Shown here in pieces: positions 1-64,000 of a stretch of 64,000 nt of DNA; the stretch's first letter is position 1, and each line of letters starts with the position of its first letter. Both the position numbers and the translations under genes were made by a program. Source of the DNA: Paracoccaceae bacterium. GTDB taxonomy: Bacteria > Pseudomonadota > Alphaproteobacteria > Rhodobacterales > Rhodobacteraceae. The notes beneath the pieces are model-generated. The model worked only from the letters and a program-made list of their open reading frames with translations. It ran no database searches and was not told the origin of the DNA. Where the stretch lies: assembly GCA_009773055.1 (NCBI GenBank), contig WOUW01000009.1:1-64000 (forward strand), given 5' to 3'.

Positions 1-521
1 GCCAACGCCATCAGGGCATCGGCATCCATCACTTCTGCTTCCCGCTCGGCCAGCCGCGCACGCCCCCAGGCGGTATCGCCTCGCGCATGGTAAAGCCCGG
101 TCAGCCCGGCGACGACGCTTCGGGCTTCTTTCAGATCCGCCGCAGCCCGTGCCGCAACGGCGCGTTCGCGCAGCCCGTCCAGCCGCTTCAGCCGCAGGAA
201 GGCCCCCCATTCCCGCAGCGCCAAAGCCAGACCCGCCACGACCGCCAGCACCACCAGCGCAAAGGCCGCCCAACCGAGGATCACGTTCCGCGCCAGCAGA
301 CTGGTCACGAAATCATAGGCCGCGACCGACAGGGCAAAGGAAAACAGCGCACCGAATGCCCAGCGGGCAAAGCGCGCCAGGCCCGACCCCCGCCGCTGCG
401 ACAGCGCTGCCACCGCCTGCATCGCCTGGCCTTCGGGCAAGGCATCGGGCACCGGGGGGGCAATCGAAGGGTCGGCAGCCTCTTCGATCTCTTCCAGGAA
501 CGGCTTCGGCGGGCGGCTCAC
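1..521 (-). CDS. YcjF-like (TIGR01620/DUF697) membrane protein, 3' part missing
   Basis: I read this gene directly from the minus strand. A GTG codon at 521-519 overlaps the stop of ycjX (GTGA), and the frame stays open to the left edge, so only about 173 N-terminal residues are present. They begin MSRPPKPFLEEIEEAADPS, an acidic cytosolic leader, then give two hydrophobic segments (about residues 50-70 and 77-97) and an alanine/arginine-rich helical stretch. The ycjX-ycjF pair is conserved in proteobacteria, where YcjF is an inner-membrane protein of unknown role linked to envelope stress. The overlap implies translational coupling to ycjX. Family assignment rests on this context plus the two-segment layout; the C-terminal DUF697 domain lies outside the window. 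Confidence 0.75.
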   Translation of the reverse strand, partial: MSRPPKPFLEEIEEAADPSIAPPVPDALPEGQAMQAVAALSQRRGSGLARFARWAFGALFSFALSVAAYDFVTSLLARNVILGWAAFALVVLAVVAGLALALREWGAFLRLKRLDGLRERAVAARAAADLKEARSVVAGLTGLYHARGDTAWGRARLAEREAEVMDADALMAL

Positions 522-1933
522 AGCTGGTCTCCGATCAGGAACTCGACCGCCCGGTCCAGCCGGATATGCGGCGGCCCCTCGCCCGGTTTCAGGCTCAGTC
601 GCGCGGGGGCGAAGGTCATCAGGTTGTAGTCCGCGTCCAGCCACGCTTCCGCCCCCTCTCGCGCCGGGGACAACAGCCGCGCCGGGTCGGTTGGAAGCGC
701 GCCCGGATACATCAGCGCGGGCTTGCCCGTGGATAGAAGCGTGCCGCGCACTGCCGGAACTTCCACCCCGTCGCGGGTCACCTTCGCCTCGACCGTCGCG
801 CGCAGCGAGGCCAGCGACAGCGCCTCGGTCCGCGCGCCGGAATAGTCCGCCCGCGACTTCGCCTCGGCCAGCAGGGCAGCGGTGATCGCGGTCAAGGCCG
901 GGTGCTGTTCGTGATGCAGATGATCCGCCTTGGTCGCGGCGAAAAGCAGACGTTCGATCCGCCTGCCGCCAAACAGCGAGGACAGCCACGAATTGCGCCC
1001 CGGTCGAAAGGCCTGCAGGACCTCGGCCATCGTCCGCCGCAGGTCCTCGACGGCACGGGGCCCCTGATGGATCGCCTCCAGCACGTCAACCAACACGACT
1101 TGCCGGTCGATCTTGGAAAAATGGTCCTGAAAGAACGGGCGGACGACGCGCGACTTGTAGGCCTCATACCGCCGCTCCATCTCGCGCCAGAGGCTTGCGC
1201 GCGGGGTCAACGCGGGCTTCGGCAACGGCGCGAAAGTCAGGACAGGCGACCCCGCCAGATCGCCCGGCAACAGGAACCGCCCCGGCGTGACATCGACCCG
1301 GCCCAGATCTCGGGCGGCAGCAAGGTAGGCGGTAAAGATCTCGGCCAGCTTGCGTGCCTTGGCTTCGTCCAGCCGCAGCGCGCCGTCCTCGGCCCGGGCC
1401 AACGCCAGATAGGCAGCCGCTTCGGTGCGCTTTTCCAGCCGTGCGAGGGTGGCTTCGGACCAGGTCTCATAGCTGTCGTCCAGAAGGGCAAGGTCGAGCA
1501 CCCACTCGCCGGGATAATCAACGATGTCGAGATGCAGGGTGCGGGGGCCGCGCCAGGACGACAGAAACCCGCCGGGCTGGACCCGGAACGACAGGCGCAG
1601 CTCGGAAATCGCGCGGGTCGAGGCGGGCCAGCGCGGGGCGTCGCCGGTCAGCGCGGCAAGATGGACCTCGTAGTCGAAGCGGGGCAGCGTCACGTCGGGC
1701 TGGGGCTGCAGGTAGACGGTCTGGATGCGGCCCTGGGCCTGCGCGCGCAGCTGCGGCATCCGGCCCCGGTTCAGAAGGTTCGCGACGAGAGCGGTGATGA
1801 ACACGGTCTTGCCCGCGCGCGAGAGGCCGGTCACGCCCAACCGGAGGGTCGTGTCGAAGAAGGTCTCGGAGAGGCTCGCGCCAGCACCTTCGATCCCCCG
1901 GGTGATCCCGTCCGTCAGTCCGGAGAATGTCAC
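518..1933 (-). CDS. ycjX: YcjX-family GTPase-like protein (DUF463)
   Basis: 471 residues, the usual size for the YcjX family. It has a P-loop GLSRAGKT (residues 36-43), a switch-like DIVDYPGEW (136-144), and TKAD (about 334-337) in the place of the guanine-specificity NKxD motif, so nucleotide binding is well supported. The family contains GTPase-like proteins whose cellular role is not settled; the gene is usually paired with ycjF, as here. Its TGA stop overlaps the GTG start of the downstream ycjF-like gene. It lies divergent from truA across about 210 bases. The ATG at 1933 gives the full conserved N terminus. Confidence 0.9.
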   Translation of the reverse strand: MTFSGLTDGITRGIEGAGASLSETFFDTTLRLGVTGLSRAGKTVFITALVANLLNRGRMPQLRAQAQGRIQTVYLQPQPDVTLPRFDYEVHLAALTGDAPRWPASTRAISELRLSFRVQPGGFLSSWRGPRTLHLDIVDYPGEWVLDLALLDDSYETWSEATLARLEKRTEAAAYLALARAEDGALRLDEAKARKLAEIFTAYLAAARDLGRVDVTPGRFLLPGDLAGSPVLTFAPLPKPALTPRASLWREMERRYEAYKSRVVRPFFQDHFSKIDRQVVLVDVLEAIHQGPRAVEDLRRTMAEVLQAFRPGRNSWLSSLFGGRRIERLLFAATKADHLHHEQHPALTAITAALLAEAKSRADYSGARTEALSLASLRATVEAKVTRDGVEVPAVRGTLLSTGKPALMYPGALPTDPARLLSPAREGAEAWLDADYNLMTFAPARLSLKPGEGPPHIRLDRAVEFLIGDQL

Positions 1934-2145
1934 GGTCCGTCCCTTTCCTTCGCGGGGCTCAAGATAGGGGGCGGCGGTGGGGAATGGAAGGCGGGTGGGG
2001 TGGGTGGCCAGTGTTGCCTACCCTGCGCTTGCGCTGTCCACGCGCAATGACAGGTCCATTTCCCATGAAATCAATGTCTTGGACACGCATACAAGAGATT
2101 TCGCAAGGATTGCGCCGAGGGCCGCATCCGAGGTAGGGAAGGCCC

Positions 2146-2919
2146 ATGCCCCGCTATGCCCTGCAAATCGAATACCACGGCGGTCCCTTCGCGGGCTGGC
2201 AGCGGCAAGCTGGCGGCCTGCCTTCGGTGCAAGGGGCGGTCGAGACCGCTTTGGGAAAGCTGGAACCCGGTCCCCATACCATCGCCGCCGCCGGGCGCAC
2301 GGATGCGGGGGTTCATGCCACCGCACAGATCGCGCATGTGGATCTGACCCGCGACTGGGAACCATTTCGGCTCGGCTCGGCCCTGAACGCCCACCTCCGC
2401 CCCGACCCGGTCGCGGTCCTGGCCTGCGCCCGCGTGCCGGACGACTTTCACGCCCGCTTCTCGGCAACCGGCCGACGCTACACGTTCCGCCTTGTCGCAC
2501 GCCGCGCACCGCTGACGCATGACAAGGGCCTGGTCTGGCAGGTGCAGAACCGTCTGGACGTTAGGGCCATACAGGCTGGTGCGGCCGAACTGATCGGCAC
2601 CCGCGATTTCACCACGTTCCGGTCCACCTTGTGTCAGGCGAAAAGCCCGGTAAAGACGCTGGACCGGATCGACATCTCGGAACTCCCCTACCCCGGAGGC
2701 GTGGAATATCGCTTCGACCTCGCAGCGCGGTCCTTCCTGCACAATCAAGTGCGCTCCATCGTCGGCACCCTGGAGCGGGTGGGATGCGGGGCCTGGACGC
2801 CGGAGGATGTCCGTGCGGCGCTGCAGGCAAGGGACCGAGCCGCCTGCGGGCCGGTCAGCCCGCCGCAGGGGCTGTATCTCGTGGGCGTGACCTATCCGGT
2901 CGATCCCTTCGGGGGGTGA
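2146..2919 (+). CDS. truA: tRNA pseudouridine(38-40) synthase TruA
   Basis: 257 residues, standard for TruA, which converts U38-U40 of the tRNA anticodon arm to pseudouridine. The N terminus ([20 protein letters not shown]) and the catalytic loop [11 protein letters not shown] with Asp53 are diagnostic. The C-terminal half carries the [14 protein letters not shown] region typical of the family. The ATG at 2146 is preceded by a GGAAGG-like ribosome site. The gene stands alone, with ycjX divergent upstream and a minus-strand response regulator convergent downstream. Nothing in the sequence is unusual. Confidence 0.97.
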
Positions 2920-3019
2920 CGCGGCAGCACCTTTTCTGAAACGGAGAGCCATCCTTGGGGGCGTCATGCGGTGCGGGCGGGCCTCCGGCGTGAGTGTTTG
3001 GGAGATGTGCAATTATGGA

Positions 3020-3409
3020 TCAGGGGGCGAGGAGACGCCGCACTTCGGCCCGCAGGTCCTTCAGCTCGAACGGTTTCGCGATGAACCCGTCCGCGCCGAA
3101 CTCGATCCCGCGCTTGCGTTCCATCGCCGATCCGCGCGCTGTCATCATCAGCACCTTGACCGCCGCCAGTGCCGGGTCAGTCCGGATCCCCGCGCAGATG
3201 TCATAGCCCGAAACCTCGGGCAGCATCACGTCGAGAAGGACGAGATCAGGTCTTGTGTCCCTGATGCGAGGCAAGGCATCGGCCCCGCTTGCCACCCGGT
3301 CGTGATGATACCCCTCGCGCAGCAGAAGAAACTCCAGCGCCGTGGCAATGTTGTCCTCGTCCTCGACAACGAGGACACGGGACGGCGCCTGGACCGGCGC
3401 GACGGTCAT
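3020..3409 (-). CDS. Stand-alone receiver-domain response regulator (CheY-like)
   Basis: 129 residues from the ATG at 3409 (MTVAPVQAPSRVLVVEDED). It consists of a receiver domain only, with the acidic pocket E16/D17, the predicted phosphorylation site D60 in LVLLDVMLP, T90 in MMTARG and K112 in AKPFEL. No output domain follows, so it probably acts by protein-protein contact or in a phosphorelay. A longer in-frame start exists further upstream but would run through the divergent small gene. No histidine kinase is visible in the window. The gene sits beside the acs/adk block, but a functional link to acetate metabolism is only inferred from position. Confidence 0.88.
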   Translation of the reverse strand: MTVAPVQAPSRVLVVEDEDNIATALEFLLLREGYHHDRVASGADALPRIRDTRPDLVLLDVMLPEVSGYDICAGIRTDPALAAVKVLMMTARGSAMERKRGIEFGADGFIAKPFELKDLRAEVRRLLAP

Positions 3410-3484
3410 CGCCGGCCGCCTTCCGCAGGAGGGGTTGTGCGGGCCGGGCGGATCGGGAAAGGTTGCACAAAGAGGGGAAACATC

Positions 3485-3757
3485 ATGATCGAGCTTATCC
3501 AGTCGCAGCTTCTGGACCCGTTTCGCATCGGCCTGATCGTGGCTTTGGTGTTCACCATGGCCCGCACCCGGGCGGCGACCGGAACAATCCTGCCGCTGGC
3601 GCTTGGGGTGGTCTTTGTCGCGGTGATCCTGCCATCGACGCAGGGCTCTGGTGCTGCCAGCCTGACCGATGCAGTGCTGGCGGGACTTGTATCGAACCTG
3701 ATCATCCTTGGCATCGTGCTTGCCCTCGTGGTGATCTTCCGGCGAATGCGCGGCTGA
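3485..3757 (+). CDS. Small hypothetical membrane protein, 90 residues
   Basis: Starts at ATG 3485 after an AGGGGAAA ribosome site. It has a short amphipathic N terminus, two or three hydrophobic segments (about 15-25, 33-51 and 62-85) and a basic tail FRRMRG, which places the C terminus in the cytosol. It is divergent from the response regulator across only about 75 bases, so the two may share a control region. I recognise no named domain. An alternative upstream start would lie inside the antisense regulator gene and is unlikely. Confidence 0.7.
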   Translation: MIELIQSQLLDPFRIGLIVALVFTMARTRAATGTILPLALGVVFVAVILPSTQGSGAASLTDAVLAGLVSNLIILGIVLALVVIFRRMRG

Positions 3758-3899
3758 GGCGAAAAAAGCGGCGGACCCGAAGGAGAGGCCCGCCAGTCTG
3801 CGCCCAGAAAAGCCTGCGGCCATTCGCATTCGGCTTGTCGGGAGGCAGAGAGGGTAGAGCGGGCCGAGGCTTTGCAGCCCCGGCCCGAACCTTTGACCC

Positions 3900-5708
3900 T
3901 TAGCGCGACGAGTCGTCGGCGAAGATGTCCTTCTTGTGGGTTCCGTTCGGCACAAAGAGGGTGCCGATCACCACAGTCATCAGCGCAACCACGATCGCAT
4001 ACCACAGACCCGCGTAGATGTTGCCGGACTGGGCCGAGATCGCGAAGGCGGTCGCAGGCAGCAGGCCCCCGAACCAGCCGTTGCCGATGTGATAGGGCAG
4101 CGACAGACCCGAATAGCGGATACGGGTCGGGAACAGCTCGACCAGCATCGCCGCGATCGGGCCGTAGACCATCGTCACCAGGATGATCAGATAGGTGAGG
4201 ATCGCGATGATCGTCAGCTTCTGGCCGGTGAAGATGTCGATGAAGTTTTCGGCCTTAGCCACGGTCGCGTTGTCCTTGGCCACCAGCGGATAGCCCGCTG
4301 CGGTCAAGGCGTCAGCCACCGCTTTGTCGAATGCCGGTTTCACGGCCTTGGCTGCATCCAGCGCCGCTTGTGCAGCGTCCTTTGCAGCCTGGTCGGTGCC
4401 AGCCGTCGCCGTTTCCAGCGCGGCGGTCAGCTCCTTGATCTGGGCTGCATTGGCCGCGACGTTGTAGGACACGATCTCGGTGTCGCCGATCTTGATCTTG
4501 GCGGGTTCGCCAGCCGGTCCGTCCACCGTCTCGGAGTTGACCGAGAACGAGTAGAGCTTCGACTTGGCGATGTCGCACGAGTTGTTGAACTTCGCGGTCC
4601 CGACCGGGTTGAACTGGAACGAGCAGTCGTTCGGGTCGGCGGAGACGGTGATCGGGGTTTCCTGGGCAGCTGCCAGCATAGGGTTGGCAGTCTGGGTCAG
4701 AAGCTTGAACACCGGGAAGTAGGTGACGGCCGCAATCAGGCAGCCCGCCAGGATGATCGGTTTGCGGCCGATTCGGTCCGACAGCGACCCGAAGATGATA
4801 AAGCCCGCGGTGCCCAGGATCAGCGACCAGGCCACGAAGACGTTTGCCGAGAAGCTGTCGACCTTGATCACGTTCTGCATGAAGAACAGCGCGTAGAACT
4901 GGCCCGAGTACCACACCACGGCCTGTCCAGCCGTAAGGCCAAGCAGAGCGATGAGCGCGATCTTGGCGTTTTTCCACTGACCAAAGGCTTCGCGCAGCGG
5001 AGCTTTCGAGGCGGAACCCTCTTCCTTCATCTTCTTGAAGGCGGGGGATTCGTTCATCTGCAGGCGGATGTAAAGCGAGATCGCCAGAAGGAAGATCGAG
5101 CCGAGGAACGGAATCCGCCAGCCCCAGGCGTTGAACGGTCGCATCATCGACGGTGTGCCATCAGCCGCCATCACGGCCACGCCAGCCGCATCAAGCACCG
5201 GCTGGTCGGGGTAGTTGCCGTTCACGTAGCCCTGCACCGACAGGATCACGACCAGCGACAAGAGAAGTCCAAGCGTTGCCGTGGTCTGGATGAAGGCGGT
5301 GAAGTAGCCGCGCTGGTTGGCCGGGGCGTGTTCGGCCACATAGACCGCCGCACCACCGTATTCGCCGCCAAGCGCCAGGCCCTGCAACATGCGAAGTGCG
5401 ATCAGGATGATCGGTGCTGCGATGCCCCAGGAGAAGTAGTTGGGCAAGAGGCCGACCAGAAAGGTCGAAAGGCCCATGATCAGGATCGTGGCCAGGAAGG
5501 TGTATTTCCGGCCGATCAGGTCGCCCATCGCGCCGAAGAACAGCGCGCCGAACGGGCGCACGATGAAGCCCGCCGCAAAGGCCAGAAGCGCGAAGACGTT
5601 CCGCGTGGCTTCCGGGAAGGGTGTGAAGAACTGCGCGCCGATGATCGCCGCCAGCTCTCCCGTCATGGGGCGCGAACGATCGCGCACGTTGGTTGTGGTC
5701 GTAGCCAT
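3900..5708 (-). CDS. MHS-type MFS transporter with periplasmic insert, apparently lacking TM1
   Basis: 602 residues from the ATG at 5708, which has a good AGGAGG site. It belongs to the metabolite:H+ symporter (MHS/TIGR00883-like) branch, with the signature GDLIGRK loop, the RMLQGLALGGEYGG segment and RIGRKP in the second half. Residues around 350-500 form a large soluble insert with a cysteine-containing part and an alanine-rich coiled stretch (AQIKELTAALETA). Related transporters carry a similar insert. As I recall relatives, MTGE should be followed by about 24 residues forming TM1 with an EWYDF motif; here MTGE runs directly into LAAIIGAQFF. It lies downstream of acs-adk and may import a carboxylate, which is inference. 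The missing segment may make it non-functional. Confidence 0.85.
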   Translation of the reverse strand: MATTTTNVRDRSRPMTGELAAIIGAQFFTPFPEATRNVFALLAFAAGFIVRPFGALFFGAMGDLIGRKYTFLATILIMGLSTFLVGLLPNYFSWGIAAPIILIALRMLQGLALGGEYGGAAVYVAEHAPANQRGYFTAFIQTTATLGLLLSLVVILSVQGYVNGNYPDQPVLDAAGVAVMAADGTPSMMRPFNAWGWRIPFLGSIFLLAISLYIRLQMNESPAFKKMKEEGSASKAPLREAFGQWKNAKIALIALLGLTAGQAVVWYSGQFYALFFMQNVIKVDSFSANVFVAWSLILGTAGFIIFGSLSDRIGRKPIILAGCLIAAVTYFPVFKLLTQTANPMLAAAQETPITVSADPNDCSFQFNPVGTAKFNNSCDIAKSKLYSFSVNSETVDGPAGEPAKIKIGDTEIVSYNVAANAAQIKELTAALETATAGTDQAAKDAAQAALDAAKAVKPAFDKAVADALTAAGYPLVAKDNATVAKAENFIDIFTGQKLTIIAILTYLIILVTMVYGPIAAMLVELFPTRIRYSGLSLPYHIGNGWFGGLLPATAFAISAQSGNIYAGLWYAIVVALMTVVIGTLFVPNGTHKKDIFADDSSR

Positions 5709-5908
5709 GCAATACCTCCTTATGGCCTGAACCTGTGGTCCAGGCAGTCCCCGTTCGTTTCTGGCTTTCGCCCGCCCGTCCCGGCCGGCTCCTGCTCTCT
5801 CCTCCACCCCGGTCGGGGCGGTCTTTTCCGAAGGATCGCGCCGCGTGTGGCCTTCCCCTCCTCTTCCCGGTCACCGCCTGCCCTCCTCCGAGAGGCGGAA
5901 ACCCGATC

Positions 5909-6577
5909 TCATGCCGCGACGCGGCCCACGATCTCGGCCAGCCGGGCGCGGATGCCGTCGATGGAGCCCATCGCTGGAACCCGTTCCAGAACCGAAAGCC
6001 GGTCGTAATGCGCAATCAGCGGGGCCGTCGCGGCGTGATAGGCGGCAAGCCTGTCGCGCACGGTTTCGGCGTTGTCGTCGGCCCGACGCTTGAAGCCCGT
6101 GCCGCCGCATTTGTCGCAGACCCCCGCGGTGGCGGGCTGCTTGAACTGGTCGTGATAGCCTTCGCCACAGGTTGCGCAGGTGGTGCGGCCTGAGACACGG
6201 GCGACCATCGCCTCGTCCTCGACCTCCAGGCTGATCGCTGCCGTCACCTGTTGGCCGACTTCGGTCAGCAGGACGTCCAGCGCCGCCGCCTGACCCGCCG
6301 TGCGCGGGAAACCGTCCAGGATCACGCCCTTGGCCACGTCTGGCTGGGCCATCCGGTCCTTCAGGATCGCGAGAACTATGTCATCGCTGACCAGCTGTCC
6401 GGCCTCCATCACTGACTTGGCTTTCCTGCCTGCCTCGCTCCCCGCAGCCACTGCTGCGCGCAGAAGGTCGCCGGTCGAAAGCTGGACCAGACCGAAGTCT
6501 TCCTCCAGCATCCGCGCCTGCGTGCCCTTGCCGGCACCCGGGGGACCAAGAAGGATAAGGACAGGACCCATCGGCAT
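5909..6577 (-). CDS. adk: Adenylate kinase, zinc-lid type
   Basis: 222 residues. It makes 2 ADP from ATP and AMP in the cytosol. The P-loop GPPGAGKGT is at 11-19, and the NMP-binding STGDLLR and DGFPRT motifs are present. The LID domain carries four cysteines (C134, C137, C154, C157), so it should bind zinc. The start ATG at 6577 shares one base with the acs stop (TGATG), which implies translational coupling: Acs releases AMP and pyrophosphate, and Adk recycles the AMP. A second ATG two codons later (MGPVL) is an alternative start. A different adk copy is common in ribosomal operons, so this may be a second one. Confidence 0.95.
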   Translation of the reverse strand: MPMGPVLILLGPPGAGKGTQARMLEEDFGLVQLSTGDLLRAAVAAGSEAGRKAKSVMEAGQLVSDDIVLAILKDRMAQPDVAKGVILDGFPRTAGQAAALDVLLTEVGQQVTAAISLEVEDEAMVARVSGRTTCATCGEGYHDQFKQPATAGVCDKCGGTGFKRRADDNAETVRDRLAAYHAATAPLIAHYDRLSVLERVPAMGSIDGIRARLAEIVGRVAA

Positions 6578-8541
6578 CAGCCCTTGTTCATCCGGTTGGC
6601 GATCAGGTCATCGACCACCGCCGGATCGGCGAGGGTCGAGGTGTCGCCCAGCGCGCCGAAATCGTTCTCGGCGATCTTGCGCAGGATGCGGCGCATGATC
6701 TTGCCCGAGCGGGTCTTCGGCAGGCCGGGGGCCCACTGGATCAGGTCAGGCTTGGCAATCGGGCCGATCTCGGTCCGGACCCAGGCTTCCAGCTTTTTCC
6801 GCAGGTCCTCGGTCGGCTCGATCCCTTTCATCAGGGTGACATAGGCATAGATGCCCTGCCCCTTGATGTCGTGCGGGTAGCCCACCACTGCTGCCTCGGC
6901 CACTGCCTCATGCGCAACCAGCGCCGATTCAACTTCGGCCGTCCCCATCCGGTGACCCGAGACGTTGATCACGTCATCGACCCGCCCGGTGATCCAGTAA
7001 TAGCCATCCGCATCGCGGCGGCAGCCGTCGCCGGTGAAGTAGTAACCCTTGTACTGGCTGAAATAGGCCTCTTCGAAGCGGGCATGGTCTCTCCAAAGCG
7101 TCCGCATCTGCCCCGGCCAGCTGTCGGTGATGCACAGGACCCCCTCGGTCGCCATTTCGGTCTGCACCTTGGCTGTGGCGGGGTCCAGAACCTCGGGCTT
7201 CACGCCGAAGAACGGTTTGGTCGCCGAACCCGGCTTTTGCGGGATGGCACCCGGGATCGGCGTGATGATGTGGCCGCCGGTTTCGGTCTGCCAGAACGTG
7301 TCGACGATCGGGCATTTCCCCTTGCCGACATGGGTGTTGTACCATGACCAGGCTTCGGGGTTGATCGGCTCGCCCACGGACCCGAGCAGTTTCAACGACG
7401 ACAGGTCGTGCTTTTCCACCCATTCCGGCCCCAGCCCCATCAGGCTGCGGATCGCGGTCGGGGCAGTGTAGAACTGGCTGACCTTGTGCTTGGCGCAGAC
7501 CTCCCAGAAGCGGCCCGCATCGGGGAAGGTCGGCACGCCTTCGAACATCAGCGTCGTGGCCCCGTTCGCCAGTGGACCATAGACGATATAGCTGTGCCCG
7601 GTGACCCAACCGACGTCCGCCGTGCACCAGAAGACATCGCCGTCATGGTAGTCGAAGGTCACCTGGTGCGTCATCGCCGCGTAGACCAGGTAGCCGCCGG
7701 TCGTGTGCACCACGCCCTTCGGCTTCCCCGTCGATCCCGAGGTGTAAAGGATGAACATCGGGTCTTCCGCCCCGACCTCGACATAGGGGCAATAGGGCTT
7801 GGCGGCAGCCATTTCGGCGGTCAGGTCGAAGTCGCGACCCTCCACCCACGAAGTCTGGTCGCCGGTGCGCTTGACCACCAGGACCTTCACCCGGTCGCTG
7901 ACATGCAGCATCGCCCTGTCGGTGTTGTCCTTCAGACCGGTCTTCTTGCCACCACGCGGCGCCCAGTCGGCCGTGATGATGACCTTGGCTTCGCTGTCGT
8001 TGACGCGGTTGGCCAGCGCGTCGGGCGAAAAGCCGCCAAAGACGATCGAATGGATCGCCCCGATCCGGGTGCAGGCCAGCATTGCATAGGCCGCCTCGGG
8101 GATCATCGGCATGTAAAGAACGACGCGGTCGCCCTTCGTCACGCCATGCGCCTTCAGCACGTTTGCCAGCCGACAGGTCTGTTCCAGAAGCTGCGCATAG
8201 GTGATGTGCTGTGCGGGTTCCTTCGGATCATCGGGCTCCCAGATGATCGCGGTCTGGTTGGCGCGGGTCAGCATGTGGCGGTCGATGCAGTTGGCGCTGA
8301 CGTTCAAAACGCCATCCTCGAACCACTTGATCGAGATATTGCCGGGCGCGAACGAGGTGTTCTTGACGCGGGTGTAAGGCTTGATCCAGTCCAGCCGCAG
8401 CCCTTCCTCGCCCCAGAAGCCTTCCGGGTCGTTGACCGACGCGGCATAGCGGGCCGCATAGGCCTCGGCGTCGACATGGGCCTTCGCCACAAAGTCGTCG
8501 CTCGCTGGGTAGATGGATTTCAGGGCGGCATGGTCGTTCAT
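6577..8541 (-). CDS. acs: Acetyl-CoA synthetase (AMP-forming)
   Basis: 654 residues, the normal Acs length; it activates acetate to acetyl-CoA through acetyl-AMP. The ATG at 8541 ([12 protein letters not shown]) is chosen over an upstream in-frame start because a strong AGGAGG lies just before it. Visible motifs are the adenylate-forming signature [11 protein letters not shown] (266-276), YYFTGDG, and the C-terminal [11 protein letters not shown] with the lysine that is regulated by acetylation in known Acs enzymes. The gene is coupled to adk (TGATG) and followed by the MFS transporter. The upstream region carries a direct repeat that may be an operator. Confidence 0.97.
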
Positions 8542-8671
8542 CGCGATCCTCCTCTCGGAAGGGCCTGGCCAAAGACCCCCCGAATACTGTTGTCCCGCAA
8601 GGGCGGAACGCTCTCCCGCCACATTGTTACCACTTTGTGAAGAATCAGGTAACCCCCTAATTGTGCAGCAT

Positions 8672-8719
8672 AATTCTGTAAATTTGTTGACTTACATAAC
8701 GTCAATTCTGCAAACTTGT
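8672..8719 (-). promoter_or_regulatory. Direct repeat in acs upstream region, candidate regulator site
   Basis: Two 16-mers, AATTCTGTAAATTTGT (8672-8687) and AATTCTGCAAACTTGT (8704-8719), match at 14 of 16 positions and are 32 bases apart, about three helical turns. They sit in an AT-rich pocket 130-180 bases before the acs start. The CTGCAAA/TTGTGAA half-elements resemble the TTTGCAAA-type sites of RamB/ScfR short-chain fatty acyl-CoA regulators known in this order. That identification is inference. Confidence 0.5.
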
Positions 8720-8839
8720 GAAAAGCAGGCGCTGGATTACCCTGCCTTTTCAAGCGCCTGACCCTCACGCGGCCGTGAAGCCAGGTGATCTCGCTGTCGT
8801 GTTAGCGCAAACCGGCGTCCGGCACGTTCGGCGCAACGA

Positions 8840-10483
8840 TCAGGTCGATTCGGTTGCGCTGTCCAGATGCTGATCGACAGCGGCGAGGTCTGGCAGATAG
8901 CGCACCTCGGGTTCCTGCAGGCCCTGGGACTCCAACTGGCGGCGCAGACGCGCGCTGAGGCCGACAAGATAGAGCTGCCCGCCCCGCCGACGCGACCGCG
9001 CGGCCAGCGTGTGAAACCCGCGCGCGCCCGAACTGTCGATCAGGGGCACGCCCGACATCTCAAGCACCAGGGCGCGCGGGGCCTCGGCGATCCGGTCAAG
9101 GATGCCGCCCAATTGGGCTGCGGCCCCAAAGAAATACGGGCCCTCCAGATGATAGACGACCCGGTCCGACCGGGGGGCATCATGGTGCTCTTCCCGTGGG
9201 CGCATCGCGGCTGCTTCAGACATGCGCTTGATGAAGACAAGGCCCGCAAGCGCGAAGCCGACTATGATCCCTTCGGTCAGGTCGCGGAAGACGACCAGAA
9301 GGAAGGTCGAACCGACCACCAGCGCATCTCCGCGCGACGACCGCAGAAGGGCGGCAAGCTCGTGCCGCTCGGCCATGCCCCACGCGACGACGGCAAGGAC
9401 ACCAGCCAGTGCGGCCAGCGGGATGAAGGCGGCCAAAGGGGCGGCGACAGCCATGAAGACCAGAAGAAAGGCCGAATGCAGGATGCCCGAGATCGGCCCC
9501 CGGCTGCCTGCACGCACATTGGTGGCGGTGCGCGCAATGGTGCCAGTGACGCAGAAGCCGCCAAACAGGCCCGAGCCGATGTTGGCCACGCCCTGCGCCA
9601 CCAGTTCGGCGTTTGACCGGTGCCGCGCGCCCGACATCCCGTCGGCGACAACTGCGGACAGAAGCGATTCAATCGCCCCAAGCAGCGCAAAGCTGAACGC
9701 CCAGGGCAATGCCTCGCGCCACAGCGCAAAGTCGGGCAGCGCCGGTGCGGGAAGGAAATGCGGCAGCTCGCCGAACTGGCCACCGATGGTCGACACCGGA
9801 AGGCCTAGACCCGCTGCAAGGACCGAAGCCAGCACCACCGCGATCAGCATCCCCGGCCAGTGCGGTCGAACCTTTCGCAGGCCCATGATCACCGCCGCCG
9901 TCAGCACCGCCACCACCAGCGCGGCCCAGGTCACCGTCGCTCGTGCCGCCCAAAGCGCCTCCAGCTTCGGCAGGATCTCGCCCGGTTCAGCCCCGGGCAG
10001 GGTCAGCCCGAAGATCTCGCGCAGCTGGCTGGCGAAGATGATGACGGCAATGCCCGCGGTAAAACCCACGGTGACCGGATAGGGGATATAGCGGATATAG
10101 GTGCCCAGACGCAGCGCACCCGCCGCGATCAGGACGACCCCTGACAGGACGGTCGCAAGGACCAGCCCCTGCACGCCGGTCGCCATGACGCAGGCCGAAA
10201 CCAGCACGATGAAGGCCCCGGCCGGGCCGCCGATCTGATAGCGCGACCCGCCCAGCGCGCTGACCAGAAAGCCGCCGACAATGGCCGTGTAAAGCCCGCG
10301 TTCGGGACCGACGCCGCTGGCGATCGCGATGGCCATCGACAAAGGCAGTGCCACGATGGCGACCGTCAGCCCGGCCAGCGCATCGGCGCGCAAGTCGGCC
10401 AGACCGTAGCCTTCGCGCCAGACGGTCAGCAGCTTCGGCAGGAACTCGGTCGGGCCATCCTGGCCCCGTGCGGCGTCGGTCAT
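8840..10483 (-). CDS. SulP-family anion transporter with STAS domain
   Basis: 547 residues from the ATG at 10483 (MTDAARGQDGPTEFLPKLL). The first about 400 residues hold the SulP transmembrane core with typical DALAGLTVAIVALPLSMAIA and GGSRYQIGGPAGAF segments. The last about 110 residues form a STAS domain whose MSGVPLIDSSGARGF loop includes the conserved serine region. Family members carry sulfate, bicarbonate or dicarboxylates, and the substrate cannot be read from the sequence. The in-frame extension upstream to 10861 overlaps the divergent oxidase-like gene and is rejected. About 300 bases separate its stop from acs, upstream of it on the same strand but read away from it. Confidence 0.92.
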   Translation of the reverse strand: MTDAARGQDGPTEFLPKLLTVWREGYGLADLRADALAGLTVAIVALPLSMAIAIASGVGPERGLYTAIVGGFLVSALGGSRYQIGGPAGAFIVLVSACVMATGVQGLVLATVLSGVVLIAAGALRLGTYIRYIPYPVTVGFTAGIAVIIFASQLREIFGLTLPGAEPGEILPKLEALWAARATVTWAALVVAVLTAAVIMGLRKVRPHWPGMLIAVVLASVLAAGLGLPVSTIGGQFGELPHFLPAPALPDFALWREALPWAFSFALLGAIESLLSAVVADGMSGARHRSNAELVAQGVANIGSGLFGGFCVTGTIARTATNVRAGSRGPISGILHSAFLLVFMAVAAPLAAFIPLAALAGVLAVVAWGMAERHELAALLRSSRGDALVVGSTFLLVVFRDLTEGIIVGFALAGLVFIKRMSEAAAMRPREEHHDAPRSDRVVYHLEGPYFFGAAAQLGGILDRIAEAPRALVLEMSGVPLIDSSGARGFHTLAARSRRRGGQLYLVGLSARLRRQLESQGLQEPEVRYLPDLAAVDQHLDSATEST

Positions 10484-10588
10484 GTTGGCGTCCAGGGCCA
10501 GAGGAACCGCCAGTAATTGCTGGCAAAGCAGTCTGAATACCGGCAGAAGACTCCTCTGCCCCCGCCCTGTCAACTGCCGCGAGGCCCG

Positions 10589-11071
10589 ATGCCCAAGCGT
10601 CCCGATCCCGTCCAGCCCGCCAACGACGACGCCTTCGCCCTTGTGGACAGGCTCATGGCACTCGGCCATGCGGCACTGGCCTGGACCGACCCCGATACGG
10701 GCACGCCCGGGATCAGCCGGATTGCCTTTGCCCGCGACCCCGAAGCGGGCCTTCTGACTCTTGTCTCCGGCCTTGCGCCCCACTTCCGCGCGCTGCGCGA
10801 CCGGCCCGACTGCGCGCTGATGCTTGGCGAGGTCGGCGACAAGGGCGATCCCCTGACCCACCCCCGCCTCATGATCCGCGCCGAGGCCCGCTTTCTTGAC
10901 CCCGACGATCCCGCCCTCCCCGGCATCCGCGAGCGCTGGCTGAAGCGTAACCCCAAGGCCCGGATCTACGTCGACCTGCCAGACTTCGCCTTCGTGTGCC
11001 TGACCCCGACCTCAGCGCTTCTGAACGGCGGTTTCGCCCGGGCTTTCCACGTCCCGCCCGACAGGCTGTGA
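10589..11071 (+). CDS. Pyridoxamine 5'-phosphate oxidase-fold flavin/heme protein (HugZ-like)
   Basis: 160 residues from the ATG at 10589 (MPKRPDPVQPANDDAF). The single split-barrel domain reads through ALAWTDPDTGTPGISRIAF, TLVSGLAPHFRALRDRPDCALMLG and GDPLTHPRLMIRAEARF, the pattern of HugZ-type PNPOx-fold proteins that bind FMN or heme. The usual C-terminal DUF2470 domain of full HugZ is absent. It could be a flavin-dependent reductase or a heme-handling protein. It is divergent from the SulP gene and ends in a strong two-way terminator. The longer frame from 10517 lacks a good ribosome site. Confidence 0.8.
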   Translation: MPKRPDPVQPANDDAFALVDRLMALGHAALAWTDPDTGTPGISRIAFARDPEAGLLTLVSGLAPHFRALRDRPDCALMLGEVGDKGDPLTHPRLMIRAEARFLDPDDPALPGIRERWLKRNPKARIYVDLPDFAFVCLTPTSALLNGGFARAFHVPPDRL

Positions 11072-11074
11072 AAA

Positions 11075-11120
11075 CGGGCGGCCCCGAAGGGCCGCCCGCC
11101 TGATCTTTCGCCGAAAGATC
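11075..11120. terminator. Double hairpin between convergent genes
   Basis: Two perfect stems lie back to back. CGGGCGGCCC/GGGCCGCCCG (11075-11084 with 11089-11098) has a four-base loop, and GATCTTTC/GAAAGATC (11102-11109 with 11113-11120) has a three-base loop. They fill the 59 bases between the stop codons of two converging genes, so they probably end transcription in both directions. Confidence 0.8.
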
Positions 11121-11130
11121 GTGCCTCGCG

Positions 11131-13419
11131 TCAGGCCGGAACGTCCATCCGCAAGTTGACCAGCGCCTTGCCCTTGACCGCCTCGCCCCAGCGCAATTGC
11201 GCCTCGTTGCCCGTGACCCCTGTGCCCGGAACCGAATAGGGAAAAACATAGCGCGCGGCGTTCGCGGCATTGGTGATCAGGCCTTCCGGCGCAACGGCCT
11301 CGACCATCCGGATCCGCCCGCCGAACGGCACAAAGCCGCCCGCGCTGACGTTCCAGGTCTCGGCTGCGGTGTTCTGGGTATGGGCCACCAGCACCGGATT
11401 GATGATCCACTGCGTCACGTTGTTGAAGCTGTTGCCTTCCACCCGCACATTGCGCGACCTGGTGAAATCCAGCGTGGCAAAACTGGTGTCCACCATGTCC
11501 ACCCGGTCCACGATCACCCCGAAGCAGCGGAAGCTGTTCCCCGAGATCGACAGCCCGCTGAAGAAATGCCCAGGCCCATAGGGTTTGACCACGATCCAGC
11601 GGAAGGCAGGGGTCGTGTCGGACGCGATGAACACGTTGCCGACGATGTTCAGCCCGCCAAACGAAAACTCGCCGTTCTCCTCGGGCGCCGAGTCATGCTC
11701 GTTGCCCCATTCGATGAAGCAGTTGTCGACATAGTTCCCGGTCACCACGGTCGAGACGTTCGTTTGCGTGAACACCAGCCCCGCCCGCCGCACGCCCGCG
11801 GTTTCGTTGTCGCCCTGGAAGAAGTGGTTGGCGTGGATCAGGTGGCCGGTCCCGTTCATGATCGCGAAATGCGCAAAGCGCACGACCCGGTTGTTGCGCA
11901 GCTTGACGTCGTTCGCCTGCACGTTCATCGCGATGGTGGTGCGGTTCTGTGCCGGAACCGACTGTTCGTTCGACAGGAACTGGCACATGTCGACGAACAT
12001 GCCCTGACACCCCGCCCCGGCCGAGCTGATCCCCCGGTCAAGCGGCCTGTTGAAGGTGCAGGAGATGAACCGCTGCGTCGACCCCGACAACGGCAGCATA
12101 ACGCCCGACCCGATGCCGATGCAGTTGAACTCGATATCTTCCAGCTCGAACCGCGACAAAAGTGAAAAGCCGCTGAAGTCCAGCATGTATTTGAACCGCC
12201 GGAACGTATAGGTCCGCGTCCCCACGGCGGCATAAAGAGGCTGGCTGATCGTGACCGTGCCCGCGCCGACGTTCGTTGCGGTGACATAGACCTCGCGCCC
12301 CACGCCGGTGCCGATGACAAGCGCGCCCACCGGTATGTTCGCCACGTTCGCGACGTTCGTCAGCGTCGTGTTCGTGGCCGCCGAATAGGTCGCGACCGAC
12401 GTCACATCCTGCGTCGTCCAGTTCGGCCCCGCGACCGCGTTCAGCGATCCGTTCCGCACCACCCGGCGGTTTGAAAAGCTGGTGATCCCGGCCAGCGCCG
12501 CCACGTCGATCGGCTCGATCAGGTCCACCCGACGACCCGACAGGTCAAGCGTCACATAGTCGGTGAAGAAGAACAGCGACGCCAGCGCGCGCTTGAAGCC
12601 TTCCAGTTCCGACCCGAAAGCCTGGCCGTAGGTGTCGAGATCAAAGTTCCGCGTCAGCGTCAGCCTGCGGTTCGTCGGCATCGACAAGGTGCCCTCGAAC
12701 CGGATGCGGCTGTTGATCGTCACATCCGAGGTCAACCGGAACACGCCCGACGGCACCAGAATCTCGCGCCCGTCCGCATCGGCGTCGGCCGCGAGGAAGG
12801 CGGGCGCATCGTTGGTCGTCCCGTTGCCCAGCGCGCCATAATCGCGCACGTCGACCCAGTCCATCAGCTTGCGGATGAAGATGTTGGTGACATCCTCGAC
12901 GACGATATCGTCGATCCGCACCACCCCGCCATTGGCACCCGTCAGGTCAAGCCCGACATGGGCGTAGATCGCCTGCAATGTCCAGGGCAGGTCCACCCCG
13001 GTCCGGCTGGCCGGAGAGATGATCGCGCTCACCGTCACCACCGTCCCATAAGATGTCAAAGCGACCGACGGCCCGGTCTGCACCAGCCCGGCCACGTTCT
13101 GCCCGCTGACATCGCCCGCCCAGGCCGCGATCCGGACCGACGGCAGGTTCCCCGAAACCGCCTTCACCCGCGCCGTGACCCGCAGGTACAGGCCAGGCTG
13201 GATCGGCGTCTGCGCAAAGGACCGCAGCTTCTGCGTGGCATCGGTCTTCTGCAGCTCCAGACAGCCACCGAAATCCTGATCGTTCGATACCAGTGCGGCA
13301 TTCGCCTGACCTTGATACGACCCTGAACCGGGCGTCCCGTCCTCGCGTGACCAGAGATTCAAGCCGGCCGAGAACGCCGGCGGCATCAGGACCAGCCCGT
13401 CAGTGATAGCCTTGTTCAT
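11131..13419 (-). CDS. Right-handed beta-helix (pectate lyase superfamily) protein, GTA head-spike-like
   Basis: 762 residues from the ATG at 13419 (MNKAITDGLVLMPPAFSAG), with an AGGGAAA site. Residues about 1-170 form a phage-structural type N-terminal beta domain. Residues about 178-215 carry the DVRDYGALGNGTTNDAPAFLAA signature of the pectate lyase/GH28-related superfamily. Repeated short NXF/SGNSF-like turns up to about residue 680 indicate a beta-helix, followed by a C-terminal beta cap. There is no signal peptide, which fits a particle spike better than a secreted enzyme. In Rhodobacter capsulatus, unlinked genes of this sort encode GTA head spikes that bind capsule; assignment here is by recalled resemblance. 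No phage genes adjoin it. Confidence 0.75.
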   Translation of the reverse strand: MNKAITDGLVLMPPAFSAGLNLWSREDGTPGSGSYQGQANAALVSNDQDFGGCLELQKTDATQKLRSFAQTPIQPGLYLRVTARVKAVSGNLPSVRIAAWAGDVSGQNVAGLVQTGPSVALTSYGTVVTVSAIISPASRTGVDLPWTLQAIYAHVGLDLTGANGGVVRIDDIVVEDVTNIFIRKLMDWVDVRDYGALGNGTTNDAPAFLAADADADGREILVPSGVFRLTSDVTINSRIRFEGTLSMPTNRRLTLTRNFDLDTYGQAFGSELEGFKRALASLFFFTDYVTLDLSGRRVDLIEPIDVAALAGITSFSNRRVVRNGSLNAVAGPNWTTQDVTSVATYSAATNTTLTNVANVANIPVGALVIGTGVGREVYVTATNVGAGTVTISQPLYAAVGTRTYTFRRFKYMLDFSGFSLLSRFELEDIEFNCIGIGSGVMLPLSGSTQRFISCTFNRPLDRGISSAGAGCQGMFVDMCQFLSNEQSVPAQNRTTIAMNVQANDVKLRNNRVVRFAHFAIMNGTGHLIHANHFFQGDNETAGVRRAGLVFTQTNVSTVVTGNYVDNCFIEWGNEHDSAPEENGEFSFGGLNIVGNVFIASDTTPAFRWIVVKPYGPGHFFSGLSISGNSFRCFGVIVDRVDMVDTSFATLDFTRSRNVRVEGNSFNNVTQWIINPVLVAHTQNTAAETWNVSAGGFVPFGGRIRMVEAVAPEGLITNAANAARYVFPYSVPGTGVTGNEAQLRWGEAVKGKALVNLRMDVPA

Positions 13420-13676
13420 CTTAGATTTCCCTTGCCTCGCTTCGCGCCACTGCGACGGGCGATGCGTCAGGTGTGCCCCCGACAAACCGCGCCGCACTTG
13501 GGCAAAGGGGGTAGCAAGGAAGGTTTAACCGTGGCTCATGGCCCCGTTCGGCGGAACGCCGCGGGACGCAACGGCCTTCGTCCTGCCTGCAAAGGAAAAG
13601 GCGGTGCCGAAACGCACTGCACGTCTCTGCAACGGGCCAGGTGAAATTGCCGCAACCGGACCGGCGCGGCGGCCTT

Positions 13677-14078
13677 TCAGACGCCCACGTCCGGTGCCGG
13701 CAAAAGCTGGACCGCGTTGATCTGCCAGCCTTCGGCGGTCTCGATCATCATGTAATCCAGATACCAGCCCGCGCCGCTTTGATCGGTGACCCGCACCCGT
13801 TGCCACAGGTTGCCTGCGATCTCGCGCAACTCCTGCATTTCCACCGACGAAGGCCGGTAGACCATCGGATAGCCCTGCTTGACCATTGCACCGAAATTTT
13901 CGGGTGTGCCGAACATCTGCTTGATCGTGGGGCTTGCAAACGTGAAGGCCCGCGCAAAGTCGTCGGCCTGGAAGGCGTCGATCTGGCTTTGGATGGTGGT
14001 CTGGATCGGGGCTTCCTGAGCCTCTGACGGGGCGCTCAGGCCCAGCATTACGGCAAGAAGCATGGCTGCAAGGCGCAT
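13677..14078 (-). CDS. DUF4864 secreted protein
   Basis: 133 residues with a clear signal peptide (MRLAAMLLAVMLGLSAPSEAQ). The mature part, IDAFQADDFARAFTFASPTIKQMFGTPENFGAMVKQGYPMVYRP, matches the DUF4864 family, which has an NTF2-like look and is common in Rhodobacterales. Function is unknown; it is probably periplasmic. It stands alone between the beta-helix gene (about 255 bases away, with nothing recognisable between) and the divergent CHAD gene. Confidence 0.88.
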   Translation of the reverse strand: MRLAAMLLAVMLGLSAPSEAQEAPIQTTIQSQIDAFQADDFARAFTFASPTIKQMFGTPENFGAMVKQGYPMVYRPSSVEMQELREIAGNLWQRVRVTDQSGAGWYLDYMMIETAEGWQINAVQLLPAPDVGV

Positions 14079-14206
14079 GATGCGCTCCTTTGTCCTGACG
14101 TCCCCGCTTACCAGCTAGCGCGTCGATCGTCCGCGCCAAGGGGGGCTTTACGAATGCACCGCAACGGGACAGGGTGCCTGCGGAACGACTTTCAGGCGGG
14201 ACTGCC

Positions 14207-15076
14207 ATGGCCTATGCCTTCGACCTTGCCGATGCGGACCTGTCGTCCAGTCTGCGCCGGATTGTTGGCGGGGAACTGGACGCGGCAATCTCCCGGCTCG
14301 ACCGCATCGACAAGCCCGAGGCGGTGCACGGCATCCGCAAGAACCTCAAGAAGTCGCGCGCCCTCTTGCGCCTCGTGCGGGATGGCCTTTCCGCCCAACC
14401 CGCCGCCAACCTTGTGCTGCGCGAGGTCGGCCTTTCCCTCTCGGCCCGCCGCGATGCCGAGGTGCGCCTTGCAACGCTCGACCGCCTGTTTCCCGACCGA
14501 CCCGAGGCGCTGCAGCCCCTGCGCGACACGCTGTCCGGGGCCGGGCCGGGCCCGGCTGGCGACCCCACCACCGGACTAGCCGAACAGCTTTCCAGGCTTC
14601 GCGACCGCACGCGCGACTGGTCACTCTCTGGCAAGGACAACCGAACCTTGCGCGAAGGTCTGTCTGCCACCCGGCGCAAGGCCCAGAGCGCCGCCAATGC
14701 CGCCCGCCGGGACAGGCACAATGCCGATCTTTTCCACACCTGGCGCAAGCGCGCCAAGGACCTCTGGTATCAGGCCCGCCTCTTTGCTCCGGTCTGGCCC
14801 GACCTCTTCCGCCCCCTCGTCTCCGACGCCGACCGGCTGGGCGAGATTCTCGGCGACCACCACGATCTTGCGGTCCTTGCGGCCCTTGTAGCGGGACTGC
14901 CAGACGACCATGTCCCCGGCCTTGTCCGGCACATGCTCGACGCGCGGATCGGTGATGCCCGCTCGAAGATCGAGGCCGAGGCCTTTCCGCTGTCGGCCCG
15001 CCTCTTTGCCGGCGATAAGGACGAGGTGGCGGCGCTCTGGGTTGACTGGTATCGGGTCTGGCGCGGTTACGGCTGA
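14207..15076 (+). CDS. CHAD domain protein, predicted polyphosphate binding
   Basis: 289 residues from the ATG at 14207 (MAYAFDLADADLSSSLRRI). The CHAD domain covers nearly all of it: the first helical repeat contains AVHGIRKNLKKSRALLRLVR and the second HTWRKRAKDLWYQARLF, each with the conserved histidine and basic residues that line the anion channel. CHAD proteins bind polyphosphate and often localise to polyphosphate granules. No CYTH domain is fused, and no polyphosphate kinase is nearby. The gene converges on a minus-strand hypothetical gene. Confidence 0.9.
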   Translation: MAYAFDLADADLSSSLRRIVGGELDAAISRLDRIDKPEAVHGIRKNLKKSRALLRLVRDGLSAQPAANLVLREVGLSLSARRDAEVRLATLDRLFPDRPEALQPLRDTLSGAGPGPAGDPTTGLAEQLSRLRDRTRDWSLSGKDNRTLREGLSATRRKAQSAANAARRDRHNADLFHTWRKRAKDLWYQARLFAPVWPDLFRPLVSDADRLGEILGDHHDLAVLAALVAGLPDDHVPGLVRHMLDARIGDARSKIEAEAFPLSARLFAGDKDEVAALWVDWYRVWRGYG

Positions 15077-15111
15077 CCCCGGCGGGCTATCTTGATCATC
15101 CTGGACCGAGG

Positions 15112-15702
15112 TCAGCCGGTCGGTCGGTAAAGCGTCGCCGTGAAGCCTTCCGACACCGCGCTTGACTTGATGTCCATCCATCCCGCCGCTCTGAAAGCGG
15201 CCCGCACTGTCGCGTCCGTCACCGCGGCACCCTTGCCCTTGCCATGCACGCACCAGACCCGCAGACCCTGCGCCTGTCCCGCCGCAAGCGCCGCCTTCAG
15301 ATCCACCGGCCCGGTCAGCACCGCGACGATCACCGACGCTCCCTCTGCCCCCGGGCTTTGCGCCCCAGCAAGGGCGACCGCGATCTCTTCGGGTGGTGGC
15401 CCCCCGATCACCCAGGCTTTGGCCTCCGCTGACACCCCCAGCTTGGCAGCCAGCGACGGCAGCGGCTTGTCCAGCGCCCGGACCCAGGCCGCAGCCTCCC
15501 CGGCGCCCAGCGTCAGAACCAGCGGCTCGCCCTCGGCCTGCAGAACCAGGTCCTCGCCATCGACACGCCAATTCATCAATCCATCGCGGCAGAGCTTGGC
15601 ACGAACCTCACCCCGCAGGATGATCCCGTCGCTTTCCAGAAGCGCCTTCACCGTGCCCGACGTCCCGCGCCAGATGGCATGCCCCTCGGCCTCGCGTCCC
15701 AT
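15112..15702 (-). CDS. Conserved hypothetical protein, about 196 residues
   Basis: The N-terminal half (about 1-85) is beta-rich (GTSGTVKALLESDGIILRGEVRAKL) and ends in a helical stretch; the second half (about 90-196) looks alpha/beta, with ASVIVAVLTGPVDLKAAL and a closing GWMDIKSSAVSEGFTATLYRP. I do not assign a family. There is no signal peptide or membrane segment, so it is probably cytosolic. Its start lies 15 bases after the stop of the sulfotransferase-like gene on the same strand, suggesting cotranscription. Confidence 0.75.
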   Translation of the reverse strand: MGREAEGHAIWRGTSGTVKALLESDGIILRGEVRAKLCRDGLMNWRVDGEDLVLQAEGEPLVLTLGAGEAAAWVRALDKPLPSLAAKLGVSAEAKAWVIGGPPPEEIAVALAGAQSPGAEGASVIVAVLTGPVDLKAALAAGQAQGLRVWCVHGKGKGAAVTDATVRAAFRAAGWMDIKSSAVSEGFTATLYRPTG

Positions 15703-15717
15703 CCTGGCCCCCTAGCT

Positions 15718-16668
15718 TCAGTCGTCGTGCCCGTTCGCCTGATCCCCGGGCTGCATCGCAGCCCGCTCCAGGATGACCCGCGCCATGGCCTCGGCCATCG
15801 CATCGTCAAAGTCCTGAACCGTGATCTGGCCAACCCGGACCGGCGTGATCTCCAGCCCGAACTGGGTCCGGATCGCCTCCAGATCCCGGCGCGATGCCGC
15901 GATGATCGCCGTCTGGACCGTGTCCGGCAAGACAAACCTCTCGCCCCGGATCGCCTCCAACTGGCGCTTGATGACCCGCCGCTGCATCGTGCTGCGCCGG
16001 TCCCGGGGCACAAGGGCTGCAAGAGCGTCGGCAATCATCGCCCCCTGATGCGACAGGGACGCGTTCAGGATCGGCACCGGGTCCGGAGGTCGAAGCCCTT
16101 GCAGACCGATCGCCGCAAAGACGTCATCGACCACCGTGCCACCGACAATATGATCTTGGTGCAGATAGCGCAGCTGCACCGCCTCGCGGCCAAAGGTCCG
16201 GACGTGCTTCATGATCAACGCCATCGGGCGCAGCGGCCATGGGTCGGCGTGGAATGCGGCCAGTCGCGTGGTCCCCGCCTTCAGCCGCTGCTGGCAAAGG
16301 CTTGTCGCAAAGCCGATCGGTTCACGCACGTAAGCCAGAACCCGGACCTCGCGCAGATCGGGCAACCCGGCCGCGAACAGCTCCTTCAGCCGGACCAGCG
16401 CCCGTTCCGGCATAAGGCTCATATGCTCGCAGGACAACAGAAGGTGCTCCGCCCCCGCCTCACGCGCCTCCTCCGCCATCGCGTCAATGGACCGCGCTGC
16501 ATCCTCCTCCCGGCCCGACTGCACCTGCCGCACCAGACCCAGATGCCCAGCCGTCGACCCGGGATAGACGATGCCCTCCCGGGCCAGCAGGGGTTTCGAC
16601 ACCTCCAGCACATGCTGGATCGTCGTTGTCGCGGTCTTCGGCAAGCCCACGTGCAAGGTCAGCCGCAT
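15718..16668 (-). CDS. Sulfotransferase-like P-loop protein
   Basis: 316 residues if started at the ATG at 16668. The N terminus MRLTLHVGLPKTATTTIQ contains the PAPS 5'-phosphosulfate loop pattern (HxGxxKTATTTIQ) of the sulfotransferase/P-loop family. LREVRVLAYVREPIGFATSLCQQ holds the 3'-phosphate-binding arginine region (RxPxxxxxS). Such proteins in Rhodobacterales may modify cell-surface glycans; the acceptor is unknown. As the sequence stands, the upstream lysK frame reads through into this gene without a stop, so the two appear fused; a one-base change in a C run at 16716-16719 would separate them. Confidence 0.82.
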   Translation of the reverse strand: MRLTLHVGLPKTATTTIQHVLEVSKPLLAREGIVYPGSTAGHLGLVRQVQSGREEDAARSIDAMAEEAREAGAEHLLLSCEHMSLMPERALVRLKELFAAGLPDLREVRVLAYVREPIGFATSLCQQRLKAGTTRLAAFHADPWPLRPMALIMKHVRTFGREAVQLRYLHQDHIVGGTVVDDVFAAIGLQGLRPPDPVPILNASLSHQGAMIADALAALVPRDRRSTMQRRVIKRQLEAIRGERFVLPDTVQTAIIAASRRDLEAIRTQFGLEITPVRVGQITVQDFDDAMAEAMARVILERAAMQPGDQANGHDD

Positions 16669-16699
16669 TTCAGCCCCCCATGCACCAGTCCCCGGGCCT

Positions 16700-18241
16700 T
16701 TAGACGACCAGTTGACCCCATACAGCGCGATGAACCCGCCGAACCGCGGCCCGTCCGACGCGCCCAAGAGCACCTCGTACAGCGCCTTGAACCAGTCGCG
16801 CAGCGGCTCGAACCCATGCTCCTTGCCCACCGCAAAGACCATCGACTGCAAGGCCTCGTCGTCCGTCGCCCCGTCCCAGACCTTGAGCCGCCCGACCAGA
16901 TCCTCCATCGCCGCCCGCTCGCGGTCGTCGGGCAACCGGAAGACCCGCGTCGGCGCGATCTTGTCGGCAAAGTAGCGCACCGCATAGCCAGCGGCCGCGT
17001 CCAGATCGGGATGCGTCTCCGGCGAAGCCTCGGGGGCATACCGCTTCAGGAACTTCCACAGCGCCCCCGCATCCTTCGCCCCCGACACCGACGCGAGGTT
17101 CAGCAGCATGCCAAAGCTGACCACCATCTTCGACTCGGGAGGCTTCCCCCCATGGATATGCCACACCGGGTTGTTGACCTGCCCCGCCACATCTTGCGTC
17201 GGATAGGCCCGCAGCTGCTGGTGATACTCATCCACCGCCCGCGGGATCACGTCGAAGTGCATCCGCTTCGCCGTCTTCGGCTTCTGGTACATGAAATACG
17301 ACAGGCTCTCCGTCGCCGCATAGGTCAGCCATTCATCAATGGTCAGCCCGTTGCCCTTCGACTTACTGATCTTCTGCCCCTGGTCATCCAGGAACAGCTC
17401 ATAGGTCATGTGGTTCGGCTTCCGCCCCCCCAAGACCTCACAAATCCCGTCGTAGATCGGAGTATTCGTCGAGTGGTCCTTCCCGTACATCTCGAAGTCC
17501 ACATCCAGCGCCGCCCAGCGCGCCCCGAAATCCGGCTTCCACTGCAGCTTCACATGCCCGCCCGTGACCGGCAGCGTCCACTCCCGCCCCGTCTCGTCGT
17601 CGAAGGTGATCGTGCCTTCCTTGGCGTTCACCTCCTTCATCGGCACATACATCACGCGGCCCGTCTCCGGATGGATCGGCAGGAAGCACGAATACGTCTG
17701 CTGCCGCTCCTCGCGCAAAGACGCCAGCATGATGTTCATGATCGCATCATACCGCTCCGCCGCCAGCCGCAGCGTCGCGTCGAACTGCCCCGACTTGTAG
17801 AACTCGGTGGGCCGAGATGAACTCATATTCGAACCCGAACGTGTCCAGGAACCGCCGCAGCATCGCGTTGTTGTGGTGGCCAAAGCTCTCGAACTCGCCA
17901 TAAGGGTCCGGCACCGAGGTCAACGGCTTCTGCATATGCCCCCGCAGCATCTCCTGCTGCGGCACGTTCTCCGGCACCTTCCGCATCCCGTCCACGTCGT
18001 CGGAAAAGCAGATCAGCCGCGTCGGAATGTCCGAAATCACCTCGAACGCCCGCCGGATCATCGTCGTCCGCGCCACTTCCCCGAACGTCCCGATATGCGG
18101 CAACCCCGACGGCCCATAGCCCGTCTCGAACAGCACATACCCCTTCGCCGGGTCCTTGCCGCCATAGCGTTTCAGCACCGCGCGGGCCTCTTCGAACGGC
18201 CAGGCCTTCGAATTCATCGCCGCATCGCGCAGGGAAGTCAT
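16700..18241 (-). pseudogene. lysK: Class I lysyl-tRNA synthetase, interrupted by a frameshift
   Basis: The reading frame opens at ATG 18241 ([20 protein letters not shown]) with the HIGH-like [12 protein letters not shown] and reaches EYEFISA. It then breaks at the C run complementary to 17809-17811 (GGCCCACC). Dropping one C joins it to [15 protein letters not shown] in the other frame, which continues through KISKSKGN, the second ATP motif, to FGGFIALYG. Near 16716-16719 the frame again lacks a natural end; adding one G would give a stop at 16700-16702. Class I LysRS charges tRNA-Lys and is often the only such enzyme in alphaproteobacteria, so real loss would need a class II replacement. 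A sequencing error is at least as likely as a true pseudogene. Confidence 0.85.
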
Positions 18242-18362
18242 TGCTCGCTCTCCTGAAACGCCCCAAGGGGCAGCCCGCGACCCCATGTCCCGGACCCCCG
18301 TCCTCTATTGCCCCCCCCGCCCCTCGTCAATAATCTGCCGCCAACGCTTACAGGAGCCCGTG

Positions 18363-18782
18363 ATGCTTGAGACCTCCCCCATGTCCCCGCAAGACGCCCT
18401 CGTGGCCGTCATGGTCGCCTGCTCCGCCTCCGACCAGAACATGCGCACGGCCGAGCTCGTGGCGATCACCCGCATGGTCAACCACATGCCGATCTTCGGG
18501 AACTACGACCCCGACCGCATCCAGCGCGTCAGCCGCACGGTGTTCGACCTGTTCGAGGAAGAAGACGGTCTCGACGCCCTCTTCGGCCTGATCCGCGAGG
18601 CCCTGCCCGAGCACCTTTACGAGACCGCCTATGCGCTGGCCTGCGACGTGGTCACCGCCGACGGGAGACACTCCCAGGTCGAGCTTCGCATGCTGGAAGA
18701 GGTCCGCGAAGAGCTGAAGATCGACCGCCTCCACGCCGCCGCCATCGAGTGGGGCGCGCGGGTGCGGCATATGGTGGTGTGA
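18363..18782 (+). CDS. TerB-like tellurite-resistance domain protein
   Basis: 139 residues from the ATG at 18363, with an ACAGGAG site. The all-helical sequence, MSPQDALVAVMVACSASDQNMRTAEL near the start and ACDVVTADGRHSQVEL around residue 100, carries the two acidic helix-turn segments of the TerB family, which are thought to bind metal. There is no membrane segment. Despite the name, most single-domain members have no shown role in tellurite resistance. It is divergent from lysK and converges on the rloB gene. Confidence 0.85.
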   Translation: MLETSPMSPQDALVAVMVACSASDQNMRTAELVAITRMVNHMPIFGNYDPDRIQRVSRTVFDLFEEEDGLDALFGLIREALPEHLYETAYALACDVVTADGRHSQVELRMLEEVREELKIDRLHAAAIEWGARVRHMVV

Positions 18783-18784
18783 GG

Positions 18785-18827
18785 GGAATGGTCAGCACAC
18801 ATTTGGCGCTTCAGGAGTGACCATTCC
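18785..18827. repeat. 10-base inverted repeat at the rloAB island edge
   Basis: GGAATGGTCA (18785-18794) and TGACCATTCC (18818-18827) are perfect inverted copies separated by 23 bases. The right arm covers the last codons and the stop region of rloB, and the left arm follows the TerB-like stop directly. It may act as a two-way terminator or mark the insertion boundary of the low-GC island. Confidence 0.55.
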
Positions 18828-19524
18828 GTGCCACGCCCTCAAGGGCTTCTACCAGAAGGTAAACCCGCGTTGATGGGTTCTCATGATGCTCTGCTGAACC
18901 TTCGTCACGCGCACTGGCGAGGAACGCGCGTGCACGGCTGATCGCCGATTGGCGCATGGGAGAAATCTGAGAATAAAAAGATGCACAACGGCCTTTTGAG
19001 TACTCTTCGAACGGCCGCTTCCTTTTCAAATCCGCAATGAGAGCATCAGCCGGTGAGCTTGCATTTTCGTAGGGCTTGCGTGAATCCGACACGTGCAAAA
19101 GATACCAAAACTCAAAACACGGCACTGAAGTGATTGGATGGATTTCCTTGCCTCGGTACGCCACCCTTTCCGACAAACCTCGGACCATGCCAATCGCTTG
19201 ATCGTAACTTTCATGTCGATCCCGATCAAATACGCAATACACCTTCTCAAAATCACTGTCTCTCGACAAGATTCGCTCTGTCTCTTGAACGACACTCTTG
19301 GGCGCAGAACCCCCATCGCCAACGATAATGATCTTGGCCGTAGTCAAACCAAGCTCCGCAGCAAGCAAACGAAAATAGTCCGGCTCAGTCTTCGACCCTT
19401 CAGTTACAATTAGGATACGGTCGGGCACTGTTCGAAATGCCGGCCGACGTTTAAAGTCTTGACTTGACTTCGCTCTTCTCTTCAATTGTTCTTCTTCAGT
19501 CAAGTATCCTGGGTACCGCGCCAT
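18811..19524 (-). CDS. rloB: RloB-family protein (defence partner of RloA)
   Basis: 237 residues from the ATG at 19524 (MARYPGYLTEEEQ), favoured by an AAGG site five bases upstream; an ATG at 19563 is the alternative. The core begins DRILIVTEGSKTEPDYFRLLA, the RloB/TOPRIM-like opening with its acidic residue, followed by VYCVFDRDRH (a DxD motif) and SVPCFEFWYLLH. RloB is found beside RloA and within restriction or retron-type defence loci; the pair is proposed to act as an ATPase plus TOPRIM-like nuclease. It overlaps the end of rloA by 29 bases. The region is clearly poorer in G+C than its neighbours. Confidence 0.87.
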   Translation of the reverse strand: MARYPGYLTEEEQLKRRAKSSQDFKRRPAFRTVPDRILIVTEGSKTEPDYFRLLAAELGLTTAKIIIVGDGGSAPKSVVQETERILSRDSDFEKVYCVFDRDRHESYDQAIGMVRGLSERVAYRGKEIHPITSVPCFEFWYLLHVSDSRKPYENASSPADALIADLKRKRPFEEYSKGRCASFYSQISPMRQSAISRARAFLASARDEGSAEHHENPSTRVYLLVEALEGVARNGHS

Positions 19525-20767
19525 ATCGACCTTGAAGGTAGGCCCGCTGAAAAGACCTGGCATCTCGCGTCTTAAAGTCTGAGTACGGAGTAAGTCTTGC
19601 GGCGAGATCGTCCCCTTTCTCTATCAACCAAATTTGATCACGACCAATGCACTCCAAGTGCGTAACTGACGTATCGTGAGTGGTAAAGATTAACTGAGCA
19701 TTGTTTCTATTGACACTTGGATCGCAAAAAAAGCCAATTATGTGTTGAAACGCCAAAGGATGCAGCCCTGCGTTGAGTTCGTCAATCACCACTGTCAGCC
19801 CATTTTCCAGCACGTCAATAAGTGGCCCAGCCAGAGCAAATAGAGCTTTGGTACCAGAAGACTCCTCCCGAATCGCCAAGGGAATGTCGTCCGACTTCTC
19901 ATCTTTGCGGACAAAGCTAACATTGTACGTCTTCATACCAGGGGCACTTACACGGAATGCCTCCTGCAACGGCTCTGGAATGCTCTTAAAAGCGCTAGAT
20001 TGCTCAAAGTCCTCTTCCTCAACCTGAATATCGCTCAAGCGAATATCGGCCTGCCTGAGGAATTCAATCACTCGGGCCTTCCAAGTTTCTTCGGTGAACT
20101 TGCTCGCGGTATATTGGTTGTGAATTGTGTCTGGACTCATTGAGAAGGATCGGAGTCCAGAGACAATCCAATCAAAGGGATCCCTCAAATCATCAGCGTT
20201 GAGCTGAACAGCCGTGCTTAGAAAAAGTGCGTCTGGTCGAGTCTGCGCTCTCCAGCTCTCCCGTTCACCCTTAAGGTAGACACCGTTTATTGACCATTCG
20301 TATGTGTCTGCCTCCTTGTTGAACGAACGAGTGAAGAGCGTTCGCTCACGACCGGTAGATTTTGGACGAGCGAAGAGCCACTCGTCGTGAACTCTTTCCC
20401 GATCAACCGCAAAGCCATACTGGTAAAGTGTATCGCGATGAACGAATACCACCTCGAACTCCGAGGGCTTTTCTCGCCACTCACTGTGGTAGAGGAATGG
20501 CTCCGTCGGAATCCCTTTCCCCGCATCTCTGCGGAACGAGTCGCGAACGAAGCGCGACATGAACTCCATCGCCTCAATTAAGGATGATTTACCGGATCCG
20601 TTTGCGCCGAAGAGGCAAGCCGTGCGAAGCACCGTTGGTGCCACCGAGATGCCGGTTTCGACCACGACTTCCTCACGCGTCTTGCTCGACGCCCCTTCAG
20701 CCACCATTGAGAAGGTCTGCCGCTCACGAATGGCTCGATGGTTTTCCACGGTGAACTGTATGAGCAT
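19496..20767 (-). CDS. rloA: RloA-like AAA15 family ATPase
   Basis: 423 residues from the ATG at 20767 (MLIQFTVENHRAIRERQTFS), with GGAG eight bases upstream. The Walker A is GANGSGKS (54-61); the ABC-type signature region is REESSGTKALFAL; Walker B is LTVVIDELNAGLHPL; and the H-loop lies in LIFTTHDTSV. This is the SMC-like ATPase (AAA_15/AAA_21) of RloA, the partner of RloB in proposed phage defence. Low G+C (20 of 60 bases in 19681-19740) and codon use unlike the flanks indicate horizontal acquisition. The reading frame is intact. Confidence 0.88.
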   Translation of the reverse strand: MLIQFTVENHRAIRERQTFSMVAEGASSKTREEVVVETGISVAPTVLRTACLFGANGSGKSSLIEAMEFMSRFVRDSFRRDAGKGIPTEPFLYHSEWREKPSEFEVVFVHRDTLYQYGFAVDRERVHDEWLFARPKSTGRERTLFTRSFNKEADTYEWSINGVYLKGERESWRAQTRPDALFLSTAVQLNADDLRDPFDWIVSGLRSFSMSPDTIHNQYTASKFTEETWKARVIEFLRQADIRLSDIQVEEEDFEQSSAFKSIPEPLQEAFRVSAPGMKTYNVSFVRKDEKSDDIPLAIREESSGTKALFALAGPLIDVLENGLTVVIDELNAGLHPLAFQHIIGFFCDPSVNRNNAQLIFTTHDTSVTHLECIGRDQIWLIEKGDDLAARLTPYSDFKTRDARSFQRAYLQGRYGAVPRILD

Positions 20768-20948
20768 CACCAAACTCCATTTTGACATGGCTTTCTTGCA
20801 CAGTCTCGCAGAAAGAGCTACCGAAAATGTGTTTACGACTGATTTCCAGTACTGTTCCCTCCTTGACCTCACCTGGCGATCTTGGTTTTCCTTAACAAAC
20901 CCCTAACGCCCACAGAAATCCCCCAATAAAATCAACAACTTGGGAGTC

Positions 20949-20964
20949 TGCCCACGCGTGGGCA
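20949..20964. repeat. 16-base palindrome TGCCCACGCGTGGGCA
   Basis: This is a perfect palindrome about 100 bases before the leuL leader. Close relatives occur at 22790-22805 and 32179-32194, always between genes, so it looks like a dispersed intergenic repeat. Confidence 0.7.
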
Positions 20965-21050
20965 CCCACGCGGGAGTCCCTTGCGGCCCCCACCAGCCCC
21001 CCTGAAAAATCCCCTTCCCTTCCCCGATTTCCCCCGTATAGTCGCGCCCC

Positions 21051-21137
21051 ATGACCACGGGACCCCACATCACCCCCACCGCACGGGCCTCCAGCCCCGC
21101 GATGCCCCGTGGCCTCCTCCTTCTTAGCCGCCTCTGA
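21051..21137 (+). CDS. leuL: leuA leader peptide, 28 residues with a leucine run
   Basis: This reading frame was found by hand. ATG at 21051 is followed by MTTGPHITPTARASSPAM, then PRGLLLLSRL and a TGA at 21135-21137. Five of the last seven residues are leucine (CTC CTC CTT CTT, then CTC), and the stop lies inside the left arm of a strong hairpin before leuA. This is the classic layout of attenuation by leucyl-tRNA supply: ribosomes stalled at the leucine codons would change the folding of the downstream RNA and allow leuA transcription. I rate the peptide as real on position and composition; no protein function beyond regulation is expected. Confidence 0.85.
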   Translation: MTTGPHITPTARASSPAMPRGLLLLSRL

Positions 21138-21166
21138 GCGTGCCCCCGGGCGCGACCGCTCAGAGG
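21131..21166 (+). terminator. Attenuator hairpin of leuA
   Basis: CCTCTGAGCG (21131-21140) pairs perfectly with CGCTCAGAGG (21157-21166), enclosing a C/G-rich loop. The left arm overlaps the leucine-leader stop codon, so a translating or stalled ribosome would block pairing. No long U run follows, so termination may be Rho-assisted, or this stem may instead be the antiterminator or pause structure. Confidence 0.65.
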
Positions 21167-21208
21167 TGACCAGCGCGCCCCACCCGGCAGCTAAGAAAAG
21201 GACCCCCC

Positions 21209-22774
21209 ATGACCACCCAAGATAAAGTCGTCATCTTCGACACCACCCTCCGCGACGGCGAGCAATCCCCCGGCGCGACCATGACCCACGAGGAAAAGCT
21301 GGAGATCGCCGGCCTCCTCGACGAGATGGGGGTCGACATCATCGAGGCCGGCTTCCCCATCGCCTCCGAAGGCGACTTCGCCGCCGTGACCGAGATCGCG
21401 AAGCGGGCCAAGACCAGCACCATCTGCGGCCTCGCCCGCGCGAACTTCAAGGACATCGACCGCTGCTGGGAGGCCGTCAAGCACGCCAAATCGCCGAGGA
21501 TCCACACCTTCATCGGCACCTCCCCCCTCCACCGCGCGATCCCAAACCTCGACATGGACCAGATGGCCGACCGCATCCACGAGACTGTCACTCACGCCCG
21601 CAACCTCTGCGACAACGTCCAGTGGTCCCCGATGGACGCGACGCGGACCGAACATGACTACCTCTGTCGCGTGGTGGAAATCGCGATCAAGGCCGGGGCG
21701 ACGACGATCAACATCCCCGACACCGTCGGCTACACCTACCCGATGGAGTCCGCGAAGATCATCCGGATGCTCCTGGAACGGGTTCCGGGGGCCGACCAAG
21801 TCATCTTCGCCACCCACTGCCACAACGACCTCGGCATGGCCACCGCCAACGCTCTGGCGGCGGTTGAGGCGGGTGCACGCCAGATCGAATGCACGATCAA
21901 CGGCCTCGGCGAACGGGCGGGCAATACCGCCCTGGAAGAGGTCGTGATGGCCATGCGGGTCAGGAACGACATCCTGCCGTTCCGCACGGGCATCGACACG
22001 ACCAAGATCATGAACCTCTCGCGCCGCGTCAGCCAGGTCTCGGGCTTCCCGGTCCAGTTCAACAAGGCCATCGTCGGCAAGAACGCCTTCCTGCACGAAT
22101 CCGGCATCCACCAGGACGGGGTCCTGAAGAACGTCCAGACCTTCGAGATCATGCGGCCCGAGGATATCGGCATCACCCAGAACAACCTGACGATGGGCAA
22201 GCATTCGGGCCGGGCCGCGCTGCGGGCCAAGCTGAAGGAACTGGGCTTCGACCTTGCCGACAACCAGCTGAACGACGTCTTCGTCCGCTTCAAGGCGCTG
22301 GCCGACCGCAAGAAGGAAGTCTACGACGATGACCTGATCGCGCTGGTTTCTGACGAGCAGACCAACGATGCCTACGAATTCCTCCAGCTGAAGAAGCTGC
22401 GCGTCGTGTGCGGCACCGAAGGCCCGCAAGAGGCCGACATGATCCTGACCATCGACGGCCAGGACCACCACATCGACGCGACGGGTGACGGCCCGGTGGA
22501 CGCGGCGTTCATGTGCGTGAAGATGCTCTTCCCCCACAAGGCGCGGCTGCAGGTATACCAGGTCCATGCAGTGACCGAGGGGACGGATGCACAGGCGACC
22601 GTGTCGGTCCGACTGGAGGAGGACGGGCGGATCGTGACAGGGTCATCGGCCGATACCGACACTATCGTTGCCTCGACCAAGGCCTATATCAACGCCCTCA
22701 ACCGGCTGATCATCCGGCGGCAGAAGACGGCCCCGGGTGAGGATGTGAAGACCGTCTCCTACCACGGCGAGTAG
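21209..22774 (+). CDS. leuA: 2-isopropylmalate synthase
   Basis: 521 residues, typical of bacterial LeuA, which condenses acetyl-CoA with 2-oxoisovalerate in the first committed step of leucine synthesis. The signature FDTTLRDGEQSPGATM is near the N terminus, and the metal-binding HCHNDLG and the GNTALEEVV region follow in the TIM barrel. The C-terminal LeuA dimer domain (about 390-505), which binds leucine for feedback inhibition, is complete. The ATG at 21209 has an AAGGA-like site. The upstream leader peptide and hairpin indicate transcription attenuation by leucine. Confidence 0.96.
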   Translation: MTTQDKVVIFDTTLRDGEQSPGATMTHEEKLEIAGLLDEMGVDIIEAGFPIASEGDFAAVTEIAKRAKTSTICGLARANFKDIDRCWEAVKHAKSPRIHTFIGTSPLHRAIPNLDMDQMADRIHETVTHARNLCDNVQWSPMDATRTEHDYLCRVVEIAIKAGATTINIPDTVGYTYPMESAKIIRMLLERVPGADQVIFATHCHNDLGMATANALAAVEAGARQIECTINGLGERAGNTALEEVVMAMRVRNDILPFRTGIDTTKIMNLSRRVSQVSGFPVQFNKAIVGKNAFLHESGIHQDGVLKNVQTFEIMRPEDIGITQNNLTMGKHSGRAALRAKLKELGFDLADNQLNDVFVRFKALADRKKEVYDDDLIALVSDEQTNDAYEFLQLKKLRVVCGTEGPQEADMILTIDGQDHHIDATGDGPVDAAFMCVKMLFPHKARLQVYQVHAVTEGTDAQATVSVRLEEDGRIVTGSSADTDTIVASTKAYINALNRLIIRRQKTAPGEDVKTVSYHGE

Positions 22775-22789
22775 GGGACCGGCCCCGGC

Positions 22790-22805
22790 TGCCCACGCGC
22801 GGGCA
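22790..22805. repeat. Near-palindrome TGCCCACGCGCGGGCA
   Basis: This differs by one base from the palindrome at 20949-20964 and lies just after the leuA stop, so leuA is bracketed by two copies. It may act as a hairpin terminator or belong to a dispersed repeat family. Confidence 0.65.
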
Positions 22806-22857
22806 CTGGGGTCATTCCTTTGAAATCAAACACTTGGGCGCGGGCGTTCAGGGTTTC

Positions 22858-23760
22858 TTAACCCTTGCCCGCGCCGAATTCCCGGAAGTAATCCACGAAG
22901 GCCCGCAAGGGCGGCGCGGGGTTCCGGCGGCTGGGGAAGTAGAGATAGGCGCCGGGAAAGGCCGGGGTCCAGTCGGCCAGCACCTGCAAAAGCTTGCCTT
23001 CGGCTAACAAGCTGCGCACCTCGTCCTCAAAGAAGAAACCGATCCCCACCCCGGCGACCGTCGCCGCCACCCGCAGGTCGGCATCGCGCGAGACCAAGGG
23101 CCCGTCTACGGCAATTCGCAACGCCTCGCCGTCCTTTTCGAACTCCCAGCGGTAGGGGGTGCCCGTGGACGGCGTCAACGTGACCATACAGGCGTGAGCG
23201 GCCAGATCGCGGGGATGGACCGGCGCGGGATGGCGCGCCAGATAGTCGGAGGCGGCGACGCAGATCATCCGCAGGTCCCCGCCGAATGGGACGGCGATCA
23301 TGTCGCCCTCCAGCCGCTCGGCCAGTCTGATCCCCGCGTCGAACCCCAGCGCCACGATGTCGACCAGCGCGTCGTTCGAGGCGACCTCTAGCCGGACCCG
23401 CGGATAGCGCGCCAGAAACCCCGGCACCAACCGCGCCAGATGCGGCATCGCCACCCGCACGACATCAAGGCGCAGCGGCCCCGAAACCTCGCCCGCCGCT
23501 GCGAAGGCCGTGTCGATAACGCCGTCCAGATCGTCCAGCACCGGTAACAGCCGTTCCGCGAGCGCCTGCCCCGCAGTGCTGGGGGCCACGCTGCGGGTCG
23601 TGCGGTTCAAGAGGCGCTGGCCCAGCCGATCCTCAAGGCTGCGGATCGTCTGGCTTAGGGCCGAAGGCGACAGCCCCAGATGCGCCGCCGCCCGGGTGAA
23701 GCTGCCGTGCCGGATCACCGCCGCGAAGGCGCGCAGCTCCGCATAGTCGCTGCCCCGCAT
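22858..23760 (-). CDS. LysR-family transcriptional regulator
   Basis: 300 residues. The N-terminal winged helix-turn-helix reads DYAELRAFAAVIRHGSFTRAAAHLGLSPSALSQTIRSLEDRLG, standard for LysR, followed by a linker helix and a substrate-binding effector domain (about 90-295). The divergent partner is the small DUF1127 gene, and an inverted repeat lies between them. LysR proteins usually control their divergent neighbour and themselves, but a tiny DUF1127 gene is an unusual target and the true regulon is unknown. It is of the CrgA-like subgroup by general look. Confidence 0.93.
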   Translation of the reverse strand: MRGSDYAELRAFAAVIRHGSFTRAAAHLGLSPSALSQTIRSLEDRLGQRLLNRTTRSVAPSTAGQALAERLLPVLDDLDGVIDTAFAAAGEVSGPLRLDVVRVAMPHLARLVPGFLARYPRVRLEVASNDALVDIVALGFDAGIRLAERLEGDMIAVPFGGDLRMICVAASDYLARHPAPVHPRDLAAHACMVTLTPSTGTPYRWEFEKDGEALRIAVDGPLVSRDADLRVAATVAGVGIGFFFEDEVRSLLAEGKLLQVLADWTPAFPGAYLYFPSRRNPAPPLRAFVDYFREFGAGKG

Positions 23761-23788
23761 TGATTAGCCTCACTTCAAAGCCTATTCT

Positions 23789-23805
23789 GATAATGTCTGA
23801 TTATC
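23789..23805. promoter_or_regulatory. Inverted repeat GATAAT-N5-ATTATC between LysR and DUF1127 genes
   Basis: GATAAT (23789-23794) and ATTATC (23800-23805) form a perfect dyad 29 bases before the LysR start, in the only AT-rich part of the divergent gap. This fits the T-N11-A type of LysR-family site and is a likely autoregulatory operator. Confidence 0.55.
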
Positions 23806-23854
23806 GCAGAAAGCCAACCGTGCGAAAAGGCCTCATTCCAGACAGGAGGCTGAC

Positions 23855-24043
23855 ATGTGGAAACGGATCAAACACTGGTGGGACGCAGAGGGTGCGCTGG
23901 TCGGGCTGCAAGGCGTCAGCGACCGGATGCTGGAGGACATGGGGCTGGAGCGGGCGGACCTGCGCCGGCGGGTGCTGGGTGAGGGAGAGACGCAAGGCGT
24001 CGGATCAGCACCCTCGGGCGCGGCAATCTGCGAGGGATGCTAG
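23855..24043 (+). CDS. DUF1127 (YjiS-like) small protein
   Basis: 62 residues with a strong CAGGAGG site before the ATG at 23855. The sequence MWKRIKHWWDAEGALVGLQG followed by VSDRMLEDMGLERADLRRRV matches the C-terminal DUF1127 motif (xLxxLsDrxLxDiGLxRxdi). Arginine-rich short DUF1127 proteins in alphaproteobacteria influence RNA turnover and phosphate or carbon metabolism in the few cases studied. The tail beyond residue 42 is poorly conserved in character. It is divergent from the LysR regulator. Confidence 0.85.
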   Translation: MWKRIKHWWDAEGALVGLQGVSDRMLEDMGLERADLRRRVLGEGETQGVGSAPSGAAICEGC

Positions 24044-24049
24044 CGCGCC

Positions 24050-24784
24050 CTAAAGCCCGCCAAACCAGCCCTTCACGGCCGCAGTATGCGCGACCAACGC
24101 GGGCGTCTTTGCCCATTGCGCCAGCAGCTCGGCCCAGGTGAGGGCCACGAAGGTCACGTCGTCGCCCTTCACGGCGCGGGCAAAACTGGTGACCTCGGAC
24201 CGGTGGCGCGCGATGGCTTTGGGATCGACAGGCTTGCCATTCCCCCAAGTCTGCGGCTCGGCGTGCAGGTAAACCAGCACTGCCCCCCGCGCGCGTTTGA
24301 CGCTTTGACTGCGGAGCGCATAGGCCTGCTTTACCAGCGTTACCGCATCAAGGTGGCGAAAGGTCTGCTGGCCTGCCGTCAACGCCTTTCGCAACACACC
24401 AAAGCGGGCCATCCCGGGCCCCCAGTCGCGGGCATCGAAGGGCTCGGTAAAGGCGGCGGCCTTGGGCGGGCGGAAAGGCTGATAGCGTTTCGACGCAATG
24501 GCGACCAGCGTTGTCGAGGTGGTCACGACGGCGTCCAGCCTTGGGTGCCGGGTGCTGCGCATCGGCAGTTGCATCTCGACCCCAAGCTCGACCATTTCGG
24601 GCAGGCCCATCGGCACGCCGGGCAGCGGCAAGAGCTGGCGCGGGCGGTCCAGAAACCAGCCGAAGGTATTGGCCACCAAAGCAGACGAAGAGTCCGGGCT
24701 GTCAAAGTCACTGCCGGGCAGACGGCCAAGGCTGGCAAGGACAGCCTCGGCGGGAACGCCGGGAAGGAAAGCGGTGTCTGTCAT
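24050..24784 (-). CDS. Hypothetical protein, 244 residues, coupled to SDR gene
   Basis: The ATG at 24784 overlaps the SDR stop (ATGA), so the two are translationally coupled. The protein begins MTDTAFLPGVPAEAVLASLG. It reads as mixed alpha/beta with a motif-like SALVANTFGWFLDRPRQLLPLPG, a MRSTRHPRLDAVVTTSTTLVAIASK stretch that could be a nuclease-like core (D and xTxK residues), and a C-terminal ALTWAELLAQW. There is no signal peptide or membrane helix. The nuclease resemblance is a weak pattern and I do not assign a function. Confidence 0.72.
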   Translation of the reverse strand: MTDTAFLPGVPAEAVLASLGRLPGSDFDSPDSSSALVANTFGWFLDRPRQLLPLPGVPMGLPEMVELGVEMQLPMRSTRHPRLDAVVTTSTTLVAIASKRYQPFRPPKAAAFTEPFDARDWGPGMARFGVLRKALTAGQQTFRHLDAVTLVKQAYALRSQSVKRARGAVLVYLHAEPQTWGNGKPVDPKAIARHRSEVTSFARAVKGDDVTFVALTWAELLAQWAKTPALVAHTAAVKGWFGGL

Positions 24785-25536
24785 CCCTTCATCTCTTGCA
24801 GCGTATTGCCGCCGTCCACAACCAGCATCGCGCCCGTGACATAGGATGCTTCCTCCGACGCCAGAAACCGCACGCAGGCGGCCACTTCGTCGGGCGTGCC
24901 GGGGCGACCTGCGGGGGTCTTGCGACCGGCCCGAAGCTCGGCCGGGCTGCTGCTTTCGGTGGCAATCCAGCCCGGCAGGACCGCGTTGCAGGTCACGCCA
25001 TGCTGGCCATACTCCAGCGCGATGGACCGGGTCATTCCGGTGATCGCGGCCTTGGCGGTGGCATAGGCGGAACTGCCTTCGATGGTCACAACCGGGCCGG
25101 TGACCGACGAGATGTTGACGATCCGCCCAAAGCCGCGCGCGGCCATTCCGGGCAGGACGGCACGGCAGCAATGGAAGGTCGTGTTGATGTTCAGCGCCAT
25201 GTGATGCGCCCAGGTCGCGTCGGACCAGTCGGCCAGAAGCCCGCGTTTCACCCGCTTGCCGGTCTGCACCATGCCTGCGTTGTTGACCAGGATCTCGACC
25301 GGACCAAAGGCAGCCTCGACCGCGTCGAACAACCCCGCGACCTGTGCGGGGTCGGTCAGATCGGCGATGTGGGACAGGGCCCCGATTGCTGCGGCGCGGT
25401 CGTGGATCCGGGCGGTCGTGGCGGTGATTGCGACCCGCGCCCCGGCCTTCATCAGGGCCTTGGCGATGGCAAATCCGATTCCCCCCGGGGCCCCCGCGCC
25501 CGTCACCAGCGCGACCCTGCCTGCGACTCCTGTCAT
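24781..25536 (-). CDS. Short-chain dehydrogenase/reductase (SDR)
   Basis: 251 residues from the ATG at 25536 (MTGVAGRVALVTGAGAPGGIG). The cofactor motif is TGAGAPGGIG, NNAG is present, the catalytic serine lies in ISSVTG, and the YATAK tetrad motif and the PGWIATE region follow. This is a classical SDR of the FabG/3-oxoacyl reductase type. Its substrate is unknown, and the coupled downstream protein has no named family to help. An in-frame upstream extension to 25758 lacks conserved sequence and is rejected. It is divergent from mreB across 234 bases. Confidence 0.92.
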   Translation of the reverse strand: MTGVAGRVALVTGAGAPGGIGFAIAKALMKAGARVAITATTARIHDRAAAIGALSHIADLTDPAQVAGLFDAVEAAFGPVEILVNNAGMVQTGKRVKRGLLADWSDATWAHHMALNINTTFHCCRAVLPGMAARGFGRIVNISSVTGPVVTIEGSSAYATAKAAITGMTRSIALEYGQHGVTCNAVLPGWIATESSSPAELRAGRKTPAGRPGTPDEVAACVRFLASEEASYVTGAMLVVDGGNTLQEMKG

Positions 25537-25656
25537 GCGATTTCTCCCCCTCGATGGACCCCGACAGCATGCCATATCGGATAAGTGCATGCGACAGGGT
25601 TTCTCCAGCGAAAGATCCAGCAAAAAGGTTCGATTTCCACAGGCACGCGGAAATGA

Positions 25657-26808
<1,152 letters not shown>

Positions 26809-26845
26809 GCCGCAGCCTTACGCGGCGAATGAAGGCTAAAGTCCC

Positions 26846-27847
26846 GTGGCCAGGAACCGCACCGCCCCCGAGGAATACTCGCGCCCGCTGCGACGGCTTC
26901 TGGTCTGGATCGCGCTTCTGGTGCTGTTCGCATTTTTCATCCTGTGGCGGATCGACAGCCCGCGCGTCGAACGCTTTCGCGCGGCGCTGATTGATGCGGT
27001 GGTGCCGAATTTCGACTGGGCGATGCGGCCGGTGACGGCGGTGGCCGGGATGATCGACGACTTTCAAAGCTACACCCGGATCTACGAGCAGAACCAGGAG
27101 CTGAAGCGCGAATTGCAGCAGATGAAGGCCTGGAAAGAGGCGGCGCTGCAGCTGGAGCAGAAGAACGCCCGCCTTCTGGATCTGAACAAGGTGCGACTGG
27201 ATCCGAAGCTCACGCATGTGACGGGCGTGGTGATGGCCGACAGCGGCAGTCCGTTCCGGCAGTCGGTATTGCTGAACGTCGGCGAGCGCGATGGCATCCG
27301 CGACGGTTGGGCGACAATGGATGGGATCGGGCTGGTCGGCCGAATCTCGGGTGTGGGGGAACGCACGTCCCGGGTGATCCTGGTCACCGATTCGAACAGC
27401 CGCTTGCCGGTGACGATCCAGCCTTCGGGGCAGAAGGCGCTTCTGTCGGGCGACAATTCGCCCCTGCCGCCGCTGGAATTCATCGAAGATACCGACGAAG
27501 TGCGTCCGGGCGACCGGGTGGTGACGTCGGGCGATGGGGCGGTGTTCCCGGCGGGGCTTCTGGTGGGGCAAGTGGCGCTGGGGACCGACAAGCGGCTGCG
27601 CGTCGTGCTGGCGGCGGACTATCAGCGTCTGGAGTTCCTGCGCGTCCTGCGCAGCCACGAGCTTGACCCGATCACCGATCCGGGCAGCCTTGTGGCACCA
27701 CCTGCCGCCCTGCCGCCGCCCGACAATTCGGCCGGGGCCGCCGACGCCGCGGCGGGGGCGCCTCCGGCCCAGACCGAAGGCGGCGACGTCGACGCCGCGG
27801 GATCCGGGGCCGCAGAGGGTGCCGCACCGGGGGCCGGAGATGGTTGA
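26846..27847 (+). CDS. mreC: Rod shape-determining protein MreC
   Basis: 333 residues with a GTG start at 26846. A short cytosolic arginine-rich head precedes one membrane helix (about 18-36) and a periplasmic coiled coil (about 75-115, with YEQNQELKRELQQMKAW). Two beta domains follow, with the MreC hallmarks GVVMADSGSPFRQSVLLNVG and GLVGRISGVG. The tail after about residue 280 is low-complexity alanine/glycine/proline. MreC links MreB filaments to PBP2 in the periplasm. Its end overlaps the mreD start by eight bases. Confidence 0.95.
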   Translation: MARNRTAPEEYSRPLRRLLVWIALLVLFAFFILWRIDSPRVERFRAALIDAVVPNFDWAMRPVTAVAGMIDDFQSYTRIYEQNQELKRELQQMKAWKEAALQLEQKNARLLDLNKVRLDPKLTHVTGVVMADSGSPFRQSVLLNVGERDGIRDGWATMDGIGLVGRISGVGERTSRVILVTDSNSRLPVTIQPSGQKALLSGDNSPLPPLEFIEDTDEVRPGDRVVTSGDGAVFPAGLLVGQVALGTDKRLRVVLAADYQRLEFLRVLRSHELDPITDPGSLVAPPAALPPPDNSAGAADAAAGAPPAQTEGGDVDAAGSGAAEGAAPGAGDG

Positions 27848-28379
27848 TTTCTGGCGGCAAGAGCACTGGATCTTTCGCGGCTTGTTCGTGGTCGTCGCAC
27901 TCGGCCTGCTGTTCATGCGGCTTTTGCCGCTGGGCAATGCCCCGGGCGCGTTGCCCGGGCCGGACATTCTGGTCTGCGTGATCCTGGCATGGATCGTGCG
28001 CCGCCCGGATTTCCTGCCGATGCCCTTGATCCTGTTCGTCATTCTGGCCGAAGATCTGATCCTGATGCGCCCGCCCGGCCTTTGGACCGCCATCGTGATC
28101 CTTGCGACCGAATTCCTGCGCAGCCGCATCGCGCTGACACGCGAGCTGAGCTTTCTGGTAGAATGGCTGCTGATATCGGGTGTGATGCTGGGCATGATGC
28201 TGATCTACCGCCTGACCCTGGGACTTGCGTTCGTGCCGCAAGCCCCGTTCGGCTTTGCCATCGTGCAGGTGCTGTGGTCGATTGCGGTCTATCCGGTGGT
28301 CGTGGGGCTGTCACATCTGGCGCTTGACCTGCGCAAGCCCGCGACCGGCGAAGTGGACGATTTCGGGAGGCGGCTGTGA
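27840..28379 (+). CDS. mreD: Rod shape-determining membrane protein MreD
   Basis: 179 residues from the ATG at 27840, which overlaps the end of mreC. Five or so membrane helices cover almost the whole protein, with the loop MRPPGLWTAIVILATEFLRSR typical of alphaproteobacterial MreD. The stop overlaps the GTG start of mrdA (GTGA), so mreC, mreD and mrdA are translationally chained. MreD is a core integral member of the Rod complex. Confidence 0.92.
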   Translation: MVDFWRQEHWIFRGLFVVVALGLLFMRLLPLGNAPGALPGPDILVCVILAWIVRRPDFLPMPLILFVILAEDLILMRPPGLWTAIVILATEFLRSRIALTRELSFLVEWLLISGVMLGMMLIYRLTLGLAFVPQAPFGFAIVQVLWSIAVYPVVVGLSHLALDLRKPATGEVDDFGRRL

Positions 28380-30322
28380 AACGGACGGCCCGCGACAGCG
28401 AGGAAAGCAACCAGAGGCTCAACCGCCGCACCCTGATGCTGGGGGGTGCGATGGGCGCGATGATCGCCGTTCTTGGGGTCAGGATGCGCTATCTGCAGGT
28501 CGACCAGGCCGACGAGTTCAAGCTTCTGGCCGAGGAAAACCGGATCAACATCCGCCTGATCCCGCCGGAGCGCGGGCTGATCCAGGACCGCAACGGCAAG
28601 ATCATCGCGGGCAACGAACAGAATTACCGCGTCGTCATCACGCGCGAAGCTGCGGGAGATGTCGATCTGGTCATGCGCCGGCTTGCCAGCATCATTCCGA
28701 TGACGGCGGAAGAGATGGGCCAGACCATCAAAGAGGTGAATGCCCTGTCGGCCTTTGTGCCCGTCACGGTCGCGGAGCGGTTAAGCTGGGACGATTTTTC
28801 CAAGGTCGCGGTCAACGCCCCGGCCCTGCCCGGCGTCGTGCCCGAGGTGGGCCAGTCCCGCCGCTATCCGCTGGACACCGATTTCGCGCATGTCGTGGGC
28901 TATGTCGGCCCGGTCAGCGAAAAGGATCTGGAAGGCCTCGAATCCCCCGATCCCCTGCTGCGGATCCCGAAATTCCAGATCGGCAAGATCGGGGTTGAGA
29001 AGTGGATGGAAGATACCCTGCGGGGTGAAGCCGGGACCAAGCGGATCGAGGTCAACTCGGCCGGACGCGTCATGCGCGAACTGGAGCGGCAGGAAGGCGA
29101 CCCCGGCACCGACATCCGCCTGACCATCGACGCCGACATCCAGAACTTCGCCCAGGTGCGGCTTGGCACTGAAAGTGCCGCCGTCGTGGTCATCGACGTA
29201 ACCAATGGCGACATCATCTGCATCGCTTCGGCCCCGTCTTTCGACCCGAACCTCTTCGTGCGCGGGATCAGCCATGCCGATTACAACGCGCTGACCGAGA
29301 ACGACCACCGGCCCCTGGCCAACAAGACCGTCTCGGGGGCCTATCCGCCCGGGTCGACCTTCAAGATGGTGACTGCACTGGCGGCACTTGAGGCTGGCGT
29401 CGTCAATGCCGACACCAAGGTCAGTTGCCCGGGTTACATCGAATTCGGCCAGCGCCGGTTTCACTGCTGGAAACGCGCTGGCCATGGGACAGTGCGGCTG
29501 GAGCGCAGCCTGTCGGAAAGCTGCGACGTCTATTATTACGACCTCGCCCAGAGGGTCGGGATCGAGAAGATCGCCGAGATGGGCCGCAAGCTTGGCCTTG
29601 GCCGGAAGTTCGATCTGCCAATGTCGGCGATCACAGATGGCAGCATGCCCGACAAGGCGTGGAAGCTGGACCGCTACAAGCAGGAATGGCGGATCGGCGA
29701 CACGATCAACGCCTCCATCGGTCAGGGCTATGTCCTGTCCTCGCCCCTGCAGCTGGCGGTGATGACGGCGAGGATCGCCAGCGGGCGGCAGATCACGCCC
29801 CGCCTGGTGCGGATGGTGCACGACAAGGAGCTTCCGGTGCCCGACGCCCCGCCATTGGAGATCCCGCCGGAATATCTGGCCGCCGTGCGGGCCGGGATGC
29901 ATGCAGTGGTGAATGGCGAACGAGGCACTGCGAAATCCAGCCGGATCGTGGATCCGACCATGGTCATGGCGGGCAAGACCGGCACCAGCCAGGTCCGCAA
30001 CATCTCGAAGGCCGAACGCGACTCAGGGGTGATTTCCAACGAGGATCTGCCGTGGAATCGCCGAGACCATGCGCTGTTCGTGGGTTTCGCGCCGTTTGAC
30101 GCGCCGCGCTATGCGATTTCGGTGGTGGTGGAACATGGCGGCGGCGGGTCCACGGCTGCGGCCCCGATCGCCCGCGACATCATCCTGCGCTGCATGTCAG
30201 GCGGCCTGCCATCGCTGGAGGCTTACCCATCCAGCCAGCGCGGGCGGATCGAGACGATGCTGAAAGAGCTGCCGCTGCGCGATCCCGTCACCGGGATCAC
30301 CCCGGTCAAGACCGAAACCTGA
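28376..30322 (+). CDS. mrdA: Penicillin-binding protein 2 (transpeptidase of the Rod complex)
   Basis: 648 residues from a GTG start at 28376. One membrane anchor (about 18-36) precedes the PBP dimerisation domain (about 60-230, with PPERGLIQDRNGKIIAGN) and the transpeptidase domain. Catalytic motifs are S327-T-F-K330, S382-C-D384 at the SxN position (SxD is usual in PBP2) and K534-T-G536. It cross-links peptidoglycan with RodA during cell elongation. It is coupled to mreD by the GTGA overlap and followed after 11 bases by rodA. Confidence 0.95.
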   Translation: MKRTARDSEESNQRLNRRTLMLGGAMGAMIAVLGVRMRYLQVDQADEFKLLAEENRINIRLIPPERGLIQDRNGKIIAGNEQNYRVVITREAAGDVDLVMRRLASIIPMTAEEMGQTIKEVNALSAFVPVTVAERLSWDDFSKVAVNAPALPGVVPEVGQSRRYPLDTDFAHVVGYVGPVSEKDLEGLESPDPLLRIPKFQIGKIGVEKWMEDTLRGEAGTKRIEVNSAGRVMRELERQEGDPGTDIRLTIDADIQNFAQVRLGTESAAVVVIDVTNGDIICIASAPSFDPNLFVRGISHADYNALTENDHRPLANKTVSGAYPPGSTFKMVTALAALEAGVVNADTKVSCPGYIEFGQRRFHCWKRAGHGTVRLERSLSESCDVYYYDLAQRVGIEKIAEMGRKLGLGRKFDLPMSAITDGSMPDKAWKLDRYKQEWRIGDTINASIGQGYVLSSPLQLAVMTARIASGRQITPRLVRMVHDKELPVPDAPPLEIPPEYLAAVRAGMHAVVNGERGTAKSSRIVDPTMVMAGKTGTSQVRNISKAERDSGVISNEDLPWNRRDHALFVGFAPFDAPRYAISVVVEHGGGGSTAAAPIARDIILRCMSGGLPSLEAYPSSQRGRIETMLKELPLRDPVTGITPVKTET

Positions 30323-30333
30323 GGGGCGCGCAT

Positions 30334-31473
30334 ATGAGTTTCCTGGAATACCGCGTGAAGTTCGCGCCCACCGGGATCCGGAAGATCCTGTACATGAACT
30401 GGCCGCTGGTGGTGCTGGTCATTGCCGTCGCCTCGGTCGGGTTCCTGATGTTGTATTCCATCGCCGGCGGCAGCCTGGACCCTTGGGCACGGCGCCAGAT
30501 GCAGGTGTTTGGCGTCGGGATGCTGCTGATGTTCATCGTCGCCCTGGTGCCGATCTGGTTCTGGCGCAGCATGGCCGGACTGGCCTATCTGACCGCATTC
30601 CTGCTTTTGATCGTGGTCGAAATCATGGGCGAGACCAACATGGGCGCCCAGCGCTGGATCGATTTGGGCTTCATGCAGTTCCAGCCCTCCGAGATGATGA
30701 AGTTCACCCTCGTCATGGTGCTGGCGGCCTACTACGACTGGCTGGAGCCAAAGCGTGTGTCGCGGCCCCTGTATGTGCTGATCCCGGTCCTGTTGATCGT
30801 GGTCCCGACTGTTCTGGTCCTGATGCAGCCGAACCTTGGCACGTCGCTGATGCTCCTTCTCGGGGGTGCTACGGTGATGTTCGCGGCCGGGGTCAGCCTT
30901 TGGTATTTCGCGGGCGTGATCGCTTTGGGCGTATCGGCGGTGGTCGGCGTCTTTACCCTGCGCGGCACCCCCTGGCAGTTACTGCACGACTACCAGTATG
31001 CCCGGATCGACACTTTCCTCGACCCCTCCGCCGATCCCTTGGGCGCGGGCTACAACATCATCCAGGCCAAGATCGCGCTGGGGTCCGGCGGGTGGAGCGG
31101 GAAGGGCTTCATGCAGGGCACGCAGTCGCGGCTGAACTTCCTGCCGGAAAAGCACACCGACTTCATCTTCACCACCCTGGCCGAGGAGTTCGGCTTTGTC
31201 GGCGCCTTCTCGCTTCTGGGGTTGTACGCGCTGATCATCGGGTTCTGCCTTGTCGCAGCGTTCCAGAACCGAGACCGGTTTTCGGCGCTTCTGATCGTGG
31301 GGGTGGCCGCGAACTTCTTCTTCTATATCGCTGTGATCCTGTCGATGGTCATGGGGATGGCCCCGGTGGTGGGGGTGCCCTTGCCGTTGCTCAGCTACGG
31401 CGGGTCGGCGATGATGGTGCTGCTGGTGGGCTTTGGCCTGGTGCAAAGCGCGCATGTCCACCGGCCCCGCTAG
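30334..31473 (+). CDS. rodA: Peptidoglycan glycosyltransferase RodA
   Basis: 379 residues, a SEDS-family protein with about ten membrane helices. Conserved segments include GAQRWIDLGFMQFQPSEMMK, QPNLGTSLMLLLGG, GAGYNIIQAKIALGSGG, LPEKHTDFIFTTLAEEFG with the catalytic aspartate, and the C-terminal GVPLPLLSYGGSAMM. It polymerises glycan strands together with PBP2. Its TAG stop abuts the ATG of the next gene. Confidence 0.97.
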   Translation: MSFLEYRVKFAPTGIRKILYMNWPLVVLVIAVASVGFLMLYSIAGGSLDPWARRQMQVFGVGMLLMFIVALVPIWFWRSMAGLAYLTAFLLLIVVEIMGETNMGAQRWIDLGFMQFQPSEMMKFTLVMVLAAYYDWLEPKRVSRPLYVLIPVLLIVVPTVLVLMQPNLGTSLMLLLGGATVMFAAGVSLWYFAGVIALGVSAVVGVFTLRGTPWQLLHDYQYARIDTFLDPSADPLGAGYNIIQAKIALGSGGWSGKGFMQGTQSRLNFLPEKHTDFIFTTLAEEFGFVGAFSLLGLYALIIGFCLVAAFQNRDRFSALLIVGVAANFFFYIAVILSMVMGMAPVVGVPLPLLSYGGSAMMVLLVGFGLVQSAHVHRPR

Positions 31474-32094
31474 ATGAGGCTTGCGCCGCGCCATGGCTGC
31501 TTTGCCGCGGCCTTTGCCCTTGGCATCGGTGCGGGTGTTGCGGCCTGGGCGCTTTCGATCAGGCCGGACTTCGCGCTTCTGGTCGCGGCCGATGCGTTCT
31601 TCCTGATCTACTTGCTGCTCACCGCCCGGATCATCGGCTCGACCAACGCCGAAACCCTGCGCCGCCATGCCGAGGAGGATGACGAAGGCGTCGCCCTGAT
31701 CCTGCTGCTTGCCGCGCTGGCTGTCCTTGTCAGCGTCACCGCGATCTTTCTTGTGCTGAACGCCGAAGCTAGCACCTTTGCGACGCGCAGCCTGGCGCTG
31801 GTCAGCCTGCCACTCGGCTGGGCGACGGTCCACACGCTTGCAGCCTTCCACTACGCCCATCTTCACTACCGGGGCGAGGGGCCGGGCCTGCGCTTTCCCG
31901 GCAAGGGCGACCCCGACGCCTGGGATTTCCTGTATGCGAGCTTTACCATTGGCATGACCGCCCAGGTGTCGGACGTCGAGGTTGCCACCCGCCAGATGCG
32001 CCGCGCAGTTCTGGTGCATGGCGTTGCGTCCTTCTTCTACAACACCTGCATTCTGGCCCTTGCGGTCAATGCAGCCCTGACGGCGGGACAGTAA
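31474..32094 (+). CDS. DUF1345 membrane protein
   Basis: 206 residues starting directly after the rodA stop with no gap. It has about five membrane helices, and the conserved DUF1345 segments THTLAAFHYAHLHY-like (here VHTLAAFHYAHLHYRG) and DFLYASFTIGMTAQVSDVEV. The function of the family is unknown. Zero spacing from rodA suggests cotranscription with the elongation operon. It may be a passenger; involvement in cell shape is only an inference from position. Confidence 0.88.
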   Translation: MRLAPRHGCFAAAFALGIGAGVAAWALSIRPDFALLVAADAFFLIYLLLTARIIGSTNAETLRRHAEEDDEGVALILLLAALAVLVSVTAIFLVLNAEASTFATRSLALVSLPLGWATVHTLAAFHYAHLHYRGEGPGLRFPGKGDPDAWDFLYASFTIGMTAQVSDVEVATRQMRRAVLVHGVASFFYNTCILALAVNAALTAGQ

Positions 32095-32178
32095 CCAGCC
32101 CATCGTCCGAACCGGTTCATGCTTGACAACTGGTAAACGTCCACGCCCAACCTGCTGATATGCCTCGGCCCCCAATCC

Positions 32179-32194
32179 TGTCCACGCGTGGACA
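32179..32194. repeat. Palindrome TGTCCACGCGTGGACA
   Basis: A perfect palindrome 19 bases before the start of the hydroxyacid reductase gene. It shares the CCACGCGTGG core with the two elements around leuA. So close to a start codon it could also be an operator. Confidence 0.65.
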
Positions 32195-32212
32195 TCCAGG
32201 AAAGCCCCTGCC

Positions 32213-33130
32213 ATGCCCCTGATCCTCTTCGCCGCCCCCTCGCTCTGGCCGGAATACCGCGACGCCCTTCCCGCCGCGCTGGCCGAAGCCGGGGTCGACG
32301 ACGCCACCCTCGTGACCGAGGCCGACCCCGCCAAGGTCGACTACATCGTCTATGCCCCCGCCTCGCCCCTGCGGGACTTCACCCCTTACACCCGGACCAA
32401 GGCTGTCCTGAACCTCTGGGCCGGGGTGGAGCGGATCGTGGGCAACGCGACCCTGACCCAACCCCTCGCCCGGATGGTCGATCCCGGCCTGACCGAAGGC
32501 ATGGTCGAATGGGTGGTCGGCCACACCCTGCGCCACCACCTTGGCATGGACCGCCACATCGTGAACCCCGGCCGTGTCTGGGACCCGACCTGCCCGCCGC
32601 TGGCCCGGGAACGCCCGGTGACGATGCTTGGGATGGGGGCCCTCGGAGCGGCCTGTGCCAACGCCCTGCGAGCCTTGCATTTCCCCGTTACCGGCTGGAG
32701 CCGCACCGAGAAACCCGGGCAGCTGCATGGCGAGCACGGGCTGCGCAAGGCCCTTTCCAGCGCCCAGATCCTGATTGCGCTTCTGCCCAAGACGCCCGAG
32801 ACCGAGAACATCCTGAACGCCGACCGACTTGCCCTGCTGCCGAAGGGGGCAGTCATCCTGAATCCCGGCCGGGGTCCACTGATCGACGACAGTGCCCTCC
32901 TCGCCGCGCTGAACCGGGGGCACATCGGCCACGCCACGCTGGACGTTTTCCGCGTCGAACCGCTGCCGCAGGACCACCCCTACTGGTCCCACCCGCGCGT
33001 CACAGTCACGCCGCACATTGCCGCCGACACCCGCGCATTCACGGCGTCCAGGGTCATCGCCGAAAACATCCGCCGGGGCGAGACTGGCGAGCCGTTCCTG
33101 CACCTTGTCGATCGGGTGCGCGGCTACTGA
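32213..33130 (+). CDS. Glyoxylate/hydroxypyruvate reductase A-like D-2-hydroxyacid dehydrogenase
   Basis: 305 residues. The NAD(P)-binding motif is GMGALGAACANALRALHF, with the hydroxyacid dehydrogenase signatures LPKTPETENILN, LPKGAVILNPGRGPLIDDSAL and the C-terminal catalytic histidine in PHIAADT. This is the GhrA subgroup, which reduces glyoxylate and hydroxypyruvate. The ATG at 32213 follows a CCAGGAAAG site. The EamA transporter gene follows 73 bases later. Confidence 0.9.
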   Translation: MPLILFAAPSLWPEYRDALPAALAEAGVDDATLVTEADPAKVDYIVYAPASPLRDFTPYTRTKAVLNLWAGVERIVGNATLTQPLARMVDPGLTEGMVEWVVGHTLRHHLGMDRHIVNPGRVWDPTCPPLARERPVTMLGMGALGAACANALRALHFPVTGWSRTEKPGQLHGEHGLRKALSSAQILIALLPKTPETENILNADRLALLPKGAVILNPGRGPLIDDSALLAALNRGHIGHATLDVFRVEPLPQDHPYWSHPRVTVTPHIAADTRAFTASRVIAENIRRGETGEPFLHLVDRVRGY

Positions 33131-33203
33131 CGCGGAAACGTCGCGAACGGAACAGCCGGAACCACAACCCCGTGCCAGCACTACCGCAACACGAGGTGCG
33201 CTG

Positions 33204-34094
33204 ATGCGATACGGGCAAGGTGTGGCGCTGGTTCTGGCGGCAGGTAGCCTCTGGTCGCTGATGGGGCTTGGCCTGCGGCAGATCGAGTCCGCAACGGTCT
33301 GGCAGATCCTGTTCTGGCGCTCCGTCGGCATGGTCCCGGTCCTGTTGGCCTTCATCTGGTGGACTTCGGGCGGGCGGCCCGTGGCCTCGATCCGCAAGGT
33401 GGGATTGGCCGGGGCCATCGGCGGCTTCGGACTGGTCTTCGCCTTTGCCGGGGCGATCTATGCGATCCAAAGCACGACCATTGCCAACGCGGTGTTCCTG
33501 TTCACAGCCTCGCCCTTCATTGCTGCCGTCTTGGGGTGGGTCATCCTGGGCGAGCGGGTGAAGCCCTGGACCTGGGCCGCTATCGGGCTGGCTGTCTTCG
33601 GGATGTATCTCATGGTGCGCGAGGGCCTTGCGATGGGCGCGCTGGCCGGCAACATCGCCGCCCTTCTGTCGGCGGTGGGCTTCGGCGCATTCTCGGTCTG
33701 CCTGCGATGGGGAAAGGTGGGTGAGATGCTTCCGGTGTCGATGCTGGGCGGCGTGTTTTCGGTGATCGTGGCCGGGATCATCCTGATCGCCCGCGGCGAG
33801 GCTATCGTCGCCTTGCCCTGGGACATGGGCGTTTCCATCGCCATCGGTGCCGTGATCCTGGCTTTGGGGATGGTCATGTTCACGCTTGGCTCGAAGGTCA
33901 TTCCCGCCGCCGAATTGACGCTGCTGTCGCTGATCGAAGTCCTTCTGGCCCCGCTTTGGGTGTTCCTGTTTCTGGGCGAGACCGCAAGCAAGGCCACTTT
34001 CATCGGCGGCGGGGTTCTCTTGGCAGCCGTCGCGCTGAACGCGATGATGGGCGCGCGGGCCCCGCGCGAGGAGGGGGTTGCGGAAACGCCCTGA
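33204..34094 (+). CDS. EamA/DMT-family metabolite exporter
   Basis: 296 residues from the ATG at 33204 (MRYGQGVALVLAAGSLWSLMG), after a GAGGTGCG site. It has ten predicted membrane helices in two EamA repeats (about 5-135 and 147-285). FWRSVGMVPVLLAFIWW and ILGERVKPWTWAAIGLAVFGM are typical; the second repeat ends FLGETASKATFIGGGVLLAAV. The substrate is unknown. It may belong to a small unit with the preceding reductase. Confidence 0.9.
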   Translation: MRYGQGVALVLAAGSLWSLMGLGLRQIESATVWQILFWRSVGMVPVLLAFIWWTSGGRPVASIRKVGLAGAIGGFGLVFAFAGAIYAIQSTTIANAVFLFTASPFIAAVLGWVILGERVKPWTWAAIGLAVFGMYLMVREGLAMGALAGNIAALLSAVGFGAFSVCLRWGKVGEMLPVSMLGGVFSVIVAGIILIARGEAIVALPWDMGVSIAIGAVILALGMVMFTLGSKVIPAAELTLLSLIEVLLAPLWVFLFLGETASKATFIGGGVLLAAVALNAMMGARAPREEGVAETP

Positions 34095-34300
34095 CCGGTG
34101 ATTAATTGATCAAATTCGCGGGCCACGATGCCTGGCGATCCCCGGGGAGAAAGATCAGATGCGGTCCGAACCGCGAGACCCAAGCCGTGGCCCCTGCTGG
34201 CCGCGCAAGCCGGAATTCGGTGGGGCGTCGGGGTGCTGCTACCGACTGCACAGCGGGGCTTTGGCCCTTTCCTTTTCCCGACATCTGAAAGAGGCACCAC

Positions 34301-35668
34301 ATGCCCGGTAATCTGACCCTGGACGACTTGAAGAAGGCCGTGAAATCCGGCGAAATCGACACTGTGATCGCTGCCGGCATCGACATGCAGGGCCGCCTGA
34401 TGGGCAAGCGCTTTCACGCGCAGTTCTTCATCGACGGCGGCTGGGAAGAGACCCATTGCTGCAACTACCTTCTGGCCGTGGACATGGAAATGACCACAGT
34501 GCAGGGCTACAAGTCGTCGAACTGGGAAACTGGCTATGGCGACTACACGCTGAAGCCGGATCTGAAAACGCTGCGCCGCATTCCCTGGCTGCCGGGCACC
34601 GCGCTGGTGCTGGGAGACACGCAGGACCATTCCACGCACGCAGACGTTCCCCATGCCCCCCGGTCGATCCTGAAGGCCCAGGTCGCTCGCGCCCGCGCCA
34701 TGGGTTTCGAGCCGATGATGGCAACGGAACTGGAGTTCTACATCTTCGAGAACAGTTACGAGAACCTGCGCGACGGGGGGCTCAATGCCCTGCGCACCGT
34801 CGGCGGCTACAACGAGGATTACCACATCTTCCAGACCACCAAGGAAGAGGACGTGATGCGCGCCGTCCGCAACGGGCTTTATGGCGCGGGCATCCCGGTG
34901 GAGAATTCCAAGGGCGAGGCCGAGGCGGGGCAGGAAGAGATCAACTATCGGTATTCGGACGCGCTGGATACCGCCGACAACCATGTGATCACCAAGAACG
35001 CGATCAAGGAAATCGCCTGGTCGAAGGGCAAGTCGGTGACCTTCATGGCAAAGTACGACCACCGCCGGGCGGGGTCGTCCAGCCACATCCACCAGTCGCT
35101 CTGGTCGCTGGACGGCAAGGCCAGTTTTGCCGACAAGAAGGACGGGCATGGCATGTCCGAGGTGATGAAGCACTACCTTGCGGGTCAGCTGCACCATGCC
35201 CGCGAAATCACGGCGTTCCTGGCCCCGTATGTGAACAGCTACAAGCGCTTCACCATCGGGATGTTCGCGCCGACGAAGGCGGTGTGGAGTGCGGACAACC
35301 GCACCGCAGGCTTCCGGGTCTGTGGGGTCCATACCAAGGCCGTCCGGGTGGAATGCCGGATTCCTGGGTCGGACGTTAACCCCTATCTGGCCTGTGCGGC
35401 GCTTCTGGCGGCGGGTCTGGACGGGATCGAGAAGAAGATGGCGCTGGAGCCGGAAATGCGCGGCGACATGTACTCCGCCAAGGGCATCCGCGAAATCCCG
35501 CACAACTTGCGCGAGGCGGCGGACCTGATGACGAAGTCGCAGATGCTGCGCGAGGCCTTCGGGGACGACGTGATCGACCACTACCACCACGCCGCCCAGT
35601 GGGAGATTTCCGAGACCGACCGCGTCGTCACGGATTTCGAACGCGAGCGGCTTCTGGAACGCGCCTGA
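34301..35668 (+). CDS. Glutamine synthetase-family ligase (GlnT/PuuA-like)
   Basis: 455 residues. The GS beta-grasp domain lies at about 15-100 and the catalytic domain at 105-445. Metal and glutamate-binding residues are in MATELEFYIFE and NSKGEAEAGQEEINYRYSDAL, and the ATP/ammonium region in SSSHIHQSLW and RVECRIPGSDVNPYLA. Nothing marks it as classical GlnA (no adenylylation tyrosine loop is evident), and family members of this sort gamma-glutamylate amines. Followed by an aldehyde dehydrogenase and an alcohol dehydrogenase, it probably activates an amine or amino alcohol for oxidation. The 200-base upstream gap shows only a TTGATCAA dyad (34106-34113). Confidence 0.9.
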   Translation: MPGNLTLDDLKKAVKSGEIDTVIAAGIDMQGRLMGKRFHAQFFIDGGWEETHCCNYLLAVDMEMTTVQGYKSSNWETGYGDYTLKPDLKTLRRIPWLPGTALVLGDTQDHSTHADVPHAPRSILKAQVARARAMGFEPMMATELEFYIFENSYENLRDGGLNALRTVGGYNEDYHIFQTTKEEDVMRAVRNGLYGAGIPVENSKGEAEAGQEEINYRYSDALDTADNHVITKNAIKEIAWSKGKSVTFMAKYDHRRAGSSSHIHQSLWSLDGKASFADKKDGHGMSEVMKHYLAGQLHHAREITAFLAPYVNSYKRFTIGMFAPTKAVWSADNRTAGFRVCGVHTKAVRVECRIPGSDVNPYLACAALLAAGLDGIEKKMALEPEMRGDMYSAKGIREIPHNLREAADLMTKSQMLREAFGDDVIDHYHHAAQWEISETDRVVTDFERERLLERA

Positions 35669-35670
35669 AT

Positions 35671-35727
35671 GTAGGGTGCGCTACAGCGCACCTTCCACAC
35701 CGAATGGTGCGCTGTAGCGCACCCTAC
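35671..35727. repeat. 22-base perfect inverted repeat with self-complementary arms
   Basis: The arm at 35671-35692 is exactly complementary to that at 35706-35727, with a 13-base spacer. Each arm also contains its own hairpin (GTGCGCT-AC-AGCGCAC type). It starts two bases after the ligase stop and ends ten before the aldehyde dehydrogenase start. Repeats beginning GTAGGGTGCG are widespread in proteobacteria, and this is probably a REP/MITE-like element within the operon. Confidence 0.8.
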
Positions 35728-35737
35728 GAGGACGAAG

Positions 35738-37120
35738 ATGAAACCAATCCAACTGATTTCCCCGGTCGACGGCCGCGTCTACGCTGAACGGATGCCCCTG
35801 TCGCCGGACGCAGCCGACGCTGTTGTCACCCGCGCCCGCGCCGCGCAAAAAGCCTGGGCCGCGCGCCCCTTGGAAGAGCGGATCGCGCTTGTGAAGGCCG
35901 GTGTCGCCAAGCTGAACACCATGGCCGATGTCGTAGTGGAAGAGATCGCCTGGCAGATGGGCCGCCCCACCCGTTACGGCGGAGAGTTCGGCGGGGTGAA
36001 CGCCCGCACCGATTACATGGCGAGCATCGCCGCCAAGACCCTCGCGCCCGAGATGATCGAGGACAGCGACAAGTTCCGCCGCTACCTCGCGCGCGAGCCC
36101 GTCGGCGTCGTCTTCATCATCGCGCCCTGGAACTACCCGTACCTCACCACGATCAACACCCTCGTCCCCGCCCTGATCGCCGGGAACTCGGTGGTCCTGA
36201 AGCACGCCTCGCAGACCCTCCTCGTCGGCGAACGGCTGGCCGAAGCCTTCCACGCCGCAGGCATCCCCGAGGACGTGTTCCAGAACGTCGTCCTTGACCA
36301 CGCCACCACGGAAGCCCTGATCGGCAAGCGCAGCTTCGGCTTCGTCAACTTCACCGGCTCGGTCGGTGGCGGGCAGGCCATCGAGCGCGCGGCGGCGGGG
36401 ACGTTCACGCCTCTGGGGCTGGAGCTGGGCGGCAAGGACCCAGGCTATGTGCGCGAGGATGCGAATCTGGACCTCGCCGTCGACGTGCTGATGGACGGCG
36501 CGATGTACAACGCCGGCCAGTGCTGCTGCGGGATCGAACGCATCTATGTCCACGAAAGCCTGTTCGACAGCTTCGTCGAGAAATCCGTCGCCTGGGTCGG
36601 CCAGCTGAAGCTCGGCAACCCCTTCGACGCTTCCACTACGCTTGGGCCCATGGCCCACAAGCGCTTTGCCCAGACCGTCCGCGACCAGACCGCAGAGGCC
36701 ATCGCCAAGGGCGCGAAGCCGCTCCTTGACCCCAAGAAGTTCGCCGATGACGGCGGCGCCTATCTGGCTCCGCAAATCCTCATCAACGTCGATCATTCGA
36801 TGCGGGTGATGAAGGAAGAAAGCTTCGGCCCCGTCGTCGGCATCATGCCCGTGAAGAACGACGCCGAGGCCATCGCCCTGATGAACGACTCGCCCTACGG
36901 CCTGACTGCGAGCATCTGGACCGAAGACTACGACACCGCCGCCGCCCTTGGGGCGCAGGTCGAAACCGGGACGGTGTTCATGAACCGGGCCGACTACCTT
37001 GACCCGGCGCTGACCTGGACCGGCGTCAAGGACACCGGGCGGGGTTCGTCGCTTTCCTATCTCGGGTTCCATTCGGTGACCCGTCCGAAATCCTATCACC
37101 TGAAGAAGGCCCCGAAATGA
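35738..37120 (+). CDS. NAD(P)-dependent aldehyde dehydrogenase
   Basis: 460 residues. The Rossmann-region motif is PWNYPYLTTINTLVPALIAGNSVVLKHAS, the general base glutamate is in LELGGKDP, and the nucleophile lies in GQCCCG (three adjacent cysteines, the conserved one by alignment of the GQxC motif). ESFGPVVGIM and the NRADYLDP region follow. It oxidises an aldehyde to the acid. Its end overlaps the alcohol dehydrogenase start (ATGA), so alcohol-to-aldehyde-to-acid oxidation is the natural reading of the pair, fed by the upstream ligase. Confidence 0.94.
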   Translation: MKPIQLISPVDGRVYAERMPLSPDAADAVVTRARAAQKAWAARPLEERIALVKAGVAKLNTMADVVVEEIAWQMGRPTRYGGEFGGVNARTDYMASIAAKTLAPEMIEDSDKFRRYLAREPVGVVFIIAPWNYPYLTTINTLVPALIAGNSVVLKHASQTLLVGERLAEAFHAAGIPEDVFQNVVLDHATTEALIGKRSFGFVNFTGSVGGGQAIERAAAGTFTPLGLELGGKDPGYVREDANLDLAVDVLMDGAMYNAGQCCCGIERIYVHESLFDSFVEKSVAWVGQLKLGNPFDASTTLGPMAHKRFAQTVRDQTAEAIAKGAKPLLDPKKFADDGGAYLAPQILINVDHSMRVMKEESFGPVVGIMPVKNDAEAIALMNDSPYGLTASIWTEDYDTAAALGAQVETGTVFMNRADYLDPALTWTGVKDTGRGSSLSYLGFHSVTRPKSYHLKKAPK

Positions 37121-38277
37121 CCCACTCAGTTCCCAACCGCAACTGGTCCTACCCGACCGCGATCAAGTTCGGCGTCGGCCGCATTGCCGAGCTGGCGGAC
37201 CACGCCAAGTCCATCGGACTGACGAAGCCCTTGCTGGTAACCGACAAGGCCCTCGCATCCCTGCCGATCACCAAGGGCGCACTGGATGTGCTGGAGGCCG
37301 CTGGCCTTGGCCGCGCGGTGTTCTCGGAGGTCGATCCGAACCCGAACGAAATCAACATGGCCGCCGGGATCGAGGTCTACCTCGCGGGCCACCACGACGG
37401 GGTCATCTGCTTTGGCGGCGGCTCGGCGCTGGACCTTGGAAAGATGATCGCCCTTATGGCGCATCAGCCGAAGAAGCTGAAGGTCTGGCAGCTTGAGGAT
37501 ATCGACGACTGGTATACCCGCGCCGATGCCCGCAAGATTGCGCCGATCATCGCGGTGCCGACGACGGCCGGGACCGGGTCGGAAGTCGGCCGGGCGGGGG
37601 TGCTGACGAACAGCGAAACCCACAAGAAGAAGATCATCTTCCACCCCAAACTGATGCCCGCCATCACGATCTGCGACCCGGTCCTGACCACCGGGATGCC
37701 CAGGTTCATCACCGCAGGCACCGGTATGGACGCGCTGGCGCATTGCCTGGAGGCCTTCTCCAGCCCCTTCTACCACCCGATGTCTCAAGGCATCGCGCTG
37801 GAAGGCATGCGGCTGGTGTTCGAGAACCTGCCCAAGGTCTATGCCGACCCCAATGACCTTGACGCGCGCGCGCACATGATGTCGGCGGCGGCGATGGGGG
37901 CGGTGGCGTTCCAGAAGGGTCTGGGAGCGATCCATGCCCTCAGCCACCCGATCGGCGCGGTCTACAACACGCACCACGGCACCACGAACGCCGTTGTCAT
38001 GCCGATGGTGCTGGACTTCAACCGCAAGGCCGTGAAGGACCGGCTGGCTTCCGCGGCGGCCTATTGCGGGATCAAGGGCGGCTACAAGGGCTTTTACCAG
38101 CGCATCCTCGACCTGCGCGAGACGCTGGATATCCCGAAGACCCTGACAAAGCTGGGGGTGAAGGACCCCGATCTGGACATGCTGACCAAGATGGCGCTGG
38201 AGGACCCGTCCTGCGGCGGCAACCCGGTCAAGATGACCAAGAAGAACACGCGCGCGCTGTTCGAGGCCTGCCTGTAA
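37117..38277 (+). CDS. Iron-containing (group III) alcohol dehydrogenase
   Basis: 386 residues. GGGSALDLGKMIAL binds the cofactor. PTTAGTGSEVGRAGVL and the iron ligand region (D in AGTGMDALAHCLEAF, histidines in AIHALSHPIGAVYNTHHG) are those of the Fe-ADH family. It starts inside the end of the aldehyde dehydrogenase gene. Together they would oxidise an alcohol in two steps. The tail VKMTKKNTRALFEACL is typical. Confidence 0.94.
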   Translation: MTHSVPNRNWSYPTAIKFGVGRIAELADHAKSIGLTKPLLVTDKALASLPITKGALDVLEAAGLGRAVFSEVDPNPNEINMAAGIEVYLAGHHDGVICFGGGSALDLGKMIALMAHQPKKLKVWQLEDIDDWYTRADARKIAPIIAVPTTAGTGSEVGRAGVLTNSETHKKKIIFHPKLMPAITICDPVLTTGMPRFITAGTGMDALAHCLEAFSSPFYHPMSQGIALEGMRLVFENLPKVYADPNDLDARAHMMSAAAMGAVAFQKGLGAIHALSHPIGAVYNTHHGTTNAVVMPMVLDFNRKAVKDRLASAAAYCGIKGGYKGFYQRILDLRETLDIPKTLTKLGVKDPDLDMLTKMALEDPSCGGNPVKMTKKNTRALFEACL

Positions 38278-38283
38278 GGCCAA

Positions 38284-38310
38284 GGCCCGCCGAGCACACC
38301 TCGGCGGGCC
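38284..38310 (+). terminator. GC-rich hairpin after the alcohol dehydrogenase
   Basis: GGCCCGCCGAG (38284-38294) pairs with CTCGGCGGGCC (38300-38310) around a five-base loop, just after the stop and ending eight bases before the next start. It is followed by a T-poor GCTTGTC, so it may only attenuate transcription into the FAD gene. Confidence 0.7.
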
Positions 38311-38317
38311 GCTTGTC

Positions 38318-39559
38318 ATGGTGACGCGCGAAACCACAGATATCGCCGTGATCGGCGCAGGCGTGATCGGCCTGACCATCGCGCTGGAGCTTGTCGACCA
38401 CGGCCACGAGGTAGTGCTTGTCGATCCCGGCCAGCCCGGCATGGGGGCCAGCTACGGCAATGCCGGGACCATCGCCGGCTATGCCACCAGCCCGGTCGGC
38501 ACGCCGGAGGTGCTGCGGTCGCTGCCCTCGCTTCTGTTCTCGCGCCGCTCACCCCTGGCGATCCGCCACCGGGCGCTGCCGACGCTTGCGCCCTGGCTTC
38601 TGCGCTTTCTCTGGCAGTCGCTTCCAGCCCAAAGCGAGCGCAACGCGCGTGCGCTTGCGGCGCTATTGGCCGATGCCGCCGACCTCTGGGACGACCTGGC
38701 CCTTCGCGTTCAGGGCGCAGGCGTTTTGCAGCGGCGGGGGTGTCTGTATCTTTACGAGAGCCCGCAAGCCTTCACTGCCGCCTGGACCGAGCTGGATCAG
38801 CGCCGCCGCCTGGGGGTCGAGGTTGACCTTGTCGGCCCTGACCAGCTGGCCGAGCTGGAGCCGAACCTGCCCCCCGGTCTGGGCGGGGCCGCCTTCTTCA
38901 CCGGGGCGACCTTTCTGGACGATCCGGGGCGGATGATGGGCCTGATCGCTGCGGCGGTGCTGGAGAAAGCCCGTCACATCCCGACCCGAGCCGAAAGGCT
39001 GGAACGCCGTCCCGATGGCGTGGTTATCGAGGGCCCCGGCCTGCACCTGCACGCGCGCCGCGTGGTGATCGCTGCCGGGGCGCATTCACGTGACCTTGCC
39101 CTGCAAGCCGGGGACCGGATCCCCTTGGACACCGAACGCGGCTACCATGTCGAATGGGACATGGCTGAACCGCTTCTGACGCGACCCGCCTGCCCCACGG
39201 CGCGGGGCTTCTACTTCTGCCCGATGGCCGGGCGGCTGCGCGTCGCGGGCACGGTGGAACTGGGCGGGCTGACCTTGCCGCCCTCGCCGCACCGGATCGC
39301 AAGACTGGTCGAGGGCGCGCGGGCGTTCTTTCCCGATCTTGGTCCCCCCGATCGCAACTGGATGGGCTTCCGGCCCTCGATCCCCGACAGCCTGCCGGTC
39401 ATTGGCCCGTCGCGGGGCGGGGCCGAGGTGATCCATGCCTTCGGCCACGGGCATCTGGGGGTGACGCTGGCCCCGATCACTGCGCGGATGGTGTCGGCGA
39501 TGCTGGACGGCCACGCCGCAGGTCTGAACCCAAAGCCCTATCTGCCGACACGGTTCTAG
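38318..39559 (+). CDS. DadA-like FAD-dependent amino acid/amine oxidoreductase
   Basis: 413 residues. The N-terminal dinucleotide motif is [31 protein letters not shown]-superfamily segments include [13 protein letters not shown] near residue 45 and a C-terminal [18 protein letters not shown] with [18 protein letters not shown]. It resembles DadA, which oxidatively deaminates D-amino acids with membrane quinones. The ATG at 38318 overlaps the flank of the preceding terminator, and no strong ribosome site is visible; GTG at 38321 is an alternative. By position it may serve the amine pathway upstream. Confidence 0.9.
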
Positions 39560-39588
39560 GCCTTTCGCAGGAATTCTTCCCCGACCCC

Positions 39589-39619
39589 TTGACCTTCCCA
39601 TCATGGGAAGCCCCATATG
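39589..39619 (+). promoter_or_regulatory. CueR-type promoter of copA
   Basis: The -35 element TTGACC (39589-39594) overlaps the dyad CTTCCC-ATCAT-GGGAAG (39594-39610), and the -10-like CATATG (39614-39619) follows after a 19-base spacer. An over-long spacer spanned by such a dyad is the hallmark of MerR-family metal promoters, and the CTTCCC/GGGAAG arms match copper-responsive CueR/HmrR sites. The regulator gene follows copA. Confidence 0.88.
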
Positions 39620-39651
39620 AGACACGTCCGATCCCGGACGAAGGACGGATC

Positions 39652-42086
<2,435 letters not shown>

Positions 42087-42090
<4 letters not shown>

Positions 42091-42512
42091 ACATCGGCGA
42101 AGCTGCAAAAGCCTCGGGCGTTTCCGCCAAGATGATCCGCTACTATGAGGAAACCGGCCTGATCCCGCCGGCCGGTCGCAGCGGGTCGGGCTACCGGACC
42201 TACGGCCCGAAAGAAGTGCAGATCCTGCGCTTTGTCCGCCGCGCCCGGGACCTTGGCTTTCCCATGGTGAAGGTCGCCGAGCTTCTGGCGCTTTGGCGCG
42301 ACCGCGAGCGGGCCAGTTCCGACGTTAAGCACCTCGCCGAAGATCAGATTGCCGCGTTGGAGCATCGCATCCGGGAAATGGAAGCGATGAAGGGCACGCT
42401 GGAACACCTCGTCCATTGCTGTGCGGGCGACACGCGGCCCGACTGCCCGATCCTGGATGACCTGGGCGGCCTGCACGGCAAGACGCCGGTGGATAGCCCC
42501 GTCAGGCGATAA
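42087..42512 (+). CDS. cueR: Copper-responsive MerR-family regulator CueR/HmrR
   Basis: 141 residues. The N-terminal MerR helix-turn-helix [20 protein letters not shown] is followed by the GYRTY wing and a dimerisation helix. The metal loop has C112 and C120 (CAGDTRPDC), the same spacing as the Cu(I)-binding pair of CueR, with an extra C111. The basic C-terminal tail is short. It is translationally coupled to copA, and its predicted target lies directly upstream of copA, giving a self-contained copper-efflux circuit. Confidence 0.95.
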
Positions 42513-42515
42513 GCG

Positions 42516-42556
42516 TTGACAGAGACGGCATCCGCAGAAAACCATACTGACCAGTA
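42516..42556 (+). promoter_or_regulatory. Likely promoter and TetR-type operator of the catabolic operon
   Basis: A consensus -35 TTGACA (42516-42521) follows cueR, and a dyad TACTG-AC-CAGTA (42545-42556) lies over the expected -10/start region, about 50 bases before the first gene. The dyad is a natural target for the TetR regulator encoded at 46251-46916 in the same operon. The -10 itself is not clear. Confidence 0.5.
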
Positions 42557-42604
42557 AAGTAATTTGCGGTGGGCGAGTCGACGCACCGCGCGCTGGGGGA
42601 CGGG

Positions 42605-43651
42605 ATGCTGCAGGAACGGATCGAAGGCAAATGGCTGGCCGCGTTTCGCCGGGTTTTTGCGCTGAACGGGATCGGCCCGGGCATCCGGATCGCGATCATC
42701 TCGGAAACCCAGTCGCGGCCCGTTCTGGTGCATCTGTGCGAGCTGGCGGCCTTTGACCTTGGGGCGTCCAGTTTCCATTTGCAGATGCCGACCCCGCCGC
42801 AGATGGCTCCGGTTCCGGTAAAGTCCACCGGGACAAGCTGGGCCATCGCAGGCAACCGCGCGGTGGTCGAGGCGCTGAAGCTGGTCGAGGTTGTCGTCGA
42901 CTGCACTGTCGAGGGCCTGATCCACGCCCCGGAATGGCCCGAGATCGACGCAGCAGGCGCGCGGCTTCTGGTCATCACCAACGAACACCCGGAAATTCTG
43001 GAACGGACCGAGCCCAAGGCCGAGGACGCAGCCCGCGTGCAGATCGGCATCCAGATGCTGCGCGAGGCCCGCGAGATGCGGGTGACCTCGCCCATCGGGA
43101 CGGACCTCGTGGTGGACCTGATCGACGCGCCTTGTGGCGGGACGCCAGGCTTTGGCACACATCCCGGCGCGGTGGCGCATTGGCCGGGGGGCCTTTGTCT
43201 TGCGTTCCCGGGGAAGGGTGCGGTGAACGGGCGGATCGTAATGGACGTGGGCGACATGAACCTGACGTTCAAGACCTATCTCACCAGCCGGATCGACTGC
43301 CATATCGAGAATGACTTCGTCGCCCGGATCGACGGCGACGGCATTGATGCGCTGCACTTCCGCGAATACCTGGAAGCCTGGGACGACCGGAACGCCTACG
43401 GCATCAGCCACGTCGGCTGGGGTGTGAACAAAGGCGCGAAGTGGGTCAGCGCGGCGATGTATGACAAGCGCGACATGCAGGCGGTGGAGTTCCGGGCGAT
43501 CGCCGGATCGTTCCTGTGGTCGACCGGGGCCAACCAGTATGCCGGGCGCTACACGCTGGGCCATTTCGACCTGCCGATGCGCAACTGCACCATCGCGCTG
43601 GACGGGCGTGTCGCCGTCAAGGACGGCGTTCTGCAAGGGGAGCTTGCCTGA
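42605..43651 (+). CDS. M29 aminopeptidase / 2,5-dihydroxypyridine dioxygenase (NicX)-like metalloprotein
   Basis: 348 residues from the ATG at 42605 (MLQERIEGKWLAAFRRVF), after a GGGGGACGGG site; a GTG at 42569 would add 12 residues. The sequence IAIISETQSRPVLVHLCELAA and the C-terminal half (ENDFVARIDGDGIDALHFREYL, YGISHVGWGVNKGAKW, GRYTLGHFDLPMRNCTIALDGR) give the histidine/glutamate pattern of the M29/NicX fold, in which NicX binds Fe(II) to open 2,5-dihydroxypyridine. Which activity applies cannot be told from sequence. It is the first gene of an overlapping operon with a hydrolase and flavoenzymes, which favours ring or amide catabolism over peptidase work. Confidence 0.78.
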   Translation: MLQERIEGKWLAAFRRVFALNGIGPGIRIAIISETQSRPVLVHLCELAAFDLGASSFHLQMPTPPQMAPVPVKSTGTSWAIAGNRAVVEALKLVEVVVDCTVEGLIHAPEWPEIDAAGARLLVITNEHPEILERTEPKAEDAARVQIGIQMLREAREMRVTSPIGTDLVVDLIDAPCGGTPGFGTHPGAVAHWPGGLCLAFPGKGAVNGRIVMDVGDMNLTFKTYLTSRIDCHIENDFVARIDGDGIDALHFREYLEAWDDRNAYGISHVGWGVNKGAKWVSAAMYDKRDMQAVEFRAIAGSFLWSTGANQYAGRYTLGHFDLPMRNCTIALDGRVAVKDGVLQGELA

Positions 43652-44994
43652 TGACCGACCAGACGCCGATCCCGGCCGTCATGCCGATGAGCGACCCTGC
43701 CGACTACTACGACATGACCCGCATTCGCCCCGAAGTCGCCGCCGCGTTGCGCCAGATCAACGAACTCGGGCCGGTCTTTGCCGCCCGCGCCCGGGCTGTG
43801 GACGACGAAGCGTCCTTTCCGACCGAGAACTACCGCGACCTCGCCGACCACGGTTTCCTCGGCCTTTCGATCCCGGAGGAGTTCGGCGGCTGGGGCTTTT
43901 CGATGGGCGACTACGCAATGGTAGGCGCCGAGATCGCGAAATACTGCGGGGCAACAGCGCTGACCTTCAACATGCACAACGGCTCGATGGCCTGGTCGCG
44001 GTTCATGTTCGACATGCCGAACCTGACTGACGCCGAGCGGGCGGAGTTTGCCCCCCTGCGCGAACGGCAGTTCCGCCGGGCCATCGCCGAACGCGCGATC
44101 TATTCGCAGCCCATCTCCGAAGGCGGGCAGAACTGGACCTCGAAGCCGAACCAGACGCAGTGCCGCAAGGTGGACGGCGGCTGGAGGATCAACGGCTTCA
44201 AGAAGTTCGCCTCGTTGGCCGGATATTGCGACTATTACACCATCGTCTGCACCGAGGTCGTCGAAGGGATCGAGCCCCGGCACGAGGATACGCTGTTGTT
44301 CGTCGTCCCGAAGGATGCTCCGGGCCTTGCAGTCAAGGGGGACTGGGACCCGTTGGGGATGCGGGGAACGAACAGCCGCGACCTGATCCTGAAAGACGTT
44401 TTCGTCGCCGAGGATGACCTTCTCATGCCGCGCGGCATCTTCGGTAAAACCTTGCCGAACTGGCCGCACATGATGGCGACCTTGTCCCCCACCTATATGG
44501 GCGTGGCGCAAGGGGCCTATGATTTTACCATCGCCTATCTGCAGGGCCGCGTACCCGGCCAGCCGCCGATCGACCGGCGGATGTATGCGACAAAGCGGGT
44601 GGCGGTGTCGAAGATGTATGCCCGCCTTGCCAACATGCGGGCGCTGTGGTGGCAGGCGTTCTCCGAGGCCAAGGGGATGCCCTCGAAGGCCGAGGTCATG
44701 CGAATGTACGCCGCCCAGTACAACGTGATGGAGGGGGTGCAGGAGATTGCGGCGCTTGCGATCCGCACCTGTGGCGGCCAGTCGATGCTGAAGTCGCTAC
44801 CGCTGGAACGGATGTACCGGGACAGCCGCTGCGGCGCGCTCATGCTTCCCTATACCTCTGAAATCATGGAAGATTACATCGGTGTCCTTGCATTGTATGA
44901 AATGGACGAGCTGGACACGGCCCCCGGGGACGAGGGTGGGGCGCGCAACTCGCTTTGGCGCGGCGATGGCGGCGCACTGAAAGCCCTGCGCTGA
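43651..44994 (+). CDS. Acyl-CoA dehydrogenase-like flavoenzyme
   Basis: 447 residues; the ATG at 43651 overlaps the preceding stop (TGATG). The N-terminal helical domain ends LGLSIPEEFGGWGFSMGDYAMV. The middle beta domain carries ISEGGQNWTSKPNQTQC and WDPLGMRGTNSRDLILKDVFV, and the C-terminal helical domain RMYRDSRCGALMLPYTSEIMEDYIG. The fold is that of acyl-CoA dehydrogenases, which includes FADH2-dependent monooxygenases; a flavin reductase gene in the same operon makes a two-component oxygenase plausible. A conventional dehydrogenase role is equally possible. Confidence 0.88.
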   Translation: MTDQTPIPAVMPMSDPADYYDMTRIRPEVAAALRQINELGPVFAARARAVDDEASFPTENYRDLADHGFLGLSIPEEFGGWGFSMGDYAMVGAEIAKYCGATALTFNMHNGSMAWSRFMFDMPNLTDAERAEFAPLRERQFRRAIAERAIYSQPISEGGQNWTSKPNQTQCRKVDGGWRINGFKKFASLAGYCDYYTIVCTEVVEGIEPRHEDTLLFVVPKDAPGLAVKGDWDPLGMRGTNSRDLILKDVFVAEDDLLMPRGIFGKTLPNWPHMMATLSPTYMGVAQGAYDFTIAYLQGRVPGQPPIDRRMYATKRVAVSKMYARLANMRALWWQAFSEAKGMPSKAEVMRMYAAQYNVMEGVQEIAALAIRTCGGQSMLKSLPLERMYRDSRCGALMLPYTSEIMEDYIGVLALYEMDELDTAPGDEGGARNSLWRGDGGALKALR

Positions 44995-46254
44995 TGGGGC
45001 GTGACGTGGTGGAGGTCCGGGGTCATGTGCCCCGCGACCCGGACGCGATCTGGTCAGTCATCAGCGATTTCTGCGGGGCATGGCATCCCTGGGTGACTGC
45101 GATCCACGAGGAACGGGGCGCAGCCGGGGCGCAGGTCCGGGCCTTTACGGTCAGCGTCGAGGACACGGTTTACCGTGAGCAACTGACCTACGTCTCGGAC
45201 AGTGACCGGGTCCTCGGCTACACGCATCTGGAGGGGATAAGGGAGTGCGAGGCCTTTGACGCGTGCATCGCCGTGACACCCGCCGAGACCGGGGGCAGCG
45301 ACGTAAGCTGGACCGCCACGATCCGCGCCCCGGCGGCGCGGTTGGCCGCGATCTGCGAGGGCACGAAGGCGGTCTATGAAGCGGGGATCGCGGCTTTGGC
45401 GACAGCGGCCTCCTCACAAACCAAAGGTGCCGATTTTCCGACCCCGACGTCGATTGAAACACTCTTCCTCGACGATCTGCCCCGGCTTTGCCTTTCGGTG
45501 ACGCCTGATCTTGGCGGCGACCGGCTCTGCCTCTTTCTCCACGGTATCGGCGGCGGCCGCAGCAACTGGCACCCGCAACTGCACGCGGCGGGCGGAGCCA
45601 TGCGCGCCGCAGCGCTGGACCTTCGGGGCTATGGCGGCAGCGCGCTTGCGCCCCGTCCGTCCACGGTGGACGACTACTGCGCCGACATCCTGCGCGTGGC
45701 GGACAGGCTGCGGGCCGCGCGGCTGGTGCTGGTGGGCCTGTCCTATGGCAGCTGGGTCGCCACGTCCTTTGCGATGCGGCATTCGGACCGGCTGGCTGGC
45801 CTTGTGCTGTCGGGCGGTTGCACCGGCATGTCCGAGGCCGGGCCGGAAGAGCGCGAGGCGTTCCGCGTCAGCCGCGAGGTGCCCTGACTTCGCGCCCGCC
45901 GTCGTCAAGGTTCTGGCCGGGCCGGAGGCAAGCGCCGAGACGATGAAAACACTTTTCGACAGCATGGCTGCCATTCCCGCCGTCACCTACCGCGACGCGC
46001 TCAACTGCTTTACCAACCCGCCGGAGCGCTTTGACTTCGCAAAGCTCTCCATGCCCGTCCTGATGATGACCGGCGAATACGACCGCCTTGCACCGCCTTC
46101 GGAAATCCGCGCCGTCGCTGGCCGCATCCGCGACGCCGTCTCCCGCCCCGATGTCCGGTTCGAGGTCATTCCCGGCGCAGGCCATGTCTGCAACGTGGAG
46201 AAGCGGGAAGCCTACAACCGCCACCTCCTGACCTTCCTTGACCGTCTGACATGA
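44994..46254 (+). pseudogene. SRPBCC-alpha/beta hydrolase fusion, frameshifted
   Basis: The frame starts at ATG 44994 (TGATG overlap). Residues about 1-145 are an SRPBCC/polyketide-cyclase-like domain (VRGHVPRDPDAIWSVISDFCGAWHPW). Residues from about 160 form an alpha/beta hydrolase with the oxyanion segment LFLHGIGGGRSNW and the nucleophile elbow GLSYGSW. The frame ends in TGA at 45885-45887, yet the next frame continues the hydrolase (DFAPAVVKVLAGPEA, MTGEYDRLAPP with the acid, IPGAGHVCNVEK with the histidine) to 46254. Removing one C from the run at 45882-45884 rejoins both. It is either a recent inactivation or a sequencing error. It resembles hydrolases such as the deformylase of nicotinate breakdown, which is inference. 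Confidence 0.82.
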
Positions 46255-46916
46255 CCGCCCTGCCGCGCCGCCAGCAGAATCGGCTGAACCGGGAACGGGC
46301 AATCCTCGATGCAGCGCTCAAGGTGTTTGCAGCGCAGGGCTTCACCGGTGCGACTATGAATGCGGTGGCGACCGAGGCCGGGGTCACGAAGCCAACGCTA
46401 TATTCCTACTTTCCGTCCAAGGACGACCTCTTTCATGCGATGATGCTGGCCAAGCGCGACCTGATGCTGGACGTCTTCGATCATCCCTCTGGCTCGATGG
46501 TCGCCGACCTGCTCGGCTTTGCCTGGGCCTATGCTGACACCGTCATGCGCCAGGACATGCTGTCGCTCGCGCGGTTGATCATCGGCGAGGTGAGCCGCTT
46601 TCCCGAGATCGGCCGCGCCTATCAGGCCAGCGGGCCGGACCATCTTCTGCACGGGATCATGCAGTATCTTGAGACCCGGCGCGACGCCGGGCGACTGGCC
46701 TTTGACGATGCCGAACTTGCCGCGCAGGATCTTTGGGGCCTGATCCTCTCTGCCCCCCGCACGCAGGCCCTTTACATGCCCGATGCCTTGCCCGACCGGG
46801 CCATGCTGGACCGCTATATCACCAACGGCCTTCGCGTCTTCCTCAAGGCCTATTCGACCACCCCGGCGCAGGACCTCGACCAACTGACAGCGCTTTGCCG
46901 ACAGGAGCCGCAATGA
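46251..46916 (+). CDS. TetR-family transcriptional regulator
   Basis: 221 residues. The N-terminal helix-turn-helix reads NRERAILDAALKVFAAQGFTGATMNAVATEAGVTKPTLYSYFPSKDDLF, the usual TetR pattern, followed by an AefR-like ligand domain (about 80-205). It overlaps the hydrolase stop and the next start (both ATGA), so it is made with the enzymes it probably controls. The likely operator is the dyad at 42545-42556. The ligand is presumably the pathway substrate or an intermediate. Confidence 0.93.
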   Translation: MTALPRRQQNRLNRERAILDAALKVFAAQGFTGATMNAVATEAGVTKPTLYSYFPSKDDLFHAMMLAKRDLMLDVFDHPSGSMVADLLGFAWAYADTVMRQDMLSLARLIIGEVSRFPEIGRAYQASGPDHLLHGIMQYLETRRDAGRLAFDDAELAAQDLWGLILSAPRTQALYMPDALPDRAMLDRYITNGLRVFLKAYSTTPAQDLDQLTALCRQEPQ

Positions 46917-48256
46917 CCCTTCTCGACGACTTCCTCGCCGATCCCGACAGCCGCTTTGCCACGGTCGCGATGACCGACACCAATGGCCTTCTGCGCGGGC
47001 AGATGGTGTCGGCCCAAAGCCTGAAGGGGATTGCGAAGTCCGGCATGGGCATGGCCCCGGCACAGCTGTCGCTGGACCCGACCGATGTGCTTCTGAACCT
47101 GCCCGGGGTGAACGACGACACCGGCGATTTTCACGACGATCCGCTGCGGGTCGACCCCGCCAGCGCCCGCCGCCTCCCCTGGTCGAAGCCGGGGCATGAC
47201 CTTCTGGTCCTGTCGAACTTCACTGGCGCTTCGGCCGGACTTTGCCCCCGGTCGATCCTGTCCCGCGTCCTTGCCCGCGCCGCCGGATCCGGGTTGGTCC
47301 CGAAATACGGAATGGAGCTGGAATACACCCTGTTCAACGAGACCGCCGAAAGTGCGGCGGCCAAGGGCTATCGCAACCTCACGCCCGCGACCCAGCATCC
47401 AAGCCATGACCTGATCCTGTATCAGGCGGTGCAGACCGAATGGTACGAGGCCGTTGCCGCGATCTGCGAACCGCTGCGCATCGACCTTGCCAAGATGCAC
47501 GAGGAGATCGGCGCGGGGTTCATGGAGGCTTGCATTGCCGCCGGCGAGGGGCTGGAGCCTGCCGACCAATTGGTGCTTCTGAAGAACTTCATCCGCGCGC
47601 TGGCCCTGCGGCAGGGCAAATGCGTGACCTTCATGCCAAGGTGGAGCGAGGGGGCCGACAGCCAGTCGATCCACCTGCACATCAGCCTGAAGGACCGCGC
47701 GGGCGCGCCGCTGTTCTGGGACGGCGCTGCGAAAAACGGCGTCAGCCAGACCTTCCGCCATTTTCTCGGCGGGTTGCAGGCCTACATCGGGGACATGACC
47801 TTGATCTTCCAGCCCACGGTGAACAGCTACCGCCGCTTTGCCCCCGGCACCTTTGCGCCGCCCGGTCTGACCTGGGGCTATGAAAACCGCACCACCTGCT
47901 TTCGTGTGGTCGGCCATGACGCAGGCTCGCTGCGGGTCGAAAACCGCCTGCCGGGCGCCGACACCAACCCGTATCTGACCACCGCTGCCACCCTGGCCGC
48001 CGGGGTCGCGGGCATCCTCAACCAGATCGAGCCGGACGCCGAGGTCATCGGTTCGGGCTATGCCCAGACCCCCGCCCAAGATTTCGCCCGGTCGATGCCC
48101 GATGCGATCGACCGGCTGAAGGGGTCGGACTTTGCCCGCGACTGGCTGGGCGACCGTTTTGTCGATGGCTTCAGCGCAACGCGCACGGCGCAGCATGACG
48201 AATTCCGCAAAAAGGTTCCCGACGTGGAACTGCAGCGTTTCTTTGACCTTGGGTGA
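46913..48256 (+). CDS. Second glutamine synthetase-family ligase
   Basis: 447 residues from the ATG at 46913, overlapping the TetR stop. The N-terminal part (FLADPDSRFATVAMTDTNGLLRGQM) and catalytic motifs (KYGMELEYTLFN, KMHEEIGAGFMEACI, SQSIHLHISLKD, RVENRLPGADTNPYLT) identify the GS fold. It is divergent from the GS-like protein at 34301-35668. In this operon it probably gamma-glutamylates an amine formed or imported by the pathway, by analogy with PuuA, GmaS and IpuC; true glutamine synthesis is unlikely. Confidence 0.88.
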   Translation: MTLLDDFLADPDSRFATVAMTDTNGLLRGQMVSAQSLKGIAKSGMGMAPAQLSLDPTDVLLNLPGVNDDTGDFHDDPLRVDPASARRLPWSKPGHDLLVLSNFTGASAGLCPRSILSRVLARAAGSGLVPKYGMELEYTLFNETAESAAAKGYRNLTPATQHPSHDLILYQAVQTEWYEAVAAICEPLRIDLAKMHEEIGAGFMEACIAAGEGLEPADQLVLLKNFIRALALRQGKCVTFMPRWSEGADSQSIHLHISLKDRAGAPLFWDGAAKNGVSQTFRHFLGGLQAYIGDMTLIFQPTVNSYRRFAPGTFAPPGLTWGYENRTTCFRVVGHDAGSLRVENRLPGADTNPYLTTAATLAAGVAGILNQIEPDAEVIGSGYAQTPAQDFARSMPDAIDRLKGSDFARDWLGDRFVDGFSATRTAQHDEFRKKVPDVELQRFFDLG

Positions 48257-48260
48257 CCTG

Positions 48261-48779
48261 ATGCCAGATGCCGCCGACCTCCGCGCCGCTTTCGTCGAAG
48301 GGATGAGCCGCGCGGCCACCTTCGTCGCTGTGGCCACCACCGACGGCGATGGGGGACGGGCGGGGGTGACGGTGTCGTCGCTCACCTCGGTTTCGGCAGA
48401 CGGCGACATGCCCTCGCTTCTGGTGTGCATCAACCGGCAATCCCCGGCAGCAACCGCGATCCTGCAGAATCGCGCCTTCTGCGCCAACCTGCTGGCCGAA
48501 AGCCAGCAGGGCATCGCGAACCTGTTCGCAGGACGCAGCGAGACCAACCGCGCCGAGCGGTTTGACCAGGTGTCCTGGGGGGTAGGCGATCTGGGCCAGC
48601 CGATCCTTACCGGGGCCACCGCGGCCTTCGAATGCCGATTGGCCACCGCGCTTCTGTGGGAAACGCATCACATCATCGTCGGTCGCGTTTCGGCCGTTCG
48701 GCTGTCGGGCAACGCATCGGCACTGCTTTACGGGCAGCGAGCTTACAGAAAGGCTATACATCTGACGGAAGATAGTTAA
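48261..48779 (+). CDS. Flavin reductase (HpaC/flavin reductase-like domain)
   Basis: 172 residues from the ATG at 48261, four bases after the ligase stop. The single flavin-reductase-like domain reads SRAATFVAVATTDGDGGRAGVTVSSLTSVSADGDMPSLLVCIN, with FCANLLAESQQGIANLFAG and the C-terminal HHIIVGRVSAVRL. Such enzymes supply reduced FMN or FAD to a separate oxygenase. The obvious partner here is the acyl-CoA dehydrogenase-like protein two genes upstream of the ligase. Confidence 0.9.
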   Translation: MPDAADLRAAFVEGMSRAATFVAVATTDGDGGRAGVTVSSLTSVSADGDMPSLLVCINRQSPAATAILQNRAFCANLLAESQQGIANLFAGRSETNRAERFDQVSWGVGDLGQPILTGATAAFECRLATALLWETHHIIVGRVSAVRLSGNASALLYGQRAYRKAIHLTEDS

Positions 48780-48792
48780 ACTGTTAAGTATT

Positions 48793-48812
48793 CTGCGGCA
48801 GCCAAGCCGCAG
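48793..48812 (+). terminator. Small hairpin between flavin reductase and permease genes
   Basis: CTGCGGC (48793-48799) pairs with GCCGCAG (48806-48812) around AGCCAA. It is not followed by a T run, so it may lower rather than stop transcription into the permease gene. Confidence 0.5.
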
Positions 48813-48864
48813 TCTCAGGGGACCCTGGCACCAAGACCCGGGCCCTGCGCAACAAGGAGGGAAC

Positions 48865-50310
48865 ATGTCTGAATTCACCGAAATCGGGCCAAACCGGCTC
48901 CGGCGGAACTCGCTGGGGTTGGTGGCCGTCACCTTCATGGTCATCTCGGCAGCGGCTCCGCTGACGGGTGTGGCGGGGGCCATGCCGCTGGCCTTTCTTC
49001 TGGGCAACGGGACCGGGATCCCGCTGACCTTCATCCTGCTGACGCTGATGATGCTGGCCTTTGCGGCAGGTTACGTGGCGATGAGCCGCCATGTCATTAA
49101 CGCCGGGGCCTTCTATGCCTATGCCGCGCGGGGCCTGGGCGGCGGCTGGGGTGGTGCGGTGTCGGTCATGGCGCTGGTCGCTTACAACACCATGCAGTTC
49201 GGGCTGATCGGGCTTCTGGGCGGCGTGTCCGCAGGCGTCTTCAGCCAGTTCGGCATTGCCCTGGACTGGTGGATCTACAGCCTGATCGCCATCGCGCTGG
49301 TTGGTATTCTTGGCTACCGGCAGGTCGATCTGTCGGCCAAGGTGATGGTCGTCCTTGTGGGCCTCGAATACCTGATCGTCCTGATCGTCGACTTCGCCAT
49401 CCTTGGCGCGGGCGGCGCGGAAGGCACGGGACTTGCGGTCAACATCTTCGACTTTTCTGCCCTAAGCTCCGGCTCTCTGACGGCGGCGGTCCTCTTTTGC
49501 CTCGGCTCGTTCATCGGGATCGAGGCGACCACGATCTATGGCGAGGAAGCCCGCGACCCGGAAAGGACCATCCCGCGCGCGACTTACCTCTCGATCCTGA
49601 TGATCGGCATCTTCTTTGTTTTCACCACATGGCTGATGATCGCGGGCACAGGCGCGGACAAGCTTCTGGAAACCATCGGCGGCCTCGAAGACCCGACCGC
49701 GCATTTCTTCATCCTGGCCGAGACCTACACCAACCCGACCATCTCGATGATCGCGGGGCTTCTCCTCGTCTCCAGCCTGTTTGCAGCCCTGTCGGCCTTC
49801 CACAACTACATCGCCCGCTATTCCTATGTTGCGGGCCGTGACGGCCTTCTGCCCGATGCTTTCGGGCGGACCCACGACACGCACCAAAGCCCGCATATCG
49901 GTTCCGTCGTGCAGACCATCGGCGCGCTGATCGTGCTGGCGATCTTCGCGGGCCTTGGACTGGACCCGATCCTGAACATGTTCACCTGGATCAGCCAGAT
50001 CGGGACGCTGGGCGTCATCGGGATGATGGCCATCACCTCGCTGTCAGTGATCGTCTTCTTCCAGCGGCAGGGCGGGGGTTCGGCTCTGTCGACCCTTATC
50101 TTGCCGGGCATTGCCGGGCTGATCATGGCGGCACTGTTCGTCTACATCTTCCTGAACTTCGGGGACCTGACCGGCACCACCGGCGGCAGCCTGGGCTGGA
50201 TCCTGCCTGCGCTGATCCCGGCAGGGGGTGTCATCGGCTATCTTCTGGCCCTGCGCCTGAAATCGGCCGACCCGGCGCGCTTTGCCCGTATGGGACAAAG
50301 CCAGGCCTGA
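48865..50310 (+). CDS. APC-superfamily amino acid/amine permease
   Basis: 481 residues from the ATG at 48865, with AAGGAGG nine bases upstream. It has twelve membrane helices; the first contains VTFMVISAAAPLTGVAGAMPLAF (the APC unwound-helix region), and FIGIEATTIYGEEARDPERTIPRATY is the conserved loop of the family. It imports an amino acid or amine by proton exchange. Closing the operon with the ligase and flavoenzymes, it probably brings in their substrate. A terminator follows. Confidence 0.92.
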   Translation: MSEFTEIGPNRLRRNSLGLVAVTFMVISAAAPLTGVAGAMPLAFLLGNGTGIPLTFILLTLMMLAFAAGYVAMSRHVINAGAFYAYAARGLGGGWGGAVSVMALVAYNTMQFGLIGLLGGVSAGVFSQFGIALDWWIYSLIAIALVGILGYRQVDLSAKVMVVLVGLEYLIVLIVDFAILGAGGAEGTGLAVNIFDFSALSSGSLTAAVLFCLGSFIGIEATTIYGEEARDPERTIPRATYLSILMIGIFFVFTTWLMIAGTGADKLLETIGGLEDPTAHFFILAETYTNPTISMIAGLLLVSSLFAALSAFHNYIARYSYVAGRDGLLPDAFGRTHDTHQSPHIGSVVQTIGALIVLAIFAGLGLDPILNMFTWISQIGTLGVIGMMAITSLSVIVFFQRQGGGSALSTLILPGIAGLIMAALFVYIFLNFGDLTGTTGGSLGWILPALIPAGGVIGYLLALRLKSADPARFARMGQSQA

Positions 50311-50329
50311 CACCAAAGCACTGAACGGG

Positions 50330-50362
50330 AAGGCCGGTCCGGGCACATCGGGCCGGCCTTTT
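50330..50362 (+). terminator. Rho-independent terminator of the catabolic operon
   Basis: AAGGCCGG (50330-50337) pairs with CCGGCCTT (50353-50360) and runs on into TTCCTTT, 20 bases after the permease stop. It is a good intrinsic terminator. Confidence 0.85.
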
Positions 50363-50431
50363 CCTTTGCGCTACGCCTTGCGCAGGGCTGTCTCGGGCGG
50401 CAAGCTTTCACCCGCAAGGGAAGGACCAGCC

Positions 50432-51538
50432 ATGACCCACCGGATCACTGCCAGCGGCATCAGCTTTGACTTCATCCCGCGGGGCGGCGTTCTTGACCGG
50501 CTGACGGTGACCGATCAGGGCCACGAGATCGCCCCCTTGCACCGCGCGCCCTGGGCCGAGTCCGAGGTTCCCGCCGACGCGCCCCCGCATCAGCGCTGGC
50601 TGGCGGGCGATTTCCTGGCCGCACCGATGGGGGCGTCCGATCAGGGCCTGCACGGGCTGCCAGCCAACGGCGACTGGCAGGTCGTGCCCTCGGCCCCCGG
50701 CACGCTGCGCGCGATCCTGTCGGGCGCGGTGCAGGGCGCGACCGTGATCAAGGAACTGTCGGTCGCGGACGACCACCCCTTCGTCTACCAGCGCCACCTG
50801 TTCGTCGGCGGCGCAGGCGCGCTGCCGGTTGCCAATCACGCGATGGTTTCGGTGCCGAACGGGGCAAAACTGTCGTTCTCCCGCAAGCGCTGGTGGGAGA
50901 CGCTGGCCGAACCGCTTGAGACGACGCAGGGCCGGTCCTGCCTTGCCTACCCGCGCCGCAGCGAGGATGCCGCCGAGTTTCCCGGCGCCGATGGCGGCAT
51001 GGTCAACCTGCATCGCTACCCCTGGGGCGAGCGCCACGAGGATTTTGTCGCGGGCATCGAAGACCCGGCCTCACGTCTGGGCTGGACCGCCGTCGTCCGT
51101 CCGGAGGAAGGCGACCTTTACCTGTCGCTGCGCAACCCGGGCCTGCTGCCGATGACGATGCTGTGGCATTCGAACGGCGGCCGTGACCAAGCGCCCTGGA
51201 ACGGGCGGCACACCGGCTGCCTTGGGGTCGAGGAAGGGGCCGCGCTGCCGATGCTTGGGCTGTCATCGCGCGAGACGCCCGATCCCCTGACCGCTGCCGG
51301 GCAACCGGGGCTGGTGACGCTGAACCCCGAAGGCACGGTCGAGGTCCGCCACATCATCGGCGCAATCGCCTGGCCTGAAGGCCAGTCGGTCGCGGGCGTG
51401 ATGCTGGAGGGCGACACGCTGACCATCACCGGCGACTGGGGCGCGGAACGGACGGTGCCCCTGCGTGGGGGGTGGCTTGGGATCACCGAGGCTCGGGCGC
51501 AGCCGGCAAAGAAGCCCAACCTGAACTGGGACCTTTAG
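50432..51538 (+). CDS. Galactose-mutarotase-like fold protein (tentative)
   Basis: 368 residues from the ATG at 50432 (MTHRITASGISFDFIPRGG). It is beta-rich throughout with no signal peptide. NHAMVSVPNGAKLSFSRKRWW and the C-terminal MLWHSNGGRDQAPWNGRHTGCLGVEEG resemble aldose-epimerase-like (mutarotase-fold) proteins of carbohydrate metabolism, whose WxxNGG...APWxxRH segment lines the sugar pocket. The convergent neighbour galE supports a sugar role, though they are not in one operon. Exact substrate unknown. Confidence 0.65.
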   Translation: MTHRITASGISFDFIPRGGVLDRLTVTDQGHEIAPLHRAPWAESEVPADAPPHQRWLAGDFLAAPMGASDQGLHGLPANGDWQVVPSAPGTLRAILSGAVQGATVIKELSVADDHPFVYQRHLFVGGAGALPVANHAMVSVPNGAKLSFSRKRWWETLAEPLETTQGRSCLAYPRRSEDAAEFPGADGGMVNLHRYPWGERHEDFVAGIEDPASRLGWTAVVRPEEGDLYLSLRNPGLLPMTMLWHSNGGRDQAPWNGRHTGCLGVEEGAALPMLGLSSRETPDPLTAAGQPGLVTLNPEGTVEVRHIIGAIAWPEGQSVAGVMLEGDTLTITGDWGAERTVPLRGGWLGITEARAQPAKKPNLNWDL

Positions 51539-51541
51539 GCC

Positions 51542-52528
51542 CTATTCGTCAAAGCCCGGACGCTGCGCCCAGGCCCAGGCGTCACCGATCATCTGCCGCA
51601 GAGTGGACCGCGAAGGCTCCCATCCCAGGCTTTCGATCGCGTGCGATGACGACGAAACCAGCGCCGCCGCATCGCCCGGACGCCGCGCGCCAATCACCAC
51701 CGGAACCTCGCGGTTGGTGACCATGCGGCTTGCCTCGATCACTTCGCGCACCGAAAAGCCGCGCCCCGTGCCCAGGCAGAAGACGCCATCGCCCTTGCCC
51801 TCCAGAAGGCGCTTCAGCCCCAGGACATGCGCCTCGGCCAGGTCCGAGACGTGGACATAGTCGCGCACGCAAGTGCCATCCGGGGTCGGATAATCCGTGC
51901 CGAACAGTGTCAGCGCCGGGCGCTTGCCCGCGACCGCATCCAGCATCAGCGGGATCAGATGGGTCTCGGGCTTGTGCTGCTCGCCGATCTCGCCTTCGGG
52001 GTCCGCGCCCGCCACGTTGAAATATCGAAAGATCACATGGCTTATCCCGGCGGAAACCCCGAAATCGCGCAGTATTTGTTCAATTGCCAGCTTTGATCCG
52101 CCATAGGCGTTGATCGGTCGCTGCGGGGTGTCCTCGGTCAGAAGAACGCCATCCTGATCGCCGTAGGTCGCGCAGGTCGACGAAAAGACAAAGTTCCTGA
52201 CCCCAGCCGCCGCGCAGGCCTCCAGCAGGTTCAGCGCGCCGCCGGTGTTCACCCGCCAGTAAAGCCCGGGGTCCTTCATCGATTCGCCCACAAGCGACAG
52301 CGCGGCGAAGTGCATCACCGCGACCGGCTTGTGTTCCGCCAATGCCGCGTCGATGGAAGCCCGGTCCATCAGGTCGCCCTTGACCAGCGGCCCCCATTTC
52401 ACCGCCCCGGCCCACCCCGTCGCAAGGTTGTCGAACACCACGGGCTGAAACCCGGCCCGTGCCAGCGCCTTGCAGGCATGCGACCCGATATAGCCCGCGC
52501 CGCCCGTCACCAGAATCCGCTCCGTCAT
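51542..52528 (-). CDS. galE: UDP-glucose 4-epimerase
   Basis: 328 residues. The NAD motif TGGAGYIG is at 8-15; the catalytic residues lie in S116-S117-T118 and Y142-GGS-K146; and RYFNVAGADPEGEIGE and DGTCVRDYVHVSDLAEAH are GalE signatures. It interconverts UDP-glucose and UDP-galactose for surface polysaccharide. It lies downstream of the RTX gene (85-base gap) on the same strand, in the same neighbourhood as ugd. Nothing is unusual. Confidence 0.95.
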   Translation of the reverse strand: MTERILVTGGAGYIGSHACKALARAGFQPVVFDNLATGWAGAVKWGPLVKGDLMDRASIDAALAEHKPVAVMHFAALSLVGESMKDPGLYWRVNTGGALNLLEACAAAGVRNFVFSSTCATYGDQDGVLLTEDTPQRPINAYGGSKLAIEQILRDFGVSAGISHVIFRYFNVAGADPEGEIGEQHKPETHLIPLMLDAVAGKRPALTLFGTDYPTPDGTCVRDYVHVSDLAEAHVLGLKRLLEGKGDGVFCLGTGRGFSVREVIEASRMVTNREVPVVIGARRPGDAAALVSSSSHAIESLGWEPSRSTLRQMIGDAWAWAQRPGFDE

Positions 52529-52613
52529 CGCCTCGCGCCCCTATCCCACCAACCGCCGCGCCGCTGGTTTGCGTTGAAATTCCCCGCGTTGTCCAGTGCG
52601 ATCCGCAGGGGCG

Positions 52614-55600
52614 TCAGACCAACAGAAGGTCCGCCAATGCCAGCGTGCTGCCCTCATCCAGACTGAAGAGCGCGGTGGCATTGCTGCTGGACCCGCCGTC
52701 AGGATCCAGAAACAGCGCCCGGAACGTGGTGTCGTAGAAGAGGGCCGCCTCGGGTTCGGGAAAGCTGCCGGGCATTGCCACCCCGGTCTGCCACATCCCC
52801 GAAAGCGTCGCCCCCGCCGCAATGCCCAATCCTGCGCGGTCCAGCACCACCCGGTCCACCCCGCTGGTGAAATCGAGGAACAGATCCTCGGCATCCGCGG
52901 TGATGATCTCGAAGTGATCGACCCCGGCGCCGCCATGGTAGACGTCGCGGCCCGCGCCGCCCGTCAGCCGGTCATCGCCGTCGCCGCCGTCCAGATGGTC
53001 GCCGCCAGCCTCGCCGGTCAGCGTGTCGTTGTTCGCACCCCCCCAAAGGACGTCGTCATTGTCCCCGCCCGACAGCGTGTCCTGGCCTGCCTGTCCATAA
53101 ATCCAGTCGTCGCCCGCCCCGCCTGACAGGTTGTCGTCGCCGGTGCCGCCATCCAGGTTGTCGCCACCATCGCCGCCATCCAGAAGGTCGTTACCCTCTT
53201 GCCCGAAGAGGGCGTCAGTCTCGGTGCCGCCATAAAGCTGGTCGTTGTCGAACGAGCCGTAGAGCCAGTCGACCCCCTGCCCGCCATAAAGCACATCCAT
53301 GCCATAGCCGCCGTCGAGGTTGTCGTTGCCCGTGTCGCCGTAAAGCAGGTCGCTGCCGAACTCGCCGAACAGCGCGTCGGTGTCGGCCCCGCCGTCCAGC
53401 CGGTCGCTGTCATCGCCGCCATACAGCCAGTCCACCCCGTTGCCGCCGTAAAGCACGTCAATGCCGGTCTCGCCCTGCAACGCATCGCCGCCGTCACCGC
53501 CCAGGATGGTATCCGCCCCGGTTCCTCCCCACAGCGCGTCCGTCTCGGACCCGCCATCCAGGCTGTCGTTGCCAGCATCGCCATAGATCCAGTCGATCCC
53601 GGCAAGCCCCGACAGCGTGTCGTTCCCCGCCCCGGCGGCCAACGTATTGTCCAGCGCGTTTCCGATCCCGGTCGCATTCACGCCCGTTCGCAGGATCAGA
53701 ATCTCGACATTCGCCCCCAGGGTGTAGCTGGTCAGCGTCGTGTCGATGGTGTCGGTTCCGGCACTGGCCCCCTCGACCACCACATCCAGCGCCGCGTCGA
53801 TGACATATAGGTCATTGCCGAGGCCCCCCTCCATCCGGTCGGTGCTCGCGCCCCCGTCCAGTCGGTCATCCCCGTCGCCGCCGTAAAGCGTGTCATTTCC
53901 GGTCCCACCGTCCAGCCAGTCAAGGTCAGCATCGCCATAAAGCAGGTCGTTCCCGTCGCCCCCGGTCAGGGTGTCGACGCCGATCCCGCCTTCCAGCCGG
54001 TCACTGGCAAGGCCTCCGTCCAGCGTGTCGTTGCCATCGCCACCAAGCAACGTGTCCAGCCCGTCGCCGCCCTGCAGCGTGTCGTTTCCCGCCCGGCCCT
54101 CCAGGCTGTCGTTGCCAAGGCCGCCCATCAGCAGGTTAGCAAAGCCATCGCCCTGCAGCGTGTCCGCCCCGGTGCCGCCCAGCAGCCCCTCGATCCCGGT
54201 GAACGTGTCACCCACCGCCTCGCCCGTCGACAGCGAGGGCGTCGCCATGTCGACGCGCAGGCCCGTACTTTCGGCATAGGACGCAATGTCGAACCCTGCC
54301 CCCCCGGTCAGCGTGTCCGACCCGGTGCCGCCCATCAGGGTGTCGTCGCCATCGCCCCCCTCCAGCAGGTCATTCCCGCCCCGGCCCGAGATCGCATCAT
54401 TGCCGCCAAGCCCGTAAAGCTTGTTCCCCCCCGCATCCGCCGCCAGCGTGTCGGCAAAGCCCGAGCCTTCGAGACCCTCGATCGCCACCAGCACATCGCC
54501 CAGCGCCTCGCCGGTGTTCAACGCTGGCGTCACGAAGTCCACCCAGACCCCGGCCCCGGCCTCGGCATAGGTGACAAGGTCCGTCCCCGCGCCGCCTTCA
54601 AGCCGGTCCGACCCCAGCCCCCCCATCAGCCGGTCATCGCCATCCCCGCCGTAAAGCATGTCAGTCCCCGACCCGCCCGACAGCGTGTCGTTGCCGGCAA
54701 GGCCGGTCAGCGTATCGTTGCCTGCCCCGCCAAGGGCCTGATCGGCAACCGAGGAGCCCGAAAACGTGTCGGCAAAGGCGCTTAGGATGAAGCCTTCGAT
54801 CCCGACGAAGATGTCGCCCAGCGCGTCGCCGGTGTTCAGGCTGGCGGTGACAAGGTCGATCCGGATCGCGACGGTGGACGTGTCGTAGCTTGCAAAATCG
54901 GTGCCGGTGCCGCCATCCAGCCGGTCCGTCCCCTCGCCTCCGACCAGAGTATCGGTGCCGTCGCCGCCGTAAAGGCTGTCGGACCCGGCGCGCCCGTCCA
55001 GCCGGTCGTTGCCTTCCAGTGAGATCAGGTTGTTGGCCTGCGCATCGCCCGCCAGCGTGTCGTGGTAGCCGGTGCCTTCCAGATCCTCGATCCCGACATA
55101 GCTGTCACCCGCCGCTTCGCCCGCGTTGACGCCCGGGGTGGTCAGGTCGGCGGCGACCCCGAACAGCGACTCGCGATAGCTGGCACGGTCGCGCCCGACG
55201 CCACCGTCCAGCGTGTCCACCCCGATCCCGCCCAGCAGCGTGTCGTTTCCGTTGCCGCCAAGAAGGCTGTCGTTGCCGCTGCTGCCCGACAGACGGTCGT
55301 TCCCGTCCTGCCCCTCGATCCGGTTGTTGGCCGGATCGCCGGTCAGCGTGTCCGAAAAGGCCGATCCGATGATCCCTTCGATCGAAACATAGGTCTGGCC
55401 GGTGGCGATGTTGGTGTTCTGGTTCAGCGCCTCCAGACTGACGCGGATGCCCGCAGTGGCCCCGGTCAGCAAAATGGTGTCGAACCCTGCACCGCCGTTG
55501 ATCGTATCGGCCCCGACCGAGACCAGGAACAGATCGTCGCCAGTCCCGCCGGTCAGGACGTCGATCTGGTTGGTCCCGTAGATCAGGTTTTCCGGCTGGG

Positions 55601-57116
55601 GCGGCGGCGGCAAGGAATGCCAAAGCGCGACGAAGTCGCCGAGCTGGAAGTTCCCGGGGGCCAGCGGCATCCCGTTCGGGGTGACAAGCTCCAGCACCTC
55701 CTCGCCCCAGGTGATCAGCGCGCCGGTGGCTGTGGCGGTGATCGTCAGCGCTGCCAGCGAATAGATCGGCCCCCAGGCCGAGATGTCGATCCTGTCGATG
55801 CCGAACTGGTAATCGGCGATCCGGTCGGCCACGCCGTCGGCAGCCAGCACGAACAGATCCGCCCCGGCCCCGCCGAACAGCGTGTCGGACCCGGCCCCAT
55901 CCGACAGGATATCGTCACCGAGTTCGCCGAGGATCTGCTCGTCGGCGTAGCCGCCAAGGATCATGTCCGCCAGCGCCGTGCCGGTCAATGTGGCTGGGTC
56001 GAAGCCGCCGGTCTGGATCGGGGCAAGGGTGCCGGGGTCGATCTGCAACCGGATGATCCCGGTGCCTTCAGTGGCGATGAAGACCTCGATCACGCCCCCG
56101 GTCACCCGCGCGGTCATTGCGGTGATGTTGTCCAGTCCAAGTCCCGTCTCGTTCAGCAGCTGGCCGCACTTCAGAAGCCGGCCGTCGGGGGTCAGCGTCA
56201 TGACCGTCAGCCCGTCATCTCCGCCGCCCGCGATGACAAAGACCCGGTCGCCCATCTGCACTGTCGCAACCGACTGCACGGCCGCAAAGCGGGTATCCAG
56301 CGTGTCGATGACATGGTCGGTTACCTGCATCGACCCGTCGCCGGCCAGCCGGACCACGCTGATCGAGGACGAATTGGTCGAGGCCAGGATCAGGTAGGTC
56401 GATCCGGCCATCTCGACCGTTTCGACCGCCGAGGGGTCATTGATGCCAAGGCCCTGCGGCGCGCCGATCATCGTCGGATTTCCCAGCGTGCCGTTCGCCG
56501 CGACCGGGAAGGCGCGCATCACGTCCGCCTCCAGCGACAGGCTGATCATGAACCTTTGCCCAGCCACCGTGACCGGCACCAGCGTGGTGATGTCGACCCC
56601 GGTATAAGGCCCGTCCAGGACGCGCGAGCCGACCAGCGTCATCGTCCCGTTCGCTGCCACCGAATAGGTGTGAATCGTGCTTTCGCCCGTCCGCGCGGCG
56701 TAGAAATACGTCGCACCCCCGATCTGCAGGATGGTCTGCGCCGCAATCGCGCCCGCAAGGCTGCCGGGCAGCTGGATCGGGGCGTTCAGCGTGCCGGTGG
56801 CGCTGATGCCAAAGGCATTGACCCCGGCCTGGTTCGCCCCGGTGACGATCAGATGGGTCGTGCCATTGATGACCACGGTGTCCAGCGTCGCCTCGGCTGG
56901 CAGCGCCATCCCCGGGGCGATGCTTTCCTGGTCAAGAAGCGTCATCGTGCCGCCGACGTCCAGCGCCAGCACGCCACCCCCCGCACGGGTCGCCGAATAG
57001 AGCAGGGTCTTGCCCCCCTGCACCACAAGTTCCAGATCACAAATGCCCGACACCATGTTCAGCGGCGCAGCCGTGAACGTCTCCAGCACCAGAAAGTTTA
57101 TCACTTCCGGCCCCAC
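52614..57116 (-). CDS. Giant RTX calcium-binding protein with N-terminal propeller-like domain
   Basis: 1500 residues from a GTG at 57116. Residues about 20-370 show seven or so repeats of a GxxxYxxxAxxGxxxVxxxxxDGxL type, suggesting a beta-propeller. Residues about 385-1430 hold dozens of GGxGxDxLxGGxGxD nonapeptides in blocks, separated several times by a repeated linker (ASYxxSxxxVxVDLxxxxxNTGEAxGDxFVGIEG). The C terminus (about 1430-1500) is the non-cleaved signal typical of type I secretion. It should be exported and fold on binding Ca2+. No type I ABC exporter is in the window. It may act as a surface adhesin or matrix protein; enzyme motifs were not seen. Confidence 0.9.
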   Translation of the reverse strand: MGPEVINFLVLETFTAAPLNMVSGICDLELVVQGGKTLLYSATRAGGGVLALDVGGTMTLLDQESIAPGMALPAEATLDTVVINGTTHLIVTGANQAGVNAFGISATGTLNAPIQLPGSLAGAIAAQTILQIGGATYFYAARTGESTIHTYSVAANGTMTLVGSRVLDGPYTGVDITTLVPVTVAGQRFMISLSLEADVMRAFPVAANGTLGNPTMIGAPQGLGINDPSAVETVEMAGSTYLILASTNSSSISVVRLAGDGSMQVTDHVIDTLDTRFAAVQSVATVQMGDRVFVIAGGGDDGLTVMTLTPDGRLLKCGQLLNETGLGLDNITAMTARVTGGVIEVFIATEGTGIIRLQIDPGTLAPIQTGGFDPATLTGTALADMILGGYADEQILGELGDDILSDGAGSDTLFGGAGADLFVLAADGVADRIADYQFGIDRIDISAWGPIYSLAALTITATATGALITWGEEVLELVTPNGMPLAPGNFQLGDFVALWHSLPPPPQPENLIYGTNQIDVLTGGTGDDLFLVSVGADTINGGAGFDTILLTGATAGIRVSLEALNQNTNIATGQTYVSIEGIIGSAFSDTLTGDPANNRIEGQDGNDRLSGSSGNDSLLGGNGNDTLLGGIGVDTLDGGVGRDRASYRESLFGVAADLTTPGVNAGEAAGDSYVGIEDLEGTGYHDTLAGDAQANNLISLEGNDRLDGRAGSDSLYGGDGTDTLVGGEGTDRLDGGTGTDFASYDTSTVAIRIDLVTASLNTGDALGDIFVGIEGFILSAFADTFSGSSVADQALGGAGNDTLTGLAGNDTLSGGSGTDMLYGGDGDDRLMGGLGSDRLEGGAGTDLVTYAEAGAGVWVDFVTPALNTGEALGDVLVAIEGLEGSGFADTLAADAGGNKLYGLGGNDAISGRGGNDLLEGGDGDDTLMGGTGSDTLTGGAGFDIASYAESTGLRVDMATPSLSTGEAVGDTFTGIEGLLGGTGADTLQGDGFANLLMGGLGNDSLEGRAGNDTLQGGDGLDTLLGGDGNDTLDGGLASDRLEGGIGVDTLTGGDGNDLLYGDADLDWLDGGTGNDTLYGGDGDDRLDGGASTDRMEGGLGNDLYVIDAALDVVVEGASAGTDTIDTTLTSYTLGANVEILILRTGVNATGIGNALDNTLAAGAGNDTLSGLAGIDWIYGDAGNDSLDGGSETDALWGGTGADTILGGDGGDALQGETGIDVLYGGNGVDWLYGGDDSDRLDGGADTDALFGEFGSDLLYGDTGNDNLDGGYGMDVLYGGQGVDWLYGSFDNDQLYGGTETDALFGQEGNDLLDGGDGGDNLDGGTGDDNLSGGAGDDWIYGQAGQDTLSGGDNDDVLWGGANNDTLTGEAGGDHLDGGDGDDRLTGGAGRDVYHGGAGVDHFEIITADAEDLFLDFTSGVDRVVLDRAGLGIAAGATLSGMWQTGVAMPGSFPEPEAALFYDTTFRALFLDPDGGSSSNATALFSLDEGSTLALADLLLV

Positions 57117-57238
57117 ACACCCATTTACCCGGGTACGAGAGTGCCTCCGAAGGGCCTAACGTCCGATGATCCGATCACGGCGTAATCTGGGCGATTGGTC
57201 GGGATTTTCGGCAAAGCCGCGCGAAAGACCCTCCGGGC

Positions 57239-58543
57239 CTAGCGCCCGACGCCGATATAGGCGGTAAAGCCCGCCTCGCGCACTTCCGCCGGGTCATAGA
57301 TGTTGCGCAGGTCGGCCATCTGCGGGGTTGCCATCTTGCGGGCAAGCTTTGCCAGGTCCAGCCCCCGGAACTCGTTCCATTCGGTCAGAAGGACGACCAG
57401 ATCGGCATCGTTCGCCGCCTGGTAAGGGTTGTCGACCCACTTCACCCCGGGCAGCAAGACCTCGCCCTCATGGCGGCCTTGCGGATCGGTGACCCGCACT
57501 TTCGCGCCCGCGCCGACCAGGGCCGGGACGATGGTCAATGACGGCGCCTCGCGCATGTCGTCGGTGTTGGGCTTGAAGGTCACGCCAAGGACCGCAATCG
57601 TCTTGTCGCGCACGGACCCGCCGCAGAGATCGACGATCTTGTCGATCATCCGGCGCTTCACCTCTTCGTTGACCTTGATGACCGCCTCGACGATCCGCAT
57701 CGGCGCGGCATGTTCCTGCCCGATCCGGGCCAAGGCCTTGGTATCCTTCGGAAAACAGCTGCCGCCATAGCCCGGTCCGGCATGCAGGAACTTGTCGCCG
57801 ATGCGCCCGTCCATGCCGATGCCCTTGGCCACCGTCTTCACGTCCGCCCCGACCTTTTCGCACAGGGCAGCGATCTCGTTGATGAAGGTGATCTTGGTCG
57901 CAAGAAAGGCGTTCGCCGCGTATTTGATCATCTCGGCACTCTCAAGACCCGTGTAGACCACCGGAAATTCGCGCAAGGAAAGCGGCCGATACAGTTCGGC
58001 CATCACTTTGCGCGCCTTGGGCGTTTCGGCCCCGACGACCACCCGGTCGGGGCGCATGAAATCGTCGATCGCGGCCCCTTCGCGCAGAAATTCCGGGTTC
58101 GAGGCCACGTCGAAGACGGCTCCCGGACTCGCGGCGCGCACCGCCTCGGCCACCTTGCGGTTGGTGCCGACCGGGACCGTGGACTTGGTCACCACCACTG
58201 CGTAGCCGGTCAGCGCCTGCCCGATCTCGGCGGCCGCTGCCATCACATAGGTCAGGTCCGCGTGACCGTCGCCGCGGCGGGTGGGCGTGCCGACCGCGAT
58301 GAACACCGCCTCGGCCCCATCGACAGCCGAAACCAGATCAGTCGTGAAGGACAGCCGCCCCGCCGCTGTGTTCTTGGCGATCAGCGCCTCCAGCCCCGGC
58401 TCGAAGATCGGCACTTCGCCCCGGTTCAGCCGCTCGATCTTGCCTGCATCCTTGTCGACGCAGATCACGTCATGACCGAAGTCGGAAAAACACGCGCCCG
58501 AGACCAGCCCGACATATCCCGTTCCGATCATCGCAATGCGCAT
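57239..58543 (-). CDS. ugd: UDP-glucose 6-dehydrogenase
   Basis: 434 residues. The N-terminal NAD motif is MIGTGYVGLVSG (6-17), the central FLATKITFINEIAAL helix follows, and the catalytic cysteine lies in GYGGSCFPKD. VLGVTFKPNTDDMREAPSL is typical of the C-terminal domain. It oxidises UDP-glucose to UDP-glucuronate for capsule or exopolysaccharide. It lies 122 bases upstream of the RTX gene on the same strand, and galE follows beyond, a loose surface-carbohydrate group. Confidence 0.96.
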   Translation of the reverse strand: MRIAMIGTGYVGLVSGACFSDFGHDVICVDKDAGKIERLNRGEVPIFEPGLEALIAKNTAAGRLSFTTDLVSAVDGAEAVFIAVGTPTRRGDGHADLTYVMAAAAEIGQALTGYAVVVTKSTVPVGTNRKVAEAVRAASPGAVFDVASNPEFLREGAAIDDFMRPDRVVVGAETPKARKVMAELYRPLSLREFPVVYTGLESAEMIKYAANAFLATKITFINEIAALCEKVGADVKTVAKGIGMDGRIGDKFLHAGPGYGGSCFPKDTKALARIGQEHAAPMRIVEAVIKVNEEVKRRMIDKIVDLCGGSVRDKTIAVLGVTFKPNTDDMREAPSLTIVPALVGAGAKVRVTDPQGRHEGEVLLPGVKWVDNPYQAANDADLVVLLTEWNEFRGLDLAKLARKMATPQMADLRNIYDPAEVREAGFTAYIGVGR

Positions 58544-58634
58544 GGTATCGCCCCTTTGAAACCTGGTGTTTGTCTATGCAGGACCAGCTGACCTGTCAAA
58601 CGGGGCGGGTGGCACACGGCCGAGCAATGGATGA

Positions 58635-58660
58635 AGGGCCTGCCCTTGCGGACAGGCCCT
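58635..58660 (-). terminator. Hairpin after the DUF2793/small-ORF unit
   Basis: AGGGCCTG (58635-58642) pairs with CAGGCCCT (58653-58660). It lies 33 bases beyond the stop at 58693 on the minus strand and before ugd, and probably ends the tail-fibre-like transcript. Confidence 0.7.
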
Positions 58661-58692
58661 GCTGTGCCTCCGATCCCGCTAGAAGCCAGCCT

Positions 58693-58926
58693 CTACACCC
58701 GCTCGGGCTTGGGGAATCGGGCCTTCACCTCGGCCACGGCGGCCAGCCAGTCTTCCTTTGCAGCAAGGTCACGTTGCCAGCGAAAGAACAACGGGTCAGC
58801 CTCCGCGGCAAGCGCCAGACGCAGCGCCTCGTCCCGGGCCACCAGCGCAGCCTGATAGTCGGCTTCGCGCTGCCGGGCGACCTCTTCCGCAGAAGGTTCG
58901 GCTGCCGCAACCGGGGTCCGTGCCAC
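58693..58926 (-). CDS. Small hypothetical ORF, possibly the true C terminus of the DUF2793 protein
   Basis: 77 residues from a GTG at 58926 with a weak ribosome site. The sequence is alanine/glutamate-rich and helical (EEVARQREADYQAALVARDEAL), ending AAVAEVKARFPKPERV. The open frame actually extends upstream past the DUF2793 stop: adding one G to the run complementary to 59001-59003 would join GLYINRG to [19 protein letters not shown] and on into this ORF. So it is either a separate small gene or the displaced end of the larger protein. I favour the second on how naturally the sequence reads. Confidence 0.55.
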   Translation of the reverse strand: MARTPVAAAEPSAEEVARQREADYQAALVARDEALRLALAAEADPLFFRWQRDLAAKEDWLAAVAEVKARFPKPERV

Positions 58927-58973
58927 CCATTTGCCCCGGGTCGTCCGGCGATGCCCCGCAAGAAACTCGATCG

Positions 58974-61766
58974 TCAGGTCGTCGATCGGCTCGCTGCCGT
59001 CCCGCGGTTGATATAGAGGCCCATGGTTGCGATCCCGATCACCGAAGACGTGCCGCCCACGCTCATGAAGCTGTAGGGGGTCAGCAGGGTCGACGTGGTC
59101 GGGATGTCGGTGGTGATCGTCCCCGTCGCCACCGCGCCTGAAACAAGGTTCGTGACCTCGTAGTGAAGGGTCTGCGTGGTGCCGGGTGGCGAGAACAGGG
59201 CGACCTCGTAGACCGAGGTCAGGTCGGCGTTCGGCTTCGCAAAACTTGCGCCAAGGTCGATCTTCGTCGCTGTTCCTGACCCGTCATTGTGGATGAACTG
59301 GATGTTGGCGTCGGCGGCGTCATAGCCCATGCCGCAAATGTTGGTAACGGTCGACGGGTTGACGTCCGTCGGTGCCGTCGTGATGTTGCGCATCCCGACG
59401 AAGGCCCGGTGCGTTGCCGTAGCCACGCCCGTCGCCGGACCCCAGCGCCAGACCATCTGGAAGCCGCCAAGACCAGCCGCCGTGCCGCCAACGGTCCATT
59501 GCAGCGCTCCGCCCCGGATGCCAGCGACCGCCGTGGTCGAGGCCGTGGTCACCCGCCAGGACCGCCGCCGCATGTAGTTGTGCAGGTTCGTCGTGGCCAC
59601 GTTTTCCGCCGTCGCGGTCCCAGTCGATGAAATGACGATGCCGATCTGGCTGTCCGCGCCGCCGTTTCCGGCCGGAAGGAACAGGCCGATCTTGTTGCGG
59701 GCAAAGGATGGCTGAAGCGAGCTGTCAAGGCCACTTGGCCCCATGAAGGCCGGCATCATCCGCCCTCCGACCTTGCGGCCGAACAGTTTCAGCCCGTCTG
59801 TTGCCGGGGCCGCCGGGGTCGCGATCAGCGGCAGCCGCAACTGGCCGCCTTCGATCTCGACATCCGCCGCGCCGGCAAAGGTGCCCGCATTGTTGAACTG
59901 GATCTCGCCAGAACCACCGCCCGGCAACCCGCCGCCGCCTCCAGCAGGCGCCGCCCAGCTGCCATCCGCCCGTAGAAAGTTGGTCGTGCCCCCGCCCGAA
60001 GCCGGGGCCAGCCCCTTCGCCGCCGTCCCGAACACATCCAGCAGGGCGGTCACCTGTGTCCCGCTCAGGTCCGCCGGGTCCGCTGCCGCGCCGATGTTGT
60101 TGCCCTTGATCGAGTTCGCCGCCATGTTGGCCAGCTTGGCGTTCGTCACCGCGTCCGCATCCACTGTCCAGGTTGTTCCCGACCCGCTGACGGTGATGTC
60201 GCCCTTGTCCCCGTCCGTGACGCCGCCGCCCGTCGGAGGTGCCGTCCACGTCCCGTCCGCCCGCAGGAAGTTCGTCGTGCCCCCGCCCGAGGCCGGGGCC
60301 AGGCCCTTGGCCGCAGTCCCGAACACGTCCAGCAACGCGGTCGCCTGTGCGCCCGTAAGATCCTCCGGATCGCCGGTGCCCGCCGTCGCCCGGCCCTTCA
60401 GCGTGCCAGTGGCGACGTCCGCCAGTTTGGCATTCGACACCGCATTCCCGGCAATCACCGCCGCGAAGGACCCGGTGCCCGACCCCGTCACCTCGCCGGT
60501 CAGCGTGATCGTCTGGTCGCCGGTGTTCGTGCCGGTGATCGCGTCCAGCTTGGTCTTGTCCGCCGCCGCCATGAACCCCGCGACCGACCCCGTCGCAGCC
60601 GCATGCAGCGAACCGCCCGCCCGGGTCCCGTGTGCCGTGTCGTCAAAGCGCGCTGCAGGCAGCGTCCCTGCTGCAAGGTCGCTGGCTGACCCGCTGGTCG
60701 CCACCGCCGCCAGCCCCGTGATCGTCGCTGCCCCTTGCGTCCCGGTATGCGTCGCGCGGTCCCGCAGGCTTGCGTCCGACGCATTCGCCGTCGCCCCGTC
60801 CGCCACGTTCAGGATACCCCGCGCCTGCGCCGGCGTCAGAACCTCGGGCGCACCCGTCCCCGCCGTATCGCGCCCCAGGAAACTGTCCGTCGCGATATCG
60901 GCCAGCTTGCCCAAGCTCACCGCGCCCGCATCGATGCTCCACGTCGCCCCCGACCCCGACACCGTGATGTCGCCCTTGTCGCCATCGCTGACGCCGCCAC
61001 CGCCGCCGCCGACCGGCAGCGTCACCCCTGCGCTGCGCACCTTCACTTCGCCCGTCGTGGTGTTCAGCCACAGCGTCCCGTCGACCAAAGTCCCGGGGTC
61101 CGCCGCCTGCCCCCCCAGATGCACCGGCATCGGCAGCGTCACTTCCCCCGTCGCCGCGTCTGCCTCCAGCGCGGTGAAATAGGCCGACCCGTCCGGGCTG
61201 ACCTTGACGGAAAAGTCATCCGACCCCGCCGTCCCCATCTCTGCCCGACCGCTGAACCCGGTCTGGAACAGAAGGCTCGCGGTATCTGCCGCCACGGCCT
61301 TGTTCAGCTTCAGCTGATGTCCCGACCCCGCGTGGTTCAAAAGCGTCGCGGGGGACGACACCGACAGCCGGTTCGTCGTATCCGGCGTCGCCGAAACGCC
61401 CAGCTGGCCCGCGACGAACGGACCGTCCGACAGCGCGATCCATGCCACCCCGTTGAAGAAGGCCATCTGGCTTTCGGCCATCACATAGGCCTGCCAGCCC
61501 GGCAGCGGTTGCGTGAACTGCCACCCGGCTTCGGTGAACAGCGCGACCCGCCCGGCCTGGCCCACCCAGGGGCCCGTCGCCCCCGCCGCCACGATATGCC
61601 GGTCGCCGATGGTCGGCAGCGGCGGCGGAGTGGTCAGCGTCCGGTTGATCACCGCCAGCTGCACGATAAGGTCCAGCGCCACCAGCGCCTCGTTATGGGT
61701 CACATGTTTCTGCGCCTGCGCCGGAAGGATCAGGGGCAGCGACAGGATCGTCGTATCGTCGGGCAT
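58974..61766 (-). CDS. DUF2793 phage/GTA tail-fibre-like protein
   Basis: 930 residues from the ATG at 61766. The N terminus ([20 protein letters not shown] and on to AWIALSDG, about 1-115) is the DUF2793 domain. The middle (about 260-620) has repeated modules with [12 protein letters not shown], AKLADxA and [24 protein letters not shown], as in modular tail fibres. The end (about 660-930) is a beta-rich receptor-type domain ([26 protein letters not shown]). In Rhodobacter capsulatus an unlinked DUF2793 gene encodes the GTA tail fibre; this looks like the same kind of satellite gene. No other phage genes adjoin. The 3' end may be frameshifted. Confidence 0.8.
59950..60990 (-). repeat. Internal modular repeats of the DUF2793 gene
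   Basis: The translated block containing [19 protein letters not shown] occurs twice, about 280 bases apart (around 59960-60040 and 60240-60330). The [12 protein letters not shown] block also occurs twice (around 60180-60220 and 60950-60990). The near-identical DNA suggests recent duplication or recombination within the fibre. Confidence 0.75.
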
Positions 61767-61901
61767 CAGGAACCTCCGGGGATCGCCTTGGTCCGCGACC
61801 CTAGGAAATGTCCGTCAACACCCGCTCACCAGCCCGTGCGCCCCGCACGCCCCCCGCGCAACACCCCGCAGGTTGGGCAATCTGCCGTCGCGCCCCGCCC
61901 C

Positions 61902-62810
61902 TCAAGGCTCCGGCTGCGGCGGAATGCGGCCCCGGCGTGCCTCGGCCCAGGTGTTCAGACTGACCGCCCCCACGATCAGCGCGCCACCCAGGATCACGAA
62001 CCCGTCCACCGCCTCGCCAAACACGAACGACCCCAGCAGCGTCGCCCACAGGATCTGCAGGAACGTCACCGGCTGCGTCACCGCCAGGGGGGCCGCGCTG
62101 AACGCCCGGGTCATGGTGTAGTGCCCCAGCGTCGCCAGCGCCGCGACCGCCGCCAGCCACAGTAGCTGCGCGTCCGTCACAGGTTCCCAGACCCACCAGG
62201 CAATCGGTGCCAACCCCACGGCGACCGTCACCGACAGGACCCCCACCACGACCGAAGCCGGAGCCATGCCGCTCAGCCGCTTGGCAAAGATATAGCTCAC
62301 CGCAAAGCACAAGGTTGCGACAAGCTGCGACAGATGCCCCGCCGTGACCTCGCGCAGACCGGGCCGCAGGACGATCAGCGCGCCCACGAGCGCCACCACA
62401 ACCGACACCATCCGCCCCCGACCAAGGCACTCGCCCAGCAAGAGCCCCGCGATCACCAGCACGACCACCGGATTCAGAAACCCGATCGCCGCCATCTCGG
62501 CCACCGGCACCCGCGCCATCGCCCAGAACCAGAAGATCACCGCCGCGACATGCAGCACACCCCGCCACAGGAACAAGGGCCAGATCCCCTCGGCCAGCCT
62601 GGTTCCCCGCATCGCCCACAAGGCCGGGGACAGGAACACCAGCCCAAAGGCAAAGCGGATGAAGGCCGATTGCGCCGCAGGCAGGTCAGTCCCGAGGTGC
62701 CGGACGATGCCGTTCACGCCGACAAAGGCCAGCGTCGTCGCCAGCATCCACAGCGCTCCCTCGACCGGGCGGCCAAGATCATCCCGCACTGTCCATCCCG
62801 TTTCCGCCAT
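61902..62810 (-). CDS. EamA/DMT-family transporter
   Basis: 302 residues from the ATG at 62810 (MAETGWTVRDDLGRPVEGA), preceded by AAGGGA; an upstream start at 62867 is possible but lacks a site. Ten membrane helices form two EamA repeats, with FIRFAFGLVFLSPALW and WRGVLHVAAVIFWFWAMARVPVAEMAAIGFLNPV in the first and TMTRAFSAAPLAVTQPVTFLQILWATLLGSFVFGE in the second. It probably exports a small metabolite, substrate unknown. It is divergent from the amidohydrolase gene. Confidence 0.9.
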   Translation of the reverse strand: MAETGWTVRDDLGRPVEGALWMLATTLAFVGVNGIVRHLGTDLPAAQSAFIRFAFGLVFLSPALWAMRGTRLAEGIWPLFLWRGVLHVAAVIFWFWAMARVPVAEMAAIGFLNPVVVLVIAGLLLGECLGRGRMVSVVVALVGALIVLRPGLREVTAGHLSQLVATLCFAVSYIFAKRLSGMAPASVVVGVLSVTVAVGLAPIAWWVWEPVTDAQLLWLAAVAALATLGHYTMTRAFSAAPLAVTQPVTFLQILWATLLGSFVFGEAVDGFVILGGALIVGAVSLNTWAEARRGRIPPQPEP

Positions 62811-62964
62811 GACGTCCCTTGTCCTGAGTCCGGCCATGGCCCGAAGGCCAAATGACCGGATCGGCAACAGGCTCGCGGCAAGAGCGGCGACCCTGCGCTA
62901 AATGCTTTGTCCGGGCCCCGGAATGCAGTAACCTTTCGTCAACTGCAAGCAGGCGAGGGGGGGC

Positions 62965-64000
62965 ATGGTCCCGCTATCCCGACGCGAAACCCTGCGACTT
63001 GGCGGCGGCGCGCTGGCGGCCTCGGCCCTGCCCGGCTGCGGCAATCCCCGACCGGACTACGCCAAGGGTCCGCAGAGCGGGACGCTCATCGACGCGCATT
63101 GCCATCTCTTCAACGGCAGGGATCTGCCCATAACCACCTTCCTCACCCGCCTTGCGCTCCCGTCTTTTGCCGAAAAGGTCTGCGACATCAAACCAGACTC
63201 CGTCCGCAGCCTCACCATCGAGGACCCCAGCATAGCCGAGGCCCTGATCAAGCTGATGGTCGACTGGCTTCTTTGCGCCACGCCGACCGCGAGACAGGAA
63301 CGCGACCGCCTCGACCGCAACCACACCTCCACTGCGGACAGCGACAAGGCGCGTGTCTATCGGCGGACCGAACGAAATCTCGCTGCCTTTCTTGACAAGG
63401 CTCGCCCCGGCGCCAAACCCGCCCGCGCACTGCCTGAGGACCGCCTGCGCGATGCACTTCTGCAAGAGGCTGCGGGCCCCCTCGGCGCCCGCGGTCTGCG
63501 CACCCTGTCGTCCCGGCAGGCTGCCAAGGCGCTCCTGACCTCACCCGGCCCCTACGGTGCGCTCATGCGCTGGGTTGCGCTGTTCTTTCGCTCCCGCCAA
63601 AGCCTCGCGCAGGAACTTGCCACCGCCAGCGGCCTATGGGGGCGAAAGCCGCTGATGCTGGTGCCCTTGATGGTCGATTATGCCCACTGGCTGGGCGAGA
63701 CGACATCGAAGGGCTCCTCCTTCCGCGACCAGATCGCCGTCTACGGCGCACTGGCCCGCCGCTCGCCGGTGCCCATTCACGGAATGGTCCCCTTCGATCC
63801 CCTCCGCTCGGTCTTCTGGACCACGGGCAAGCACAAGCGCTTCAAGGGCACCCCTGAATTCGATCCCCTCGACCTTGCCGAAGAGGCGCTGACCGACCAC
63901 GGCTTTCTCGGCCTCAAACTCTACCCGCCGATGGGATTCCGTGCGATCGGCAACCTGTCAAAGGACACCAATTACCCGAAGAAAGCGCTGGAGGCCCTTG
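62965..64000 (+). CDS. Amidohydrolase-family Tat lipoprotein, cut by the window end
   Basis: I read this frame directly; it has no stop before the right edge, so 345 residues are visible. The ATG at 62965 follows a purine-rich AGGCGAGGGGGG site. The N terminus MVPLSRRETLRLGGGALAAS has a twin-arginine motif, and LPGC gives a lipobox cysteine at residue 25, so it is probably exported folded and lipid-anchored. IDAHCHLFNG (residues 42-51) is the HxH metal motif of amidohydrolases such as the 2-amino-3-carboxymuconate decarboxylase group. GFLGLKLYPPMGF supports the same fold. The catalytic C-terminal half is outside the window; the substrate is unknown. Confidence 0.78.
   Translation, partial: MVPLSRRETLRLGGGALAASALPGCGNPRPDYAKGPQSGTLIDAHCHLFNGRDLPITTFLTRLALPSFAEKVCDIKPDSVRSLTIEDPSIAEALIKLMVDWLLCATPTARQERDRLDRNHTSTADSDKARVYRRTERNLAAFLDKARPGAKPARALPEDRLRDALLQEAAGPLGARGLRTLSSRQAAKALLTSPGPYGALMRWVALFFRSRQSLAQELATASGLWGRKPLMLVPLMVDYAHWLGETTSKGSSFRDQIAVYGALARRSPVPIHGMVPFDPLRSVFWTTGKHKRFKGTPEFDPLDLAEEALTDHGFLGLKLYPPMGFRAIGNLSKDTNYPKKALEAL

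Follow-up and report, generated by a model that had tools for sequence, protein, structure and literature searches.

A conserved operon with a candidate role in aromatic-amine ring opening in a Paracoccaceae genome

The window analyzed here is a stretch of 64,000 nucleotides from a Paracoccaceae bacterium (assembly GCA_009773055.1, contig WOUW01000009.1, positions 1 to 64,000). It contains seven genes, all co-directed, that form an operon (Table 1). As the initial annotation had it, neighboring gene ends overlap, by one base between the NicX-like and acyl-CoA dehydrogenase (ACAD)-like genes (at 43651) and between the ACAD-like and hydrolase genes (at 44994), and by four bases between the hydrolase and TetR genes (46251–46254) and between the TetR and glutamine synthetase (GS)-like genes (46913–46916). 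The flavin reductase starts after a gap of four bases, and the APC permease 85 bases after the reductase. The permease was thought to close the unit before a good terminator, and the hairpin found there (50327–50363), which has a stretch of U residues at the base of its 3′ arm and a folding energy of −30.1 kcal/mol, indeed folds far better than shuffled sequences (z = −4.7; 0 of 200 as good). This hairpin was absent from the list produced by a simple terminator scan. An inverted repeat within the 85-base gap folded no better than shuffles (z = 0.05), and no structured element is claimed there. The start of the unit, previously put at 42516, had to be corrected: the NicX-like frame has no start at that position and opens with a GTG at 42569, and the match begins at residue 13, corresponding to the ATG at 42605, in 43 of the 80 fetched loci. 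The MerR-type regulator outside the operon sits after a copper-ATPase-like gene, and the same type of neighbor occurs in 5 of 80 loci.

Table 1. Genes and features of the operon and its immediate surroundings, in window coordinates.
Feature	Position	Strand	Remark
MerR-type regulator (CueR-like, named by eye)	42087..42512	+	neighbor outside the operon
Putative NicX-family Fe(II) ring-cleavage dioxygenase gene	42569..43651	+	frame opens GTG 42569, likely start ATG 42605
ACAD-fold flavoenzyme gene, read as two-component flavin monooxygenase	43651..44994	+	Pro at catalytic Glu position
SRPBCC domain and first part of alpha/beta hydrolase	44994..45887	+	frame ends early
Rest of alpha/beta hydrolase, other frame	45871..46254	+	gene broken in present assembly
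TetR/AcrR regulator gene	46251..46916	+	TetR_C_7
GS-like ligase gene, candidate gamma-glutamyl-amine synthase	46913..48256	+	flap Glu to Phe
Flavin reductase gene (RutF/HpaC/HsaB kind)	48261..48779	+	likely partner of ACAD-like oxygenase
APC-family permease gene	48865..50310	+	85 bases after reductase
Terminator-like hairpin 3′ of APC permease	50327..50363	+	folding energy

The protein of the first gene had been described as an M29/NicX-like metalloenzyme, and only the NicX part of this description stood. Its one PDB relative up to an E-value of 10 was NicX (7cn3; E = 1.5e-55, over 329 residues), and no Pfam or NCBIfam family, M29 included, matched at E 0.001. The missing M29 match speaks against a peptidase, although “peptidase M29” is the name given to relatives on public plasmids. 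According to the part of PMC7910607 available to us, NicX binds iron through H265, S302, H318 and D320, its Glu177 binds N1/O1 of the substrate, and it is reported to act only on 2,5-dihydroxypyridine. In our alignment, His265, Ser302 and His318 were present in all 81 NicX-like proteins and Asp320 in 80 of them; H105, H189 and R293 were also kept in 81/81. The positions of E177 and V175 were Thr and Gly, respectively, in 81/81. Position 177 was Glu in the nic-type proteins (9/9), Gln in the HpaB-associated proteins (2/2) and Ser in the haloarchaeal proteins (2/2). The nic proteins vary too, with Phe at position 105 in 6/9 and Asn at position 189 in 1/9. Position 76 was left out of the argument, since one alignment has Gly there and another leaves the window protein gapped. 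A 34-row tree placed the nic group (100/99) and the window family (98/96) on opposite sides. We take the first gene to encode a predicted NicX-family Fe(II) ring-cleaving dioxygenase. Because the iron ligands are kept while E177 is replaced by Thr and V175 by Gly, this enzyme probably carries out the same iron chemistry in a different and roomier pocket. Since NicX is reported only on 2,5-dihydroxypyridine, cleavage of an indole or phenol would be an extrapolation.

The ACAD-like protein matches Pfam PF02770, PF02771 and PF00441, and Foldseek also finds the ACAD fold. Where a dehydrogenase has the motif GEGTSE, 74 of 79 rows have ALMLP(Y/F)TSE; the other five lack the TSE motif, and the catalytic position is unread there. 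The catalytic Glu position is taken by Pro400, which is invariant in 20/20 aligned rows and argues against a true fatty acyl-CoA dehydrogenase. Foldseek neighbors of the predicted model (pLDDT 74) include both monooxygenases and dehydrogenases. A separate flavin reductase is found in the operon in 60 of 69 loci, and the ACAD-like protein is likely a two-component flavin monooxygenase with the reductase as its partner.

The SRPBCC–hydrolase fusion noted earlier has both of its domains, but the gene is frame-shifted and not intact in the window: the frame stops at 45887, and what remains of the hydrolase is read in a different frame that runs to 46254. The Ser/Asp/His triad, kept in 68/68 orthologs over 400 aa, is thereby split across two pieces. 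Because the gene is broken in the present assembly, this strain may not be running the pathway. A Foldseek search with the predicted model of the ortholog from locus L002 (pLDDT 91) returned esterases, an enol-lactonase, C–C hydrolases and others, and indicated no reaction.

The GS-like ligase carries the GS catalytic domain (PF00120). Its flap reads GTFAPP in 68 of 69 sequences, compared to GYEAP in true GS, and the loss of the flap Glu of an ammonia-using GS agrees with gamma-glutamylation as a likely step, as had been suggested. The available part of PMC11335346 reports the same loss in glutamyl-organic-amine synthases. The ligase is a candidate gamma-glutamyl-amine synthase on this evidence, and our search found no close relative of known amine. 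PDB entry 8wwu, which we take to be NpaA1, scored 148 bits compared to 247 bits for the best hit, and the ligase is not specifically close to it. Sagittula and Novosphingobium have a 56–58% relative of the ligase, followed by GATase and P450 genes.

A total of 80 loci with the NicX-like gene were fetched, 69 of which extend 8 kb past the start of that gene. Genes were called with a home-made caller trained on the operon's own genes; L106 and the low-GC locus L111 were read by tblastn, and L111 also by an ORF list. The ACAD-like and SRPBCC/hydrolase genes lie downstream in 69/69 of these loci, with TetR in 66, the GS-like ligase in 65, the flavin reductase in 60, the permease in 48 and all partners in 46; the corresponding absences (4 for the ligase, 9 for the reductase and 21 for the permease) may include assembly faults. 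The ligase, reductase and permease are thus not equal members. The spacing is also looser than the window suggests: of the 46 complete loci, no more than 17 have a gap of 10 bases or less between the NicX-like and ACAD-like genes. Among 150 genomes of the window's family, the NicX-like gene was present in 11, the ACAD-like gene in 12 and both in 10 (E 1e-100; hypergeometric 6e-13). In all 12 genomes with the ACAD-like gene, the dioxygenase was adjacent or one gene off. (The cut-offs of 1e-100 and 1e-130 are arbitrary, and two dioxygenases just below cut-off were added by hand; only genomes with an ACAD-like match were rechecked in this way.) In one genome, G035, the sole ACAD accompanying the dioxygenase was a distant one (25%). 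The gene set, or most of it, occurs in Rhodobacterales, Rhizobiales, one SAR116 record and one Chromatiales record. We regard the operon as genuine and broadly conserved; the recurring order supports the earlier view of one catabolic unit and shows that the cluster is not limited to close strains.

In diverged relatives (41–51%), an AMP-forming ligase stands in place of the GS-like gene. This branch (L102, L103, L110 and L111) combines the dioxygenase and hydrolase with the AMP-forming ligase and, judged by eye, carries uptake genes of the TRAP or ABC type. The replacement marks the dioxygenase, hydrolase and ACAD-like protein as the predicted core of the pathway. Two loci that lack the GS-like gene, L105 and L072, have an FAD amine oxidase (PF01593) adjacent or one gene off, and in Aminobacter a “tyramine oxidase subunit B” lies upstream of the operon. 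Upstream genes include a gentisate/5-aminosalicylate-type cupin dioxygenase in 33 of 70 loci and an FAH hydrolase in 32 of 70, both families being read on one representative. A search of the window's own genome gave no cupin match, which carries no weight because that genome is 59% complete. A gene of the benzoate-CoA-ligase family is present in 9 of 80 loci; the two members that were scanned fall slightly short of the curated cut-off, and the cupin module is present in two of these nine. In Sagittula, a 78.5% relative of this gene lies in one run with salicylyl-CoA hydroxylase and tryptophan dioxygenase genes. An Asp/Glu-racemase-superfamily protein and a C–N hydrolase are encoded next to the NicX-like gene in L038 (by Pfam and NCBIfam) and L043 (by eye). 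The neighboring genes point to several pathways and leave the substrate unfixed. By eye, from N-termini, we also noted homoprotocatechuate-type genes near L005, L023, L036 and L051, and demethylation-type genes near L030, L075, L081, L104 and L105; these eye-named genes disagree among loci and were not used to assign a substrate.

Several known systems share parts of this set. In steroid ring catabolism, HsaA, HsaB, HsaC and HsaD are an ACAD-fold flavin oxygenase, a small flavin reductase, a ring-cleavage dioxygenase and an alpha/beta hydrolase. The window operon has the same four enzyme kinds, and HsaD is among the Foldseek hits of the hydrolase. However, the HsaA, HsaB and HsaD models match the window proteins far below their cut-offs, the window dioxygenase is of the NicX type rather than extradiol, and the window operon further includes a GS-like ligase and a permease of the amino-acid/amine type. 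The nic operon shares the dioxygenase family, with its four iron ligands, H189 and R293, and an alpha/beta hydrolase gene nearby, but differs at positions 177 and 175 and in the tree, and its partners are of the NicC, NicE and NicF types rather than an ACAD-fold oxygenase, GS-like ligase and SRPBCC fusion. The gamma-glutamyl-organic-amine synthases AtdA1/TdnQ and NpaA1, as described in the accessible part of PMC11335346, likewise have a GS fold without the flap Glu and an oxygenase in the same unit, whereas the window operon lacks their GATase and Rieske oxygenase. The iif and iac pathways for indole and indole-acetate (PMC6221969, PMC9871250; partial texts) combine a flavin oxygenase with a reductase and lead to anthranilate-type products. 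However, the available text of PMC9871250 names no GS-like ligase or aminopeptidase-like gene (both terms 0), and that of PMC6221969 has neither gene. The initial annotation knew of no pathway with exactly this set, and our search of openly licensed papers for the gene combination found none describing it. The set looks like an undescribed glutamate-tagging, ring-hydroxylating and ring-opening pathway for an aromatic amine.

We consider with moderate confidence that the operon serves to break down a primary amine, aromatic and probably of the aryl-alkyl type, by ring opening. The APC permease would bring the amine into the cell, and the GS-like ligase would couple it to glutamate, masking the amine. 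The ACAD-fold monooxygenase, with reduced flavin from the reductase, would then hydroxylate the ring, and the NicX-family dioxygenase would cut the C–C bond beside the hydroxylated carbon. The SRPBCC/alpha-beta hydrolase would act on a formamide, enol-lactone or C–C bond of the opened product, and the TetR regulator may respond to a pathway metabolite. Each reaction, the sequence of steps and the substrate are inferences from what was observed: which genes are present, how far they are conserved and co-occur, that the iron centre is kept, and that the dehydrogenase residue and flap Glu are lost. Oxygenation by a flavin enzyme, ring opening by a metal enzyme and hydrolysis were already expected, and the residue and gene-content evidence agrees with them. 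An indolic amine of the tryptamine/serotonin type is the tentative first choice of substrate; ring hydroxylation and C2–C3 cleavage would give an N-formyl-anthranilate type product, to be deformylated. A phenolic amine such as tyramine or dopamine is favored nearly as much, and just as tentatively. If amine catabolism is correct, a conserved aromatic-amine breakdown route (at least 69 core-gene loci) would be hidden behind peptidase, acyl-CoA dehydrogenase and glutamine synthetase labels. The NicX family would reach beyond dihydroxypyridine, with a natural residue set that changes the substrate, and the genes would serve as markers by which to follow the turnover of aromatic amines in water and soil.

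The core triad might instead degrade an aromatic acid or other ring, with the GS-like ligase acting late or to one side: rather than activating the starting amine, it would trap or detoxify an aromatic amine of the anthranilate type that forms along the route. This is unlikely, though the ligase is dispensable, the diverged branch has the AMP-forming ligase and uptake genes expected for an acid, and benzoate/aminobenzoate-type CoA-ligase genes lie near some of the operons. The presence of the ligase and permease in the same operon argues against it, as does the amine oxidase near two loci lacking the ligase. A nicotinate-like pathway, with genuine 2,5-dihydroxypyridine dioxygenase activity for the first enzyme, would account for the NicX match and iron centre, and for the racemase-superfamily protein and C–N hydrolase in two loci; it is made improbable by the strict Thr for Glu exchange at position 177, by the separate tree groups, and by the absence from the window operon of the FAD monooxygenase, Asp/Glu racemase and isochorismatase of nic loci.

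Equally hard to credit is that a ring-opened gamma-glutamyl metabolite is made, for biosynthesis or signal modification, and not consumed. The scattered occurrence (in 11 of 150 genomes of the family) and the P450/GATase setting of the ligase's relatives would suit such a role, but a permease in 48 of 69 loci and adjoining ring-cleavage and FAH genes in about half of the loci are better suited to breakdown, and reading the gene lists by eye turned up neither export nor assembly-line genes. Taking the public names “peptidase M29”, “acyl-CoA dehydrogenase family protein” and “glutamine synthetase family protein” at face value is the least credible reading of all, since the proteins lack the testable features of a true peptidase (no Pfam M29 match), ACAD (Pro for the catalytic Glu) or ammonia-using GS (flap Glu lost).

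It is also conceivable, though somewhat doubtful, that the NicX-type dioxygenase, alpha/beta hydrolase and ACAD-fold oxygenase form an undescribed ring-opening triad whose target is a ring other than pyridine and whose activation step can be exchanged, the front end being gamma-glutamylation for an amine, an amine oxidase, or an AMP-forming ligase for an acid. In some lineages the set includes a flavin reductase fused to a LysR ligand-binding domain, and in L107 and L105 the hydrolase and TetR regulator are one protein; if the triad with exchangeable front ends is real, such fusions would mean that enzyme action or supply is gated by the substrate.

The seven-gene catabolic operon is real and conserved and, within the reach of these searches, undescribed; the initial annotation had named it a candidate for an undescribed system. 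We regard it as enzymes of known kinds in a new combination, in which a re-tuned NicX-type dioxygenase is central. The mechanism is likely in outline, with candidate substrates only.

All seven genes lie on the same strand. From the dioxygenase through the GS-like gene, each gene runs 1 or 4 bases into the next; 4 bases separate the GS-like gene from the flavin reductase and 85 bases the flavin reductase from the APC gene. Downstream of this last gene, fold analysis placed a strong hairpin whose foot carries a U run. The hydrolase gene is broken in the window, which is either genuine or an assembly fault (the source genome is 59% complete, in 87 contigs); intact orthologs are known (68 rows of >400 residues, with the triad present). 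The inverted repeat ahead of the APC gene has a fold energy that is not unusual, and several of the orthologous gaps show similar CCGG-type repeats on visual inspection.

Features of the operon, its relatives and their surroundings
Location	Strand	Feature
Window 42569-50310		NicX-like dioxygenase, ACAD-fold flavoenzyme, SRPBCC/alpha-beta hydrolase, TetR regulator, GS-like ligase, flavin reductase, APC permease
Window 45887		Stop in hydrolase frame; remainder in other frame up to 46254
Window 48780-48864		Gap before APC, containing an inverted repeat
Window 52614-57116	-	1500-residue open frame; by eye, packed with GGxGxD-like repeats and resembling RTX-type calcium-binding proteins
L061:15708-16871		Flavin reductase-LysR fusion
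L085:8956-10203		ACAD-like relative, Dolichospermum plasmid
L086:12010-15317		GS-like, class-I GATase, P450
L087:10007-13324		GS-like, class-I GATase, P450
L108:9939-13172	-	GS-like, class-I GATase, P450
L105:5973-7970	-	SRPBCC + alpha/beta hydrolase + TetR in a single protein
L107:5682-7709	-	SRPBCC + alpha/beta hydrolase + TetR in a single protein (Pfam)

One scan of genome contigs gave 169 pattern matches, including 138 first-gene relatives, the best 80 of which were fetched. In the 69 of these 80 loci with at least 8 kb beyond the first-gene start, the ACAD-like gene and the hydrolase were always present (69/69 each), followed by TetR (66/69), the GS-like gene (65/69), the flavin reductase (60/69) and APC (48/69); 46/69 had the complete set. 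Gaps of ≤10 bases join the ACAD-like gene to the hydrolase in 46/46 complete loci, the hydrolase to TetR in 45/46 and TetR to the GS-like gene in 46/46, but the dioxygenase to the ACAD-like gene in only 17/46.

Of 150 genomes from the Rhodobacteraceae, the family to which the window belongs, 11 carry the first gene and 12 the ACAD-like gene at E 1e-100; 10 carry both, with a chance probability of 6e-13. In the two genomes where only the ACAD-like gene passed this threshold, a dioxygenase lies one gene off, at 48.5% and 41.5% identity (L110, L111), and all 12 ACAD-like carriers have one adjoining or one gene off. Genome G035 (locus L103) has the dioxygenase and hydrolase and only a distant ACAD. 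The GS-like gene occurs in 5/150 genomes (E 1e-130), and the module is present in 5/5. The scatter among genera (11/150), six plasmid records carrying relatives at 60–80% identity, and the clustering of a Chromatiales protein with Sulfitobacter in a 34-row tree point to horizontal spread. The Chromatiales locus itself (L073, a Bugula-associated record), whose module groups with Sulfitobacter proteins, reflects either inter-class transfer or mis-binning of the contig. The ACAD-like relative on the plasmid of the cyanobacterium Dolichospermum (47%) stands without other module genes, with transposase genes close by.

The first protein, whose relatives on public plasmids are named "peptidase M29", could be aligned with NicX (2,5-dihydroxypyridine 5,6-dioxygenase) across 329 residues. 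The functional residues of NicX, in which Glu177 holds N1 and O1 of the dihydroxypyridine according to PMC7910607, served as reference. The iron ligands, His105, His189 and Arg293 are retained in 81/81 members of the window family (the ligand Asp320 in 80/81), while all 81 carry Glu177 → Thr, Val175 → Gly and Glu308 → Tyr. Position 177 is Glu in 9/9 nic-type proteins, Gln in two proteins associated with an HpaB-type oxygenase and Ser in two from haloarchaea; pocket positions other than 177 differ within the nic group also (Phe at 105 in 6/9). In the 34-row tree the window family and the nic group are separate, a strongly supported split; the warnings it gave concern some long branches elsewhere. 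The retained iron centre, the loss of Glu177 and the separation in the tree suggest the same iron chemistry on an altered substrate, one that lacks the pyridone group and is probably bulkier. The haloarchaeal proteins (L098, L100), encoded near aspartate dehydrogenase, TPP-binding enzyme and ring-hydroxylating oxygenase genes, are perhaps another non-pyridine branch.

The ACAD-like protein has Pro at the position of the catalytic Glu of the acyl-CoA dehydrogenase 1ws9. Among the nearest structures found with its predicted model (pLDDT 74) are nitrososynthases and a flavin-containing monooxygenase as well as true dehydrogenases. The GS-like ligase has GTFAPP where true GS has the GYEAP flap; PMC11335346 reports the same flap loss in glutamyl-organic-amine synthases.

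In the 70 loci with 5 kb upstream, with families read on representatives, the upstream genes included a gentisate/5-aminosalicylate dioxygenase-type cupin (33/70), an FAH hydrolase (32/70), a second flavin reductase (31/70), GntR (30/70) and a nitrilase-family gene (18/70). A benzoate-CoA-ligase-family gene was found at 9/80 loci, and its Sagittula relative lies in one run with tryptophan dioxygenase and salicylyl-CoA hydroxylase genes. Aminobacter has a tyramine oxidase subunit B gene upstream of the module. The second ring-cleavage set adjoining the module suggests either a two-ring substrate or an aromatic product. For this reason, and because the bond logic of NicX (an OH-bearing carbon beside CH-N) would fit 3-hydroxyindole, our first guess at the substrate is an indolic amine.

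Variant loci L102, L110 and L111 share the order dioxygenase, hydrolase without SRPBCC, ACAD-like gene and AMP-forming ligase (for the ligase, a Pfam assignment in L102 and similarity or inspection by eye in the others), with TRAP-type genes seen by eye at L102 and L110. L103 has an AMP-forming ligase (NCBIfam), dioxygenase and hydrolase. At dioxygenase position 177, L102 has Val and L103 has Ile. From these AMP-forming-ligase variants, the ring-opening triad thus looks like an old core with an exchangeable ligase. Two loci without the GS-like gene have an FAD amine oxidase, adjoining in L105 and one gene off in L072. Next to the L108 module, Pfam identified an additional GS-like gene together with P450 and class-I GATase genes, and this set, which recurs at L086 and L087, was also seen by eye near L012, L026 and L029. 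In Sagittula, genes annotated as glutamine amidotransferase and P450 come after a 56% GS-like relative, and in Novosphingobium similar genes (by eye) come after a 57.5% relative. The set is possibly a separate gamma-glutamyl-amine pathway. A LysR-type ligand-binding domain is fused to the flavin reductase at 17/80 loci (by Pfam for L061, by clustering for the others); the DNA-binding part of LysR had no match in the L061 fusion, which is perhaps a substrate-gated reductase.
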